NCBI RefSeq assembly: GCF_007859855.1
Contig: NZ_SJPK01000005.1
Coordinates: 349,429-413,428, forward strand
Reading direction: 5' to 3'
Source of the DNA: Allorhodopirellula solitaria
Lineage (GTDB): Bacteria; Planctomycetota; Planctomycetia; Pirellulales; Pirellulaceae
Length of the DNA stretch: 64,000 nucleotides
The first letter of the stretch is position 1; every line of letters begins with the position of its first letter. Made by a program: the position numbers and the translations under genes. Below the pieces are notes generated by a model. That model made no database searches and was not told where the DNA came from. It saw nothing but the letters and a program-made list of their open reading frames with translations. Of the stretch, positions 1-64,000 are shown piece after piece.

Positions 1-1
1 T

Positions 2-277
2 TTGAAGACCGAGCCCTGGCGCCGCTGGGCCGAAGGGTTCACGTGTTTCTTCTTCGTCTTCGTCGGTGCGCCGCTGGCGATTTTGGCCAAGACGAGTGAT
101 TACTGGACCACATTCGGGATGTGCTTTCTCCCGATTATCTTGATTTATTACCCCTTATTCCTGCTGGGGCTCGATCAAGCCAAGGCAGGTGATATGCCGC
201 CCTATGGTGTTTGGACAGGCAACGTCGTGCTGGGAAGCATCGGCGCGATCCTGCTCGTCAAAGTCCGCAGGTATTGA
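2..277 (+). CDS. LptF/LptG-family permease, C-terminal end (cut by window edge)
   Basis: The 91 visible residues hold three hydrophobic segments, at about residues 14-30, 36-56 and 70-88. A glycine-alanine-proline-leucine stretch sits in the first. This order and spacing resemble the C-terminal membrane bundle of LptF/LptG permeases, which move lipopolysaccharide from the inner membrane to the Lpt bridge. The beta-jellyroll domain and N-terminal helices would lie outside the window. The apparent TTG start at base 2 is almost certainly internal, so this is a 3' fragment. The assignment rests on the helical pattern and a few residues only; another polytopic permease is possible. Confidence 0.6.
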   Translation: MKTEPWRRWAEGFTCFFFVFVGAPLAILAKTSDYWTTFGMCFLPIILIYYPLFLLGLDQAKAGDMPPYGVWTGNVVLGSIGAILLVKVRRY

Positions 278-379
278 GATCTACCGTAGGTGGCGGGGTG
301 CCGACCTACGGCGAATCTCGGTGATTCCGTCTGGGAGCGGTGCGTACCTGGCAGCTCGCCCGCCCCCGAGGAAGCGAAC

Positions 380-2467
380 CTACTCTTTGGGGAACCCAAT
401 CGAGAACAATTTGTCCTTGGTGCTGATGAAGATCGATTCATCGGCAGCCACTGCGGTACTGTAGACACTGCTACCCATGTTGATTTCTTCGATCGGCTCC
501 TTGTTCTCAGGACCGAACTCAAACACGCTCACATCGCCGTCTTCATCGCCGATGTAGACTTTGCCGTCGGCGATCAAGGGGCTGCCCCAACTCTGGGCGA
601 ACATGTCGTAGGTGAAGTGCACGATGGGCCTGCCGTCGGGAGTGCCTTGGGCATCGAGGCAGTGCAGCAATCCAGAGAAGTCCGCAACGTAGAGCACGTC
701 ATCCTTGATCGCGACCGTGCCACAACTGCGGTGCATCTCCTCTTCGAAATCGATCTCTCCATCGTCGTTTTGATCCGCGACTGAGTAGTGCCAGACGACG
801 GCGGAATTGGGGTTATCCACGGCAGCTTCGCTCTTTTCGGGCTCAACCGCTTGGATTCGCTTTCGTGGAATCGGAGTGCGTTCGCTGCCTTCGATCTTGA
901 CCGCCAGTTGGGGCGACACGTCGCCGCGTTTGGTGGGATCGATGCACCACAGGTGCCCTTCGCCTTCGCCGTGCTCAGGGTCTTGGCCGACAGCGATGTA
1001 GACCAAACCTTTGTAGGCGACAGGGGTGGCGATCAGGTTGTTTCGCGTGCCTTCACCGCCGAGCACCCACTTGGAGGTCTTGGGGTTGCAATCAAACTCC
1101 CAAAGTTTCTCGGGATTGCCGTCTTGGCCACGATCGGCTCGGAAACTGTAGAGCACGCCGTCGCCGCCACCAAAAAGGACCTGGGGAACGCCACCGAGCA
1201 CTTCGACCATCGGACTGGACCATTGCCCGTGCAGAATATTGCCTCCCGGTGATCCGTCCGTCCACAGAACTTCGCCGGTGTTTTTATCCATGCAGATAAA
1301 ACTCGGTGCGTCGGGGGCGGGCAGGTTAATGTGCGATTCATCCATGCCGTTGCTGGTGTTGACGAACAACAGGTCACCGTAGGTGGTCACGCTGCACGAG
1401 CACATATTGTGCTGGCTGACACCGAGTTCTTCCATCATGTTGAATACCCAGATCGTATCCGCTTCTTCCTTATCTTCGATCCCGAGGGTCTTGAAGACGG
1501 AGATTCGTGGCCCGGCTTGCTTGATCAACAGTTCGCGTTGCACGCCACCGAAGGTACCGGTTGCTTTCCACACTTTGTTGGCGGTGACGGTTTCCACTTT
1601 GACATCGTCGCCCGCTTCGCTGCCAGCTTCGGCGATCATTTTCCGCAGCGGTTCGCTGAGCTTGCCATCAATGAGTGCTTGAAGAGAGTCTTCGTAGTCG
1701 CTGCCCTCGCCGCTATCGGGGAGATCGGCCACCCGGGCTGGCTCGGGATCAGTGATGCCATCATCTTCACCATCGTGAAAGCCTTCGGTATCGACGCAGC
1801 GGACTTCGCCGCGACTGGTGACGAACCACAATCGATTGCCCTCAACCAAGGGGGCACAGCAAATTCCCTGCAGCGGCCAATCGTGGACGCGGCCGGTGAT
1901 CAATTTCTCGCTACTGTGCTGCCATAGGAAGTCGCCTGTCTCCTGATCGAAGGCAATCAAACAGCCCAGATCAACGCTCGCCGGATAGCGTTTGAGGTAT
2001 CCTGCTCCATTGTTGGTGCCGACGAAAACCTTGCCACCGGCAACGACAGGGTTGCCATAGGTTTGGCTGCCGAGCTTAGAGAACCAACGGAGGTTTTCTG
2101 CATCCGTGCCATCCCACTCCCCGGTTCGCCGATCGAAGTCACCCACGTTCCAAGACTCGGGGAGATTCTTGACGTTGGGGACATTATTGCGGACCCGAGT
2201 GCCGCCCCACTGAGGCCACTGCTCGCCACCGCTGAGCACTTTCTCAGGGGCAACGAACTCCTCCACGGAGGCTTCGTTATCGCTGGCCGCAGCGTTTTCT
2301 TCCTGGGAACGATCCACGTCGGCTGCCGCCGCCGACGTGCTCACCAATGTCACCGGTGACACCATGCTCACCGGCGGACTGCATCCCGTGATGAGGACGG
2401 TTGTGATCGCGCCCAATACAGCGGACATGAACATCAAAAACAATGCGGTAGTTTCAGTACGGACCAT
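380..2467 (-). CDS. PQQ-type beta-propeller lipoprotein with an EF-hand-like loop
   Basis: This 695-residue protein begins with a hydrophobic signal and a lipobox-like LITGC at residues 25-29, so it is probably a lipoprotein. The body has repeated blade motifs of the kind 'cl-D-x-x-TG-e-x-lW' (for example around the first CIAFDQETG and the later CMDKNTGEVLW), typical of PQQ-like/BamB-like beta-propellers of planctomycetes. An EF-hand-like loop with the pattern DxNxDGxIxxxE occupies residues 565-576, inserted between blades. Many such proteins have no known substrate, and PQQ binding should not be assumed. It lies 61 bases downstream of a second propeller protein on the same strand, suggesting co-transcription and a shared role at the envelope. 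Start: ATG with a clear signal sequence. Confidence 0.82.
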   Translation of the reverse strand: MVRTETTALFLMFMSAVLGAITTVLITGCSPPVSMVSPVTLVSTSAAAADVDRSQEENAAASDNEASVEEFVAPEKVLSGGEQWPQWGGTRVRNNVPNVKNLPESWNVGDFDRRTGEWDGTDAENLRWFSKLGSQTYGNPVVAGGKVFVGTNNGAGYLKRYPASVDLGCLIAFDQETGDFLWQHSSEKLITGRVHDWPLQGICCAPLVEGNRLWFVTSRGEVRCVDTEGFHDGEDDGITDPEPARVADLPDSGEGSDYEDSLQALIDGKLSEPLRKMIAEAGSEAGDDVKVETVTANKVWKATGTFGGVQRELLIKQAGPRISVFKTLGIEDKEEADTIWVFNMMEELGVSQHNMCSCSVTTYGDLLFVNTSNGMDESHINLPAPDAPSFICMDKNTGEVLWTDGSPGGNILHGQWSSPMVEVLGGVPQVLFGGGDGVLYSFRADRGQDGNPEKLWEFDCNPKTSKWVLGGEGTRNNLIATPVAYKGLVYIAVGQDPEHGEGEGHLWCIDPTKRGDVSPQLAVKIEGSERTPIPRKRIQAVEPEKSEAAVDNPNSAVVWHYSVADQNDDGEIDFEEEMHRSCGTVAIKDDVLYVADFSGLLHCLDAQGTPDGRPIVHFTYDMFAQSWGSPLIADGKVYIGDEDGDVSVFEFGPENKEPIEEINMGSSVYSTAVAADESIFISTKDKLFSIGFPKE

Positions 2468-2528
2468 ATCGGAGGGGGGGAGTTGAGAGTGCGGGAGGGG
2501 GATTGAAGTGGAGGTGAAGTACGAGAGC

Positions 2529-4802
2529 TTAATTCTCGGTGACTTCGAGGTTATCGATGGCGAACTCAGCGACTTTGGCGTTGCCGTACAATCCGGGGCT
2601 GGCCGACATCACGGGCGAGTCGTCTTGGGCGGTGATGGTCCAATCCTCTGGTTCAGGCTCACCGCGTAGCCAGACCTTGCCTTTCAAGACGGCGACGGCG
2701 TTGTCGCCACTGCCCTCGATGGCGGATTGGAGTTTCAAGCGATACCAACGATCGGGTTCCCAAGGGAAATCGATCGTTTCGGCCATCCGGAGCTCAGGCG
2801 CCCAGCAACGGATCTGCAGCTGCTGGCTGTTGCCCATCAGATCGAGGGCGTACCCACCGGCGGTCACGCCGATATCGGGCATTTGGTCACCGTTGCGTTC
2901 GGCACGAACGTCTGCAGCGATGGTGTAATTGGCCAAATCGCTAGGCCCCATCCATGCACGGCTGCGAGCACCCTTGGGGATGGTGCTGACCTTGACGAGG
3001 GCTGGCGAGCCATCCACCGTTCGAATTTGGTGCCGGTAGCGTGCGCCGATCCAGCTCAAAGGAGGGTCGGAGAGCTCGTCAAACGTGAATTTCCATGGCA
3101 GTGGGGGAACGATTCGGACCCGCGTCGAGCCGCTGACGTCGCCGACCTTGGCAGTGATCGTGGCCGCTTCGTGCGACGCCTCCGCGTCGGCCGTGAACGT
3201 CGAACCCTCGACGCTGCCGGGCCCCTCTACCTGATAGCTGACCTCGTCGCCGGCGGGTGCCGCCAGCGGCTGGCCCAGGGCATTGAACAAGCGAACCGAC
3301 AGTTCGACTGATTCGCCCGGCTGCAGCAGCAGCTCAGCAGGGACCACGAGCAGCTCGGCGGCATCCGGATTTTGCTCCGTCGGGGTCTCACCGAGCAGTT
3401 GCTCGGCCAAGATCACGGGTTTTTGCGTGGCGGTATCGTTGCCGACGCAGTAAAGCGCCGAGGTGCCTTGGAAGTACAGCTTGCCATCGGCGACGATCGG
3501 CGATCCGTAAAATGCTTCGTTTCTCAATCGGCCCTTGTTGATGAACTCGACACCGTCCTCGGTGATTTCGAGGATCGCCCAACGACCGTTCTCGGTCAGA
3601 ACATAGATTTTCTCATCAGCATACAGCAGGCTCGGCCACTGTTTGCGGTCTCCGATCGCGATCCGCTCAGCGATCATGTCGCCGGTGGCCGCGTCGATCA
3701 CCCACAGCTTGCAGCGATCATCGACCACGTACAGCCGATCATCGACCACGAGCGGTGCGCTGCGACCGACGACGAGTTCTTCGAGCTTCCACAACTCTTT
3801 GGCAGTGGTTTCATCGCCCGTACCACTAATCTCCAGAGCCGCAACACCACCCATCGAGCGGCCGGTGACGTTCTCTTCACTGTGGCTGCAGTAAACACGA
3901 TTGCCATGGACCAACGGCGTAGCGAAGATTCCACGGCGTGAGAGGTCGTAGTGCCAAAGTGCCTTGCCGCTGCGAGGTTGGAAACCCCAGATCGCACCGT
4001 CACCACCACCGAGGATCAATTGTCGCTGACCGTCGATCGTCGTCAGCGTCGGTGCCGAGTAGGTCGTATCATCGGGCAAATCACGTGTTCCTGAGAACCA
4101 CACCACCTCGCCGGTCAGCTTGTCCATCGCGATCAAGCGGTGGTTTGGTTTGGACGCGTCGCCCCAGTTGATGATAATCCCGCTGATGATGACCAAGTCT
4201 TCGTGAATGACTGGGAAATTAGTACGGCCACCATACGTGCTGAGCATCCCAAACTGCTCGTGCAGCGGTTTGCTCCAAATCGTTTCACCGGTTTTCCCAT
4301 TGAGGCATAGGAATAGGTCGCAGACACCGAGCACATAGACGTTGCCTGTTTCCGGATCCGCCACCACGCTGCTCCAACCCACTCGGGTGTTGGGAACATC
4401 CGACAACCAGACGTTGAATCGGTTCTCCCACAGGGTTTCGCCGGTTTTCGCATCCAAGCAAACCACCATTTGCCCCTCGTCGGCGGTATCCCGATCCGAG
4501 CGAGTGGTCATGTAAAGCCGCCCGTCCATCACCACTGGGGTACTGCGAGCCCCGAGATCGTCGCGTTTCCACAACAGGTTGCTGCCTTCTCCACCGGCGG
4601 CGTCCCAGTCGTCGACCAATCCCTCGGCCTCAGCGGTGCCATTGAAGTTGGGCCCCCGCCAATAGGTCCAATCCGCGCCCGGATCGGCATAGGCGGCGCT
4701 GCTGAACACGCTCAGCAACAAGGCGGCAATGCAGGCAGGCAACAGGCTCCGTCTTGCATCATGGCGTTGAGCGAGGGAAATCGTCTCGGTCTGGAGGGAC
4801 AT
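2529..4802 (-). CDS. Exported PQQ-type beta-propeller protein with C-terminal beta domain
   Basis: The protein has 757 residues if it starts at the ATG at 4802. An in-frame TTG at 4856 would add 18 residues before a normal signal peptide and is less likely. A hydrophobic segment at about residues 20-37 ends in an AYA-type cleavage site. About the first 450 mature residues carry propeller blade motifs (VVCLDAKTGETLW, FLCLNGKTGETIW, LIAMDKLTGEVVW). The last about 280 residues look like an Ig-like segment followed by a concanavalin-like beta domain. It is the upstream partner of the propeller lipoprotein at 380-2467 and probably forms an operon with it. The function is unknown; proteins of this type are often called outer membrane assembly BamB-like, but the extra C-terminal domains argue against a plain BamB role. 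Confidence 0.82.
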   Translation of the reverse strand: MSLQTETISLAQRHDARRSLLPACIAALLLSVFSSAAYADPGADWTYWRGPNFNGTAEAEGLVDDWDAAGGEGSNLLWKRDDLGARSTPVVMDGRLYMTTRSDRDTADEGQMVVCLDAKTGETLWENRFNVWLSDVPNTRVGWSSVVADPETGNVYVLGVCDLFLCLNGKTGETIWSKPLHEQFGMLSTYGGRTNFPVIHEDLVIISGIIINWGDASKPNHRLIAMDKLTGEVVWFSGTRDLPDDTTYSAPTLTTIDGQRQLILGGGDGAIWGFQPRSGKALWHYDLSRRGIFATPLVHGNRVYCSHSEENVTGRSMGGVAALEISGTGDETTAKELWKLEELVVGRSAPLVVDDRLYVVDDRCKLWVIDAATGDMIAERIAIGDRKQWPSLLYADEKIYVLTENGRWAILEITEDGVEFINKGRLRNEAFYGSPIVADGKLYFQGTSALYCVGNDTATQKPVILAEQLLGETPTEQNPDAAELLVVPAELLLQPGESVELSVRLFNALGQPLAAPAGDEVSYQVEGPGSVEGSTFTADAEASHEAATITAKVGDVSGSTRVRIVPPLPWKFTFDELSDPPLSWIGARYRHQIRTVDGSPALVKVSTIPKGARSRAWMGPSDLANYTIAADVRAERNGDQMPDIGVTAGGYALDLMGNSQQLQIRCWAPELRMAETIDFPWEPDRWYRLKLQSAIEGSGDNAVAVLKGKVWLRGEPEPEDWTITAQDDSPVMSASPGLYGNAKVAEFAIDNLEVTEN

Positions 4803-4940
4803 CAATGAAACCAAATAGAGAGGAATGGCGGTGGGAGATTCAACAGGAGGGCTCAAGGGACATTTTAACGGCTAGTCAAATCAAACGGGAAGTACCGGAC
4901 AGCCACAGTTTTCGGATTTGGCAAATTGACCGGGGCAATC

Positions 4941-5288
4941 CTAGGCCAGCACCTCGTCGGAGGGGTCAAACTCGGGGTAGCAAACGATCAGAACTTGCAT
5001 CTTGCCGATCGCTCGATGGACCACACCGGGTGGAATGGCCACCGCCGTCAGCGGAGAAACAGGTGTTCGAACTCCATCGAGCTCCATCGCGGCGTCAGGA
5101 TCGCACTGCAAAATCACGTAAATCTCGGTGTGTTGCTCGTGATGATGCGGATGAGCGGCGGCCTCGATATCCGTCAAATGCACGGTGCCTGGGAATTCAG
5201 CGAAGTCAGCCAGGGCCCGGCGGGCCAGCCCACAGGGGCAGGCGACTGGGGAAATCGCAGTCAAATCAACGATTTGCGGCTGGGCCAT
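4941..5288 (-). CDS. Small cupin-domain protein
   Basis: The 115-residue protein matches a single-domain cupin. The first cupin motif is seen as closely spaced histidines followed by a glutamate (HPHHHEQHTE, about residues 46-55). The second is the PPGVVH stretch near residue 86. These residues normally bind one metal ion inside a beta-barrel. No substrate can be predicted: such small cupins include isomerases, dioxygenases and sugar-binding regulators. There is no signal peptide, so it should be cytoplasmic. It precedes the propeller genes on the same strand by about 140 bases. Confidence 0.72.
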   Translation of the reverse strand: MAQPQIVDLTAISPVACPCGLARRALADFAEFPGTVHLTDIEAAAHPHHHEQHTEIYVILQCDPDAAMELDGVRTPVSPLTAVAIPPGVVHRAIGKMQVLIVCYPEFDPSDEVLA

Positions 5289-5901
5289 GAATATCGCGAG
5301 ATCGATACTGGGTGGGGAGGGAGAGTTTCACAGGCCGTGAAACGGCAGGAACGGCAATCTACGCCGGTTGTACGGATTGGCCTGGTCGGTTGTTCGTTAC
5401 CACGCAGGCGATCGGCAATTTAGAAGAAAACAGCACAGCCGTAAAAGCTTAACAAGCAGCAAAAAAGCGGGCCTTCGGCTATTTTGAGACGGGACCCTCG
5501 CCGATATCTCCTTGTGTCCAAGAGACAATCCTCACCTCCCCCGCCTTCACCAAGGCAAAACGGGTGCCGGAAAGTCACCTTGGACAGACCCAAAGTGCTG
5601 ACAGCGGATGTCGGCACTAGACAGTATCCAAACGAGATGAGTGCAAGACTTGGGAGAATCACCTGAAGACATTTGTCTTCGGGGCGGTTTGGTCAAGGTG
5701 AACTGAACGAAGTCAGCGGGCCGGGTGTCCGCACCTGGTTCGTGGGAGTTCACCGAAAGACTTCGGGAAATGATCGTCGGCGACTTCGTCCGACGACCGC
5801 GTCCCTCAGTCACCCGACCGTTTGATCGCAAGGTTTCACAGGCTTATTTGGAAAACTGCGTTTCCAATCCCGCAAATTTCTAGAGAGGGAGATTGATCTC
5901 C
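5289..5901. other. Intergenic stretch upstream of the cysteine-rich gene
   Basis: No convincing coding region was seen in these 613 bases. The stretch lies between two divergent genes and must hold both promoters. A perfect palindrome of 16 bases (GAAGACATTTGTCTTC) sits at 5665-5680. A GAGGGA-type ribosome binding site precedes the ATG at 5902. No clear -35/-10 pair could be chosen. Confidence 0.4.
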
Positions 5902-6771
5902 ATGAAGCGGACAATCCTAACATTGACGATGGTTTTGGCGAGTTCTGTTTGTAGCCAAAGTTATGGCTTCGACCTGCTCGACCGAATGCTTGGCATGAAG
6001 GGCTCGGGGAACTCGGGCTCGTGTTGCGAAGCACCATGTGACGATACAACCTTTTGCGAACCCGCCTGTGGCTGCGAAGCCACGGACTGCGGATTGACCA
6101 GCTGCGAACCGGCCTGCGGCTGCGAAACCAAAAAAGAATGCTGCTTGACTGGTCTGTTCGACCACGGCTCGAACGAGTGCGGATGCGAATCTGCATGCGA
6201 AGCGCCTTGTTACGAACCAGCCTGTGAGCCAGCCTGTGGTTGCGAAGCGAAGAAAGAATGCTGCTTGAGCGGTATCTTTGATCATGGCTCGGACTGCTGC
6301 GAACCAGCCTGCGGTTGCGAAACTGTCTGTGCTGAACCTTGCTGCGACGGCGGAAGCTGCGGCAGCAAGAAAGATTGCTGTGGCGGATTGCTCAGCAAGC
6401 TTTTCAGCAAGAAGTCCAACGGTTGCTGCGACACCACCCCGTGTGAAGTCGCTTGTGGCTGCGAAACCGTCTGCGAAGCACCTAGCTGCGACAGCTGCTG
6501 CGGTGGAAGCAAGAAAAAGTGCGGTCTGCTGAGCAAAATGTTCGGCAAGCTGAAATGTGGCAAGAAGAACGACTGCTGCGACTCGGGCTGTGATTCGTAC
6601 GGCTCGGCCGATTGCGGATGCGGAGCTCCTGCTGCCGTTCCTTACGCTGCTCCCGTCCAAACTCCTGCTGTCGAATCCGACCCGATGCCACCCGCACCGA
6701 TCGTTGACCCCAGTGCCAGCATCTCCCGTAATCGTCGCGTCATTCAGGCCAGTGCCAGCTACGCTCGCTAG
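5902..6771 (+). CDS. Exported cysteine-rich repeat protein
   Basis: The start is the ATG at 5902 (289 residues), preceded by a GAGAGGGA purine run; an in-frame TTG at 5893 is less likely. A signal peptide (about residues 1-22) is followed by a body unusually rich in cysteine. A unit of the form CEPACGCE recurs at least five times. Two copies are followed by a longer shared block (KKECCL, then a GLFDHGS or GIFDHGS stretch), so parts are internally duplicated. The C-terminal 60 residues are proline- and alanine-rich without cysteine. No enzymatic motif is seen. Disulfide-rich proteins are known in the planctomycete cell envelope, so a structural or metal-binding role outside the cytoplasm is a reasonable guess, but it is only a guess. 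A strong terminator follows, which fits a well-expressed single gene. Confidence 0.78.
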   Translation: MKRTILTLTMVLASSVCSQSYGFDLLDRMLGMKGSGNSGSCCEAPCDDTTFCEPACGCEATDCGLTSCEPACGCETKKECCLTGLFDHGSNECGCESACEAPCYEPACEPACGCEAKKECCLSGIFDHGSDCCEPACGCETVCAEPCCDGGSCGSKKDCCGGLLSKLFSKKSNGCCDTTPCEVACGCETVCEAPSCDSCCGGSKKKCGLLSKMFGKLKCGKKNDCCDSGCDSYGSADCGCGAPAAVPYAAPVQTPAVESDPMPPAPIVDPSASISRNRRVIQASASYAR

Positions 6772-6830
6772 TGGACTCGTCCACTAAAAAGCGAAAGCAA
6801 CACTGCGTCAAACAGACGTGACCTATGCAA

Positions 6831-6871
6831 CGCCCCAGAAGAAGGAAACTTCTCCTGGGGCGTTTTTTTTT
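6831..6871 (+). terminator. Rho-independent terminator of the cysteine-rich gene
   Basis: A 14-base-pair stem with one mismatch (left arm from 6831, right arm ending 6862, GAAA loop) is followed by nine T residues. It lies 59 bases after the stop of the cysteine-rich gene and just before the convergent transglutaminase-like gene. The T run is only on this side, so it should act on the plus strand only. Confidence 0.9.
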
Positions 6872-6875
6872 GTAC

Positions 6876-8660
6876 CTACGACTCGACGACGCAGGCCGAT
6901 ACGCTCAGCCGAAGGGATCGCAGGATTGCCAGATAGCGTTGGACGAATCCGTGCGGGTCCACCTTCGCCAAGTCCGTGACGTCAAGCGATAAACAATCCG
7001 GCCCCGTGGGCTCGCCGGTCGTCGGATCCAATGAGATCCATTCCTGACCGGTCTTGGCGATCACCCACGCGTGATACCCAAACCGATGCGTCGACGGCGT
7101 CTTCGCAGCGGACTCTTCAGCCCCCAACTGCGGATCGCTCTGCAACGGCAGGTATCGCAGTCCCGTCGTCAATCGCGCCGGAATATGCTTGGCACGCAAC
7201 ATCGCGATCAGCAAAATCGAATGCTCGGTACTGTCGGCGAGACTGGATTGGGCAATCGACCCCGCCGACCGAATCCCCTCGGAAAGCGGCACCCACGACA
7301 ACAGCGAATGCACCGTTTTGTTCAACGCCAACGCCCGCTCCTCATCGTCCAAACCGATCATCGAGCCAGCGACCTCGAGCACTTTCCTCACCCCTGCGGA
7401 ACGGTAGTTCAACACCGGTGTCGTTTCCAAATCGGCTTCCCGCACCCGTGAATCATAACGCGGCGACTGAGCGGGTAGCTTCGCAACCGATACCGCGGGC
7501 CCCGCCATGATGACGCGCTGATGCGAGGCGTCGATTCTCTGGACATACTGTCGAGGCGCAGGCGAGATGCCGTTCCAAGTGGACGACTCCGACGCCAGCG
7601 AGTGAGGCGACTGCTCGACGTCCAACGCCAACAGTGATAGCGTCCCCGGCTTCATCTCTTTCCCGGGCACCTCGACGACGACCGGGTGCTGCTGGTCGTT
7701 GATCGGCTTGGCCATTTCATCGTACTGGTCCTCGTCGCAGCGGTACGTGAATCGCGGGTCGCCGCTGGTGTGGACCGTTTGCACGATCCCCTCATCGTCG
7801 TACCAATAGAATTGTTGGCGTTGTTGTGACGAATCGATCGAGACCAAGACAATGGCTTCGTGGAGCGAGTCCATCTCAATACCCTGCTTGGTCATCCGCC
7901 GGGCCAGAGCCTGTGGTTGCCCTTGAATCTGCAATTCAGCGGTCGATTCTTGTGACGGCAAAACGATCGTTGCCTCTCGCATCTTCTCAGCCGCCAGCGG
8001 ATTCCCTAGAAGCGACCGATAGACCGCTAACGGGCCGGCCAGCTTTCCTTGATGGGGCACCGTTTTGGATGTCCGCCTGACCGGGCCATCGAGGTGAAAT
8101 CGAACCTGGTCCTCTTCGACCTCCACGGAGCGACGTTGCTCAATCGGGCCAAAGCGGAACTGAGACTCCGCTCGCAGTAGGCCTCCGTCGAGCGCGTACC
8201 AGAACGTTTGGTCGCTGCCAGTCAAGTATTCAAACTCGTTTGATCTCCAGGCGCCCGGAGGAGCCACCTCGGTGAGAGTGGATGATGCAAGCATGCGTTC
8301 GTGGAGGGTGACCTGGATCTGATCCTCGGCTCCCACCGAACCGACACGCTGCGATTGCATGTCCACGCCTCCCACCACGCCCGTGGGCGGGACGTGATGC
8401 AGATACCAAAGATGCCATGTATCCGGCGGTGAGCTGTCCGCAGCCGATCCGCCCGACAGCCCGGAGGGTTCGAGTTGTCCACGATCCTGGGAAGACGAAT
8501 CCGCAACCTCCCAAGCGGCGGGCTCTCGAAAAATCCCGATGTCATGTCGGTCGGGCACGTCGCAACCGGCGAAGCCTCCAATCCAGGCGCCGAGCAACAC
8601 GATAACACTCCAGTTCGCTCGCCCGAATCGTCTGCCATCGCTGTCTGTGATTGTCGTCAT
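6876..8660 (-). CDS. Transglutaminase-like lipoprotein with Ser in place of the catalytic Cys
   Basis: The 594-residue protein has an N-terminal hydrophobic stretch ending in GGFAGC (residues 28-33), a lipobox-like site. The C-terminal 150 residues have the transglutaminase-like core pattern: a TEH...RA.HIPARLTTGLRY stretch, then YHAWV, then SLDPTTG. The catalytic triad would be Cys-His-Asp. His530 and Asp545 are present, but the position normally held by Cys is Ser477 (codon AGT read from 7230-7232). The middle region is unrecognised beta-rich sequence. The family includes proteases and cross-linking enzymes as well as inactive relatives. With Ser at the nucleophile position this copy may be inactive, binding-only or mechanistically different. 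It is convergent with the cysteine-rich gene. Confidence 0.75.
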   Translation of the reverse strand: MTTITDSDGRRFGRANWSVIVLLGAWIGGFAGCDVPDRHDIGIFREPAAWEVADSSSQDRGQLEPSGLSGGSAADSSPPDTWHLWYLHHVPPTGVVGGVDMQSQRVGSVGAEDQIQVTLHERMLASSTLTEVAPPGAWRSNEFEYLTGSDQTFWYALDGGLLRAESQFRFGPIEQRRSVEVEEDQVRFHLDGPVRRTSKTVPHQGKLAGPLAVYRSLLGNPLAAEKMREATIVLPSQESTAELQIQGQPQALARRMTKQGIEMDSLHEAIVLVSIDSSQQRQQFYWYDDEGIVQTVHTSGDPRFTYRCDEDQYDEMAKPINDQQHPVVVEVPGKEMKPGTLSLLALDVEQSPHSLASESSTWNGISPAPRQYVQRIDASHQRVIMAGPAVSVAKLPAQSPRYDSRVREADLETTPVLNYRSAGVRKVLEVAGSMIGLDDEERALALNKTVHSLLSWVPLSEGIRSAGSIAQSSLADSTEHSILLIAMLRAKHIPARLTTGLRYLPLQSDPQLGAEESAAKTPSTHRFGYHAWVIAKTGQEWISLDPTTGEPTGPDCLSLDVTDLAKVDPHGFVQRYLAILRSLRLSVSACVVES

Positions 8661-9153
8661 GGTCTCCTGCTTTCCCCGTTGGCCCCCATCCTGCGCACTA
8701 ACGAATTGCCCGTGGTCGAGCCGCCTCCGCGCGATAATTCAAGTTTAGCCTCCAGGCCCACGGACCGACACGGTCTGTCGATTTATTGAGCTGAGACGCG
8801 CAAGCGGGTTGTCGATTTATTTGTTGCCGACGAAATAGCGTGAAATTCATAACCCGACGCGACTCTCGCCAGCAAGACACGGGCACTCAATCCCGGAGAC
8901 GGCACCGAAGGGGCCGGACGCAGGCGACCGGCAAGAAACCTGCCCGGTTACAGCGGTTATAGCGACAGGGAGATGGTTGCCGCCACGCATTCCTCGCGTT
9001 TTGAACCCTGCGGACGTCGAACTGCTGCTTCGACGGCAGGATGACCTAATTTTGGAGGTTCACTGATTGATCAGCGAACCGGCTCCACTACTCCCGTGCG
9101 AACCGCGACTTCAAACGATCCCGCATGACCGCGAATCTCGATAAATCAACACG
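8661..9153. other. Intergenic stretch with one copy of a short dispersed repeat
   Basis: No gene was recognised in these 493 bases between divergent genes. Positions 8776-8807 resemble positions 63675-63706 over about 32 bases, with a few mismatches (core TGTCGATT, then GACGCG and AAGCGG). The rest shows nothing I can name. Both flanking promoters should lie here. Confidence 0.4.
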
Positions 9154-9843
9154 ATGGGCTTCCTCAAACGTATCCTCCGCCCCCCCGCGTCCGACTATCC
9201 CGGCGCGACCGCGAACCCCGGCAGTTTTGAAACCCTCAGCGATGAGGAACTGCAGGTTCACATGGGCATCAAGACCTATGGCAGCTTCGAATTGACCGAA
9301 GCGATTCGCCCGTCCTATGACGTGCGGATCCCGCCACGCCAAGGCTTTCGGTACGACAAGTATGTCGACGAAGCCAGCGGGGCCACCACCCCCGTGATCA
9401 TGGCGGCGGTCACCAAATCGATCTTGATGGATACGTTTCTAAGCTTGATCGATCATCTCGGCAGTGTCGTTGATGTCGTGCTCGAAACGAGTCATCACAG
9501 CGCTTCGCATCACGAAGATCTTTACCGCGACCATATCGATGCCCCCGTGCTCAAGACAATCCTGTTGGAATATGAAGACGTGCTAACCGATGACGGTTGT
9601 ACCGGGATCGCCGTCATCAGCCCCACGCAGCAACAGGAGGTCCAACTCGACGAACACAAACTGCTGATCGCTTATGGCACGCCGCTGACCGGCTTTCGCG
9701 ATACGCTGATCAGCGGAGATGTCTACCCGGACAGCCAAATTCGCTTCGTCACCGAGGCCGAGCATGTCCACAGCAGCAGCGAGCGAATGCACGATCGCTT
9801 CGACCAACTCAGAACCCGACTCGGTGTCGACCACGTCGCCTGA
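9154..9843 (+). CDS. Unrecognised conserved-looking cytoplasmic protein
   Basis: This 229-residue protein has no signal peptide or membrane segment. It is acidic, with a low-complexity-free body of alternating helices and strands and several histidine pairs (SHHSASHHED near residues 113-122). I recognise no family. Codon use matches the surrounding genes, so it looks like a real resident gene rather than a shadow frame. It stands alone: divergent from the transglutaminase-like gene and convergent with the DUF1080 gene. Confidence 0.6.
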   Translation: MGFLKRILRPPASDYPGATANPGSFETLSDEELQVHMGIKTYGSFELTEAIRPSYDVRIPPRQGFRYDKYVDEASGATTPVIMAAVTKSILMDTFLSLIDHLGSVVDVVLETSHHSASHHEDLYRDHIDAPVLKTILLEYEDVLTDDGCTGIAVISPTQQQEVQLDEHKLLIAYGTPLTGFRDTLISGDVYPDSQIRFVTEAEHVHSSSERMHDRFDQLRTRLGVDHVA

Positions 9844-9953
9844 ACAGCAACGAAACGCTGGCGAAAAACCAAGCCATGGCATCAGCTCAATGGCCAGTGC
9901 GTTCTGCCCTCCGAATGGATAACGCTGGGAGCGTCACCTTTCGCTGATAGCGT

Positions 9954-11372
9954 TCAGGGCTGCGTCACCGGTTCGAGCACCTCGATGCTGCGAAAATCGA
10001 TTTCGAGATTCTGGTTGCCATGCAATTGTAACGCGATGGCTCCGCGATCGGCGAGATCGTCGACGACGAAGTCAGCGGCGAGACAATCATTGAGGTGCGT
10101 GACAATGCGTTTTCCGTGCACCGAGACGACCATGGTTTGCCAGGGATTGGGGGCGGGTTCGTCCGTCTTGGACGGAGCGGGTGGTTTCATTTGGACATTC
10201 GAAAGCGGGATCCCGCGGCGGGCCTGCCCCCATCGGGCGCGGACGACGTCGCGGCGATCGGGCGGGAATCGCGTTTCGAGATAGTGCAGCGGCTTGGCGA
10301 CCCAGCCCTTGCCACCGGTTTGGTAGAGACCACCTACGGAATCGGAAGCATCAATCTCGCACTGCACACCAGCGACGAACGGATTCGACTTGGTAATTTG
10401 GCTGCGAACAAAGAACCCACTATCACCTTCGGTGAACCGATAGACGATGCGGAAGGTTGCGTTGGCGAACGACCGAGTACTGTACAACAGTCCGTTAGGT
10501 TCGTTGGCCTCAACGCTGGCCCGCCCCTCCAAAATACCGTCGACAACATTCCAGGTACCTCCACCGACGGTTTTCCATCCAGGGATCACTTCGCCTTCGC
10601 CTGTGGGCTCGCCAGCGGTCTCGGCATTGAAGAGCGGTACCCAGTGATGTTGGCCGAGCTCGCGGACAGTGAGATTACGAAAACGCACCATCTGGCCTTG
10701 TTCGCCATGATGCTGCAGCCCGATCTGGCCGCTCAGGTCGACGGGATCGAAGTAATCGGTCGTCGGTAATTCGTTGACGAAGAATTGAAGGTGGTTACCG
10801 ACGCAGCGGATGCGGTAGCGATTCCAACGATTGCGGTCAAAGGCGGCTTGAGGATCGGGTTGCTTCCAGAGCGGATTGAGCCACTGACGGCGGCCTTCGT
10901 CGTACAATCCGCCGGACCATCTTCGCTCCGTCGGATCCGCTTCAGCCTGGTAACCGGAGACCCGGTTGGGCTGCACCTGACCACGAGCCATGAAACCACT
11001 GTTGGATTTCCCCTCAGGAAGTTTGACCTCACCTTCGAACTCGTAGTCGTGAAAAATCTGATCGGTCACCAGGAAAAATTTTCGCTCGCCGATCAGATGG
11101 ATCTCCCCGTCGACGACCTCCGTCTTCCCCCACTCGTAAGGATTCTTCCATCCTGCGAGCGACTTGCCATCAAAGAGCGGTTTTCGCTTGGCTGCGGCCG
11201 GGGTGTTCGTATTCTCCGGTCGCTGCGCGGCAGCCGAATCATCGGCGCCGAGAGACGGCGTAGCGTCGGCTGGTAGCGCGACGGACGCCGCCATCACCGC
11301 GCCGACGACAGTATAACGCTGAAAATAGCGAAGAAAGCCGGATCGAATAGGTTTCCGAGACCGAGATTTCAT
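9954..11372 (-). CDS. Exported protein with two DUF1080 (3-keto-disaccharide hydrolase-type) domains
   Basis: The 472-residue protein has a signal peptide (about residues 1-38). Two related concanavalin-like domains follow. The first, about residues 65-235, contains LFDGKSLAGW, a SNSGF stretch and an ending FRNLTVREL. The second, about 243-465, contains LFNAETAGE, GFFVR and an ending FRSIEVLEP. These are hallmarks of DUF1080, a planctomycete-expanded family of which some members cleave 3-keto-glycosides. A periplasmic or extracellular carbohydrate-related role is likely; the substrate cannot be told. It is divergent from the small membrane protein at 11471. Confidence 0.82.
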   Translation of the reverse strand: MKSRSRKPIRSGFLRYFQRYTVVGAVMAASVALPADATPSLGADDSAAAQRPENTNTPAAAKRKPLFDGKSLAGWKNPYEWGKTEVVDGEIHLIGERKFFLVTDQIFHDYEFEGEVKLPEGKSNSGFMARGQVQPNRVSGYQAEADPTERRWSGGLYDEGRRQWLNPLWKQPDPQAAFDRNRWNRYRIRCVGNHLQFFVNELPTTDYFDPVDLSGQIGLQHHGEQGQMVRFRNLTVRELGQHHWVPLFNAETAGEPTGEGEVIPGWKTVGGGTWNVVDGILEGRASVEANEPNGLLYSTRSFANATFRIVYRFTEGDSGFFVRSQITKSNPFVAGVQCEIDASDSVGGLYQTGGKGWVAKPLHYLETRFPPDRRDVVRARWGQARRGIPLSNVQMKPPAPSKTDEPAPNPWQTMVVSVHGKRIVTHLNDCLAADFVVDDLADRGAIALQLHGNQNLEIDFRSIEVLEPVTQP

Positions 11373-11470
11373 AGTTCAACAGGCGAAGAAAGGAGGGTGA
11401 GGTTGGTGAGGATACGGTCTCTAGTATAATCGGCACCTCAGCTCGTTCCGAACCTCTCTTTCATGCGGCA

Positions 11471-11866
11471 ATGCCAATTAATCCCAAGCAATCTCAAAAT
11501 CGCGATTTGGCCGCGACTTCTCCGAGTCGCCGGTATCTCGCCGCCGTGGCCGCCGTGGCGTGCCTGCTCGCCGCCGGTATCGCGAAGCTCACCGGCGGCT
11601 TGGAACAGCTCTCCGGGTCGGCTTCGACGAGCGGATTTATGATCGCTTCGCTGACCCGAATCGGGCTCGTTTTCGGTGCGATCTGGTTTGCCTGGGATTC
11701 CCTCCGCCGCCCCGCCCGCTGGCTCCCTCCCGGTCTGGCGGTCCTGGGCGTTGGTGCGATCGTGGTCGTCGCGGCCCAGCCCAAACTGATCATCGCGGCA
11801 CTCCCACTCTTCGGCGTGGTCGCCGTGCTGACTTCGGTCCTACGCGTTTTCCGACGCCCATCGTAA
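11471..11866 (+). CDS. Small membrane protein of unknown function
   Basis: The 131-residue protein has three or four hydrophobic segments (about residues 22-40, 55-76, 84-100 and 104-123), separated by short arginine-rich loops. No family was recognised. Gene starts 98 bases from the divergent DUF1080 gene. GC-rich codon use agrees with neighbours. Confidence 0.55.
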   Translation: MPINPKQSQNRDLAATSPSRRYLAAVAAVACLLAAGIAKLTGGLEQLSGSASTSGFMIASLTRIGLVFGAIWFAWDSLRRPARWLPPGLAVLGVGAIVVVAAQPKLIIAALPLFGVVAVLTSVLRVFRRPS

Positions 11867-12224
<358 letters not shown>

Positions 12225-12695
12225 ATGAACACTGGAAAGCGTCCGTGGTTGATCATTGGGGTAATTGTGCTATCGATCTCCTCCTGGTTCGTTGGGCGTG
12301 TCGCCTATGTCTTGTGGCACATCCCTGAGGCTTATGCAGCATGGGACGCCGGAGACATGCTGCTTTGGTACATGCGCACTCACGACAACGAATGGCCGGA
12401 TGATTGGGCTGAATTGCAATCTGTGATCGAAGACGCGCCCGCGCTACTCCTACGTGGACGCCACCCCGAAGAACCTGACTACATGGGGCGCATGCGACGT
12501 ACGGTCAAGATCGATTGGACATTCGATCCGGCCAACCCGAGAAATCCAACCCCCGTAACACGACTCGATGGCTCACCGTTGCAAGCGTACTGGAGCGATC
12601 CAAATGGTATGATCTACCAGTACTTGGACCGTCAAAAAGTCGACCAACGGAGCGATGGACGCGAATTCGCCGAAGACGCGATATCTGATGGGTGA
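12225..12695 (+). CDS. Membrane-anchored protein of unknown function
   Basis: The 156-residue protein has one N-terminal hydrophobic segment (about residues 8-30) and a tryptophan-rich soluble part, presumably on the outer face. No family recognised. Its stop codon overlaps a GTG that could start the next frame, so the two are probably translated together. Codon use looks slightly less GC-biased than in the core genes to the right. Confidence 0.55.
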   Translation: MNTGKRPWLIIGVIVLSISSWFVGRVAYVLWHIPEAYAAWDAGDMLLWYMRTHDNEWPDDWAELQSVIEDAPALLLRGRHPEEPDYMGRMRRTVKIDWTFDPANPRNPTPVTRLDGSPLQAYWSDPNGMIYQYLDRQKVDQRSDGREFAEDAISDG

Positions 12696-12757
12696 TCAAT
12701 CGCTGCGTCCTAGCCGACACCGCCACTCGCCTAATCCTCATTCCCACGGTTTTCACA

Positions 12758-13594
12758 ATGTCGTACTGGAACTGTTTATTCGCAAATCTGCTCATCGTGA
12801 CGGCACTATGCTCAGCCTCGAATGCGCTCGATGTCGTTTCGGATTCCCGACGCGACGCTCAGAGCGATTGTCAATCCGTTGTCGCTGCCCTGCGAGACGG
12901 AGCCACCATTGAGTTGGTCGCGGTGATACGTATCGATGATGCCGGCAACATCGCGTGGCAACCCGACGGATGCATGACGGAGATCTCTGATGATTGGCCG
13001 GACGTATTGAGGGTTAAAAACGACAACCCATCACACGGATTTCTTTTCAAATTCGACGGGTTCAAGAAGGGCCGTGGGATTGGATGGGACACACGATTGA
13101 CGACGCCGCTACCGGGCAAGTTGCTAAAAGGGTTCGTTAGCGTCACTGGGAAATTTCCAAAAGTACGATCGACGGATATTCGTGTAGGAGTCCTCGGTGA
13201 ATGGGGACCTTGGCAACCGGTCGAAGTCGATGGTTCGATCACGAGTCGCGTCAACGTAGCCGGACCTTCCACTGCCCTCTACACGTCGATCGACTCGCTA
13301 AATGTGATGGGAAAATCGAAACCGCTCGTTGCTCCTAACCGAGAAGAGGGCTCTCAGCCGCTGGCGAGTCTTGCTGAGTACGAAGTGGTCGCAGTTGACT
13401 CACAAGGACAAAGGCATCGTCGGAAGGGTGTGGGAGTATGGAAAGATACGCAGGCGCCCTACTTCGATCTCAGTAAAATCGATCTCAGCAGTTTCGAGTT
13501 TCGTCTTCGACCGTATACGCAGTGGGTTGAATTCAAGAACGTTCCACTGGAGGCCCCCGTGCCAGATGTAGAAGTTGGCGTTACCGAACTATGA
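12758..13594 (+). CDS. Exported protein of unknown function
   Basis: I prefer the ATG at 12758 (278 residues) because it gives a compact signal peptide (about residues 1-23, ending SASNA). An upstream in-frame GTG at 12692 overlaps the previous stop and would add 22 residues; it cannot be excluded. The mature part is a beta-rich domain with many tryptophans and charged turns, with no recognised motif. It probably forms an operon with the gene at 12225 and possibly 13686. Confidence 0.55.
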   Translation: MSYWNCLFANLLIVTALCSASNALDVVSDSRRDAQSDCQSVVAALRDGATIELVAVIRIDDAGNIAWQPDGCMTEISDDWPDVLRVKNDNPSHGFLFKFDGFKKGRGIGWDTRLTTPLPGKLLKGFVSVTGKFPKVRSTDIRVGVLGEWGPWQPVEVDGSITSRVNVAGPSTALYTSIDSLNVMGKSKPLVAPNREEGSQPLASLAEYEVVAVDSQGQRHRRKGVGVWKDTQAPYFDLSKIDLSSFEFRLRPYTQWVEFKNVPLEAPVPDVEVGVTEL

Positions 13595-13685
13595 TCCAAA
13601 ACGACACACAATGGCCCGCGCAGGAGGACGGCTCGCGGCGTTTTCTGTGGTGGACAGTTATCTCTCCAGACTCTAGGAAATCCAA

Positions 13686-14285
13686 ATGAAATTCAATGCA
13701 AATTCAATCGTCGTGATCCTGGCACTCGCTAGCGTTATCGGTACAGGCAGGGACACGTTTGCCGACGACACTGACACGAAACCCGCAACCAACACGACTC
13801 AATACTTGATCGAGCTATCAGAATACGAACTGGAAGATCCCATCCCAGTGGGTTTGGATGAAGCCGAGGTGGTTAACACCATTCTCCGAGCAGGGATCCA
13901 ACCAGTCGAGACGATACGGCTGACAGCGGTGCCAGAAACCGAAGGCATGGTTCAAGTTGGCAAACGCATTTCTGTCACAACTGACACGATGACTCGGGGC
14001 GACACCACAACGCGTCGTTACGAGGAGTTAGAAATTGGAACGATCCTGCGTCTGACCATGATGCCACATGACGACGGTGCCTATGCCCACATCAGCTATT
14101 CGACAAGCCGCGTGGATGGCGACCCCTCCGGCGATACCCCGCCAAATGTATTGACGAACACCGTGCAGTCAACGCAAGTCTACGTCCTTGGTAGGCCTCG
14201 TCTGTTAACGACTGTTGGGGCGGGCAAGAGTACTGGCATTCTCGTCACCGTCCGCGATATTGCCCACACCAAAACCGGTGGGTAG
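13686..14285 (+). CDS. Small exported protein with secretin-like pattern
   Basis: The 199-residue protein has a signal peptide (about residues 1-26). Residues 95-199 show a pattern that resembles the C-terminal secretin domain: VQVGKRISV, a threonine-rich strand, an IGTILRLTMMP stretch, then alternating strands. It is far too short to be a full secretin and lacks the N-terminal ring domains. The resemblance is by eye and could be convergence of a beta-rich fold. It is the last gene of the 12225-14285 group. Confidence 0.5.
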   Translation: MKFNANSIVVILALASVIGTGRDTFADDTDTKPATNTTQYLIELSEYELEDPIPVGLDEAEVVNTILRAGIQPVETIRLTAVPETEGMVQVGKRISVTTDTMTRGDTTTRRYEELEIGTILRLTMMPHDDGAYAHISYSTSRVDGDPSGDTPPNVLTNTVQSTQVYVLGRPRLLTTVGAGKSTGILVTVRDIAHTKTGG

Positions 14286-14334
14286 CCAAGCACCGCGTGG
14301 TCAATAAGTGGGAAATTTTGCGGAAGTTTTGGGC

Positions 14335-14387
14335 TCATCCGACGGAAGCGTGAGCGGAGCACAGGGGGAAGGTTTTTCAGGGCATTG
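14335..14387 (-). repeat. Fragment of the 186-base dispersed repeat
   Basis: The stretch with TCATCCGACGGAAGCG followed by AGCACAG and a T-rich tract resembles the reverse complement of the end of the repeats at 44585-44770 and 55654-55839. It lies just upstream of ruvA. A further partial copy is at 44138-44195. Confidence 0.6.
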
Positions 14388-14481
14388 TGTTTTCGTTCCT
14401 GAGCAAAGCCATTAGGATGACGCTCCAGTCACCGTGCTGCTGCGTCTGCGGCAGTGGGAAACCGTCCTCGAGGAGAATGAA

Positions 14482-15105
14482 TTGATCAGTGCCATTGCCG
14501 GGAAGCTCAGCCACGTGGACGAATCGAGCGTCACGATTCAGGCTGGGCCGTTCGATTACGAGGTGTTCGTCGGCGATTTCACGCGTCGTCAGTTGCAGCC
14601 GAAGATCAACGAGGAAGTCCGCCTGCACACGCTTGACTACATCGAGGGCAACACAGCGGGCGGGCGGTTAACACCTCGACTGATCGGTTTTTTGACGCTG
14701 CCCGAGCGGCAATTTTTCGACTTGTTCTGCAGCGTCGATGGCGTGGGAGCAAAGAAGGCCCTGCGTGCGATGGTCCGCCCGGTGCGAGAACTCGCCGTGC
14801 TCATTGAAGAACAGGACAGCAAGGCATTGTCGGCATTGCCGGGCATTGGGCCTGCGACGAGCGAGCGGATCATTGCCAAACTACGCCGAAAAATGCCCCG
14901 TTTTGCCTTGATGGTGACTGGCGATGAGCTCAGCGGCGGGACTGCCGAGACCTCACCGGTGATCGAGGAAACCTACGAGGCGCTCGTGATGCTCGGCCAC
15001 AGCGAAGCCGACGCCCGGCAGCTGATCGATGAGGCGGTCGCCAGCGGCAAGAAGTTCAAAGACACCGAGACGCTTCTGACCGCAATCTACCAGAAATCCA
15101 AATAA
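14482..15105 (+). CDS. ruvA: Holliday junction branch-migration protein RuvA
   Basis: RuvA binds four-way DNA junctions as a tetramer and loads the RuvB motor during recombination and repair. The start is the TTG at 14482: it has a GAGGAGA ribosome binding site at 14470-14476 with a five-base spacer, and yields the typical N-terminus ISAIAGKL of the first OB-fold domain. The product has 207 residues, normal for RuvA (about 200). The helix-hairpin-helix domain is seen in SVDGVGAKKAL and ALPGIGPATSERII (about residues 77-130). The C-terminal UBA-like domain III that contacts RuvB follows (YEALVMLGHSEADA). The gene is not next to ruvB or ruvC in this window. Confidence 0.93.
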   Translation: MISAIAGKLSHVDESSVTIQAGPFDYEVFVGDFTRRQLQPKINEEVRLHTLDYIEGNTAGGRLTPRLIGFLTLPERQFFDLFCSVDGVGAKKALRAMVRPVRELAVLIEEQDSKALSALPGIGPATSERIIAKLRRKMPRFALMVTGDELSGGTAETSPVIEETYEALVMLGHSEADARQLIDEAVASGKKFKDTETLLTAIYQKSK

Positions 15106-16120
15106 ACCACTTGCTCCAGGCGAACCTGATACAATGCGAGGGTACATCCGCCGCGCAAGTGAGTTTTGAAACCAGACCAGTGCGCGCCGATCCGCCTCCA
15201 GACCATGTCGGTTTTCAGACCAGTCAACTGCATAGAATCCAATATGACTGAACCCACACTTGTCCTCGCAGTCGATGATAGCATGACCCAAGTGACGGGG
15301 ATGCAACTCTTGCTGCAACAGCATGGCTACGAGGTGATGACGGCAGCCAACGGGCGATTGGCGTTGGAGGCGGTGCGAGAGCGGCGTCCTGGCTTGGTGG
15401 TCACCGATTTGCAGATGCCAGAAATGGACGGATTGCAATTGGTCGCCGCTTTGCGAGAAGAGTTCTCTGGGTTGCCCATCATTCTGACCACGGCCAAGGG
15501 CAGCGAGGAGATCGCCGCGAAAGCGTTGCGGTTGGGTGCGTCGAGCTACGTTCCCAAGCGAACCCTCAACGAGGACTTGGTACCGACGATTGAGCGGATG
15601 ATGTCGATGGTCGACGTCGCTGAACACGTGGCCAAACCATCGACATTGCTGACTTCCATCGAAATGGAACTCTCGCTGGGCAACGATGACATGCTAGTCC
15701 CCAATGTGATCGCGAGGTTGGAGCAGCCCTTGTCCGAACTGGGCCTGCTCGACGACACGATGCAGATGCAGATCTCAACGGCGTTGGATGAAGCGTTGAT
15801 CAATGCGATCATTCATGGAAACTTGGAAATCAGCACCGAACTGCGATACCAAGGCACCGACGAGCAGTTCCGTGAGATTGTTCGCGAGCGGCAGCGGCAA
15901 ACGCCCTATCGCAACCGCAGCGTCACGATCAAGATGGCGGCCAATCGCGAGGCCGTCTCCTTCACGATTCGAGACGAAGGTCCTGGATTCGACGTCAGCT
16001 CTCTGCCCGACCCGACCGACTTCAGCAACCTCGGCGAATGTGGTGGCCGAGGGCTGCTGTTGATCAATGCCTTCATGGATGAGGTCGTTCACCAAGACAA
16101 CGGTAACGAGATCGTGATGT

Positions 16121-19495
<3,375 letters not shown>

Positions 19496-19644
19496 TCTAT
19501 CCTACGGAATGGAAAAAGACAGAAAACAATCCCACAGCGAGAGCAGCTCACCTTGCTCGCAAGAAGACTAGCATCCTTGACCAGGACGTTTAGAATAAAC
19601 GGTAGGTTTCTCTCCTTCCCTCTTTCTCCCACCTTGACTCCGCC

Positions 19645-20865
19645 ATGCGACTGAACTGCCCCCTGCTGCTCTCGACCTGCCTCGGACTTGCCGCCTTTTC
19701 GTTAGCTTCCCCGCCTGCCTTCGGCGTCCAACCTGCCGCCGAGTCGACCGCCGCTGTCACGGCGGCCCCGGGAATCGCGTCTGAGAAACCGGTTGACGGT
19801 CCTTTCGTGGCACTCGAGGACGGACGGTTCATGGTGCCCTACACCGAGCGAATTCCCGGCACCGATATTAGCTTCGAGATGATCCCCGTCCCCGGCGGCG
19901 ACTTTACGTTCGGAACCGCCGAAGACGACGCCGAGTACGTCGAAGACGAAGGGCCCACGGTCAAGCTAACCGCCAAGCCCATGTGGGTGGCCAAAACAGA
20001 GACACGCTGGGATATGTACAAGGAGTACATGCGAATGTACGGCGTCTTCAAAGACTTTGAAATGGAAGGCATTCGTCCCGTTGACGAAACCAACCTGGTT
20101 GATTCGGTGACCGCGCCCACGGAACTCTACGACCCATCCTTCACGTTCGAGTACGGGTCCCGCCCGAGTCAGCCGGCAGTCACGATGACTCAGTACGCGG
20201 CCCAACAGTTCACGAAATGGTTGTCGCGAATGACCGGTACGCAGTACCGTTTGCCCACCGAGGCAGAATGGGAACACGCTGCCCGCGGCGGCACCGAAAC
20301 CGCCTACAGCTGGGGCGATGATGCGGACGTAATCGAAGACTACGCCTGGTACTTCGACAATTCTTTCGATGGGCCCGGCGATGTGGCCACCAAGAAACCC
20401 AATCCGTTTGGTCTCTACGACATGCACGGCAATGCATCGGAGTGGACCGTCAATGAGTACACCGAGGACGGGTATCAGTGGATGCAGGACAGCGATCTCA
20501 CCGATGCGACCTCGGCCACGCGTTGGCCCAAGAATCCGTATCCCTGCGTGGTCCGAGGCGGCAGTTGGGAAATGGAGCCCGCCGAACTGCGCAGTGCCGC
20601 CCGCTTGGCATCGGACGATGAAGAGTGGAAGTCGGAAGATCCGAACTTTCCTCGCAGCCCCTGGTGGTTCACCAGCGATCCGTCTCGCGGAGTCGGCTTC
20701 CGACTGTTCCGCTCGCTCGAACCCATGCCCGTCGAAACGATTGTGAAGTTCTGGGACACCTCCGTTGCCGAAACAATCATGGACGTTGAAAGCCGCATTG
20801 ACGAAGGCCGCGGCGGCTACGGATACGTCGATGAAGGTCTCGGTGAAGCAGCCAAGGAAGATTAG
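19645..20865 (+). CDS. Exported formylglycine-generating-enzyme-like (FGE-sulfatase domain) protein
   Basis: The 406-residue protein has a signal peptide (about residues 1-28). The rest matches the FGE-sulfatase fold: [66 protein letters not shown] and a final GVGFRLFR. True formylglycine-generating enzymes have a redox-active cysteine pair shortly after the RGGS stretch; here that region ([13 protein letters not shown]) has none, so sulfatase activation is unlikely. Planctomycetes have many such divergent exported relatives of unknown role. The next gene starts five bases after its stop, so they are probably co-transcribed. Confidence 0.85.
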
Positions 20866-20870
20866 ATCTG

Positions 20871-21770
20871 ATGACTACTGAGAAGCCAGCCCTTGGCTGG
20901 ATCGGCACGGGTGTCATGGGCCACTCCATGGCGGGACACCTGCTCGCAGCGGGTTACCCGCTGACGCTCACCACGCGGACTCGGTCCAAGGCTGAGGCGT
21001 TGTTGGAGCGTGGCGCGCAGTGGGCGGATTCACCTCGCGAAGTCGCCGAGCAGTCTCAGATCGTGTTTGCCATCGTGGGCTATCCCGCTGACGTTCGCGA
21101 GGTTTTTGTCGACCCGCAAAACGGCGCCATCGCGGGCATCGCCCCGGGCGGCGTGCTGGTCGACATGACGACGAGCGAGCCGTCATTGGCAGTGGAAATT
21201 CACCGACAGGCGATCGCGCACGGCGCTGACGCACTCGACGCCCCCGTCTCGGGAGGCGATTCCGGCGCCGCGTCGGGCAACCTGTCGATCATGATCGGGG
21301 GCAATGACGCGGCGGTGAAAACCGTCATGCCCTGTTTCGAGATCATGGGCAAAACCATCGTGCATCAGGGTGGTCCCGGTGCTGGCCAACATACCAAGAT
21401 GGTCAACCAGACTCTGATTGCAACCGGCATGATCGGCGTCTGCGAAGCGCTCGTCTATGCCCACCGGGCTGGCTTGGATCTCCCCACAGTCCTGCGATCG
21501 GTAGGCTCCGGCGCCGCCGGCAGTTGGTCGCTGAGTAACCTGGCCCCCCGCATGATCGAAGGCGATTTTGAGCCAGGGTTCTATGTCGAACACTTTGTCA
21601 AAGACATGGGCATCGCACTTGGCGAAGCCCGGCGAATGAATCTCTGTCTGCCCGGCTTGGCACTCGCCGAGCAGCTCTATCAGTCCGTGATCGCCAAGGG
21701 CGGTGGTCGAGCGGGCACGCAAGCGCTCGTCAACACCGTTGCCGAGATGTCAGGGATGGATTGGGATTGA
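20871..21770 (+). CDS. NAD(P)-dependent beta-hydroxyacid dehydrogenase (3-hydroxyisobutyrate dehydrogenase family)
   Basis: The 299-residue protein has the normal family length. Residues 9-20 give the dinucleotide-binding [12 protein letters not shown]. The substrate-binding [14 protein letters not shown] lies at about 123-136, and the catalytic lysine is in the HTKMVNQ stretch near residue 177. The family oxidises or reduces short beta-hydroxyacids, such as 3-hydroxyisobutyrate or tartronate semialdehyde; the exact substrate is not visible. The gene is five bases downstream of the FGE-like gene and overlaps the next frame. Confidence 0.88.
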
Positions 21771-23098
21771 ACGGGCGAACGCGCATTCGCCTGGCGCAGT
21801 GTATCTGCCTCGTAGCGGCCGTTCTGATCGTTCGGGGCGGCTTTCTATTCTCTCACCAAGATTCCTTGCACGAGGACCCTGATGCGTATCGCGTGATCGC
21901 TCAAACGCTTGCGAAAACCGATGTATTCGGCCTCCCCGTTGGGATGGACGGGGCACGGCCGACGGCCTTTCGTCCACCGCTCTATCCCTGGCTGCTCTCA
22001 TGGTTGGTAGACGACTCGGGCACGCTCTCGAATTCATCCGTTGCGATCTTTCACTGGATCTTGGGTGGCCTGACGGTCGTCTTTACTTGGGACATCGCCC
22101 GCCGCCTGCTATCGAACGGGGCGGCAGCGATCGCTGCCGGCCTGGTCCTGATCGATCCCATCCTGCTGTGGCAGTCCTCCCTGGTGATGACCGAAACGAT
22201 TGCGACGGCATTGGCAGTATCGGTCTGGTGGTGGATCGCACGGCACACCCAACCAGCGGTGGACGACCAAGGTCAACCGACTCCGCGTCGTGCCTACCTT
22301 CTCAACGCGTTCGTACTGGGGACGCTGTTGGCACTTTGCATCCTCTGCCGCCCCACCTTCTTGGTCTGGGCGATGCTGGTCCTGCCTGTTCTGGCGTTGA
22401 TGGGCGAGGTCTGTCGTTATCGCCGCGCGACGGCGATCGCGATGTCTGTCGCGGTCATCGTGGCGGGGGTCGGCGCTTGGACGGTCCGCAATGTCGGGGC
22501 GATCGGACATCCTGTCTGGGGGACCACGCACGGCGGCTACACGTTGCTGCTCGCGAACAACGATTCTTTCTACGATTATCTGGAAGACCGACCGTATGAG
22601 TTGCCTTGGCGCCGGCATGCCTGGGAGCCCGCTGTTTTCTTCGCCGAGTACCAAGAGTTACCCCGGAGCGGTGATGAGTGGGCGGATGATCAATTGGCTT
22701 ACGCTGCCGCTAAAACCACCATCGCGGAGCGCCCGCGAATGTTCTTGTATTCGTGTTGGGTGCGATTGACCCGTCTATGGCAGCCGTTCCCCCATGCGGT
22801 CGACGGCCGTTCCCCATTCCTGATCATCGTGGTGGGTTTGCTGCACTGTGTCGTGTACGCACTCATTCTGATCGCTGGGCTGCGGCATGTTCACCAGTTT
22901 CATCCGCATCGGTGGCGGCGTTGGGTTGCCTGGTGGCCTGCCGTCGCGATCTTGATCACACTCAGTGGTGTGCATACGGTCTACTGGAGCAACTCGCGGA
23001 TGCGTTCGCCTGCGATTCCCGCACTCTCGATCGCCGCAGCAGCCGCCTTCGTTGGGCGAAAGAATCCATCCCCGGTGTCGGTTGGTCGATCGGGTTAA
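21767..23098 (+). CDS. Polytopic membrane protein of the glycosyltransferase 39/PMT type
   Basis: The protein has about ten hydrophobic segments. The first loop has the acidic pattern [11 protein letters not shown] (about residues 31-41) and then a [10 protein letters not shown] stretch, as in GT-C glycosyltransferases that use lipid-linked sugars (ArnT/PMT-like). I take the TTG at 21767, which overlaps the previous stop as TTGA (443 residues); a TTG at 21761 is also in frame. The likely site is the inner membrane with the active site outside. The sugar and acceptor are unknown. It is the third gene of a tight group beginning at 19645. Confidence 0.7.
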
Positions 23099-23100
23099 AA

Positions 23101-26100
23101 TCAGGCCGATAGCAGCCGATCAAAGAGCTCACGATTGGATGCCCGGACCTGATCGCAGCGGCGAACGATCTCGCAGGGCTCGGGTTCACCGAGGAGGGCC
23201 GCGAGCTGCTTCATTTCGAGTGTGTCCGCGCCACCATCGGCCGAAAGTGGCAGTTCATGCCGGGCGGGGGTGTCGATCAGTCGCAGTTTGGCTTCGACGG
23301 TACGAAGGTAACGGTAGTTGCTGGCCAGGGTTTGGGTGTCTCGCGGGTCATAGACACCTGCTTCGGCGAGATCGCTAAGTGCGGCAGGGATACCGGTCGC
23401 GATCTCGGTGTCGAGGCTGGCTGCGGACTTCAAAACACCCGCTGCCACGATCGTTTGCACATCGACGGTACCGCCGAGGCCCCGTTTCAGATTCCCGGGC
23501 GCGGCCGTGGATTCGGCTCGCTGCCGCAAAGTCTTGAAATCAGCCAACTGGCTGTCTCGCCAGGGTGTCAACCGGATCGCTTTGGCGATCGCAGCACTCA
23601 CGAGTTCCTGGTTCCGCCGAGAGCCGGAGAAGGGGCGGGCCTGGCACAAAGCGGCACGCCGCCAAAGGGGTGCTCCGCCGAGGCGAAATGGCTTGACGAA
23701 CTGGCCAATGGAGTACGCTAAAACGGTCTCGTCGGCACCTTCGGCCAAGGGTGTGTCAATCTCATAAAGGCGTTCTGTGGGCGAATCGATTGCCCGGATG
23801 ACATTCTGAGCGAGCTGATTGAAGAACTGGCGATTCGATAGCGTCGCCTTCGGCCCTCCCACTCGCCGCTGTGTTTCGCCCTCTGTGGTATACAAGAACG
23901 TGAGATCGAGGTCGCTGTGGTAGTTCGGTTCGCGACCGCCATATTTCCCCAACGCCACAGCGACCATTTCGACCGGCTCGTTGTCCTCGCCGAGCGGATC
24001 ACCATAGCGTGCACTCAGGCGTTTGTGTTCCTGTTCAATCACGCGCCGCAGACACGCATCGGCCGTGTCGCTGAGCGATTGACCGATGGCATCGACCGTT
24101 TCTTTGCCAAGCAAATCCCGAGCACCGATCATCAGATGACATCCGGCTCGGAACGTTTGCAGGATCGGCGTAAGGTCATCGGCGGATTGGCACAACCGAA
24201 TCGACTGCGTATCGAGTCTTTCTGCCGGAGGCAAGCGATTCATCAGCAACGAGTCCACCAACTCATCGATCATGCCGGGCTGCGCCGTCAAGATACCCGT
24301 CAGATACGGCGTCAGCGAACAGAGGTTGACCATCAGCGACAAAGTGGCTTCGTTCGTTCCCAGCAGTTCCCACAACGTCGCCTTGGCGCCGATGGAATCG
24401 GCCACCTCGACGAGTCGATCGAGGGTCTGATCGGGGGCGGGGGTCTTGGCGATTTCACGCAATAGCTGCGGAGCCACGCCTGCAAAAAACTGGCGGCACC
24501 GGCGTGGCGAAAGAAAGGAAACCGTCTCGTGACTGAGAGATGAGATTTGATCGATCGCCCGATCGAGATCTGAGAAGCCGTGCCCTCGCAAGACCTCTGC
24601 AAACGTATCCGGATCCGGTTCGGGGTCGAGAATCATCTCGGTCTCGATGGCGACAGCATCCACGTCGGGGGCGAGCTTTTCTCGGGGGGCTGCCGATACG
24701 TTTTCATTCTCGGCCACGGTCACCGGGCTCGCCGCGACCTTTTGAGAGGTCAAGTGGTTGATGATTTTTCGGTTGACGTCAAAGGTATCGTCAAGCAGTT
24801 TCTCGAATCGTTCACGATCGCCGATCGAGACTTCACCCTCGGCGTGCTCACCACCTCCATCTTGATCGTCGACCTCCCTGCGGACCCCTAATCGCCAAGC
24901 CAAGCGAGTGCGAATGGCATCATCATCGGGGAGATACGTCACCCGATGATTCAATAAAACGGCGAGATGGTGTTCGAGGCGGCACAAGCGAGCGTGGTTT
25001 TCCGACAGGATGGACGCCTCCTGCTGGGTCAAGCATCCGTGGCGGTTCAAAGCGGCGATCGCATCGAGGGTGCCGGGCACGCGGACTTCGGGAAGCTCCC
25101 CACCATGGAGCAGCTGGAGAAACTGAATGGTCAATTCAATATCGCGACGTCCGCCGGGACAATCGGCGATCGGCGTCCCCCGCTGCGCATCCGCAGTCAG
25201 AGCTCGCTTTTCGAGCTTTCGACGCAATACTCGGATATCGGCAATTTCGCTCCGGCTGAGGATCCGGTGATAGACCCACGGTTCGAGCAGTTTGAGAAAC
25301 CAGTCGCCTAAGCCCCGGTCGCCCGCAGCGACGCGGGCCTTGACGAAGGCAAGCCGCTGGAAAGTTTGATTCTCTCGCTCGTAATAGGCTGCCGCATGGC
25401 CGGCGGCATGAAATTCGATCTTGCGAGTCGAGGATTCGCCGGGGCGGGCGAAATCGCTGAGCCGGTGCGTGTCCGACACAGCAAATTCCTCACCGGGCTG
25501 CTGAACGAATCGCAAGTGAATCGAAACGACCGGTCCGCGATTCGACCCCAGCAGACTGATCAGTCCCGCGACGATGTGCCGATTGAACCTCACGTGGCTC
25601 TCATTTCTGCGGTCGATCTGATCGCAGAGCAGCAGCAGATCCAGCGGTGAGTCGTAGCCGATCTCCTCGCCACCGTAGTTGCCCAACGCGATGATCGCGT
25701 ATCTCGGCTTGCTGGCATCGATGCGCTGGGGCAGCTGAAATTTGGACGCGACTTGATCGATGGTAAAATCAAGCGCCGACGAGAGCACCGCATCGGTCAG
25801 GTGACTGATTTGCCGTGTGACTCGATCGGGAGCGAGGCCACGGACAAATTCCCCATAGGCGATGCGCAGTACCTCTCTCCCCACGTATCTCCGGATCGCC
25901 ACGGCTGCGCGGGGATTCGATGCGGTGGTGCGGAGTTCATGAGCCAGCTCGTCGCGGAGTTGCTCTCGAGAGGTCGGGCGGCCGTCGCTGGCCCGGATCA
26001 AATCGAAACTTTCCGGATCGCTGATCAACAGCTCCGCCACCGCTGGACTGGTCGAAAGCACCTGCAGGAGCGCGGGCAGGGCTTGCGGATCGCGTTCAAA

Positions 26101-26346
26101 GAGTGCCAACAGCGACGTGGGGCTTCGCGAGACCTCAACAAATCGGGCGAGCAACCGCACCGCCTCGCTGGCATCGTCGACCGCGCCGAGATGGTCGTGA
26201 AGCGCCGCCCATAGGCCCGTCAGCAAATCGGGCGCTACGCTACTGGCGGCAATCTCTGCGAGTGCCTCGAGAGCAGCCGGTGCGTCACCAAATCGGCTTT
26301 CAACGAGCGGGGCGTAGTCATCGAACGAATTCACAGCAGTCGTCAT
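23101..26346 (-). CDS. glnE: Glutamine synthetase adenylyltransferase/deadenylase GlnE, altered N-terminal active site
   Basis: GlnE switches glutamine synthetase off by adenylylation and on by phosphorolysis of the AMP group. The 1081 residues exceed the usual about 950. Two nucleotidyltransferase halves are visible. The C-terminal (adenylylating) half has LGKYGGREPNYHSDLDL with both aspartates, Asp812 and Asp814. The N-terminal (deadenylating) half has LGNYGGEEIGYDSPLDL: Asp236 is kept, but the first position of the DxD pair is Pro234 and the usual lysine is Asn. Each half is followed by the usual helical domain. The gene is convergent with the membrane gene at 21767 (two-base gap) and divergent from the sigma factor gene. 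Confidence 0.92.
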   Translation of the reverse strand: MTTAVNSFDDYAPLVESRFGDAPAALEALAEIAASSVAPDLLTGLWAALHDHLGAVDDASEAVRLLARFVEVSRSPTSLLALFERDPQALPALLQVLSTSPAVAELLISDPESFDLIRASDGRPTSREQLRDELAHELRTTASNPRAAVAIRRYVGREVLRIAYGEFVRGLAPDRVTRQISHLTDAVLSSALDFTIDQVASKFQLPQRIDASKPRYAIIALGNYGGEEIGYDSPLDLLLLCDQIDRRNESHVRFNRHIVAGLISLLGSNRGPVVSIHLRFVQQPGEEFAVSDTHRLSDFARPGESSTRKIEFHAAGHAAAYYERENQTFQRLAFVKARVAAGDRGLGDWFLKLLEPWVYHRILSRSEIADIRVLRRKLEKRALTADAQRGTPIADCPGGRRDIELTIQFLQLLHGGELPEVRVPGTLDAIAALNRHGCLTQQEASILSENHARLCRLEHHLAVLLNHRVTYLPDDDAIRTRLAWRLGVRREVDDQDGGGEHAEGEVSIGDRERFEKLLDDTFDVNRKIINHLTSQKVAASPVTVAENENVSAAPREKLAPDVDAVAIETEMILDPEPDPDTFAEVLRGHGFSDLDRAIDQISSLSHETVSFLSPRRCRQFFAGVAPQLLREIAKTPAPDQTLDRLVEVADSIGAKATLWELLGTNEATLSLMVNLCSLTPYLTGILTAQPGMIDELVDSLLMNRLPPAERLDTQSIRLCQSADDLTPILQTFRAGCHLMIGARDLLGKETVDAIGQSLSDTADACLRRVIEQEHKRLSARYGDPLGEDNEPVEMVAVALGKYGGREPNYHSDLDLTFLYTTEGETQRRVGGPKATLSNRQFFNQLAQNVIRAIDSPTERLYEIDTPLAEGADETVLAYSIGQFVKPFRLGGAPLWRRAALCQARPFSGSRRNQELVSAAIAKAIRLTPWRDSQLADFKTLRQRAESTAAPGNLKRGLGGTVDVQTIVAAGVLKSAASLDTEIATGIPAALSDLAEAGVYDPRDTQTLASNYRYLRTVEAKLRLIDTPARHELPLSADGGADTLEMKQLAALLGEPEPCEIVRRCDQVRASNRELFDRLLSA

Positions 26347-26986
26347 CAGGACATTTCGAGCAGGGGACGGTCAGATGATGGATATCGGGAACTTTCCCAG
26401 CCTTCGGGCATCGAAAGGTACTAGCTGGAGAGCGTCACTTGGATACCCCGCGAGGTGATTCGCCGATTCCACCGGCCGCTCGCGCAGGATCGCCGTCAAC
26501 TCGCATCCACTGGGGAGCCAACGGAGGCTCCCCAAAGCACTCTCCTCCAGCGAGGGGCGGACCGCCCCAGGATACGAATCAGTACGCCTCTGAGTATGCG
26601 CCCCTGAGTTTACGTCCCAATCGCGACTTGGTGTAGCGGAGTTGATTGACAGGTAATTCATTCATTTTTTTGGTTGTCGGCCCCAAAGCTGACCTAGGTT
26701 TGATCATGCGAACGCGGGTGAGCGTCCGATTGCCAGCAATCGGGCGTTACTGGACGAGTTGGATGAATCCATCCGATGTTGCGTGCGAGCAACATCACGG
26801 TGACCGCCGTCCACACCCCGCGCCGCAGCGCTTCTCTGACCCCAGGCCTTTTTCAACGCCTAACCTCCTGCGTAGCAACAACTTGCAATGATTCATGCGT
26901 TACCTGAGTTCTCCGCTGGCACTGACAGTGCTTGGCATTCCTTCTCAAACAGCTTTGACGATCAAACGGGAGACGAGGAGAACCTG
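26347..26986. other. Intergenic stretch between glnE and the sigma factor gene
   Basis: No gene was recognised in these 640 bases. A hairpin with 8-base arms (GGGGAGCC at 26512-26519 and GGCTCCCC at 26526-26533) has no T run. The stretch should contain the divergent promoters of glnE and the sigma gene. In-frame ATG 26888 opens the sigma reading frame earlier, but the later start at 26987 is better supported. Confidence 0.4.
26975..26980 (+). promoter_or_regulatory. Ribosome binding site that decides the sigma factor start
   Basis: GAGGAG lies six bases before the ATG at 26987. The in-frame ATG at 26888 has no comparable site, so translation probably begins at 26987. Confidence 0.7.
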
Positions 26987-28576
26987 ATGGGCAAGAAGTT
27001 TAGCAGTCGCAGTTTGCAGGATGACGCCTTTGATGCAGAGGACTCCATCACCCGCCGCTCGCGGACGATGGGCCAGGAATTCGCTGACGCGACTGCAGAC
27101 GAATCCGAGCTAGGCCCACTTGCCGACGACGAATTGCTTGTCCGCCGCGATGAGCTGCCCAACGATCCAACGGAAGATCCCGTCCGCATGTACCTGATGC
27201 AGATGGGGCAAATACCGCTGCTCACGCGAGATCAAGAGATCTCCGCCGCCGTGCAGATCGAAGCCACTCGTGAGCGATATCGGCACTGCATGCTGGCTAC
27301 CGATTTTATGTTGCAGGCTTCTCTGAAGTTGCTGCAACAGGTCCGCGACAAGCAATTGCGACTCGACCGAACCATCGAGGTCAGCGTGACCAACGCAGCG
27401 GAGAAAAAAGCGATCATGAAGCGGATCGTCCCCAACACTCGGACTCTCGCTCATCTCCTGGAGAACAACCGCAACGATTATCTGACAGCGATCAACAAAT
27501 CGTTGCCCATGCGTCGGCGTCGTGCAGCGTGGCGGAACCTCGTCGTTCGCCGCAACAAAGCCGTCCGGTTGGTCGAGGAAATGAATCTGCGGACCAATAA
27601 GCTGCAGCCAATCTTTGAGAAACTTCGGCGCAGCGCCCTGCGGATGATTGAAATTCGCCAGATCCTCGCCGAACCACATCGGCTCGCTTTGGCCGGCATG
27701 CCAAGCGCCGATGAGCTCCATAGCGAGCTGCGGTGTTTGATGCGATTGACCTACGAAACCCCCAAAACACTCGCCCGACGGGTCGACCGCTGCGACACCC
27801 TTCGTGACGACTACGATGCCGCCAAACGCGTCTTGTCAGCCGGTAACCTGCGATTGGTCGTTTCGATTGCCAAGAAGTATCGCAACCGCGGGTTGTCGTT
27901 TCTGGATTTGATTCAAGAAGGCAATACGGGACTGATGCGCGCGGTCGACAAATTCGAGCACGCCCGCGGATACAAGTTCAGTACCTATGCGACTTGGTGG
28001 ATTCGCCAAGCCATCACCCGGGCGATCGCCGATCAGAGTCGCACCATCCGAGTGCCGGTTCACATGATCGATACCATGAACAAGATTCGGCAGATCACCC
28101 GTGACCTTGTCCAGGAGCACGGCCGCGAACCCACTCCCGAAGAGGTGTGTGCTCGCAGCGGGTTGTCCATCGACGACACTCGTGTGATCCTGAAAATGGC
28201 TCGCCAGCCGCTGTCGCTCGATCAACCCGTCGGTGATCACGAAGACAGCGCGTTCGGTGAATTCCTTCAAGATCATCGCGACCAAGACCCTTTGGTAGAA
28301 ACCAATCGTGAGGCGCTCAAGAATCAGATCGAGCTCGCCATGGAGACCCTCAACTATCGCGAGCGAGAGATCCTACGGTTGCGATACGGTCTCGCCGATG
28401 GATACACGTACACCCTCGAGGAAGTCGGTCGGATCTTTCAAGTGACCCGGGAGCGTGTGCGTCAAATCGAGAGCAAAGCGGTTCGCAAACTGCAACAGCC
28501 TTACCGGGCCAAGTCTCTGGTGAGCTTTCTCGATGGCGCCGAACTGATGATGTTTGAGAACAGCGAAGCGATCTGA
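26987..28576 (+). CDS. rpoD: Sigma-70-type RNA polymerase sigma factor (primary-like)
   Basis: The 529-residue product (from ATG 26987) is a group 1/2 sigma factor, which directs RNA polymerase to promoters. Region 1.2 is seen as [17 protein letters not shown] (about residue 65 onward). A charged non-conserved region of about 180 residues follows, as in primary sigma factors. Region 2 contains [35 protein letters not shown] (from residue 307) and [11 protein letters not shown]. Region 3 has GREPTPEEV. Region 4.2 has [20 protein letters not shown] (about residues 474-495). Region 1.1 is short and not recognisable. Whether this is the housekeeping factor or a paralogue cannot be told from one window, since related bacteria carry several; the full architecture favours a primary type. 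Confidence 0.88.
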
Positions 28577-28807
28577 TCCCGGCTGTCCAGTAAATCGTCG
28601 CCAGGGCTGTCGTTGGCGGTATTTCCCAGCGGAATCTTTGACTCGTTGTCCGGCCATTCCCGGTCGCCTCGAACCGCCTGGCTGGATTGCCCACACCCCG
28701 CCGGACGCCTATGCTGAGCGGGTGGTCGATCGCCGCAAAGAACACAGAAAACTGCTCTTGCCGGCTCGCTCACTTTTTTCGTCTTCGCTCCCTCCCGAGT
28801 CAGCGCC

Positions 28808-29134
28808 ATGCCTTTGTTCGAAATCGAAACCGACGCACACATCATCATCACATGGTCCGACGAAGAATCCTCCGCCCAATCGGTTGTGGACGACGCCTAT
28901 CCCGAGGACGAGATTTTGCGCATCACCAAACGTCCGCGGGACTCGTGGGTGATCAGCAAAGGCGCCTTGGGATTGACCGATCGCTCCCTCGACCCCTGCA
29001 TGATCGCCCGGGATTGTTTGAGTAAATCGGCGGGTGACAAAGTCAATGCCATTCGTTTGTACCGCATGGAAACGGGGTGTGATGTCGACCAAGCTCGCCG
29101 CGCAATCGAATCCAATATGGTGATGGGATGGTAG
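28808..29134 (+). CDS. Small protein with an L7/L12-like C-terminal motif
   Basis: This 108-residue acidic protein has no signal or membrane segment. Its last 35 residues (DKVNAIRLYRMETGCDVDQARRAIES) resemble the C-terminal domain of ribosomal protein L7/L12, which has the pattern K..-I-..R..TG-...-A...VE. The N-terminal 70 residues are unrecognised. Its last codons overlap the start of the next gene (ATGGTAG), so the two are translationally linked. The role is unknown; the resemblance is by eye. Confidence 0.55.
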   Translation: MPLFEIETDAHIIITWSDEESSAQSVVDDAYPEDEILRITKRPRDSWVISKGALGLTDRSLDPCMIARDCLSKSAGDKVNAIRLYRMETGCDVDQARRAIESNMVMGW

Positions 29135-31737
29135 CCTCGCTCGGTCGAGCGTGGTGGTGTTTCCTTCTCTGTTTCCCCTTGGTCGTGGGCTGCGATGGAT
29201 GTCGGCTGACGAACCAACCTGAGAACGAATCCAAGCTACCTGAAGAGCAGCAACCACCCTTCACCTCGCGCGCCGCCGACGCCTATCCGGCTTCGCGACT
29301 GGACCTGCGCAGCAGCGGGATTCCCAACGGCTCAATCAAACCCGGGCATTGGACAAGCACGCGGTTGTCGGTGCGCAGCAACCGAGAGGATCGCCGTGGT
29401 GTGATCCAAACTCGTGCCGATCTGGGGCTCCTTGCATCTCCCGAGACGGACAACACCACGGAGATTACACCGGAGCTCGAGTCAGCGTCCTCTTTTCTCA
29501 CCCGCCGCCCGGCAGTCTTGCCGCAGGGACAAATGCGGCGACTCGAGACGCGGTTTCTTGCCCCCACGCACAACAACCAGACCTTGGACCATGTCATCTT
29601 CAACGGACAGTTCCTGGGGCAGGAATCAACCGCTCGGTATGATGTGCTTCCCGCTCGGTTTGCCGCGATGCCGCCCCAAACTTACTTTTTCGTCATCCTC
29701 ACCAATCGTCCCGAACGGTTTGTCCGTTGGCAGACGGCCAATTGGGTCCGCCCCGTGCAAGGCGGCCGAGTAAGAAAACGCTCGTCGGAGAACTATCGCA
29801 TCATCATCCCGCCCATCGATGGAGTGTTGCCGATAGCCGAGACCGCTCTGGATTGGACCTCAACGGCAGTCCTGGTTTGGGATGACGTGTCCGTGAACGC
29901 CCTGACACCGGGACAACAAACTGCCATTTTGGATTGGTTGAATTTCGGTGGACTCGTCGTCGTCAATGGCCCCGCCGGAGTCGACTCGCTGACCGACACC
30001 CGCTTTCGTGACCTGCTGCCAATCGCGCCGGCGGGTGCCACTGAGTTACTGATCGATGATGCACAAAGTTTTTTGCACTCGCACCAGGTGGCGACTGATC
30101 CGTCCACGGCAGACGTGATCGAAAACTTGCAGAGCAACCCCACCCCGGTCGCCGCGGCAGGCGACCAGCGGTCCGGAGCGACGGAGATCGGCGGGGGCGG
30201 TCTACTCGTCGAGCGCCGGGTGGGACGCGGCCGCTTGGTTCAAAGTCGAGTGGACTTGATGAGCAACTGGCTGGTGCGCTGGAAGTCCTACGATAGCATG
30301 TTGAATTCCGCCATCCTGGCACGACCACCGCGTGTATTCCAATTGGATACAGCCGCTCAGAGCAGTCTTCGATCGGTCACCGCCAACGGTAGCCCAGGAC
30401 AAACTGCCGATTCGTCCGCTGCCCCTTCACCAAACGCCCCCGCCTCAGACCAAGCGACTCCGTGGAATGCCGGCCTGGGAGCCTCTTCACCGGTGCGACA
30501 GACCTTGGTAGGGGTCGACGTTGATGCCGTCGCGCCAGAGATCAATACGGGCCTGCGACTGTTCTCGCGTGATGCCAAGATGCGAGCGCTGCCCAACGGC
30601 ACGGCCACCAACGGCACGTCCACCAACGGCGACTCTCCCGCCGTGACCGCTTCGACCGACCCAGCGAGCAACTCCCCGCTGGCGGCCTGGCAGAGCGATG
30701 ATGTGTGGCCGCATCCGATCGGCGGTCTCGGCGTCTGGAGGAGCGATAGCGATCTGCTGACTTGGAGCCAGCGTCAACTGCGTCAAGAAATCGGTGTGAC
30801 CATCCCGGAGTCCGCTCTCGTCTTTCGCAGCCTGCTGGCCTATCTGTTTGTCCTGATCCCTTTGAACTATCTCGTGTTCCGCATGCTCGGGCACCTGGAA
30901 TGGGCCTGGTTGGCCGTGTTTCCGCTATCGATCGCGGGCGCTTTTTGGGTGGCCCATGCGGCGCAGCTCGATGTTGGCTTTGCCAGAAGTCGCAATGAGC
31001 TGGCACTGCTCGAAGTACCGGTGGACTACTCGCGTGCGCACCTGACACGCGTGGTCGGTTTATATAACTCGCTGGCCAGCCGATACCGAATCGACTTTGC
31101 CACGCCCGACGCGGCGATCGATGTGATCCGCTCCAAACATGGCAACCAGCAGGCTGCTAATTTGTTTGGCGAGGTCGATGCGGCATTGGAACTCGGTTTT
31201 GATCCTGGCCCATCGATGGACGATATCAGCGTGGGCAGTAACTCCTATGGCGTCGTCCATGCGGAACAGATCGTCGATGTCGACGGCCCGATTGAGATGC
31301 AATCGACGGCACCGAAGGGCCGCCTCGGGTCGTTCGATGGGGCATCGATCGTCAATGGATCTTCGCTGGAACTGCTCGATGCATTTGTCGTTGCACGCGA
31401 TGCGGAGGGGCGGACGCGGATTGCCGCGATGGGGACCCTCAGCAGCGGTGCACGCAAGCCGATTCGATTGGTCGCCAGCGGCGAGGTGCGCATCCCGACC
31501 GATTTGCCCATGGGCATGACCGACGCAATGGGCCGTCTCATGTTGGCCGATGCAATCCCGAGCGGGTCGGCGCGGTTGGTCGCCCGCCTCGATCAACCGC
31601 TCGGCGGAATGACAATCTCACCTGATTGCAAGCAAGTCCGAGCGCAGACACTCGTGCTCGTGCATCTCGCCCATCGACCACGCCCACCCGCGGTCAGCGA
31701 CGAAAACCTCGTCGGCGACGTACCGCATTCCCGTTGA
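29128..31737 (+). CDS. Large envelope protein, lipobox-like N-terminus and central membrane segments
   Basis: The 869-residue protein begins with a hydrophobic signal ending FPLVVGC (residues 16-22), so it may be a lipoprotein. Residues about 230-310 (AVLVWDDV, then a NFGGLVVVNGP strand) resemble the amidotransferase-like domain often found in large planctomycete and Bacteroidetes envelope proteins. Two strongly hydrophobic helices lie at about residues 575-620, followed by a large beta-rich domain. A tandem NGT(A/S)TNG stretch around residue 490 is low complexity. I recognise no enzyme. It overlaps the small gene at 28808 by seven bases and is followed 76 bases later by the O-antigen-ligase-like gene. 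Confidence 0.6.
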   Translation: MVASLGRAWWCFLLCFPLVVGCDGCRLTNQPENESKLPEEQQPPFTSRAADAYPASRLDLRSSGIPNGSIKPGHWTSTRLSVRSNREDRRGVIQTRADLGLLASPETDNTTEITPELESASSFLTRRPAVLPQGQMRRLETRFLAPTHNNQTLDHVIFNGQFLGQESTARYDVLPARFAAMPPQTYFFVILTNRPERFVRWQTANWVRPVQGGRVRKRSSENYRIIIPPIDGVLPIAETALDWTSTAVLVWDDVSVNALTPGQQTAILDWLNFGGLVVVNGPAGVDSLTDTRFRDLLPIAPAGATELLIDDAQSFLHSHQVATDPSTADVIENLQSNPTPVAAAGDQRSGATEIGGGGLLVERRVGRGRLVQSRVDLMSNWLVRWKSYDSMLNSAILARPPRVFQLDTAAQSSLRSVTANGSPGQTADSSAAPSPNAPASDQATPWNAGLGASSPVRQTLVGVDVDAVAPEINTGLRLFSRDAKMRALPNGTATNGTSTNGDSPAVTASTDPASNSPLAAWQSDDVWPHPIGGLGVWRSDSDLLTWSQRQLRQEIGVTIPESALVFRSLLAYLFVLIPLNYLVFRMLGHLEWAWLAVFPLSIAGAFWVAHAAQLDVGFARSRNELALLEVPVDYSRAHLTRVVGLYNSLASRYRIDFATPDAAIDVIRSKHGNQQAANLFGEVDAALELGFDPGPSMDDISVGSNSYGVVHAEQIVDVDGPIEMQSTAPKGRLGSFDGASIVNGSSLELLDAFVVARDAEGRTRIAAMGTLSSGARKPIRLVASGEVRIPTDLPMGMTDAMGRLMLADAIPSGSARLVARLDQPLGGMTISPDCKQVRAQTLVLVHLAHRPRPPAVSDENLVGDVPHSR

Positions 31738-31813
31738 ACCGAGTCTTCGCTAGAGGCTCACCTCTTTTGCTCTGTTCCCCCTACGACTCTGACCCCGTCT
31801 CGGAGACATCCCA

Positions 31814-33238
31814 TTGGACACTGAAGTCGCACCCGGACTGCTGACCGACGAATCATCGTTCGCCATCATGCTGCTCGTTTCCTGCGGGTTCGCTGCCTGG
31901 TACGGCTACCGCCATGGCAAACAGTATGTTCTCGGGGCCGGCATGGCGGTCTCGATGTTGGCGGGGACGTGGTTCGAAATCACGCTCTGGAACACCGAGA
32001 TCAACGTCGCCATGGCGACTGCGATCGTGCTCCTGATCGCCTACTGCACCCATTCTTGGCGTGAGATATTCAAGGCTCTCAACCTGCTCGACGTGTTGGT
32101 CGGCGCCTTGATGATTTGGCACATCATCGTCGATGTATCGCACGAGGGGCAACCGCTCGCCTTCACACTGCGTGCCTACGGCCAATGGATGCTGCCCTAT
32201 GCAGCGGGTCGCTACGCGTTCCTACATCCCGGCTCGATGTCCAAGCTTTCCCCTGTTTTCGTCGCCGTGGCGAGCTTCATTGCGATCGCTGCTGTCTATG
32301 AATCGTTCACCTCGGTGAATCTTTGGGAAACGATCTTCATTCACGTCGACGACAAAGTGTCGCGCGTGGTTGGCCAACGCTACGGCTTGCTGTACCGCTC
32401 AATCGGTCCTGTCCGAAACGCTATTTTTCTGGGGATCATGCTCTACCTGCTCCTGCCCTTTGCGGTTGACCTGACCACACCGAGAGATGACGCCCGCTGG
32501 CGACGGGCTGCTGGGTTTGCTGGAATGATTCTCATCATGCTGGGCATTGTCGCCACTGTCTCGCGGGGCCCAATGCTGTGCGTCGTCCTGGCGGGAGCCT
32601 TTGCTCTGGTGTGCGTCAATCGCTATGCCCGCTGGATACTGATTCCGCTCGCTGCGGCCGGTGTGATTTTTACGGCGGTTCAGTTCGACACCGTCGCCAA
32701 CTACCTCGAGAGCGGTGGCGACGAACATACTCGCAGCCGGATTGTCGACGTGGACCATGAAGGCGACGCGGAAATTCACAACAACACGCGTCACCGTCTG
32801 CTGATTCCGAAGATCTATGGTCCGATTGTTTTCGAAGGCGGTCCTCTCGGCTATGGAACAACGGCCTCATCCGGTTTTCCGCCCCGAAATATTCCTGGCC
32901 TGCCCAACGATCCCGCCATCAGCGGCCTCTTGCGAAATGTTGACAACACCTACATCAACATTGGACTCGCCTTCGGCTGGGTTGGGCTCGCTCTGTTCGT
33001 CACGCTCCTGATCACGACGATCGTTCAGGCGTTGCAACTCGCCCCGGTGGCGAGTACTTACCTGTATCCGAGTGACGCTCGAGTGGCAGTGGCCTACGCG
33101 AGCATCTTCTTTGCCATCATCTTTGAGATCTGGACCGTCCACTGGTCCTACGACTATAGCTTCTGGGTGCTGTTTCAAGTGGGCGTTGTCGCGGGGCTGA
33201 CGTCGCAGTGCGTCCGCGTCCGCCGAGGTGAGTGGTGA
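31814..33238 (+). CDS. O-antigen ligase/polymerase-like membrane protein
   Basis: The 474-residue protein has about ten to twelve membrane segments and a long periplasmic loop before the last few (about residues 300-375). It carries the arginine-serine rich SRGPML stretch near residue 254 and the NNTRHRLLIPKI region, which fit the Wzy_C (O-antigen ligase) pattern: transfer of a lipid-linked glycan at the outer face of the inner membrane. The start is a TTG at 31814 with no strong ribosome binding site; no better start is seen. It may form one transcript with 28808 and 29128. Confidence 0.65.
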   Translation: MDTEVAPGLLTDESSFAIMLLVSCGFAAWYGYRHGKQYVLGAGMAVSMLAGTWFEITLWNTEINVAMATAIVLLIAYCTHSWREIFKALNLLDVLVGALMIWHIIVDVSHEGQPLAFTLRAYGQWMLPYAAGRYAFLHPGSMSKLSPVFVAVASFIAIAAVYESFTSVNLWETIFIHVDDKVSRVVGQRYGLLYRSIGPVRNAIFLGIMLYLLLPFAVDLTTPRDDARWRRAAGFAGMILIMLGIVATVSRGPMLCVVLAGAFALVCVNRYARWILIPLAAAGVIFTAVQFDTVANYLESGGDEHTRSRIVDVDHEGDAEIHNNTRHRLLIPKIYGPIVFEGGPLGYGTTASSGFPPRNIPGLPNDPAISGLLRNVDNTYINIGLAFGWVGLALFVTLLITTIVQALQLAPVASTYLYPSDARVAVAYASIFFAIIFEIWTVHWSYDYSFWVLFQVGVVAGLTSQCVRVRRGEW

Positions 33239-33259
33239 TCCTCGCTAAACCAGTCTGCC

Positions 33260-33591
33260 GGAGGTCGTCGCCTCCTGTTGATTACCCACAAGTTTTCCTA
33301 CGCCGACGGCGTTGAAGAAAATAGCCGGTGGTCGAGCGCAGCGAACACCACCGGAAACGCATCAAACACGCGTGCCAACCCCGAATGGGGTTGAAGATCA
33401 TTCACGACGAGGTCTGCGACCCACTTCGGGGTCGACGCTCCATCTTCAACGAATCACCGTAGGTGGCGCTGCGCTTACCTACGACTATTCTCTCTAATCC
33501 CTATCGGGATACTGGTGGGCAATGACCAGCTCGTGGCCTCGTCCACTACCGCTTTTTTTGGACTCGTCGCCTCGTCCACTACGATGCGATG
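33260..33591. repeat. Dispersed repeat family, longest copy
   Basis: This non-coding stretch contains GATTACCCACAAG near its left end and CTCGTCGCCTCGTCCACTAC at its right end. Its left two thirds match 55060-55298 and its right half matches 45457-45625, both in inverted orientation. The left end also matches 63589-63645 (inverted), and 55845-55911 resembles its 33305-33370 part. The right-end sequence is the same as the terminal repeat of the element at 40897-41216. No gene is in it. Confidence 0.8.
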
Positions 33592-33595
33592 GTTA

Positions 33596-35575
33596 TCAAC
33601 TACCCGCGACCATGACCTCGGTATTCTCCAACAACGTGCCGGTTTCGAACTGCACGTTCTTCAGTGCCACCATGTATTCCGTCACCGCGAGATAGTAGCG
33701 GACCTGCGACTCACTGACGCGGCGTTGGGTATCGAGCAATTGAACCAAACTGATCGGCAATCCGGCCTCTCGGTTCGCTTCCAAAGTATCGAGTGCGTCC
33801 TTGGCGGCGAGGTAGCGATTGAGGCTAGTTTCGGCGAGCGTGTAGGCGCGGTCGGTCTCAGCGACAACGCCTAACAGATCATGAACGATTTGACGTTCCT
33901 GCTCCCGCAGCAGTGCTTGGTCACGAGCAATCTGCAGCTTGGCATGCTGGACCGCTGCGTGAGCTTGGCGGAATCCCACCGGCATGCGGAATTCGACCCC
34001 TGCCTCGTACTCTTGGAATCGCATCTCACTGATCTCATCAAACGCCGATCCGGTACCAGCGAGATCTGGCCCCAAACCCCGGAGACGGTACGTCGAAACC
34101 AGATCGAGTGTGGGTAGCAAGAAGTTTTTCGCAGCGAGCAGCTCCATCTCGCGTCGCTTGACGAGCAGCCGTTGCTCCTGCAACTCGGCCCGCATCCGAA
34201 TCGCTTGAGCGGACAGCGAGTCGGTATCGAAGATCACGGGCGCTGTGATCGGTTCATCCACCGGCCGCAACAGCACACCTTCGCTGACGGGTAGTCCGAC
34301 CAACAATCGCAGGCGTCGTTCACCCGCGAGCACACCACCCACGCCGGAGAACGTCCCGCCCGAGGTGGCATTGTATCCTTGCGTACGCTGGACCAACTTC
34401 CCGGCAACCGCGTCCTGATACTCACCCTGAAAACGATAGTACTGTTCGCGGGCCAACGCTTCAGCCGATCCACCTTGGCGGTTGGATGTCTTCTGCGCGT
34501 CGTAGCTGCGCCAGGTAAGCCGGCTGCGTTCGAGCGCTTCGGCACGAGCATCAGCATCCCGGTATGCGAATGCCAGGTCCCAATACGCATTGGTCACGTT
34601 GCTAATGTAGTTGCGGGTATTTCGCCGGAACTCCGCGACAGAGATATCGTTGTTAGTCTTGGCAATCAACACGCCGTTGTAGACCCCCGGTAGCGCCGCA
34701 GCACCAGCAATCCGGTTGAACGTCAAACCGCCGCCGCGCAACAAGGGCTGGCGGATCTCCGCATGGAGCTGCGACTGCCAGGCACTCGGAACCAGGTTCC
34801 CGGTCGCGTTATTGGCATCGTAGTCCGTGATGCTGCGGAGGGCCAACTGAGCCCCTGTGGCAGTGAGTTTGGACGTTTGGAACACGTAATCATGCACGTC
34901 TTGCTGGAACGCGTTGGCACCACCACCAAAGAACCGGTTATTGAACTGGCGGTCATTGTTCTGCCATGTCCCCATCGCATAGAGCTGGGCATCGAAAGCC
35001 GACAGCGCCGCCTCAATACTGGCCTGAGGATTCGTTTGCACCAACGGCAACGATTGCTGGCTCGAGAGTTGTTCCGGGGCACGCAGCACCGTCGCGTTGA
35101 GATCACGCAGGACCTCGGAGTTGGTGAGTGCGATTTGAATCGTTTCACGGAGCGTGAGATTGCGGTACGTCGCATTTTCCATGGACGCAGCATCCCGGAT
35201 TGTGATCGGCGGCAACGGAGCCGTGGTCAATGCAATCGCTTCGGCAGCCCGACTCGGTGGGGCTCCCGCGTCAACGTTGGCCATGATCGCGTCGACACAC
35301 TGCGTGTCATTGCCCACCGTTTCAGGCAAGCTCTTGCAGGCACGGCATCCGAGCACACCGGCAAAGGCCGACAACACGGCGCCGGTAATCAGCGACCAGA
35401 GGACAATCGAGAACAGAGGCCGGCAACGCAGCGAACGGCGACCAAGACGCGACGAATCCGCGTCCTCACCCGCCAGCGCGACCGGGGGCGAAACGGACTG
35501 CTGTCCGCTACCCAACGAGTCCCGTGCCTCCGAGCGAGGATTGGGTTGGTCGATCGATTTCAATGATGCAATCAA
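33596..35575 (-). CDS. TolC-family outer membrane efflux lipoprotein
   Basis: The 659-residue protein has a long N-terminal extension (about 50 residues), then a hydrophobic segment ending GVLGC (about residues 74-78), suggesting lipid attachment. Two long helical repeats typical of TolC channels follow: the first at about residues 130-380 and the second at about 440-650. The second includes ARDQALLREQERQIVHDL and RYLAAKDALDTLEANREAG. TolC proteins form trimeric outer-membrane exit ducts working with HlyD-type adaptors. The gene is divergent (181-base gap) from two adaptor genes and an M50/HlyD fusion, which strongly suggests one export machine. Confidence 0.88.
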   Translation of the reverse strand: MIASLKSIDQPNPRSEARDSLGSGQQSVSPPVALAGEDADSSRLGRRSLRCRPLFSIVLWSLITGAVLSAFAGVLGCRACKSLPETVGNDTQCVDAIMANVDAGAPPSRAAEAIALTTAPLPPITIRDAASMENATYRNLTLRETIQIALTNSEVLRDLNATVLRAPEQLSSQQSLPLVQTNPQASIEAALSAFDAQLYAMGTWQNNDRQFNNRFFGGGANAFQQDVHDYVFQTSKLTATGAQLALRSITDYDANNATGNLVPSAWQSQLHAEIRQPLLRGGGLTFNRIAGAAALPGVYNGVLIAKTNNDISVAEFRRNTRNYISNVTNAYWDLAFAYRDADARAEALERSRLTWRSYDAQKTSNRQGGSAEALAREQYYRFQGEYQDAVAGKLVQRTQGYNATSGGTFSGVGGVLAGERRLRLLVGLPVSEGVLLRPVDEPITAPVIFDTDSLSAQAIRMRAELQEQRLLVKRREMELLAAKNFLLPTLDLVSTYRLRGLGPDLAGTGSAFDEISEMRFQEYEAGVEFRMPVGFRQAHAAVQHAKLQIARDQALLREQERQIVHDLLGVVAETDRAYTLAETSLNRYLAAKDALDTLEANREAGLPISLVQLLDTQRRVSESQVRYYLAVTEYMVALKNVQFETGTLLENTEVMVAGS

Positions 35576-35756
35576 AATGCCGCGTGAAAAAGGGAACGCC
35601 GGACAGGCAGAACGATCCGTACACCCCTCCTTTTTCGACGATTCGATGCAACCCTATCCAGTGAAATCGTTACGAAACGTTAAGTAGGCAGAGATTCGCA
35701 CCACGAAACCGAATCAGGAGACGATGGATACATCGATTCCAAGCTAAAATACACCG

Positions 35757-37211
35757 ATGAGTCGCTCTCCCAACCCCGATACGCCCCCTCCTAACGGCGA
35801 GAGCTTCACGCTCGCTTGGCTGCGATGCACCAACCGGTTAGCCGATCCTGACACGCGCGCCCAAAGCCTCTGTGACGAAGCCGCGCGACGGGTACCCGCC
35901 GATCGTGTGAGTTTTTTAACGACGCAGGCTAGCACTGCCACGTTGATCGCGACGTCCACGACGACCACGATCGACCGGCGTTCGGCCGAGGCCGCCTGGC
36001 TGAGAGAGCTCGCCGAAGAGGTCTGCCGGAGAGGCACTGATTTCTGTACCGATCAACACCCCATCGATTGCCCAGCACCCTCCCTCGGAACCTCCCAGAC
36101 GCTGGCGATCCCAATCCGTTGCAATGATTCTGGCGACGAAGTGGATGCCGTCATCGTGCTGCAGCAGTACACGCAGCAACACCAACCGCTGACGGCCTTG
36201 TGGGACGATGTTCACCTCGAGATCGCTGCTGCGGCCCAGGACGTTGCCGCCACCCTGCGATCCCGTGCTGCTCGATCACCACGGGCTGGCACCGCATGGT
36301 GGCAGCAGGCAACTCGCTGGCAACGGCTCGCCCTGATCGCATCGTTCTGTTTGGCACTTCTCCTGCTGCTCAACGTCCCCATCACCTTTCGGTTACCGGT
36401 CCAAGGGCAATTGGAACCAGCCCATTCGTGGGGCATCTTCGCTCCTGCAGCAGGCACGCTGCTGAGACTGCACGTCGAGGACGGCCAAAGGGTCACCTCC
36501 GGTTACGTGTTGGCTGAACTCAGCAACGTCGACATTGAACTGCAACAGGAGCGTTTGAGCGGAGAGCTCGCGGCTGCGGAAACCGAACTCGCCAGCCTGC
36601 GGTTGAGACAGTCCGAGCGGGCCACGCCCGGTGCCGCCAACCCCTCGCCAGCAAATCGTTCCATCGATACCAGCAGTGCTCGCGCTCGTCAGATGGTACT
36701 GCGTGCCCGGATCGATTCATTGCAGCAACAGAACGATCTGCTCTACGAAGTCTCGCAATCTTTGACGATCCGAGCACCGGTCGACGGACGCGTTGTCCTC
36801 CGCGACCAGCAATCCGATCTCGTCGGACAAACCGTCAGTCAGAGCCAATGGCTGATGAGGATTGTGGATCCTGCGGGCGGCTACCATGCGATCATCGACC
36901 TCCCTGAAAAAGACGATGCTTATCTGCGTCAGGCACTCGGTACCGATCCGGGCACTGTGATCGGTTCGTTCCGATTACTAGCGTCACCCGATGTCCATTT
37001 CAGCGGTCAGGTAGCCGACGTTGCCGATTCTGTTCAATGGAATGAGCGTGGCAAAGCAGCGATCCAGGTTACCGTTCCCATCGACGGGTCCCTGCCCGAT
37101 GACGTGCACGTTGGGGCCACGGTGGCCGGAACGATGGATGTCGGTCAACGCTCACTCGGGTTCGTTTGGTTTCGCCCCATCATCGAATTTTTCCGGAGCT
37201 ACGGATGGTAG
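35757..37211 (+). CDS. HlyD-type membrane adaptor with N-terminal GAF-like domain
   Basis: The 484-residue protein has a cytoplasmic N-terminal part (about residues 1-170) with GAF-like alternation, a membrane segment at about residues 195-215 (LALIASFCLALLLLL), then a periplasmic HlyD-like part. The first barrel-sandwich half is PVQGQLEPAHSWGIFAPAAG with HVEDGQRV, a short coiled coil at about 265-330 follows, then the second half ITIRAPVDGRVV-type stretch (LTIRAPVDGRVVL) and a beta-barrel domain. It should link the inner membrane to TolC. The stop overlaps the next start (ATGGTAG). The GAF-like part is the unusual feature: adaptors rarely have a cytoplasmic sensor domain. Confidence 0.8.
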   Translation: MSRSPNPDTPPPNGESFTLAWLRCTNRLADPDTRAQSLCDEAARRVPADRVSFLTTQASTATLIATSTTTTIDRRSAEAAWLRELAEEVCRRGTDFCTDQHPIDCPAPSLGTSQTLAIPIRCNDSGDEVDAVIVLQQYTQQHQPLTALWDDVHLEIAAAAQDVAATLRSRAARSPRAGTAWWQQATRWQRLALIASFCLALLLLLNVPITFRLPVQGQLEPAHSWGIFAPAAGTLLRLHVEDGQRVTSGYVLAELSNVDIELQQERLSGELAAAETELASLRLRQSERATPGAANPSPANRSIDTSSARARQMVLRARIDSLQQQNDLLYEVSQSLTIRAPVDGRVVLRDQQSDLVGQTVSQSQWLMRIVDPAGGYHAIIDLPEKDDAYLRQALGTDPGTVIGSFRLLASPDVHFSGQVADVADSVQWNERGKAAIQVTVPIDGSLPDDVHVGATVAGTMDVGQRSLGFVWFRPIIEFFRSYGW

Positions 37212-38413
37212 CCTTTCATCGATACCTATCGGCAACGAATACGCCAATGACGGTCACCCCAAGCCACATCACCCGCGAGGAAACTCGAGGGCCGATCGCA
37301 GTCCTCGATGGCATCATGCCGTTTCTCGCTGGGAATCGCCTGCGGATGATATGCCTTGCCCTCTCTCTCCTGATTCCCTCGGCGAACGCGGTCGCCGAGA
37401 CCACTGCGGCGACGAAAAGCATCGGCGGCCTTGTGGTAGTTCTGGTCGATGAGGCCTCCATTGCCGCGACGATCGAAGGCTCCGTCAGCGATGTGGTGGT
37501 CGGGGAAGGTGACGCGATCGAATCGGGTGATCCGATCGTCCTGCTCGATGATCGCAAAGCGTTGCTAGAAGAATCCCTGGCCGAGCACGCCAGTGAGATC
37601 GCGACCCACCAGCAGACGGAAACCAGCGACGTCGATGCGGCGCAGGTCGCCGTTGCCGAGCAAGAACAGCTGATGGCAGAACATCGTGTCCGCAGCGAAC
37701 TGAATCGCCGCCGCGCCGCCAATCAGCTCAAGGTGCACGCCGCAGAGAAATCAGAGCAGGTAGCCAAGAACGAATGGGAGCGAGCCAAAGCCGCTCGAGA
37801 AAACTTTGCGGACGCCATTTCAGAATCCGAGATCGAAAGTTTGCAACTTGCGTTTCAACGTTGTCAATTGGAGACGCGTGAAGCCCACTTCCAACTCGAA
37901 ATGGCCGCGATCGACGTGCGACTCGATCAGGCCACGGCTGAGACGCTGCAGTGGAAGATCGAGGCCGCCCAGGTGGAACTGCAAGCAGCCCGCTCTGCCG
38001 ACGATGTGCTCAAATTGCAAGCCGAAATCCAGCGTTTGAAACTGGAACTGGCTCAGGTTGCCAGCGAAGACCATCAGATTCAAACGCCCATCGACGGCAC
38101 GATCGTCTCCATCTCGACTCATGCGGGCGACTGGGTCCGCCCCGGACAAATCGTCGCTCGGGTCATCGATCGAGAACGTCTGCGAGCCGAAGGATACGTC
38201 ACCGCCGAGCAAGCCGATTTACTGCGCCGCACCGATGACGTGCAAATCGTGATCACTCAGAGCGATGGCAGCCGCAGTCGTTTTCCCACCACGCGGCGAT
38301 TCGTCAGCCCTGAGATTGTGGCCGTGACGGGGGAGGTGCGGGTATGGATCGAGTTTCAAAACCCCGATGGCATCGTTTATCCCGGTTCGCAGGCGATAGT
38401 TGAGATTCGCTGA
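37205..38413 (+). CDS. Second HlyD-type periplasmic adaptor
   Basis: Starting at the ATG at 37205, which overlaps the previous stop, the product has 402 residues. A hydrophobic segment at about residues 40-58 ends in a SANAVAE-like cleavage region, so it is exported or anchored. The lipoyl-like half ATIEGSVSDVVVGEGDAIESGD precedes a long coiled coil (about residues 110-285), and QTPIDGTIVSISTHAGDWVRPGQ gives the second half. A beta-barrel domain ends the protein. Adaptors of this type bridge inner-membrane pumps to TolC. The next gene starts within its stop codon (TGATG). An alternative start at 37247 removes 14 residues. Confidence 0.82.
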   Translation: MVAFHRYLSATNTPMTVTPSHITREETRGPIAVLDGIMPFLAGNRLRMICLALSLLIPSANAVAETTAATKSIGGLVVVLVDEASIAATIEGSVSDVVVGEGDAIESGDPIVLLDDRKALLEESLAEHASEIATHQQTETSDVDAAQVAVAEQEQLMAEHRVRSELNRRRAANQLKVHAAEKSEQVAKNEWERAKAARENFADAISESEIESLQLAFQRCQLETREAHFQLEMAAIDVRLDQATAETLQWKIEAAQVELQAARSADDVLKLQAEIQRLKLELAQVASEDHQIQTPIDGTIVSISTHAGDWVRPGQIVARVIDRERLRAEGYVTAEQADLLRRTDDVQIVITQSDGSRSRFPTTRRFVSPEIVAVTGEVRVWIEFQNPDGIVYPGSQAIVEIR

Positions 38414-40614
38414 TGTCGATTCCACGCCTGCAACTCCGTCGTGACCTTATCATGCGGCGTATTTCGCTGCGCGATCGCTGCGTCTGGGTATTGAAGGATC
38501 CGCTTTCGAGCGCATTTCATTTTTTCGATGAAGCGGAATTTGCCATTCTCCGCCGCTTGCGTGACGGAGTCTCCTTTGCCACGTTGGCCACCCGCTACCG
38601 CGATCGCTTGCCGCCCGCCGCCTTAGCTGAGTTCCTCTCCGCAGCGACTCGCGCGGGAATCCTGATCACCCCCGACGGCGCTGCAGCCTCTCCGGCATGG
38701 CGTCCTGCGTCTCGACGCCCCCAGCCGGCCTGGTGGAAAAATCCGTTGGCCATTCGATTGCCAGGGATCACTCCGGATCGCCTCGGTGCGTTGTTTCGAC
38801 CCACGCCCGCTATCGACGCATCGCACGATGCCAGGCACTCCCCGGGTCGACTGCATGGGATCGCCCGGGTGATCCCATGTGCCGTCGCCGCGATTGTCGT
38901 GGTTGCGGTCGTGGTCGTTGGCATGAATCAGCAAGCATTGATCGAGGATTTTGCAGCAGCGGGTTCAAGATTGGTCGCGCCGGCGAATGGGATACACGGC
39001 TCCACCGGAGCGAGCCCCCTGACCAATACCCTGCTCGCATTCGCGATCGCAATCGCCGTCACAAAGATATTTCACGAGCTCGCCCACGCTTGGGTTTGTC
39101 AGAAACTCGGTGGGCGATGCCGCGAGATCGGCGTACTGTTGCTCTTCGGCGTTCCCTGTCTGTACTGCGATGTCAGTGAGGCATGGCTCATGCCCCGCCG
39201 CCGCGATCGCATTCTCGTGTCCGCTGCAGGCGTGCTCGCGGAGTGGATCGTGGCGGCGATCGCGGTGATCCTTTGGGCATCGACGAGGTCCGGTTTGCTA
39301 CACGACGTCTCGGCGCTGATCGTGGTCGTCGCATCGGTCAGTACGCTGCTCGTCAACGCCAACCCACTGCTGAGGTACGATGGCTACTACATTCTCTCCG
39401 ACGCGGTGGGCGTGCCGAACCTCGCTCACGAAGCAACCCTCGCGATTCGGCAAACCTGGGCGAGCTGGGTGAGCGGTGATCGCACGTCGCAGTCGGCCGC
39501 CCTGCCGCGCCCCTGGCTAGTCGCCTACGGCATCGCCAGCTGGATCTACCGGCTCGTTATCCTGTGCATGATCGGTTGGCTGATGTTCTCCTTTCTGAAA
39601 GCTTGGTTCGGAATTGGTTTAGCGGTACCGGTCACGGTGGGCTTGGTTTCCCTCGTACTGCGACAACGAATGAATGCTCAGCTCGCTAGCGGACCGCTTC
39701 CTACCGACGCGGTGGCTCAGCGGTGGAGACGCCCCGCTGCATCGGCTGCGATCCTATTAGCCAGCGGTCTCGTCTTGTGCATCCCGCTGCCCCATAGCCT
39801 ACGGGTTGGCAGTTTGATTCGTCCGTCGGGCGAGCGTCCGCTTTTCGCCGCCGCCTCCGGCATGATCATGCCGCGCACCTCCGGGACCGCGATGCGACTG
39901 GACGATTGGCGTTTGCGTTGGAAGGAACTCGCCTCGCTGGGACGAATCGCTGAACTCGAGTCTGAATTCGCCGCCACGCGTATCGATCGCGTCGACCGCC
40001 CGAGCCTATCGATCACCCAACCGGTCGTCGCTAGCCAAATCGCGAGCGAGCGGGAACACCATGCCACCCTGGTCAGCCGCCTCGATCAGCTTCGCTGCTC
40101 ACTCGGGCCGGGTGAGAAACTCTACGCTCCGCCGTCGCGCCAGCCCACGCGAGAGGAGCGGATGGCCGGCCGCTGGGGATGGACCGGAACTCCGCTCGAT
40201 CCCGACAACGTCGGCGCGACGCTCACGCAGGGAACCCTCGTCGGCCGGGCCGGCAGTCCCGACCGACGCACCGCATCCTTGTACGTGCCCGAACAATCCA
40301 TCGACAATGTCCGTCTCGGACAACTCGTGAGAGTCGGATACCGCGGTCTGCCGAGCGGTTCGGTCCGGGGACACGTGGAATCCATTTCAGCGGACCCCGT
40401 CGATGAGGTGCCCGAGGAGATCGTCGCCTCGGGATGGATTCCAAACAACTCAAGCGGCAGCAGCGGAACCATCCCTTCGGCGGTCCACTATGAGGTGGTC
40501 GTCATGATCGACGAAGCCAGTCCGGTGCTGCCCGCACGCCTCGTGACAGCAGCGCGAATCGAATTCGCCGCAGCCTCACTCTGGTCTCGCTGGCGGAAGT
40601 GGTTCCGGCAGTGA
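38413..40614 (+). CDS. Membrane M50-type metalloprotease with PqqD-like N-terminus and HlyD-like C-terminus
   Basis: The 733-residue protein combines three parts. Residues 1-90 resemble PqqD, the peptide-binding fold used as recognition element for ribosomal peptides (ISLRDRCVWVLKDPLSSAFHFFDEAE). Residues about 150-470 are a polytopic site-2-type protease: the zinc motif HELAH has His221, Glu222 and His225, and the third ligand is likely Asp323 in NPLLRYDGYY. Residues about 490-733 resemble an adaptor: a helical stretch and a beta-barrel-like ending (ASLYVPEQSIDNVRLGQLVRVGYRG). It is translationally coupled to the two adaptors. No ABC or RND pump gene is adjacent, so this protein may itself be the inner-membrane component. 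Confidence 0.8.
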   Translation: MSIPRLQLRRDLIMRRISLRDRCVWVLKDPLSSAFHFFDEAEFAILRRLRDGVSFATLATRYRDRLPPAALAEFLSAATRAGILITPDGAAASPAWRPASRRPQPAWWKNPLAIRLPGITPDRLGALFRPTPAIDASHDARHSPGRLHGIARVIPCAVAAIVVVAVVVVGMNQQALIEDFAAAGSRLVAPANGIHGSTGASPLTNTLLAFAIAIAVTKIFHELAHAWVCQKLGGRCREIGVLLLFGVPCLYCDVSEAWLMPRRRDRILVSAAGVLAEWIVAAIAVILWASTRSGLLHDVSALIVVVASVSTLLVNANPLLRYDGYYILSDAVGVPNLAHEATLAIRQTWASWVSGDRTSQSAALPRPWLVAYGIASWIYRLVILCMIGWLMFSFLKAWFGIGLAVPVTVGLVSLVLRQRMNAQLASGPLPTDAVAQRWRRPAASAAILLASGLVLCIPLPHSLRVGSLIRPSGERPLFAAASGMIMPRTSGTAMRLDDWRLRWKELASLGRIAELESEFAATRIDRVDRPSLSITQPVVASQIASEREHHATLVSRLDQLRCSLGPGEKLYAPPSRQPTREERMAGRWGWTGTPLDPDNVGATLTQGTLVGRAGSPDRRTASLYVPEQSIDNVRLGQLVRVGYRGLPSGSVRGHVESISADPVDEVPEEIVASGWIPNNSSGSSGTIPSAVHYEVVVMIDEASPVLPARLVTAARIEFAAASLWSRWRKWFRQ

Positions 40615-40896
40615 GGACTCGATCGGAGGGCGTTATTGGGCGACACGCGAGCAGAATGGATATTCGGGATCGCCGCCTCTCCAGATGCGAGGTCGCGCGA
40701 CTTTTCAGTACCGTGATCGCAACGTTTTAACCTCTCCCGGCACAGCTGGGGGAGGTCGAACGACGCCGTTCAGGCGTGCGTGAGGGAGGGGACCTACGCG
40801 ACATTACCAGGCAAGCCAAATGAAGCCCTTTCCCTCGCCTCGCCCTGAACGAGCTGTCTCGACCTCTCGCTGAGCAACGCACGATCAATTTCTGTC
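40615..40896. other. Gap after the M50 gene
   Basis: Nothing recognised in this stretch of about 280 bases. No terminator-like hairpin with a T run was seen after the M50 gene. Confidence 0.4.
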
Positions 40897-41216
40897 GTAG
40901 TGGACGAGGCGACGAGTCCAAAGCCGCAGGGCTCGTCGCCTCCTGTCCTTTACCCACAAGTTTGCTCCCCCTTGTGCTTGCCACACGGGAAGCGACGTTC
41001 TGGAATTAGAAAACCGTGGCATCGATGGTCGTTCCCCTGTCGGCTTGGCCGACAGGAAACCAAGCCGAAAGATTTTGCTGTCATGCGGGGCAAGCCCGCA
41101 TGGGAGCGAGGTGCACGCTTGAGCCTTCCTAACTACAAAACATGGATTCCTGTCGGACAAGCCGACAGGGGATCCGATTTTGTGGGTAATCAACAGCTCG
41201 TCGCCTCGTCCACTAC
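40897..41216. mobile_element. MITE-like element with inverted ends and internal palindromes
   Basis: The 320-base element has perfect 20-base inverted ends (GTAGTGGACGAGGCGACGAG at 40897-40916 and its complement at 41197-41216). An inner inverted pair follows (TTACCCACAA near the left, TTGTGGGTAA near the right). Inside are three small hairpins: 41036-41056 (arms CCTGTCGGC/GCCGACAGG), 41084-41100 (arms TGCGGG/CCCGCA) and 41149-41169 (arms CCTGTCGG/CCGACAGG). The first and third together form an almost perfect larger inverted pair. There is no coding capacity. It lies 42 bases downstream of the stop of sucD. Confidence 0.8.
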
Positions 41217-41258
41217 TAATGCCCCAGGGCAACCTCAGGCCCCGATATCGAACCGCGA

Positions 41259-42134
41259 CTATTTGTTCTTGATCGCTTGAACGACGGCATCGCCCATTTC
41301 GGCAGGGCTCGGAGCGACGACGATACCAGCGTCCTCGAGAGCAGCGACCTTCTCTTCAGCCGTGCCCTTGCCACCGCTGATGATCGCGCCAGCGTGGCCC
41401 ATGCGTTTGCCGGGAGGTGCCGTGCGACCGGCGATGAAGGCAGCAACAGGCTTGCTCACGTGGGCTTTGACGTAGGCGGCGGCTTCTTCTTCAGCGCTTC
41501 CGCCGATCTCACCGATCATCAGAATCGCTTCGGTTTGATCATCTTCCTCGTACAGCTTGAACAGGTCGATGTAGTTGGTGCCAACAATCGGGTCACCGCC
41601 GAGGCCGACGCAGGTGGACTGGCCGAGCTTCAAGTTGCTTGTCTGCCAGACCGCTTCGTAGGTCAGGGTGCCCGAGCGGCTCATCACGCCGATCTTTCCT
41701 GGCGTGTGGATGTATCCGGGCATGATGCCGATTTTGCATTCGCCAGGCGTGATTAGGCCGGGGCAGTTCGGGCCGATCAGGATCGAATCACTCGCTTTGA
41801 CCTTTTCGTAAACCCGCACCATGTCGATCACCGGCACGCCTTCGGTGATCGCTGCGATGACGCGGATGCCCGCATCGACCGCTTCGAGGATCGCGTCAGC
41901 GGTGAACGGCGGTGGGACGAAAATCATCGTGGCGTCGGCACCGGTTTGCTCAACCGCTTCTTCGACGGTATCGAAGACCGGCATGCCTTCGACCTCTTGG
42001 CCGCCCTTGCCTGGCGTCACGCCTCCGACAAGCTGGGTGCCGTAGTCGCGACAGCCCATTGCATGAAACTTGCCCGCATTGCCCGTGATGCCTTGGCAAA
42101 TGACTTTGGTGTTTTTATCGACCAGAATACTCAT
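41259..42134 (-). CDS. sucD: Succinyl-CoA ligase, alpha subunit
   Basis: This subunit binds CoA and carries the phosphohistidine intermediate in the succinyl-CoA to succinate step of the citric acid cycle, conserving ATP or GTP. The 291 residues match the family. The CoA-binding Rossmann part is at the N-terminus ([17 protein letters not shown]), and [14 protein letters not shown] and the active-site His247 in [14 protein letters not shown] are present. It lies 140 bases downstream of sucC on the same strand, the usual order. Confidence 0.96.
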
Positions 42135-42274
42135 GAGGATAGCTTTTGGCGTTTGACTGTTGGCGGCTCGCGAACAGCCGAGGTGAGATGAAATGAGTGA
42201 GAAAGAAGCAAACGGCGAAGGACGGCTGCTAACGAACAGCTAGCTGCAATTGCTAGCAGCCAGTCGCGAATCGA

Positions 42275-43459
42275 CTACGCCGTGGCGGCGACAATCTTCT
42301 TGGCGGCATCGGTGAGGTCGACGGCCGTGATCACGTCGACATCGCTGTCTTCGAGCATCTTGCGACCCTCTTCGACTTCGGTACCTTCGAGTCGCACGAC
42401 CAACGGGACGTTGAAGCCAACCTCTTTACTCGCTTCGATCAATGCCGAAGCGATCGTGGTGCAACGTGCGATCCCGCCGAAGATGTTGACCAACACACCC
42501 TTGCAGTTTTCATCTGAAAGCAGGATGCGGAAAGCCTCGGTGACCTGGGCCGCGTTGGCACCACCGCCCACGTCGAGAAAGTTCGCTGGCTCGCCACCGT
42601 GATATTTGATGATATCCATCGTCGACATGGCGAGTCCGGCACCGTTGACGAGGCAAGCGATGTTGCCATCGAGCTTGACATAGCTCAAACCCGCCTTGCC
42701 AGCCCGAATCTCGCTCTCTTCTTCTTCGCTGAGGTCACGCAGAGGCTCCAGATCCTTATGACGGAACATCGCGTTCTCATCGAAGGTGATCTTGGCGTCC
42801 AAAGCGATCATCTGTCCGTCACCGGTGATCACGAGCGGGTTGACTTCGGCGAGGGCACAATCTGCGTCGATGAAGAACCGGCACATCGCCGTCATGAATT
42901 TGAACGCACTCTTGGCCGCAGCCCCTTCGATGCCGAGTTTCTTGCAGATCTTGCGAACTTGGAATGCTTCCAAGCCGATCGCGGGATCGAAACCTTCCTT
43001 GTGGATCAGTTCCGGGGTTTCCTCAGCGACCTTTTCGATCTCAACGCCGCCCTCGGTGCTGACCATCAGGACGGGCCGGCAGGTGACGCGGTCGACGACG
43101 ATGCCGAGATAGAGTTCGCGAGCGATATCGCAGCCCGCTTCGACGAATACCTTGCCGACCGTCTGGCCTTCGGGTCCCGTTTGGATGGTGACGAGCTTCT
43201 TGCCGAGCAGTCCAGCGGCAGCGGCTTTGGCTTCGTCAGCCGACTTGCAGAGCACGACGCCTTTCTGGTCCGGATCGTCGATCACGTTGCCCTTGCCGCG
43301 GCCACCGGCATGAATCTGGGCTTTGACCACCGCGATTTTACCGCCGAGTTGGGTGTATGCGGCTGCCGCTTCCTCCGGTGAAGTCACCATGTGCCCTTCG
43401 AGCACAGGGACGCCAGCGGCGCGGAAGAGTTCTTTGCCTTGATACTCGTGAATTTTCAT
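42275..43459 (-). CDS. sucC: Succinyl-CoA ligase, beta subunit
   Basis: The 394-residue protein is the ATP-grasp subunit. It binds nucleotide and succinate and pairs with the SucD alpha subunit. The N-terminus [22 protein letters not shown] is typical. The ATP-grasp parts are seen in [25 protein letters not shown] and [12 protein letters not shown], and the NIFGGIARC strand lies near residue 325. Length and order are normal, and it should be co-transcribed with sucD. Confidence 0.96.
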
Positions 43460-43833
43460 CAGGACGAATCCAGCAGATCGGGTCAGAGGGTGAAGTGGTT
43501 TTCATCAGAAAGAGAACGCTACGCGTCGGTGCGAATATACGCCTTGACCCAGAATCTGACCACGGGGCGTGAAAATCCCCACCATGAAGAGCCCCACCTG
43601 CTGCACGCTACCGCCTCGACGTCGAAGCCGTCTGCGATGGGTGAGCAGTGCTAGCCGCCACGCATTTTCCCAGAACACCCTAGTAGCGGTGCCATCGTCG
43701 CGCGACCGCTCCGCCGGTCGGTCCCATCCGATGTGCGCTTCGCACGAGACGCTCGCGTCCCCATCCGATCTGAAACAGCCTGCTACCATGCCTGATTCAG
43801 CCCCATTCCTCCGTTAACGCCCGCGATAGCACG
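43460..43833. other. Intergenic stretch upstream of sucC
   Basis: No gene recognised in this stretch of 374 bases. It must hold the sucCD promoter and the leader of the divergent small gene at 43834. Nothing else was seen. Confidence 0.4.
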
Positions 43834-44046
43834 ATGAATTCAACCGCAACATTGGCGCCCCTCGTCCTAGCTTTCATGCTCAACGTCAACCTGCTAGCGG
43901 ACGCGCCCGCAGTCCCCGAGTCTGCGGCCCAAGCAGGCGATGTCGATGCCATCTTTGAGGCCGGCTCAATCGCGCTACTAAACCAGGACTATGCCAAGGC
44001 ATTCCACTGGCTTTCCAAGGGGGCGCAGGCGCAGCACGATTACTGA
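43834..44046 (+). CDS. Short exported protein with a lone Sel1/TPR-like repeat
   Basis: The 70-residue product has a signal peptide (about residues 1-22) and one helical unit resembling a Sel1-like repeat (DYAKAFHWLSKGAQAQ). A stop follows immediately, where further repeats would be expected. It is probably the truncated start of a Sel1-repeat protein, cut at the left border of the repeat-rich island. No continuing frame was found downstream. Confidence 0.5.
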   Translation: MNSTATLAPLVLAFMLNVNLLADAPAVPESAAQAGDVDAIFEAGSIALLNQDYAKAFHWLSKGAQAQHDY

Positions 44047-44137
44047 GAGAGTGGAAAGCGTCGGAGACCGACCGAAACGATTGAAGGGAGGTTGAGATAT
44101 TAGTCCAACCCCTGTTGATTACCCAGCTCCTTTCGGC

Positions 44138-44195
44138 TCATCCGACGGAAGCGTACGCCCGAGGTTTTCAAGGCATGGCTCCAGTATCCAAGGAT
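44138..44195 (-). repeat. Partial copy of the 186-base dispersed repeat
   Basis: The TCATCCGACGGAAGCG stretch followed by a T-rich tract and AGGCATGGCT matches the reverse complement of part of the repeat at 44585-44770. Confidence 0.55.
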
Positions 44196-44258
44196 TTATT
44201 TGTGGGATGTGATTATCAATGTTAGACTGGCACTGCCGGAAAAAACGGAGCCGAGCTC

Positions 44259-44563
44259 GAATGGCGTGGACTTAAGCGATTGCCGCCTGTGAAACATTCT
44301 TCCGTCGAGCTTGTCTCGGCGGAGGAACCAACTGGCAGCTACTGAAAAAATGCGAAGTAGAAACGGTGCTCCGTCTCGGGCTTGCCCCGGCGGTCACACG
44401 ACTTGCTTCGCTGATTCCGCCGGGACAAGCCCGGAGCGGAGATCGATCTGGCGAGGGCGTTTTGCAGGTAGCTTGCAGTTGCCACTCCGCCCGGACAAGC
44501 CGGACGGAAGCGAAAACAGATGCCCGTGAAACTCGAGTAAATCTGCTTAAGTCCACGCCATTA
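44259..44563. mobile_element. MITE-like element with perfect 18-base inverted ends and 11-base flanking duplication
   Basis: The element is 305 bases. Perfect inverted ends AATGGCGTGGACTTAAGC occupy 44260-44277 and 44545-44562. Outside lies the direct repeat GAGCCGAGCTC at 44248-44258 and 44564-44574, as expected for a target-site duplication. Inside are several palindromes of the form GGGC-TTG-CCC or its complement with GGACAAGCC. No open frame of note is present. Confidence 0.85.
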
Positions 44564-44584
44564 GAGCCGAGCTCTGCAGAGGTG

Positions 44585-44770
44585 CTGGCTTAGCAAGGGA
44601 TAGCTCGGTCGCCAGCGTTTCCCTGCAAAAGCGGTACGCCAATGGTGTTGTCGGTCCCTGGCGAGCGTTTGTTCGTCAGGGACGCATTTTTGAGCGATCA
44701 TTGGATACGAGAGCCATGCCTCAAAAAAACTTCCGCTGTGCTCTGCGCACGCTTCCGTCGGATGAACCTT
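44585..44770 (+). repeat. 186-base direct repeat, copy 1
   Basis: Nearly identical to 55654-55839 in the same orientation, with fewer than ten mismatches by eye. It ends just before the small lipoprotein gene. Confidence 0.85.
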
Positions 44771-44844
44771 CCTTTCGCGTCTCGGCTCACGAATGCGACA
44801 GCCTGGAAAGCCGATGGTTCACAACTCGCCTGGTCGACAAACTC

Positions 44845-45312
44845 ATGATGCGAATCACTGCGTTAATCTTCGTCGCCGCGTTTGCCGGTTGTTCTCGGTC
44901 GTCGGCCCCACTTGAGCCACTGCGTGACGCAACGTCGCTGGAGCTCTATTCACTCGATCCGACGGAGCGAACTGATTTCGACAAAACCACCGGCTTTCAT
45001 GGCTGGAAGGTTCTTGGGAAGACCACGGTAAAAGACGCCAAGACACTTTCCAATCTAACGGATGCTCTTGCAGCCGGGATTGCAGAGAACGACGGGATGG
45101 TTTCCGCCTGCTTTGATCCACGTCATGGGATCCGGGTGAGCGTCGATGGCCAACAAGTTGACTATGTGATTTGCTTCCACTGCTATTCTGCTCGATGGTA
45201 TACAGACGGCGATCAGAACGTGGGATTCTTGACCACGGGATCACCTCAGCCGGTATTCGATCGAGTCTTACGCGACGCGTCCGTTGAGATTGCTGCTGCC
45301 GCACCAGACTGA
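44845..45312 (+). CDS. Small lipoprotein of unknown function
   Basis: From the ATG at 44845 the product has 155 residues, with a signal ending FAAFAGC-like (VAAFAGC at about residues 11-17), a lipobox-like site. The in-frame extension upstream to 44701 is repeat sequence and is unlikely to be translated. The mature part contains a C-F-H-C pattern (VICFHCYS) and a DP-H motif but no known domain. It lies inside the accessory island between repeats. Confidence 0.55.
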   Translation: MMRITALIFVAAFAGCSRSSAPLEPLRDATSLELYSLDPTERTDFDKTTGFHGWKVLGKTTVKDAKTLSNLTDALAAGIAENDGMVSACFDPRHGIRVSVDGQQVDYVICFHCYSARWYTDGDQNVGFLTTGSPQPVFDRVLRDASVEIAAAAPD

Positions 45313-45456
45313 TCAATGCCGCGAACCAACTTCCTCACGGTATTGGATACCGGCAATGCCTTGCAAACCGAACCCTCCACGCACTCGATAGCGGACACTT
45401 TGTCTGTTCGGGCTGCCTGGAAAGGTCCAGCGGATATGGCCGCTGGGAACCCTGTC

Positions 45457-45625
45457 ATTACCCACAAGTATCCCGTTAGGGATTGAAGAGAATAGCCGTA
45501 GGTCAGCGCAGCGCCACCTGCGGTGTATCGTTGGCCGTGGAACGTCGACCCCGAAGTGGGTCGCAGACCTCGTCGTGGACGATCTGCACCCGCATTCGGG
45601 GTTGGCATGCGTGTTTCTCGGTGGC
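45457..45625. repeat. Dispersed repeat family copy, inverted
   Basis: Matches the right half of the copy at 33260-33591 in reverse complement, including the CCCACAAGTATCCCG start, the GACCCCGAAGTGGGTCGCAG core and the CGAATGCGGG-type stretch. It carries no gene. Confidence 0.75.
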
Positions 45626-45634
45626 TAGAAGTAG

Positions 45635-46203
45635 GTAGATTAAAGACAGGCAATGAATAGTTGCCTTCGATCGCGGCTTGCATACCATTGCCGATGGTTC
45701 CGCTACTCGAAACCGTGACGCTGACGGAGTCGATAAAGATGCCCAGGCAAGCTCGTGGGGAAATGATCGATCCGAATGAGGTTCAGATCCTCCACTGTAT
45801 CGCAAGGCGTGGCTCTGTTGGACCGATCCCGCTATGGGAGAGTGTTTCGAGCACCACAGGGGCTGGATCCGCGACCGAATGGAATTCCTCGCCTCCGTGT
45901 TCGCGATCGATTGCCTGACGTTTTCGATCATGAGCAATCACCTGCACCTCGTCTTAAGAAGTCGCCCGGACGTCGCGGTCAAGGTTGGCTCTGCGCCCGT
46001 GACAACCCACTCGGGATATCTTCGGCCTGACCGTCTTCGGAAAACCTTCCACTTTGATTCCCTCCGGGGTCGCTGCTGCGCCGATATCGGAGAATCGGAT
46101 CAGAATCAACCCGATGCTCGGTGGCGGCGTTCTGCGAGGCCCCGATCGTAGTTAAATCGGCCGAAAAACAAGCCGCAGCCTGGGCTGAAAAGTGGGTGGC
46201 CCT
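45635..46203 (+). repeat. Duplicated RAYT segment, shortened copy
   Basis: This segment matches 53519-54588 at both ends, starting at a GTAGATTA stretch and ending at AAGTGGGTGGCCCT, but has lost about 500 bases internally. It shows that the transposase gene spread with about 100 upstream and 170 downstream bases. Confidence 0.8.
45739..46030 (+). pseudogene. RAYT-type HUH transposase remnant with internal deletion
   Basis: The start ATGCCCAGGCAAGC and the end at the TGA at 46028 match the intact gene at 53623-54414. Compared with that copy there is a small deletion near 45800 and a 487-base deletion at the CGTCG of 45971, which shifts the frame. The remaining active-site region keeps the histidine pair of the HUH motif (NHLHLVL), but the tyrosine-bearing helix and the rest of the domain are gone. 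It should not produce a working transposase. Confidence 0.85.
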
Positions 46204-46271
46204 CTTTCTTCCGGTTTCTGCGAAGGCCATCGGGATGAAGGGAAACGGAAAACGACCTGACTGCAATTGAG

Positions 46272-47135
46272 CTAGCTCAGAGGATGAACGGCTCCTTTTG
46301 TCACCTGGTAGCTGTACGTTTCCACGAGGAAATCGACGGCGGTGTGAGACGCGTTCACCGTTAGTTTTGCGTGATGGCGAGTTGGCTTGAACGAGCGTGC
46401 GTGAGCGTCGCTCATCCGATTCCTGATTGGTGCAATGCCGTTAACGATACTGGATAGACCAGCGAGAACTTGTCTCAGTGAATCGGCGACGTCTGGACGG
46501 CTCGGTTCCAGGTTCAACGCTTTTTGAACTCGTTTGAACAGCTTTCCGAGGTCACCATCTGCTTTCTGAGGTTCAGCGATTAGTCGAACCTGGATCTCGG
46601 ACAATACCGCCTCCAGCAAGGATCTTGCGTTGGTGATGGCACCGTCGTAATCCTCGTCGCGGATCTTGACTCGGCATTTGTAAAGTTGCTCTTCGACGAA
46701 CTCTTGAGCCAGAGGGTCGACGGCAATGGTGATATCTTCAACTTCAACAAGTGAATCATCAGCACGAGCCATCCGATAGCGATTGCGAGACGAAACCAGT
46801 CGCAGCCCGTCAAACGCCAGGTACTTGTTGATGTACTCCACTGCTTGCTCAACACCGCCGTCGAATTCAAGAAAATGGGCAGGGTCCACCGCCGCCTCGA
46901 CCGCTTTCCACTGCGTGTCTTTGTCGAGTGCCCGGAGCGAGTCCTTGGCGTAGACGTGTCGTGAAGGGAACCCTCCTCCGTAAACGTCGTTGCATCCAAA
47001 ATCGGCGAAGAAGTCAATCAGCTTTGGGCCAGACCGATACGGGGCAAGAACGTCGCCTGATGCAGTTGGGTTGCCTGAAACGACAAGTTCTATTGCGTTG
47101 ATCGCTCGTTGGCTAAGTTTGTCACCGTTGTGCAT
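46272..47135 (-). CDS. Abortive-infection C-terminal (Abi_C)-type protein
   Basis: The 287-residue protein has an unrecognised N-terminal half and a C-terminal half (about residues 155-280) like Abi_C: DYDGAITNARSLLEAVLSEI, LGKLFKRVQKALNLEPS, then SSIVNGIAPIRNRMSDAHA with the RN..(S/G)DAH signature. In this family the RN...H motif suggests a HEPN-like RNase, used against phages or in toxin-antitoxin-type defence. It has no signal or membrane segment. It is divergent from the integrase at 47348, within the AT-richer insert. Confidence 0.75.
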   Translation of the reverse strand: MHNGDKLSQRAINAIELVVSGNPTASGDVLAPYRSGPKLIDFFADFGCNDVYGGGFPSRHVYAKDSLRALDKDTQWKAVEAAVDPAHFLEFDGGVEQAVEYINKYLAFDGLRLVSSRNRYRMARADDSLVEVEDITIAVDPLAQEFVEEQLYKCRVKIRDEDYDGAITNARSLLEAVLSEIQVRLIAEPQKADGDLGKLFKRVQKALNLEPSRPDVADSLRQVLAGLSSIVNGIAPIRNRMSDAHARSFKPTRHHAKLTVNASHTAVDFLVETYSYQVTKGAVHPLS

Positions 47136-47306
47136 CTTTCCCCTTCGTCGTTATCTGGCATTTGAATGTTAGAAACACGTAGCGCGGCAAAACACTCATC
47201 GCGTTCGCTCTCGTCGCCCTGTGTTTTCTGTAGCGTACTTTCGAGGGGGCGTCCGTTTATCAAATGTGCTCGTTCCCGTCTTTTCAGCCCCCCGCCATTT
47301 AGGGCA

Positions 47307-47324
47307 TGATAAAGGGAGTTATCA
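47307..47324. promoter_or_regulatory. Inverted repeat between the Abi_C and integrase genes
   Basis: TGATAA and TTATCA flank AGGGAG in the divergent intergenic stretch, just before the integrase ribosome binding site. It could be an operator or a small hairpin; this is unproven. Confidence 0.3.
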
Positions 47325-47332
47325 GGCATTAA

Positions 47333-47339
47333 AAGGAGG
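47333..47339 (+). promoter_or_regulatory. Strong ribosome binding site of the integrase
   Basis: AAGGAGG, eight bases before the ATG at 47348, is a textbook Shine-Dalgarno site. Resident genes in this window mostly have weak ones, so it supports a foreign origin of this gene. Confidence 0.8.
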
Positions 47340-47347
47340 CCAGGCAA

Positions 47348-48316
47348 ATGGGACGCGATTTAGCTGTGATCAGCTCCAAGGAGCTTCGGGAAACGGAAAT
47401 TCCATCCTTCATTGCTTCACCGGGGCATCCAGCGGCGACCCCTTTTCGCGATTTTTTCTTCGGCCAAATAGGAAATGCCAACACGCAGCGAGCGTACTGC
47501 CGTGCAGTGGAGCAGTTCTTGACTTGGATTGCCGCTCAAGGCCTTGCGCTTGTCGAAATTCGCCCGGCAGATGTTGGCGCCTACCTGAGGCAGCACCCCG
47601 GGGCAACGAGTATCAAAAAACAGCATCGTTCGGTCATCAAGCAGTTTTTAGACTTGCTCGTAGAACGGCACGTTTGCCTGATCAACCCGCCTGCATCCGT
47701 GAAAACTGAAAAGCTGCGAGTAAATCAAGGCAGCACACCGGAAATCGCGAAGGGTGAGATTAGAGCGGTACTTGAAACGCTTCAAGGAAATAGCCTCAGC
47801 CAAGTTCGTGATCGAGCGGCAATCGGCATTCTCGTCTATACTGCCTGTCGCAAAGGGGCTATTTCGAACCTACGGCGAAGTGACTTTCACGGCAGACCCG
47901 GTCAGAGGGCTCTTCGTTTTCAAGAGAAGGGCAGCAACAACCAAAGTGCTGAAGTGCGTCATGATCTTGAAGCCTGGGTAAATGAGTACATTAGGCAGGC
48001 GGGTCTGGGCGAGGCGAATCCAGCCAGTCCCCTCTTTCGTCCACTTGTTCGTCGCGAAGAGCGATTGCAGAATAGGCAGGTGGAAGCAAATGGCGTTGGC
48101 CGCATGGTAAAACGAAAGCTTCGGCAAGCAGGAATTCGCACCGAACTCTCAGCTCACAGCCTTCGAGTTGCCACAATCACTGATTTGATCAGCCAAGGTG
48201 TTGACATTGCTTCGGTCCAAGAGCTTGCTGGGCACGCAGACGCAAGGACAACGAAGCTTTACGACCGCACAAGCAGAAGAGCAACTCGCAATCTGGTTGA
48301 ACGGATAAGCTTTTGA
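47348..48316 (+). CDS. Tyrosine recombinase (phage/XerC-type integrase)
   Basis: The 322-residue protein has the two-part layout of tyrosine recombinases: an N-terminal SAM-like core-binding domain (about residues 30-120; NTQRAYCRAVEQFLTWI) and a catalytic domain. Active-site residues are seen: Arg in TACRKGAISNL, a lysine-bearing beta-hairpin (FQEKGS), HSLR in SAHSLRVATI, and the GHADARTTKLYDR block with His and the nucleophilic Tyr. These enzymes cut and rejoin DNA through a phosphotyrosine link. It is 89 bases upstream of the ABC-3C genes on the same strand, and may move them. No att sites were found by eye. Confidence 0.93.
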   Translation: MGRDLAVISSKELRETEIPSFIASPGHPAATPFRDFFFGQIGNANTQRAYCRAVEQFLTWIAAQGLALVEIRPADVGAYLRQHPGATSIKKQHRSVIKQFLDLLVERHVCLINPPASVKTEKLRVNQGSTPEIAKGEIRAVLETLQGNSLSQVRDRAAIGILVYTACRKGAISNLRRSDFHGRPGQRALRFQEKGSNNQSAEVRHDLEAWVNEYIRQAGLGEANPASPLFRPLVRREERLQNRQVEANGVGRMVKRKLRQAGIRTELSAHSLRVATITDLISQGVDIASVQELAGHADARTTKLYDRTSRRATRNLVERISF

Positions 48317-48405
48317 CACACCAAAACGTGTTTCTTGACCTGATCCGTTCTTGAGTGCTTCGATACTACCTGCTACCGACAAACTAAAAACTGATTTCCG
48401 AGTCC

Positions 48406-49371
48406 ATGACGGCAATGAGCGATTCCTACGACAGCTTGACACCAGAGCAGCAATTGTACTCACGCGCAATGTTCAGGAGCAAAATCTACCAATCGGATGG
48501 CCAGCGTTACCAGGACTTGTTCGTGGAGGTTATGACACTTCGCGACGTTCGCTTTCGTCCAGTTAAGCCGCAAGGACAAAAAGGAGACCAGGGCAATGAC
48601 GGGTATATTCCGGAAGATGGGAAGTACTTCCAGGTTTATGCACCAGAAGATGCAAAGTCGAAAATCGCAACAGCTGCAAAAAAAGCAAAGGATGACTTTG
48701 GAAAGCTGAAAAAGCACTGGGAAAAAGATGCTCCGATCACAGACTATCGCTTTGTCCATAACGACAAATTCAAAGGCTCGTTTCCAGATATTGAGCACGA
48801 ACTGGCAAAAATTAAGAAAACGCATTCACTGACGGTGTCCAAGGCATTTCTGGCGAAAGACTTAGAGGCAGAGTTCTGTAAGCTGCGGAAGTCTGAGATG
48901 GAAGCCGTTTTGCAGGCCGTCATACCCCGGGCACATGACATTGCAGACATCGATTTCGGAGTCTTGACGGACGTGCTTCAGCATCTTGTTGAAAACCAGC
49001 AACCCGTGGATCATGAAGCCATGAATAGTGCACCTGAATTCTATGAGAAAATTGAATTCAACGATATTAAATCTACGACTCCACTGCTGACCGTCGGAAG
49101 CTATCAGAATGCTGCTGTCGAGCAGTTTTTCAATCAGCACGGTGAATTCACCAAAACAGATATACGCAATCGTCTCTCTGAGAGCTACGAGTCTTCGAAA
49201 CACATGGTTGCTGAACAAGATTCTTCACATCTTGCAGTTGGAGACTGTGTGTTTTTTGATCTGCTGCATAATATAGCTCCCGATAACACCAGAGCGGTTC
49301 AGGATGCCACGATTGTTTTAATTGCATACTTTTTCGAGAAGTGCGATGTCTTTGAGGAGCCATTGCGATGA
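48406..49371 (+). CDS. ABC-3C effector: nuclease-like N-terminus with ABC-3C C-terminal domain
   Basis: The 321-residue protein has an N-terminal part (about residues 20-130) with a restriction-nuclease-like pattern: GDQGNDGYIPEDGKYFQVYAPED, including Asp and a basic or Gln-x-Lys-type strand, then a lysine-rich helix. The C-terminal 150 residues resemble the C-terminal domain that links effectors to ABC-3C complexes. In such systems the effector is thought to be held by the ATPase and middle component until triggered by foreign nucleic acid. The stop overlaps the next start (ATGA). No signal peptide is present. Assignment is by family pattern, so the nuclease label is provisional. Confidence 0.7.
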   Translation: MTAMSDSYDSLTPEQQLYSRAMFRSKIYQSDGQRYQDLFVEVMTLRDVRFRPVKPQGQKGDQGNDGYIPEDGKYFQVYAPEDAKSKIATAAKKAKDDFGKLKKHWEKDAPITDYRFVHNDKFKGSFPDIEHELAKIKKTHSLTVSKAFLAKDLEAEFCKLRKSEMEAVLQAVIPRAHDIADIDFGVLTDVLQHLVENQQPVDHEAMNSAPEFYEKIEFNDIKSTTPLLTVGSYQNAAVEQFFNQHGEFTKTDIRNRLSESYESSKHMVAEQDSSHLAVGDCVFFDLLHNIAPDNTRAVQDATIVLIAYFFEKCDVFEEPLR

Positions 49372-49631
49372 CATTCCATTTGCTACCACAAAAGCATGTC
49401 CGTCCTTCAGAGTCGCTGCTCGGAATTGGAGCAGTAGTTCTGAAGTCGCTTAACGACCGTCCGAAATATCTAGATGAGGTATGGAGTGACGTACAGAAGA
49501 CTGAAGCGATCAAAATACGGCTGCACGGTTCGGTGTCACTCGACACAATCGTTTTGGCAATCGATTTTCTCTATATCGTTGGAGCAGTCAAACTCAACAA
49601 ACGCGGGCAGCTTGAACATGCGTCTAATTAG
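49368..49631 (+). CDS. ABC-3C middle component
   Basis: The 87-residue protein is small and helical, with a winged-helix-like end (TEAIKIRLHGSVSLDTIVLAIDFLYIVGAVKL). It is located exactly between the effector and the ATPase, overlapping both (ATGA at the start, 14 bases at the end). That position, size and fold match the short middle components of ABC-3C systems, thought to connect the ATPase with the effector. Confidence 0.75.
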   Translation: MTFHLLPQKHVRPSESLLGIGAVVLKSLNDRPKYLDEVWSDVQKTEAIKIRLHGSVSLDTIVLAIDFLYIVGAVKLNKRGQLEHASN

Positions 49632-51351
49632 CCTCACAGCCAACAAAGAGTCCTTTCGTGCGGTTGAGTTTAATCGCAGTGGGTTGACGCTTATCGTTGG
49701 AAAAAAATCAGACCCAGATGACCGGTCACGTGAGCACAGCACCAATGGTGTTGGAAAATCGCTGCTGCTATATCTGATCAACTTTTGTTTGGGGGCGGCA
49801 GAGAATCCCCAACTGACGGAGCACCTTCCTGGCTGGGAATTTACCCTTTCTTACGAGCAAGGATCGGACACGTATGCAGCTACACGTGCAACAAATGTTC
49901 AAAGTAAGGTCGTGGTGAACGGCCAGACCAAGGGGTTGGACGAGTTCAAACTTAGCTTGGGGGAAGACGTATTTGGTATTGGCGAAGAGCCAATTAAGTT
50001 TCTAACCTTCCGAACTCTGGTTAGCCTTTTTTTGCGTCAGGGAAAACCAGCGTACGCCTCGTATGAATCAACAGCTAAGAATGAACGGCAGTACTCGAAG
50101 CAACTGCGTTCCGCCTATCTGCTTGGTTTGAACGAAACACTAGTAGACAGGAAGCGTGATCTAAAAGACGAAAAAGACCGAATCAAGTCGATTCGATCGC
50201 AGTTTAAGAAGGACTCGTTGCTTAGGGACTACTTCCATGGAGAGCGAGATGCTGGCTTGGAGCTTCGTGACCTTGAAGAAGATATCAAGAAACTTGAAAT
50301 CGAAGCAAGCGATTTTCGCGTGGCGGACAACTACGAAGAAGTGACAGCGAAGCACGACGCGGTACGTCGTGAATGGAAACAGGCAAGTAATGAACTTGAT
50401 TCTCTGCAGAGTTCTCGCAGGCAGATTGAGCAATCGCTGAAGGAGCAGCCTGATGTCTCGCTTGAAGAAGTCGCTCGCGTCTACGAGGCAACGGAAGTCT
50501 CACTCCCTGAATCAGTAGTCAAGCAACTACACGATGTCGAAGTATTCCATGAAGAACTAACTGCGATGAGAGCTGTTCGACTTACAAAGGAGAAGCACAG
50601 CGTCGAGCGTCGCATATCTGATATAGAGGCACTAATTGAATCGCTGAACCAAAAGAAAGACGAGTACTTCAAGTTTCTTGGGTCTCACGGCGCACTACAG
50701 GAATATGAAACACTGCTGAACACGCTTGCGGATCGTCGTCAGGTTGCTGCGAGACTAACTGAGTTTCAAAGGCTTAAGAAATCGTGCGACGAACGCTGGC
50801 AACGCAATAAGTTGGAAATGAGTGAAGAGGCAATTCGCACTTCTGAATACCTTGAGGCTGCCGATGCGATTACTAATGCATTAAGCGATCGGTTCCGTTC
50901 CATGGCACGGAGGATATGGCCTCAGAAAACGTCAGGACTGGTGATCGAAAACAATGACGGCGACAACCAAATACGATTTGATATCGACGCGAGGATTGAA
51001 GGCGATGCTTCTGATGGAACTGCTGAATCAAAAATCTTCTGCTTTGACATGACAGTTCTAATTGAAGGGAGGAATCACTCAATGAAATTCCTGATGCACG
51101 ATAATCGACTCTATCCAGGTATCGATCCACGGCAACGGGCTGAGCTTTTTCGCGTCGCAAGTGAGCTTTCGGAAAAGTATGACTGTCAATACATCGCATC
51201 ATTGAACGAAGACAACTTGGCTGCCATGAAGACAATCATGGATGACAAGGAATATGAGTCATTGCTTATCTCGAAAGTAGAGCTTGAGCTGATGGACGAT
51301 TCTGCTGCCGGCAAGCTCCTCGGGATCACGGTAGACCTGAAGTACAACTAA
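49618..51351 (+). CDS. ABC-3C ATPase (DUF2326, SMC/RecN-like)
   Basis: The start is the ATG at 49618 (577 residues), inside the end of the middle-component gene. The frame is open further upstream but only over that gene. Walker A is seen as NGVGKS at residues 43-48. A long coiled coil spans about residues 180-400. The C-terminal half has the DUF2326 pattern (FLMHDNRLYPGIDPRQRAELF, then QYIASLNEDNL). Such SMC-like ATPases form the motor and sensor in ABC-3C conflict systems. Lower GC content than its neighbours and the adjacent integrase suggest it was acquired. A Walker B or signature motif is not obvious, as usual for this family. Confidence 0.8.
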   Translation: MRLISLTANKESFRAVEFNRSGLTLIVGKKSDPDDRSREHSTNGVGKSLLLYLINFCLGAAENPQLTEHLPGWEFTLSYEQGSDTYAATRATNVQSKVVVNGQTKGLDEFKLSLGEDVFGIGEEPIKFLTFRTLVSLFLRQGKPAYASYESTAKNERQYSKQLRSAYLLGLNETLVDRKRDLKDEKDRIKSIRSQFKKDSLLRDYFHGERDAGLELRDLEEDIKKLEIEASDFRVADNYEEVTAKHDAVRREWKQASNELDSLQSSRRQIEQSLKEQPDVSLEEVARVYEATEVSLPESVVKQLHDVEVFHEELTAMRAVRLTKEKHSVERRISDIEALIESLNQKKDEYFKFLGSHGALQEYETLLNTLADRRQVAARLTEFQRLKKSCDERWQRNKLEMSEEAIRTSEYLEAADAITNALSDRFRSMARRIWPQKTSGLVIENNDGDNQIRFDIDARIEGDASDGTAESKIFCFDMTVLIEGRNHSMKFLMHDNRLYPGIDPRQRAELFRVASELSEKYDCQYIASLNEDNLAAMKTIMDDKEYESLLISKVELELMDDSAAGKLLGITVDLKYN

Positions 51352-51789
51352 ATAGCTTGTCGTGAGAACTCTAGCGCGCAATTCGCTTCGCGTATCCCTT
51401 TTTTGTTGCTTACTTCATCTTCGAACGATATTTGTGACGGAATGCGATATTCGTATTCTCTAAGTTCATGAAAATACTCACAGACGCTATCCGGGACATC
51501 GAGATTTCCCAGGAAAGAATCGTGCGCAAATAGTCCACCATTGCAGGAGTTCCCGGTGACGGCTGTTTTTGTGGGATCGTGGGGTCAGAAGTGCGCGGAG
51601 TTGGCTTTGCAGTACTAAAACATTCGCGATCGCCCGCTTTGTGACTGAATTTTGGCTTGAAATTGAGCTGATTCGACGGGAAGAGCCCGAGGGACACAGC
51701 ACCTTGCTAACGAATTTGACTTCGCTTAGGCGAGGGGACAGGTTAAATTTGACGCTTGCGGCAAATTTCCTGAAAATGCGAGGTGAGTG
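51352..51789. other. Stretch between the ABC-3C genes and the RAYT gene
   Basis: These 438 bases hold no gene I can support. Base composition changes from the AT-richer ABC-3C gene to the GC-richer transposase within it, so a border of the insertion may lie here. Confidence 0.4.
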
Positions 51790-52678
51790 ATGAGTCGGAT
51801 GGTCCGTTGTGAGGTCTTTGACCCCGAGGAAGTAGCGATCGCCCACGTTTACACCCGCGTCTGTCGCCGATGTTTCCCTCTCGGCGATGATCCGGACTCT
51901 GGGAAGAACTTCGACCACCGGAAAGTCTGGGTTGAAGAATATTTGCAGCAATTCGCAGCCTATTTTGGGATCGACCTGATCGACTTTGCGATTCTCTCAA
52001 ATCACTTCCATTTAATCCTCCGATCGCGCCCGGACGTCGTGGCGACGTGGACGGATGAGGAAGTGGCGCGGCGGTGGTTGATGTTGTGCGCCCATCGCCG
52101 GAAAGCGGATGGAACGCCCATGCTTCCGACCGATCCTGAGATCCAATCCATCGTCGGATGTCCCATCAAACGCGAGGAAATCCGCCATCGGCTGAGTAGT
52201 TTCAGTTGGTGGATGCGGTTGCTGTGCCAGCGTGTGACGATGCGAGCCAATCGCGAAGATGACCAAACGGGCCGGTTTTTCCAAGATCGATATCACGCGA
52301 CGCGTTTAGCCGACGAAGCCTCGTTGCTGGCCTGTGCTGCCTACGTGGACTTGAATCCAATTTGGGCGGCGATGGCTGAAACCCTGTAGCGACAAAGGAT
52401 TCTTGGCGATGCCGATCGAGGATTACTTGGAACTGCTGGACTGGACGGCCCGACAGACCGCGCCCGGTAAGCGTGGCCGCACGCCTGCAGAGATCCCGCC
52501 GATACTGGTTCGGCTGGGACTGGACCGGACGACTTGGTGTGAATTGGTGAGCGACTTTGGGCGTCTGTTCTGCTGCGTGGCGGGACGTCCTGAATGTGTC
52601 GACTCAATGCGATGTCATCGAACGTGCCGTCGCTATCACCTTCGCCGCCGCGCCCGTGAACTGCTGACAGCCGATTAG
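51790..52678 (+). pseudogene. RAYT-type HUH transposase with frameshift near the C-terminus
   Basis: The first part runs from the ATG at 51790 to a stop at 52387 (199 residues). It has an intact HUH motif (SNHFHLILRSRPD) and the ACAAYVDLNPI block near its end, as in REP-associated tyrosine transposases. The C-terminal domain continues in another frame at about 52403-52678 (PIEDYLELLDWT...FGRLF...AG). A one-base shift near 52390 separates them, so the gene is probably broken, although the catalytic domain is complete. It is a different RAYT from the two copies at 45739 and 53623, about 40 percent alike by eye. Confidence 0.8.
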
Positions 52679-52937
52679 CGACTCTCACCCATCTTCGGAT
52701 GCAGAAATCGGCGGTAGGGAACCGAAGATAGAAAAAGTGCGCGCTGAAGTAGGCTAGGCAAGTTGATCCGAGCGGCACTTGTTGTGCGCCCGAGCTGACC
52801 AATCGTCGCCTCGGCCGCCATTGGCCATTAATCCAATCAAGCCAATATTGACTCGGTCGACAAAGTGCCATGTCCCTCTGGTTCTCCCTGGTTGCTCAGT
52901 CAATCAGACCTTGCCAGTCCGCACGTTCATGCGATTG
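52679..52937. other. Gap between RAYT remnant and toxin remnant
   Basis: Nothing recognised in about 260 bases. Confidence 0.4.
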
Positions 52938-53228
52938 TTATTTGCGATTCTGAAGTTCGCCTTCGTCTTGTCCGCTAGTGAATAGGCCAACCACTATCAG
53001 CAAATCGCTGTCCAAGCGAAAGTATAGAACCGCCGTGAAGCGTTTCAACCGACAGGGCCTCTATCCCGTATGATCGGGCGCAAAGAAACTGGGGTTTGCC
53101 TTCACTCGCTCAAGCGTGCAATAGAACTCGGCCTCAAACTTGTCCCCCAAACCGAAAGATATACCGTCGAACCAGTCAATTCCATCTAAAAGATCAGTCT
53201 TCGTGTACTTTGAAAGCTTTGCCTTCAT
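52938..53228 (-). pseudogene. RelE/ParE-type toxin with an in-frame nonsense codon
   Basis: Reading down from the ATG at 53228 gives 55 residues with the RelE/ParE pattern (DLLDGIDWFDGISFGLGDKF, then RVKANPSFF), then a TAG at codon 56 (53061-53063). The same frame continues for 40 residues with the conserved ending (LKRFTAVLYFRLDSDLLIVVG) to the TAA at 52938. The likely ancestral codon is Tyr, giving a GYR stretch. The start overlaps the antitoxin stop (ATGA), so the pair was an operon. The toxin should be inactive unless the stop is read through. Confidence 0.85.
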
Positions 53229-53452
53229 CGACGACGTGCCAATCGAACTTGTTCCCTAAAATCATCCTCCGATAGCGCTGACGCTGGGTCGTCCTTGTAC
53301 TCATCCCAACGCCGGTTTAGCTCGTCACGTTGCGCGGATGAAAGCTCTGTTCCAACATCGCTTGGCAACCTGTTCCATATCGCCTGCACGACGCGCAGTT
53401 GGTCGAGGTGTGAAAGGGCTGAAATATCCCTAATTGCTTGTTCTACGGTCAT
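53225..53452 (-). CDS. Putative addiction-module antitoxin (PF09720-type)
   Basis: The 75-residue protein matches the small addiction-module component family: an N-terminal helix with SALSHLDQLRVVQAIWNRLP, then an acidic, alanine/serine-rich end with WDEYKDDPASALSEDDF. Such proteins bind and neutralise RelE/ParE toxins and repress their own promoter. The partner toxin next to it is broken, so this antitoxin is an orphan survivor. Confidence 0.8.
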   Translation of the reverse strand: MTVEQAIRDISALSHLDQLRVVQAIWNRLPSDVGTELSSAQRDELNRRWDEYKDDPASALSEDDFREQVRLARRR

Positions 53453-53518
53453 TAGTTGCCTCCGGTGGAATGTCGTATTTTAGCATAGAGTGTTCGGGGA
53501 CGCTAGGAAACGCTTGGA

Positions 53519-54588
53519 GTAGATTAGGGACAGGCAATGAATAGTTGCCTTCGATCGCGGCTTGCGTACCATTGCCGATGGTTCCGCTACTCAAAACCGT
53601 GACGCTGACGGAGGTGATGAAGATGCCCAAGCAAGCTCGTGGGGAAGTGATCGATCCGAATGAGGTTCATATACTCCACTGCATCGCGGAGTGCGTCAGT
53701 AAGTCGTGGCTCTGCGGGACCGATCCCGCTACGGGAGAGTGTTTCGAGCACCGCAGGGGCTGGATCCGCGACCGAATCGAGTTCCTCGCCTCCGGGTTCG
53801 CGATCGATTGCCTGACGTTTTCGATCATGAGCAATCACCTGTACCTCGTCCTAAGAAGTCGCCCGGACGTCGTCGCGGCATGGTCGGACGAGGAGGTCGC
53901 CCAGCGTTGGCTGCGGCTGTTCCCCGCGTGTCGCAACTCTGACGGCAGCCCTGCCGTGCCAACGACGGCGGAACTGAACACGATCCTGAATCAGCCGGAG
54001 GTTCTAGCCTCGCGGCGTCAGCGATTCTCTGACGTGAGCTGGCACAGGCGCTGTCTCGCCGAGAATATTGTCCGCCGCAGCAACGCCGAGGATTCCGTTA
54101 CCGGCCACTTTTGGGAAGGGCGTTTTCGGGCACAGGTGCTCCTCTATGAAGCGAGTTTGTTGGCGTGTGCGGCCTACGTGGATCTCAACCCGATTCGTGC
54201 CGCCATGGCGGAAACCCCTGAATCAAGCAAATACACCGGAGCCAAGGATCGCATTGGCTTGAATACCCATGCCTGGTGCGACGTCGTGAGCCGATTTGGG
54301 CGAGTGTTCGAGCGAGCAGCGGGTAGCCCAGAACACCTCGCCGAGGAAGCCGGCCGTCGCGGTCAAGGTTGGCTCTGCGCCCGTAACAACCCACTCGGGA
54401 TATCTTCGGCCTGACCGTCTTCGGAAAACCTTCCACTTTGATTCCCTCCGGGGTCGCTGCTGCGCCGATATCGGGGAATCGGATCAGAATCAGCCCGATG
54501 CTCGGTGGCGGCATTCTGCGAGGAGCGGATCGTAGCTAAATCGGCCGAAAAACAAGCCTCAGCCCGAGCTGAAAAGTGGGTGGCCCTC
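53519..54588 (+). repeat. Duplicated RAYT segment, full-length copy
   Basis: This 1070-base segment contains the complete RAYT frame and matches 45635-46203 at both ends. The upstream part starts with GTAGATTAGGGACAGG. Confidence 0.8.
53623..54414 (+). CDS. RAYT-type transposase with changed HUH motif
   Basis: The start is the ATG at 53623, eight bases after a GGAGG site; earlier in-frame starts are less well placed. The 263-residue protein follows the REP-associated tyrosine transposase pattern: an N-terminal strand, the HUH-type motif, a variable helical part, then the VDLNPIRAAMAETPE block. In the HUH motif the second histidine is Tyr (NHLYLVL; codon TAC at 53842-53844); the other copies in this window have His. 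Metal binding should be impaired, so this otherwise full-length gene may be inactive. Start and stop are intact. Confidence 0.82.
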   Translation: MPKQARGEVIDPNEVHILHCIAECVSKSWLCGTDPATGECFEHRRGWIRDRIEFLASGFAIDCLTFSIMSNHLYLVLRSRPDVVAAWSDEEVAQRWLRLFPACRNSDGSPAVPTTAELNTILNQPEVLASRRQRFSDVSWHRRCLAENIVRRSNAEDSVTGHFWEGRFRAQVLLYEASLLACAAYVDLNPIRAAMAETPESSKYTGAKDRIGLNTHAWCDVVSRFGRVFERAAGSPEHLAEEAGRRGQGWLCARNNPLGISSA

Positions 54589-54796
54589 CGTTCTATATGT
54601 CCGTCGCTGACCCCACACAAAGCTCGCCCAAAGGAGCCTGCTTTTGTCATGCCTGTAGAAACGGTACCGGACACCTTAATCTTGCTCGGACACCTTAATC
54701 TGGGTGCGATCCGCTTGATGCGCTCGACGAGTCCTGCATCACGCTGTTTCCAAATTGATAAGGTCGCCGACGGTCAGTTTTGACTGGAGCCAGTTC
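54415..54796. other. Downstream flank of the RAYT copy and a short direct repeat
   Basis: The first about 170 bases belong to the duplicated RAYT segment. A 14-base direct repeat, CGGACACCTTAATC, occurs at 54668-54681 and 54687-54700. No gene is seen. Confidence 0.5.
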
Positions 54797-54973
54797 TCAT
54801 AGACAGCATCCCACACTCCACTGAGCAGATCCGAGGATGAACGCCTGAGCTAAAGAAACGGGTGAAAACTTCCTAACGCGTTTGACGCATTTGGCGACAT
54901 CATTGGCCTCAACGGCAACGGTCGAAAAAGTGGTCTGTAGTAAATCGGCCAGCGCTGTTACTCTGTCCATGCG
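54797..54973 (-). pseudogene. Possible IS4-type transposase N-terminal fragment
   Basis: Reading down from the ATG at 54973, about 58 residues resemble the N-terminal helical part of IS4-family transposases (VAKCVKRVRKFSPVSLAQAFILG). The frame stops and no DDE catalytic domain follows. The match is weak and by eye; an unrelated small frame is possible. Confidence 0.35.
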
Positions 54974-55059
54974 GAAACTCCGTTCTCCGAGGTGACGAGG
55001 TTGCAATTCAAGTCACTTTATGAACGGTTTTCCGCTTTTTTTATAGATCAATCCTTAAC

Positions 55060-55298
55060 TTGATGCCTATGCGGTCATCGCAACGCCACCTACGGTTGTT
55101 CGGCGACGATGGAGCGTCGACCCTGAAGTGGGGCGCAGCTCCCGTCGTGAATGATCTTCAGCTCCATTCGGCGTTGGCTCTTGAGTCTCGCGTCTTATCC
55201 GGTGGTGTTCGCTTGCACTCAAACGAACGGCTATTTTCTATCATCCCTGACGGGATACTTGTGGGTATTGAACAGCTCGCTGCTTCGTCCAATACGAC
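55060..55298. repeat. Dispersed repeat family copy, inverted
   Basis: Matches the left two thirds of 33260-33591 in reverse complement, including the GGGATACTTGTGGGTA end and the AACACC/GGTGTTCGCTTG block. Confidence 0.75.
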
Positions 55299-55653
55299 AC
55301 TGACTTCTCCCCCGTTCCTCAGTGTGCCAAGCCCTTAGTGTGCCAAGTTCGGCGGGCGCAACTACTCCGCATTGCTCTTCAGAGCCGACGGCAATCGACA
55401 GGCTGGATCGCCGCCGGCAGCGCCACGAACCAGCGGTGATCGCAATGTCGTTTACTCGCAAATTATCTTGCCCATCCGGGTTTGTCGTGGATAACGCCAG
55501 CGTATTGAATTTTAGAGGCATGGCGGTGGCGTCCGAAATGAGCGATGCCGTCACAGAATAAATGCTGGCGGCGGACGCGTCCGCCGCCAGCCGAAGTCAC
55601 CTTTCGGCTCATGTGCGACTGAGTAATCCCAGACAAGGTGCTTCCCAGCAACG

Positions 55654-55839
55654 CTGGCTTGGCAAGGGATATCTCGGTCGCCAGCGTTTCCCTGCAAAAG
55701 CGGTACGCCAATGGTGTTGTCGGTCCCTGGCGAGCGTTTGTTCGTCAGGGACGCATTTTTGAACGATCATTGGATACTGGAGCCATGCCTCAAAATACCT
55801 TCCGCTGTGCTCTGCGCACGCGTCCGTCGGATGAACCTT
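55654..55839 (+). repeat. 186-base direct repeat, copy 2
   Basis: Same orientation as 44585-44770, about 11 kb away, with fewer than ten mismatches by eye. The two copies bracket most of the accessory island and could serve for homologous recombination. From 55845 to about 55911 a further fragment resembles part of 33260-33591. Confidence 0.85.
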
Positions 55840-55922
55840 ATTTGGCACCGAAGGTGTTTTAGAAAATAGCCGTGGTTTGAGTTCAAGTGAACACGACCGG
55901 AAACGTCTTCAGGGTTTGCCCA

Positions 55923-56243
55923 TCAAAGGGTCGGCAGCCGATTGCGGATAATCTTGGTGGTCGGATCGCCGGGCATGATGGTATCGCACCACATCTCGCC
56001 CTCGAAAACGTATCGCACTTGAATTGCTTGGGCGTCGCCGGTTGCGAATGCTTCTTCGGCGGCCGCCAGTGGGACGGTTGCATCGGTGGCCGAGGAACGC
56101 AACTGCACGTGTTGCACGTCCGCGCCGGCGGCGAGGTCGGCGAACAGCTGCAGCACTTGATCCTTGGCCCATTCGGCTTGCAGGATCTCGGGAAGGGGTT
56201 CGTTGTTTTCGAGGTCTTCGAGTTTCAGCTTTTGCGAGCTCAT
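55923..56243 (-). CDS. Small protein of unknown function in the nap operon
   Basis: The 106-residue protein begins at the ATG at 56243, overlapping the stop of the NapG-like gene (ATGA). It is acidic, with no cysteine motif apart from one CDT and no signal. The end (MWCDTIMPGDPTTKII) is unrecognised. The tight overlap shows it belongs to the nap operon. It could be an assembly factor; this is inference from position. Confidence 0.6.
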   Translation of the reverse strand: MSSQKLKLEDLENNEPLPEILQAEWAKDQVLQLFADLAAGADVQHVQLRSSATDATVPLAAAEEAFATGDAQAIQVRYVFEGEMWCDTIMPGDPTTKIIRNRLPTL

Positions 56244-57031
56244 CGGTGGGGTAATCCGGGGCGAGTGAAAGCGGGCATGAGCAAGATCGCGTTTTCCGGT
56301 GCGGGGCAAACGTAGCGACAGACTCCACATCCGGTGCAGACCTGTTCGTTGACCGTCGGTTTCCCATTGGTGACCGAGATTGCGGAATCGACAGGACAAC
56401 GTTCGCTGCACACGGTGCAGGTCGTGCCGTGATGGGCGAGGCACAGGTGCTCAGTGACTTGGGCGGTGCCCATGATCGGCGAGATGGAATCGACCAACAC
56501 GCCGGGCTCGCATGACGCGATGCAAGGGAAGTCCTCGCACATCATGCAGGCAGCCGTGTCGGCTTCGATGATCGGCGTGCCCGCGACGCTGCCGAGTCGC
56601 TCTGGTGCTTTAACGATCGCGTCATACGGACAGGCCGTGATGCAGTCGCCGCAGCGCGTGCAGCCCGACATGAATTGAGATTCGGCGATCGCTCCGGGCG
56701 GCCGAAAGACCGGGACCGTTGGCGGAACGGACTTGCGTTTGAGATCCGTCGCTGGAACCGGGTCGATGTTGATTCCGCCGATGCTACGCGGTTGATTGTC
56801 GGTCGGCGGTGCGTCCTCTGGCACCGGTTTGGGGTACCGCATCACCAGCGGCGGAAATTTGGAAGTCGGGACTAATTTCCAAAGACGGCCTTGCAACAGG
56901 TCGCGGCGATTTAGCCTCGGAGTGCTATCGCGTTCTCGCGGCTGAAGATCGGGGGTAGAAGATTGATGGCGGATCCAACTCACGAACCACCAATTCTCCA
57001 CTCGCAATTTTCTACCCAACCATCCCCACAT
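56240..57031 (-). CDS. NapG/NapF-type polyferredoxin with four [4Fe-4S] sites
   Basis: The 263-residue product (ATG at 57031, which overlaps the napB stop as TGATG) has four cysteine clusters: CTRCGDCITACP at about 124-135, CMMCEDFPCIASCEP at 162-176, CTVCSERCP at 205-213 and CTGCGVCRYVCP at 232-243. The spacing fits four cubane clusters. The N-terminal 120 residues are unusual: there is no clear signal peptide, only RRDLLQGRL near residue 43, so location (cytoplasm or periplasm) is uncertain. NapG-type proteins pass electrons from quinol-linked partners; NapF-type ones help mature NapA. The absence of NapH and NapC nearby leaves the role open. Confidence 0.75.
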   Translation of the reverse strand: MWGWLGRKLRVENWWFVSWIRHQSSTPDLQPRERDSTPRLNRRDLLQGRLWKLVPTSKFPPLVMRYPKPVPEDAPPTDNQPRSIGGINIDPVPATDLKRKSVPPTVPVFRPPGAIAESQFMSGCTRCGDCITACPYDAIVKAPERLGSVAGTPIIEADTAACMMCEDFPCIASCEPGVLVDSISPIMGTAQVTEHLCLAHHGTTCTVCSERCPVDSAISVTNGKPTVNEQVCTGCGVCRYVCPAPENAILLMPAFTRPGLPHR

Positions 57032-57837
57032 CAATTCTCCACAACATCGAGCGACGGTAGCATCGGTACGTCCTGAGGGGTGAATAATTCCGCATCGGGC
57101 ATTTGATCAAGTGTCGCTGACGGTGCGTGGCACTGTGTGCAATTCGTCCGCCAGGGGTGAGTCGATTCCATCCCGGCCCAGCCGTTCGGTCCGCCGTGGC
57201 AAGCGTTGCAATTCTCTCGCATCCATTGCGAATGGGGAATGGTAGGTGGAGCTCCCTGGTAGGCACGCTCGCCTTGCTTCGGCGCTGGCAAACCAACGAA
57301 GTTAGTCGCCACGTCGGCGTCAACGTCTTGAAACGGTGCCGGTGCCATCGGGGCGTGGCACTGCACACAGTTACCCAGGAACTGGTGCGACATGACGCTG
57401 GGTTTCATGCCGGCCATCTTCACGCCACCCGAATGGCATGCGTAGCACGCGGCATCGGTTGTGTTTTCGACAGGATGAGGAATGACCGGCGGTGCCCCGT
57501 TAAAGGCGCGGCGTGACGCCCGCAACTTGCTCGACGCTTCCTTGTCAGCCTCGCTCGGTTCGATCTGGGTGTAGAGATCGTAGTCCGCATCGGGCAGTGC
57601 CTGAGGCATCGTTTGCCATGACTTGGTTGGGCCCATCGGTGTGTCGGCAATTTCGGCGTAGCTGATCGCTGGAATCAGTTTTGCGTCGTCTGCCGGAGTT
57701 CGAGACAACTCGGCGTCGACCAAAGAGGATTCGTAGTAACCATCCGGTTGGGGCACACCATCGCCGATACCGACGAAGTATCCGATCACGGCGACCGCGA
57801 TCACCAGCGAAAGAAAGATCATCGTCAGTCGGTTCAT
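57031..57837 (-). CDS. napB: NapB-like cytochrome c with two tandem diheme modules
   Basis: NapB is the small electron-transfer subunit of periplasmic nitrate reductase, normally about 150 residues with two haem sites. Here the 268-residue protein (ATG 57837, overlapping the napA stop) has four CxxCH motifs at residues 131-135, 157-161, 210-214 and 233-237. Pairs 1-2 and 3-4 share flanking patterns: GAPP(V/T)IPH before and (C)xQCHAP at the end, so the module was duplicated inside one chain. An N-terminal membrane helix (about residues 5-22) probably anchors it or acts as a signal. It lies between napA and the NapG-like gene. Confidence 0.85.
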   Translation of the reverse strand: MNRLTMIFLSLVIAVAVIGYFVGIGDGVPQPDGYYESSLVDAELSRTPADDAKLIPAISYAEIADTPMGPTKSWQTMPQALPDADYDLYTQIEPSEADKEASSKLRASRRAFNGAPPVIPHPVENTTDAACYACHSGGVKMAGMKPSVMSHQFLGNCVQCHAPMAPAPFQDVDADVATNFVGLPAPKQGERAYQGAPPTIPHSQWMRENCNACHGGPNGWAGMESTHPWRTNCTQCHAPSATLDQMPDAELFTPQDVPMLPSLDVVEN

Positions 57838-60263
57838 GAGGACACCTTCGCAGCAGACTTCTTCACGACACGAACAGCACACTTCTTATAGTCGGGTTGC
57901 TTCGAGAACGGGTCGTAGGCCTCGAGTGTCACGTTGTTGATCAGCTTGGATTCGTCAAAAAATGGGACAAACACCGTGCCTCGCGGCGGCCGACCGCGTC
58001 CATCGATCCAGACCGGCAAATCACAAACGCCGCGTCGTGATTCGATCGTGACTACCTCACCTTGGCGAATATTGGCAGCCTTGGCGTCCTCGAGGTGCAT
58101 CTCGACATAAGCCGTCGGCATGGCCCGATTCAAGGGCGCGAGTCGGCGCGTCATCGTGCCAGTGTGCCAATGCTCAAGCACTCGGCCCGTGCAAAGCCAC
58201 ATTGGATATTCATCGTCGGGCACTTCCGGAGGCGGTTGGTATTCGTGGAACCAAATCTGAGCCCGGCCGTCATTCGACGTTGAATGATAGAAATCGAACT
58301 CTTGACCTTCCTCGACGAACGGATCATCGAATCCGGAAAAGCGGAACCGTGTCTCTCGCCACGAGCCGTCCTCTTGCTCGACCACCGGCCATCGTAGTCC
58401 GCGAGCTTTGACGTATTCCTCATAGGGAGCCAAGTTCTTGTGCTTCATCCTCGTGAAGAGTCGGTACTCCTCAAACAGATGCTTGTCGACATTGGTGTCG
58501 TAGTAGCGATCGAACTCCCAGATCGGGATCTCTTGGCCGTCGTCGTCTTTGACCGCGAAGATGAAGTCGCCGTCCTTGTCCTTCATCCCTTCGTGGCCCA
58601 TCTCGAACAGCTTGCGAGCGATGGCGATCGTCATCCAGCAATCGTCGCGAGCCTCTCCCGGTGGGTCAACCATTTTGAACCACTGCTGGGTTCGTCGTTC
58701 GCTGTTGCCGAACATGCCGTTCTTTTCTACCCACATCGCCGCCGGCAGGATCAAATCGGCAAGTGCGGTCGTCGCGGTCGGATACACGTCGCTGACGATT
58801 AGGAATTTGTCCTCGAGGCCTTTTTTATCATTGAACAAAGCGTTCAAGTTCGGCAGCGTCTGGCCTGGGTTGGTGACCTGCACGAGCATGGTCGTGATAT
58901 CACCACCCTCAGCTGTCGGTTTGGTGAAACGCTCGAACATCTCCACCGTATGATAGCCAGGCACCTCGTTGATGCTGCCGTCGCGAACGTTCCAGAAACC
59001 TTCGCATTGTTCGCGGTGTTCGGGGTTCGCGATCACGCGCCCGCCGGGCAACGCATGAGACAGCGTGCCGACTTCCCGAACAGTCCCGCAGGCCGAAGGT
59101 TGGCCGGTCAGGCTCGTCGGTGCATCGCCGGGCCGACCGAAGTGACCGGACAGCAAGTGAACACCGTGGACCAACGAATTGATCGCGGTGCCCATCGTGT
59201 GTTGGTTCATGCCCATGCACCACAGCGACGTGATGCGGATATCGCGATCTGCAAACAGGTCTGCCAACATGCGGATCTCGTCCGCCGGGACACCCGATAG
59301 TTCCTCGACTCGCTCGGGCGTGTACTTGGCGATCCGTTTGCGGAATTCGTCTTCGCTGATTGGTTCACCCGAAAGCGTTGGTGTGTCCGCTTCATCGCCA
59401 CGGAAGTTGCAATGCTTCTCCACGAACGACTTGTCGTAGTTGTCGTTCTCGATCAACAGATGCATGATTCCCAGCGAGATCGCGACGTCGCCGTGCGGCT
59501 TCATCTCGAGATAATCATTCGCCGCGTCGGTGGTTCGAGTTCGACGCGTGCCAATGTCGATGATGCGGACGGTTTCGCCACGCGATCGCCTGTCGGTCAC
59601 ACGCGAGAACAGCACTGGGTGCATTTCAGCCGGGTTGTTGCCCCACAAGATTAGCACGTCACATTCATCAAGATCTTGATAGCATCCAGCCGGTTCGTCG
59701 ACACCGTACGTTGCCAGGAATCCGGTCACTGCCGACGCCATGCACAGCCGGGCGTTGGGGTCGATGTGGTTGTTACTGAGTCCACCTTTCATGAACTTCT
59801 GGGCGGCGTAGCCTTCCGGAATCGTCCACTGACCACTGCCGTAGAAAGCAAACGTCTCGGGCGAATCAAAGATCCGTTTGGCAATGATCTCGATCGCTTC
59901 GTCCCACTCGATCTCGGTGAGCCGGCCGTCTTTGCGGAGCAGCGGTTGAGTCAGCCGGTCTTTGCCGTACAGAATGCCGCCGACATGGTACCCCTTCACG
60001 CACAGCAAGCCTTTGTTGACATCGGCGGCTTTGTCGCCGGCGATTGCAACGACGCGGCCGTCCTCGACACCGACCTGCACGTGACAGCCGGTGCCGCAAA
60101 ATCGACAGGGCGCTTTATTCCACGACAAGCCGTCACCGTCGGGCAAGTCGCTGACGCCTTGATCGGCCTGCACGACGGGCAGTGACATGTTGCCGGCGAC
60201 CATCGAACCAGCGGCCGCCATCGCGGCGGATTTCAAGAAATTACGACGCTTCGTGTCCATCAT
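57834..60263 (-). CDS. napA: Periplasmic nitrate reductase, catalytic subunit
   Basis: NapA reduces nitrate to nitrite at a molybdenum bis-MGD centre. The 809 residues match the family. A Tat-type leader has RRNFLKSAA (residues 6-14). The [4Fe-4S] cysteines are 53, 56, 60 and 88. The molybdenum ligand is Cys174 in RLCMASAVTGF. Further parts such as WGNNPAEMHP, GMNQHTMGTAINSL and the final cofactor-binding domain with RVLEHWHTGTMTRR are present. It is 20 bases after napD and overlaps napB, so the subunits should be made together. An additional N-terminal Met gives MMDTKRR, with no effect on identity. Confidence 0.97.
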   Translation of the reverse strand: MMDTKRRNFLKSAAMAAAGSMVAGNMSLPVVQADQGVSDLPDGDGLSWNKAPCRFCGTGCHVQVGVEDGRVVAIAGDKAADVNKGLLCVKGYHVGGILYGKDRLTQPLLRKDGRLTEIEWDEAIEIIAKRIFDSPETFAFYGSGQWTIPEGYAAQKFMKGGLSNNHIDPNARLCMASAVTGFLATYGVDEPAGCYQDLDECDVLILWGNNPAEMHPVLFSRVTDRRSRGETVRIIDIGTRRTRTTDAANDYLEMKPHGDVAISLGIMHLLIENDNYDKSFVEKHCNFRGDEADTPTLSGEPISEDEFRKRIAKYTPERVEELSGVPADEIRMLADLFADRDIRITSLWCMGMNQHTMGTAINSLVHGVHLLSGHFGRPGDAPTSLTGQPSACGTVREVGTLSHALPGGRVIANPEHREQCEGFWNVRDGSINEVPGYHTVEMFERFTKPTAEGGDITTMLVQVTNPGQTLPNLNALFNDKKGLEDKFLIVSDVYPTATTALADLILPAAMWVEKNGMFGNSERRTQQWFKMVDPPGEARDDCWMTIAIARKLFEMGHEGMKDKDGDFIFAVKDDDGQEIPIWEFDRYYDTNVDKHLFEEYRLFTRMKHKNLAPYEEYVKARGLRWPVVEQEDGSWRETRFRFSGFDDPFVEEGQEFDFYHSTSNDGRAQIWFHEYQPPPEVPDDEYPMWLCTGRVLEHWHTGTMTRRLAPLNRAMPTAYVEMHLEDAKAANIRQGEVVTIESRRGVCDLPVWIDGRGRPPRGTVFVPFFDESKLINNVTLEAYDPFSKQPDYKKCAVRVVKKSAAKVSS

Positions 60264-60283
60264 GTTTCGTTCCTGATTGCATC

Positions 60284-60535
60284 CTATGGTTTGGTCTCGG
60301 CGTCTTCGTCAAACGCGACCATGGCGACGGCCAAGTCGATCACCCCAGGCAATTGGTACACTGCGTTCCAAATTTCCTGATCGCGGCGTTTCGTTGCCGA
60401 ATCGACTACGATAGCAAGCTTGCTGCCAGCCGATTCGCCGACTTCCACCTCAGGCAGATCAGCGATCTGGTCGATGCTGTCTGCGTGTTCGGCGACGGAC
60501 GACTGGAAGGTGACGACGAGTCCGCTGATAGGCAC
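60284..60535 (-). CDS. napD: NapD-type chaperone of nitrate reductase
   Basis: The 83-residue product starts at the GTG at 60535, which has an AGGAG site about ten bases before it. A longer open frame upstream has no family resemblance and crosses the promoter region. The pattern ISGLVVTF, LPEVEVGESAGSKLAIVVDS and LPGVIDLAVAMVAFDE fits NapD, a ferredoxin-like fold that binds the Tat leader of NapA until the cofactor is inserted. It is the first gene of the operon napD-napA-napB-napG-like-orf. Confidence 0.88.
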   Translation of the reverse strand: MPISGLVVTFQSSVAEHADSIDQIADLPEVEVGESAGSKLAIVVDSATKRRDQEIWNAVYQLPGVIDLAVAMVAFDEDAETKP

Positions 60536-60573
60536 CGCGACTGCGCTCCTGAAAACTGAATGCGAGTGTAAAT

Positions 60574-60600
60574 CTGAGGTATCGCTAAGAGACACCTCAG
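60574..60600. promoter_or_regulatory. Inverted repeat in the divergent nap intergenic region
   Basis: Arms CTGAGGTATC (60574-60583) and GACACCTCAG (60591-60600) match at nine of ten positions around a 7-base loop. The stretch lies between napD and the cytochrome gene, followed at 60601-60608 by the palindrome TGTATACA. It is well placed as an operator for both operons. The factor is unknown; it does not look like a consensus FNR site. Confidence 0.5.
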
Positions 60601-60649
60601 TGTATACATTGTGAGTCGTCAGCGGAACCTCATTTGGATACAGAATCAT

Positions 60650-61363
60650 ATGCCGCGAATCGCAAATCTGATTTTCGCCGGCGTGGTGTGTTTGATCGCT
60701 TCGATGCTGTCGGTGGCCGTTTGGCAATCTGGCACGGATGCGAATACGCCCCCCGGAGTGGAAGAGTCTGCCCAGTCGTCTGTAGCCCAGTCGTCTGTGG
60801 CCCAATCGTCTGTGGCCCAGTTATCCGATAAAGCGAAAACGACGTATCCCGTCATCGTCCGCAAACCTTCTGGCCCACCGCGTATCGAACTCGCCGGTGC
60901 CGATCCGCAAGGTCGAACGGGTAGCGTCGCTTGCTCGACGTGTCACAGTGTTCGGGAGCCGAACCTGGAGAATAAAACGGCCGCGACGCTGGATGAGTTC
61001 CACCAAGGGATGACGTTCGATCACGGCGCCATCGCCTGCTATTCTTGCCACGATCCGGGCGGTTCAGATTCGCTGCGGTTGGCCGACGGGACAAAGGTTT
61101 CCTACCAAAACGTCATGACGCTTTGTTCGCAGTGCCATAGCAAGCAAGCCGAATCATTCGCCCACGGGGCTCATGGCGGCATGAATGGTCACTGGGATTT
61201 AAGCCGCGGTCCACAGATGAAGAACAACTGCATTGACTGCCATGATCCGCACTCGCCAAGCTATCCCAAGATGATTGTCGGCTTTAAACCCAAGGATCGT
61301 TTCAACGAACCGCCTACCGATGACCACCACCACGAAGGAGCGGCCTCCCATGACGACCACTGA
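60650..61363 (+). CDS. Tetraheme cytochrome c of the NrfB type
   Basis: From the ATG at 60650 the product has 237 residues (an earlier in-frame start at 60611 would be in the promoter region). An N-terminal hydrophobic stretch is a signal or anchor. Four CxxCH motifs (CSTCH, CYSCH, CSQCH, CIDCH) bind four haems, spaced as in NrfB-like electron carriers. A Ser/Gln/Ala/Val linker with three copies of QSSVA (from 60773) precedes the haem part, and the C-terminus is histidine- and aspartate-rich. The next gene overlaps its end by 14 bases. It likely carries electrons between the NrfC-like protein and NapB. Confidence 0.83.
   Translation: MPRIANLIFAGVVCLIASMLSVAVWQSGTDANTPPGVEESAQSSVAQSSVAQSSVAQLSDKAKTTYPVIVRKPSGPPRIELAGADPQGRTGSVACSTCHSVREPNLENKTAATLDEFHQGMTFDHGAIACYSCHDPGGSDSLRLADGTKVSYQNVMTLCSQCHSKQAESFAHGAHGGMNGHWDLSRGPQMKNNCIDCHDPHSPSYPKMIVGFKPKDRFNEPPTDDHHHEGAASHDDH
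60773..60817 (+). repeat. Three in-frame copies of a 15-base repeat (QSSVA)
   Basis: Three copies of the unit CAGTCGTCTGTAGCC (with minor changes) encode QSSVA in the tetraheme cytochrome linker. Length variation here would not shift the frame. Confidence 0.85.
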
Positions 61364-62291
61364 ACCGTCGACAAAACGTTCTCTGCCGATCGTCGAAAAC
61401 TTCGGTCGCCGGGCCGCTGTGAAAGGTGCGTTCGCGACTTTGGGTGCGGGGGCGTTCGTCGCCGCGATCTCGCCGCTACGCCAAGCGGCCAAAAACTCGT
61501 CGGCCGCCGAGTTCATGCAGCAGCACTACACTGAGCTGTCGGCGGATCAAAAGGCCGACGTGATCGCTCGCTTGGAGGCCGAAACGAAAGAACAGTACGG
61601 TGCGGACGTCACGATCGCCGATGACCGGCCGATCCCCGGCACCAAATTCGTCTATGCGATCAATCTGAGCGTTTGCAACGGCAACGGCAAATGCGTCGAG
61701 GCATGCCACAAGGAAAACAATCACGACCGTGATACGAATCAGTCGTACATCCGCGTCATCGAAATGCCTAAGGGCACGATGGACATGGAACAGGGCTCGA
61801 CGACTTACTCCGGCGCCGTCCCCAAAGACGACAAGTTCTACCTGCCCGTGCAGTGCCAACAGTGTGACGAGCCGCCGTGTGTGGACGTCTGCCCGGTCAA
61901 AGCGACATGGAAGGAAGAGGACGGCATCGTCGTTGTCGATTACAACTGGTGCATCGGCTGCCGTTATTGCGAAGCGGCATGCCCGTATCACGCCCGGCGA
62001 TTCAATTGGAAGAAACCCGAAGTGCCCGCCGAGGAAATCAATCCCAATCAAAGCTATCTGAGCAACCGCGTTCGCCCGGTCGGCGTGGTCGAAAAATGCA
62101 CGTACTGCTTGCACCGAACTCGCCGTGGCAAGTTGCCGGCCTGCCTGGAAGCGTGTCCGACCGGCGCTCGCGTCTTCGGCAATATCCTGGATAAAGATTC
62201 CAACATCCGTTGGATCTTGGAAAACAAACGAGTCTACATCCTCAAAGAAGAACTCGGCACCAAGCCGGCATTTTTCTACTACTTCGATTAG
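61350..62291 (+). CDS. NrfC-like ferredoxin with Tat-type leader
   Basis: The start is the ATG at 61350 (313 residues), nine bases after an AAGGAG site; earlier in-frame ATGs are in the cytochrome gene. A Tat-like region (FGRRAAVKGAFATLGAGAFVAA) exports the folded protein. Cysteine clusters in CNGNGKCVEACHKENNH, CQQCDEPPCVDVCP, CIGCRYCEAACPYHAR and CTYCLHR...CLEACP give four [4Fe-4S] sites, the pattern of NrfC and of the DMSO/polysulfide reductase electron subunits. It takes electrons from the NrfD-like membrane partner encoded next. Confidence 0.88.
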   Translation: MTTTEPSTKRSLPIVENFGRRAAVKGAFATLGAGAFVAAISPLRQAAKNSSAAEFMQQHYTELSADQKADVIARLEAETKEQYGADVTIADDRPIPGTKFVYAINLSVCNGNGKCVEACHKENNHDRDTNQSYIRVIEMPKGTMDMEQGSTTYSGAVPKDDKFYLPVQCQQCDEPPCVDVCPVKATWKEEDGIVVVDYNWCIGCRYCEAACPYHARRFNWKKPEVPAEEINPNQSYLSNRVRPVGVVEKCTYCLHRTRRGKLPACLEACPTGARVFGNILDKDSNIRWILENKRVYILKEELGTKPAFFYYFD

Positions 62292-62295
62292 ATCC

Positions 62296-63564
62296 ATGAG
62301 CAGCATCACCGCATCGCCGCAGTCCACCGGTCCGCCTGAGGAACACGAGTCGCACGTGACGAGCTATCCAAGGTTCATCGCTCGATCGTTGTGGCTGGCC
62401 ACCGAGGGTTCGCTCGCGTTTTACGCCTGGATGACGGTGCTGACCGCATTGTTTTTGGTCGGCGCGAACGCCTGGGCCAACCAAGTCGCTGGCGGCATGA
62501 TCGGTACCAACATGACCGACCACGTTAGCTGGGGGCTCTACATCGCCAATTTCACTTTCATGGTCGGATTGGCGGCCGGCGGAGTGATGATGGTGATTCC
62601 GGCGTATCTGTATCATGATCGCAAGATGCACGACGTTGTCATCATCGGCGAGTTGCTGGCCATTGCTGCGATCGTCATGTGCTTGCTATTCGTCGTCGCT
62701 GACCTCGGCCGACCCGATCGGTTCTGGCACATGTTGCCGGGCATCGGCAAATTCAACTGGCCAATCTCGATGCTGACCTGGGATGTGATTGTCCTCAACG
62801 GATACTTGATCCTGAACCTGCACATCTGCGGCTATTTGCTTTACATGCGGTTCCTCGGTCGCAAACCCAACCCGGTTTGGTACGTGCCGTTCGTGATGCT
62901 GTCGATCGTCTGGGCGATCTCGATTCACACAGTCACTGCGTTCCTGTACTGCGGCCTGGGCGGACGACCGTTCTGGAATACTGCTTTGCTCGCACCGCGT
63001 TTCTTGGCCTCGGCATTCGTGTCCGGCCCCGCATTCATTATCGCGGCGATGGTGCTGATCAAAAAACTGACCGGCGTGAGCGGGCTGGACCAGCCGATCG
63101 CGACGCTGGCCAGGATCGTCCGTGTCACCATCCTGATCAACTTGCTAATGGTCGCATCCGAATTGTTCACCGAGTTTTATACCGGCGGCAGTCACGTTAG
63201 CGCGGCGAAGTATTTGTTCTTCGGTCTGCACGGCAAGACCGCGCTCGTTCCGTGGACATGGACCGCAATCGGACTGAACATCACCGCTGCATTACTATTC
63301 CTGTGGCCGGGCCTGCTCGAGTTGCGCTGGCGACCGCTACTCGTTGCCGCCTGCTGCATGGCCTTCGTGGGTGCGTGGATCGAAAAAGGCATGGGCCTGA
63401 TCGTCCCCGGCTTCATCCCCAGCACGCTGCATGAGGTCGTCGAGTATGTACCCAGCCAACTCGAATGGAAAGTCACCGTCGGCATTTGGGCCTTCGGGCT
63501 GATGGTCTTTACCATCGCAATCAAAACGGCCCTGCCGACGCTAAAGCATCCCGCAGAGCACTGA
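62296..63564 (+). CDS. NrfD-like quinol-oxidising membrane subunit
   Basis: From the ATG at 62296 (422 residues) the protein has about nine to ten membrane helices with NrfD-family residues: SWGLYIANFTFMVGLAAGGV near residue 75, then ADLGRPDRFWHM and KFNWPISMLTWDVI. NrfD-type proteins bind quinol at the outer face and pass electrons to an NrfC partner, without haem. The gene follows nrfC-like with four bases between. With the cytochrome and nrfC-like gene it gives a quinol-to-periplasm electron route that could feed NapAB. Confidence 0.88.
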   Translation: MSSITASPQSTGPPEEHESHVTSYPRFIARSLWLATEGSLAFYAWMTVLTALFLVGANAWANQVAGGMIGTNMTDHVSWGLYIANFTFMVGLAAGGVMMVIPAYLYHDRKMHDVVIIGELLAIAAIVMCLLFVVADLGRPDRFWHMLPGIGKFNWPISMLTWDVIVLNGYLILNLHICGYLLYMRFLGRKPNPVWYVPFVMLSIVWAISIHTVTAFLYCGLGGRPFWNTALLAPRFLASAFVSGPAFIIAAMVLIKKLTGVSGLDQPIATLARIVRVTILINLLMVASELFTEFYTGGSHVSAAKYLFFGLHGKTALVPWTWTAIGLNITAALLFLWPGLLELRWRPLLVAACCMAFVGAWIEKGMGLIVPGFIPSTLHEVVEYVPSQLEWKVTVGIWAFGLMVFTIAIKTALPTLKHPAEH

Positions 63565-63588
63565 GCCGAGCGGCGTGCATGATCCATC

Positions 63589-63645
63589 AACGCCCGCGGC
63601 GTAGGAAAACTTGTGGGAAATGACCAGGAGGCGACGAGTCCATGA
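63589..63645. repeat. Fragment of the dispersed repeat family
   Basis: CGGCGTAGGAAAACTTGTGGG followed by CAGGAGGCGACGA matches the left end of 33260-33591 in reverse complement. Confidence 0.7.
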
Positions 63646-63736
63646 TCACAAGCGTCCCCTGCCGTTGGCCGGGTTGTCGATTAATTGATCTAAGACGCGT
63701 AAGCGGCCGGGTGGGCGGCGTTACCCGGGGCCTCAC

Positions 63737-63897
63737 GGCCAATGCCATCTACTTTCGACCGCGAAGCGGTCTTGGTAACCCGACGCGTCAGCGAGGATCA
63801 CTTGTTCGCCACGCAAAACACCGCATTTTCCTCGCTGACGCGTCGGGTTACCATCGTGAGGATGCCCCGAACGGAGGCAAAATCGATGGCATTGGCC
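63737..63897. repeat. Nested palindrome with a perfect 24-base inner stem
   Basis: The inner arms at 63774-63797 and 63829-63852 are perfect inverted copies of 24 bases with a 31-base loop. Outer arms GGCCAATGCCATC (63737-63749) and GATGGCATTGGCC (63885-63897) add a second perfect pair of 13 bases. No coding or T run is associated. Confidence 0.9.
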
Positions 63898-64000
63898 TCA
63901 CGGCCCTCGGCTCACCATCGCGGAGCCCACATCGATTAAATCGACAGGCCGGTCAGCCAACGTCAAGCCCGACTCCAAACGCGGAACGTCAGGATTCGCA

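Follow-up and report, generated by a model that had tools for sequence, protein, structure and literature searches.

Related systems

In PMC10586767, ABC-3C systems are placed in the Lamassu superfamily, and the zinc hook is described as not being present in all LmuB proteins. As set out there, Lamassu (LmuA-LmuC-LmuB / DdmABC) has an SMC-like ATPase, a small middle subunit, an effector with a variable N-terminus and a Walker B substitution, features shared by the locus described here, which lies in a 64,000-nucleotide stretch of Allorhodopirellula solitaria DNA (the window). The window matches the LmuB profile weakly (6.7e-12), its ATPase differs in having no zinc hook, and the LmuA and LmuC profiles gave no match up to E 1, which places the locus outside Lamassu in the narrow sense.

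ABC-3C systems that combine a CTD10 effector, middle component 6 (MC6) and a DUF2326 ATPase (PADLOC candidate PDC-M68; "ABC-three component system" at NCBI) have the same families in the same order and overlapping frames. The window's effector is 54-61% identical to planctomycete relatives of this type and 34.5% identical to the best plasmid relative. The operon in the window differs in following a XerD-like recombinase that has a site of its own. No recombinase was seen at the closest relatives, which are on MAG contigs; for one of them (L011), the contig reaches only ~0.6 kb upstream.

A lone tyrosine recombinase gene beside its own dif-like site is also found in XerS, as portrayed in PMC2958812. 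The recombinase in the window differs in that the XerD profile fits it far better (8.6e-29 vs 9.6e-12, both below the curated cut-offs) and in that its homologues are on plasmids and at island-like loci.

An intact ABC-3C operon

By profile search, the plus strand from 48406 to 51351 is a complete ABC-3C system, as the original prediction held. Its genes encode, from 5' to 3', the effector with its CTD10 C-terminus (48406..49371; PF20275, 2.2e-12), the 87 aa MC6 (49368..49631; PF20293, 3.8e-20), and a 577 aa SMC-like ABC ATPase with a DUF2326 C-terminus (49618..51351; PF10088, 1.5e-30), with PADLOC matches to PDC-M68A (3.5e-14) and PDC-M68B (1.1e-94, the ATPase). The effector and the middle component meet at an ATGA, and the middle component and ATPase frames overlap by 14 bases (49618-49631), both as claimed. 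Directly upstream on the same strand is the XerD-like tyrosine recombinase (47348..48316, 322 aa; Phage_integrase, PF00589, 3.6e-19; XerD structure 1a0p, 7.5e-14), and divergent from it on the minus strand is a gene for a 287 aa protein (46272..47135) with a C-terminal Abi_C domain (PF14355, 4.4e-19), to which the PADLOC AbiJ profile (1.2e-28) aligns over residues 96-273 only. The arrangement agrees with the ORF coordinates and strands, each of the five genes is a full-length ORF, and the Pfam matches of all five proteins exceed the gathering score. The recombinase gene had been said to have a ribosome binding site unlike its neighbors; the strong Shine-Dalgarno sequence AAAGGAGG is there, but the contrast is only partly right because the Abi_C gene has a purine-rich stretch, AAGGGGAAAG, at the same place.

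The ATPase has the predicted Walker A motif NGVGKS. In an alignment of 11 ATPases, it has no CxxC zinc hook, and its Walker B is probably HDN, with the catalytic glutamate absent. The missing glutamate suggests slow hydrolysis, and thus an ATPase that would be a switch rather than a motor. A PDB sequence search with the effector and the ATPase gave no meaningful match.

The N-terminus of the effector, which had been proposed to be a restriction-like nuclease, does look REase-like, although without the QxK lysine. An alignment of 22 effectors has the conserved motif GD..DG..FQx[YFH][AG]P, in which D61, D65 (21/22) and Q76 (18/22) are conserved, and the position of the lysine is Tyr, Phe or His in 20/22, so the D...(E/Q)xK catalytic set of PD-(D/E)XK nucleases is incomplete and the effector may be inactive or work in another way. 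A candidate for a migrated lysine is K93, which lies in the helix that follows and is kept in 21/22. In the structure model (mean pLDDT 80.2), the order of helices and strands fits an alpha-beta-beta-beta-alpha-beta core, and the best Foldseek matches are FokI (1.8e-3), EcoT38I (0.06) and Shedu (0.09); all of these are weaker than E 0.001, with Ras-like folds not far below them in score.

As a working model, two DUF2326 ATPases would form a pair with ATP and detect DNA that is foreign or aberrant, and the effector would be kept silent by the small middle component, via the CTD10 domain. Upon sensing, the REase-like N-terminus would be released and cut DNA, which would kill the cell or clear the invader.

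The recombinase and its putative dyad site

By our assignment from an alignment to XerD (1a0p) and from motif positions, the recombinase has the whole catalytic set of R168, K194, H270, R273, H296 and Y305. Directly 5' of the gene, between it and the divergent Abi_C gene, there is an imperfect dyad (47300-47331, plus strand), with arms of ~13 bp around the 6-bp center AGGGAG, which is a putative core site for the enzyme. It scores 38.4 bits (36.4 in a leave-one-out test) and is the sole match to the strict dyad pattern in the genome. A known RNA family as the source of the dyad was rejected, since no Rfam family matched in 43500-56000.

Recombinase homologues have the same kind of site, with arms that vary between loci and are complementary within each. 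In the training loci, 21 of 22 have a dyad of at least 23 bits, and of at least 17 bits when left out; the one that fails, L062, has only 1.5 bits when left out. Dyads of at least 17 bits were also found at 4/10 planctomycete and 6/8 plasmid held-out loci, and the best score at 35 ABC-3C loci without this recombinase was 13.8 bits. No site was found at four held-out planctomycete loci (L063, L028, L041 and L042, with less than 180 bp of upstream sequence for L028 and L041), weaker candidates lie immediately downstream of the recombinase gene at L027 and L038, and the score is 9.1 bits at L142 and nowhere above 9 at L143. Complementary arm pairs are in excess, 204/286 vs 158.8 when permuted (p<=5e-5), in a site set that was first picked by eye, which favors the inner positions; when the count is limited to the nine outermost positions, in 19 non-redundant sites, 106/171 are complementary vs 73.8 when permuted (p<=5e-5).

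The dyad normally lies beside the recombinase gene or operon and occurs once per replicon, as in the whole of pPL17-1, 85% of pEP7_03 and 94% of pUT1, with PALBO2, which has two sites, as the exception. Homologues are on complete plasmids, several of them near RepA, ParAB, or the toxin-antitoxin genes RelE/ParE or VapBC. Cre/loxP and MrpA/crs are plasmid multimer-resolution tyrosine recombinases, and by general description they are likewise plasmid-borne single recombinases with a short dyad site. Given one dyad, no second one nearby and homologues on plasmids, the recombinase looks like a single-recombinase, own-site enzyme of the plasmid-resolution type, which would probably bind the dyad within the promoter region of its gene.

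Composition and origin

The predicted AT-rich, foreign composition of the cluster holds across the block. Against a background of 25 genes of the window (GC 0.589, sd 0.021), the three ABC-3C genes have a GC of 0.46-0.48, and the GC3 z-scores are -4.8 to -5.3 for these genes, -4.7 for the recombinase and -3.0 for Abi_C. A Y1_Tnp-like ORF near the right compositional border (51787..52389, plus strand; GC 0.564; PF01797, 4.5e-4, under the gathering score) is a diverged third copy of a multi-copy Y1/REP-transposase-like element, of which two further copies flank the block on the plus strand, an internally deleted one on the left (45635..46204) and a fuller one on the right (53519..54588).

Comparison with 12 other genomes of the genus bears out the expected strain specificity: the ATPase has matches of only 25-29%, in two of them, the Abi_C gene has none (1e-10), and recombinase homologues (31-44%) are found in four. 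In the synteny comparison, which took in 11 relatives (all but G006), DNA similarity breaks off near 43.5 kb in every one, except for a stray 57-bp match in L107. The window holds no tRNA that could serve for integration. Carriage by phage was also considered and rejected: short-pattern scans of viral contigs gave no relative of the recombinase or effector; phage records match the recombinase at only 24.5-31.6%, and the N-terminal 43% of the effector was matched in seven Klebsiella phage records.

We conclude that the operon at 48406-51351 was acquired horizontally, with a plasmid as the probable donor. No rep, par or transfer genes were recognized near the locus, so we infer the plasmid origin of this copy indirectly.

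Recombinases beside plasmid MC6-type systems

In plasmid MC6-type ABC-3C regions, the immediate 5' neighbor is a site-specific recombinase in 7/22, compared with 2/147 of the other neighbors, in a tally made by hand from tables with transposases not classed as recombinases. The 22 regions, in which effector types are mixed, are a selection that favored distinct genera, made out of 45 records for the ATPase and 120 for the effector; it omits near-duplicates from Phaeobacter and the majority of records from Streptomyces, Agrobacterium and Rhizobium. The recombinases belong to unrelated families in about four lineages (Hymenobacter, Phaeobacter/Yoonia, Paracoccus and Arthrobacter), and when collapsed by lineage, upstream vs downstream occurrence is 4 to 0 (p 0.125). 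Six of the seven are co-directional with the ABC-3C genes, the Arthrobacter one being divergent, and in Phaeobacter inhibens and Yoonia the recombinase and ABC-3C frames overlap at a TGATG stop/start. None of 10 other planctomycete MC6 loci, on genome contigs of which four are over 1 Mb, showed a recombinase; 9/10 lack the window's effector type, and only L179 scores alike (2e-87).

This association, which is new here, is more common than expected, and the view of the recombinase as a bystander is therefore unproved.

Mover, partner or chance neighbor

The original prediction was that the recombinase may have moved the cassette. As an integrase, it would have inserted a circle of itself and the defense genes, with the dyad as one end (attL), and we consider this distinctly unlikely. 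In its favor, the dyad lies at the outer flank of the recombinase, and in G005/G006 DNA identity spans the site and the recombinase and ends at the recombinase 3' end. Strong PADLOC matches (DrmD, SspG/SspH, DpdE/DpdF, type I methylase, HmaA/HmaB) lie 3' of the homologues at at least 5/19 planctomycete loci, which would also fit cargo capture, and 5' of the homologues, the 25 of 32 matching families listed were each matched by three members and are kinase-type. The loci with 3' defense genes come from a scan of 10 proteins picked for their defense-like look, because the output of later scans of 36 (5' side) and 40 (3' side) proteins from 19 loci, nearly all listed neighbors of at least 300 aa, names families rather than members. 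A pair of att sites sharing a core was not found, however: searching near the locus for the expected att duplication gave no second site, and a 16-mer with up to five mismatches had six other matches in 40-60 kb, compared with 8.6 in shuffles. Chromosome-like loci have one site each; no other position exceeds 20 bits among the 2.4 million that were scored, which take in 20-40 kb of extra downstream sequence for eight loci. The single strict-pattern match in the A. solitaria genome and the conservation of both arms as a dyad, unlike hybrid attL/attR sites, also argue against an integrase. The two parts occur apart as well, in that the three ABC-3C proteins have no match in 20 recombinase-homologue loci and the recombinase none in the three closest ABC-3C loci (tblastn, 1e-4), with L011 covering ~0.6 kb upstream only.

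The recombinase, Abi_C and ABC-3C genes might instead have gathered separately in a hypervariable, Y1-rich spot with no functional tie, a reading we regard as rather unlikely. It would account for the GC of 0.53-0.54 in Abi_C and the recombinase, different from the ABC-3C genes, for flanking repeats with 26 partial matches in the genome, and for the missing recombinase at the closest relatives and the other planctomycete MC6 loci; the excess of recombinases directly 5' of plasmid systems and the TGATG overlaps count against it. With that difference in GC, and with no empty site found among the relatives, the originally inferred arrival of the whole set as a single defense cassette may or may not hold. 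Very improbable, to our mind, is that homologous recombination between the flanking Y1-like copies brought the block in or makes it unstable. They are direct repeats with 93-95% identity, 7.9-8.4 kb apart, but the left copy is internally deleted, the element is scattered around the genome, and no empty site was found by synteny in the 11 relatives.

On balance, we favor, with reasonable though limited confidence, a horizontally acquired, intact ABC-3C (Lamassu-superfamily) conflict operon that would fire a nuclease, with a recombinase of the plasmid-resolution type that is probably not its mover. The recombinase would have traveled with the operon as a plasmid-maintenance passenger, or perhaps as a partner selected along with it.

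Implications

The signal sensed by ABC-3C and Lamassu-type systems is unsettled in the field, and a plasmid ABC-3C branch that immediately follows site-specific recombinases, enzymes that act on dyads and junctions, offers a concrete and testable link between sensor and trigger. A far less likely idea is that resolution-type recombinases are functional partners of one ABC-3C branch. The two would then make up a guard, or self/non-self, system of plasmids, put together on several occasions with recombinases of unrelated families. If so, the recombinase would keep its carrier replicon monomeric and occupy its own palindromic core site, and the ATPase would watch for whatever the recombinase leaves undealt with (unresolved dimers, Holliday junctions, exposed hairpins or a rival plasmid) and then fire the nuclease. 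The recombinase and its dyad are a definable family in which the site can be predicted from sequence, and the pair may flag plasmid-derived, defense-rich segments of planctomycete genomes.

Gene content and composition

All five genes of the block are real and full-length and lie where the original prediction placed them: an Abi_C gene (46272-47135, minus strand), a tyrosine recombinase (47348-48316, plus strand) and the ABC-3C operon (48406-51351, plus strand), with the order effector (48406-49371), middle component (49368-49631), DUF2326 ATPase (49618-51351) and the ATGA and 14-base overlaps. In a profile search, which it had proposed for the three operon proteins, Abi_C, Phage_integrase, CTD10, MC6 and DUF2326 all scored above curated Pfam cut-offs. 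PADLOC identified the effector as PDC-M68A (3.5e-14) and the ATPase as PDC-M68B (1.1e-94), whereas the LmuB profile matched just weakly. The operon clearly belongs to a known type, ABC-3C.

The ABC-3C genes are AT-rich, as had been noted (GC 0.46-0.48; GC3 z -4.8 to -5.3 against 25 window genes), and by the same comparison third positions are also AT-rich in the recombinase (z -4.7) and Abi_C (z -3.0). The overall GC of these last two genes (0.53-0.54) is above that of the ABC-3C genes, so the genes of the block may differ in age. The flanking transposase-like ORFs have host-like composition. They belong to copies of a Y1/REP-transposase-like element in direct orientation, at 45635-46204 (internally deleted), 51787-52389 and 53519-54588, and the element has 26 partial matches in the genome carrying the window. 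At 52950-53452 on the minus strand, a putative addiction-module antitoxin gene (Unstab_antitox, 7e-11) and the frame after it look like a decayed toxin-antitoxin pair; the frame resembles RelE/ParE by eye and is broken by an in-frame stop. A 45-nt inverted repeat, 87% complementary, has its halves nearly 10 kb apart (45455-45499 and 55227-55271), enclosing the whole variable region.

Effector and ATPase

The effector N-terminus had been proposed as a possible restriction-like nuclease. In an alignment of 22 effectors, D61 (20/22), D65 (21/22), G66 (20/22), P80 (19/22), K93 (21/22) and N119 (20/21) are conserved, and Q76 is kept in 18/22. AlphaFold2 models built from five sequences (pLDDT 65.5 for the whole effector, 80.2 for the N-terminal domain) give that domain two helices, then strands, a helix and a strand. 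This order would fit a restriction-like nuclease, as would the best Foldseek matches of the domain, which are FokI (1.8e-3), EcoT38I (0.06) and Shedu (0.09); Ras-like folds scored nearly as well. Against a nuclease, no match reached E 0.001, and the QxK lysine is missing, with Tyr, Phe or His at its position in 20/22 effectors. The whole chain matched Mus81-Eme1 (0.017) and FokI. On balance the results suggest, short of proof, a restriction-like nuclease whose lysine has been displaced. The effector's N-terminal part also matches a protein in seven Klebsiella phage records (38% over 43% of the query), in which the C-terminal domain is unmatched.

Among 11 aligned ATPases, N43..GK47 and H494-D495 are retained, N or S occupies the expected Walker B glutamate position, and CxxC is absent. 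For LmuB proteins, the review PMC10586767 reports a Walker B E-to-Q change and zinc hooks in many, though not all.

Distribution and locus variability

Any ATPase match was confined to 7 of 60 related genomes, including the genome carrying the window, and identity outside that genome was 23-30%. Abi_C had no match at 1e-10 in the 12 other genomes of the genus, four of which have recombinase homologues (31-44% identity). The left-flank sucC gene is present in all 13 genus genomes, and its neighborhood suggests that the 446-kb contig carrying the window is chromosomal. For the 11 relatives compared, DNA similarity to the window ceases at 43.46-43.57 kb; up to 20 kb was retrieved from each, and apart from one 57-bp match (L107) no right flank was found in it. 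The region around the block, predicted to have moved in as a defence cassette, is therefore variable, although a clean empty site cannot be shown in these 11. Three planctomycete MAG loci hold the nearest ABC-3C relatives (effector identity 54-61%). None of them has a recombinase match, but one (L011) has only ~0.6 kb of upstream sequence. In another (L010), the gene preceding the operon is one that we take by eye to be leuS-like.

The recombinase and its dyad

The recombinase is XerD-like and has all six catalytic residues, yet falls below the curated XerD cut-off. By comparing the 260 bp upstream of 19 homologues, we discovered a common dyad, approximately TA..GC..GAYAA-AGGACG-TTRTC..GCRTTA, with the window copy at 47300-47331. 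The strict pattern has 12 matches in 60 genomes, exactly one of them in the genome carrying the window, compared with three for a reversed control; seven adjoin recombinase homologues, and two of these (G050:C182, G021:C382) are independent of the pattern definition. A matrix from 22 sites gives one site per locus, and none of the other positions among the 2.4 million scored came up to 20 bits (overlapping loci counted, with 20-40 kb extra downstream for eight loci). Sites of at least 17 bits occur at 4/10 held-out planctomycete loci (two others show weaker candidates on the 3' side of the gene and four have no site) and at 6/8 held-out plasmid loci, and none of 35 ABC-3C loci without this recombinase exceeded 13.8 bits.

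The arms contain 204/286 complementary pairs versus 158.8 when permuted (p<=5e-5). Restricted to the nine outer positions in 19 non-redundant sites, the count is 106/171 versus 73.8 (p<=5e-5), and eight plasmid sites, of which PALBO2 supplies two and L142 a weak one, have 82/104 versus 58.8 (p<=1e-4). The arms vary among loci but covary, as expected for a recombinase-read dyad or a folded hairpin. Because the window dyad falls in the gap separating the divergently oriented Abi_C and recombinase genes, immediately ahead of the recombinase Shine-Dalgarno, self-regulation through this predicted site is plausible. In Paludisphaera PALBO2 (L139), dyads at 19267 and 21849 bracket the recombinase gene, with the same orientation and 6-bp centre and different arms.

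Complete plasmids of Paludisphaera, Frigoriglobus, Aquisphaera, Isosphaeraceae EP7 and Singulisphaera carry the best named relatives of the recombinase (35-46%), and further ones are on Sphingobium pUT1 and an Aromatoleum plasmid (34.6-36.3%). Several plasmid homologues are near RepA, ParAB, RelE/ParE or VapBC genes, and others near ordinary metabolic genes. A single dyad was found on the whole of pPL17-1, on 85% of pEP7_03 and on 94% of pUT1; PALBO2 has two. Apart from PALBO2, this one-site-per-plasmid pattern fits dimer resolution, and XerS, whose gene adjoins its own dif-like site (PMC2958812), is a published precedent. We keep as a rival a role for the recombinase in cargo capture. Its best argument is an asymmetry: defence genes (DrmD, SspH with an SspG match, DpdE/DpdF, type I methylase, HmaA/HmaB) are 3' of planctomycete homologues at no fewer than 5/19 loci, with a NACHT protein at one further locus, while on the 5' side there are kinase-type families, each matched by 3/36 members among the 25 of 32 matching families listed.

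At individual loci (L049, L050, L051, L055, L067, L060), DISARM-, Ssp-, Dpd-, type I R-M-, Hma-like or NACHT genes are directly 3' of the recombinase homologue. In two loci of the same genus (L052/L053), DNA is ~85% identical across an aminotransferase-like gene, dyad and recombinase and diverges at the recombinase 3' end. A second case of recombinase and Abi_C homologues in one neighborhood is L061 (6817-7728 and 16520-16849, ~9 kb apart, same genome).

Recombinases 5' of plasmid ABC-3C operons

In 7/22 plasmid regions with MC6-type ABC-3C, the immediate 5' neighbor is a site-specific recombinase: two tyrosine recombinases of Hymenobacter, which share 23-24% identity with that of the window, and five serine recombinases (two Phaeobacter species, Yoonia, Paracoccus and a divergent one in Arthrobacter). 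The stop codon of the recombinase gene overlaps the effector start codon (TGATG) in both Phaeobacter inhibens and Yoonia. Among other neighbors there are 2/147 (Paenarthrobacter, Arcobacter; Fisher 7.5e-6), and counting co-directional genes only, 6/22 versus 3/147 (1.6e-4); the test overstates independence because the seven cases are related, forming about four lineages, and collapsed to lineages the result is 4 to 0 (p 0.125). Scanned stretches of ten other planctomycete MC6 loci, nine without the effector type of the window, contain no recombinase. Two plasmid operons (L153, L154) have a RelB/DinJ-type antitoxin gene directly 5', with no toxin annotated beside it.

In the literature searched, we found no title or abstract reporting a recombinase 5' of ABC-3C, but the original ABC-3C paper, or papers treating both Lamassu and recombinases, may already note it. 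The window carries what resembles this plasmid arrangement, within a contig suggested to be chromosomal. Its unusual feature is that a recombinase accompanied by its own dyad lies immediately 5' of ABC-3C, an arrangement that recurs on plasmids with unrelated recombinases.
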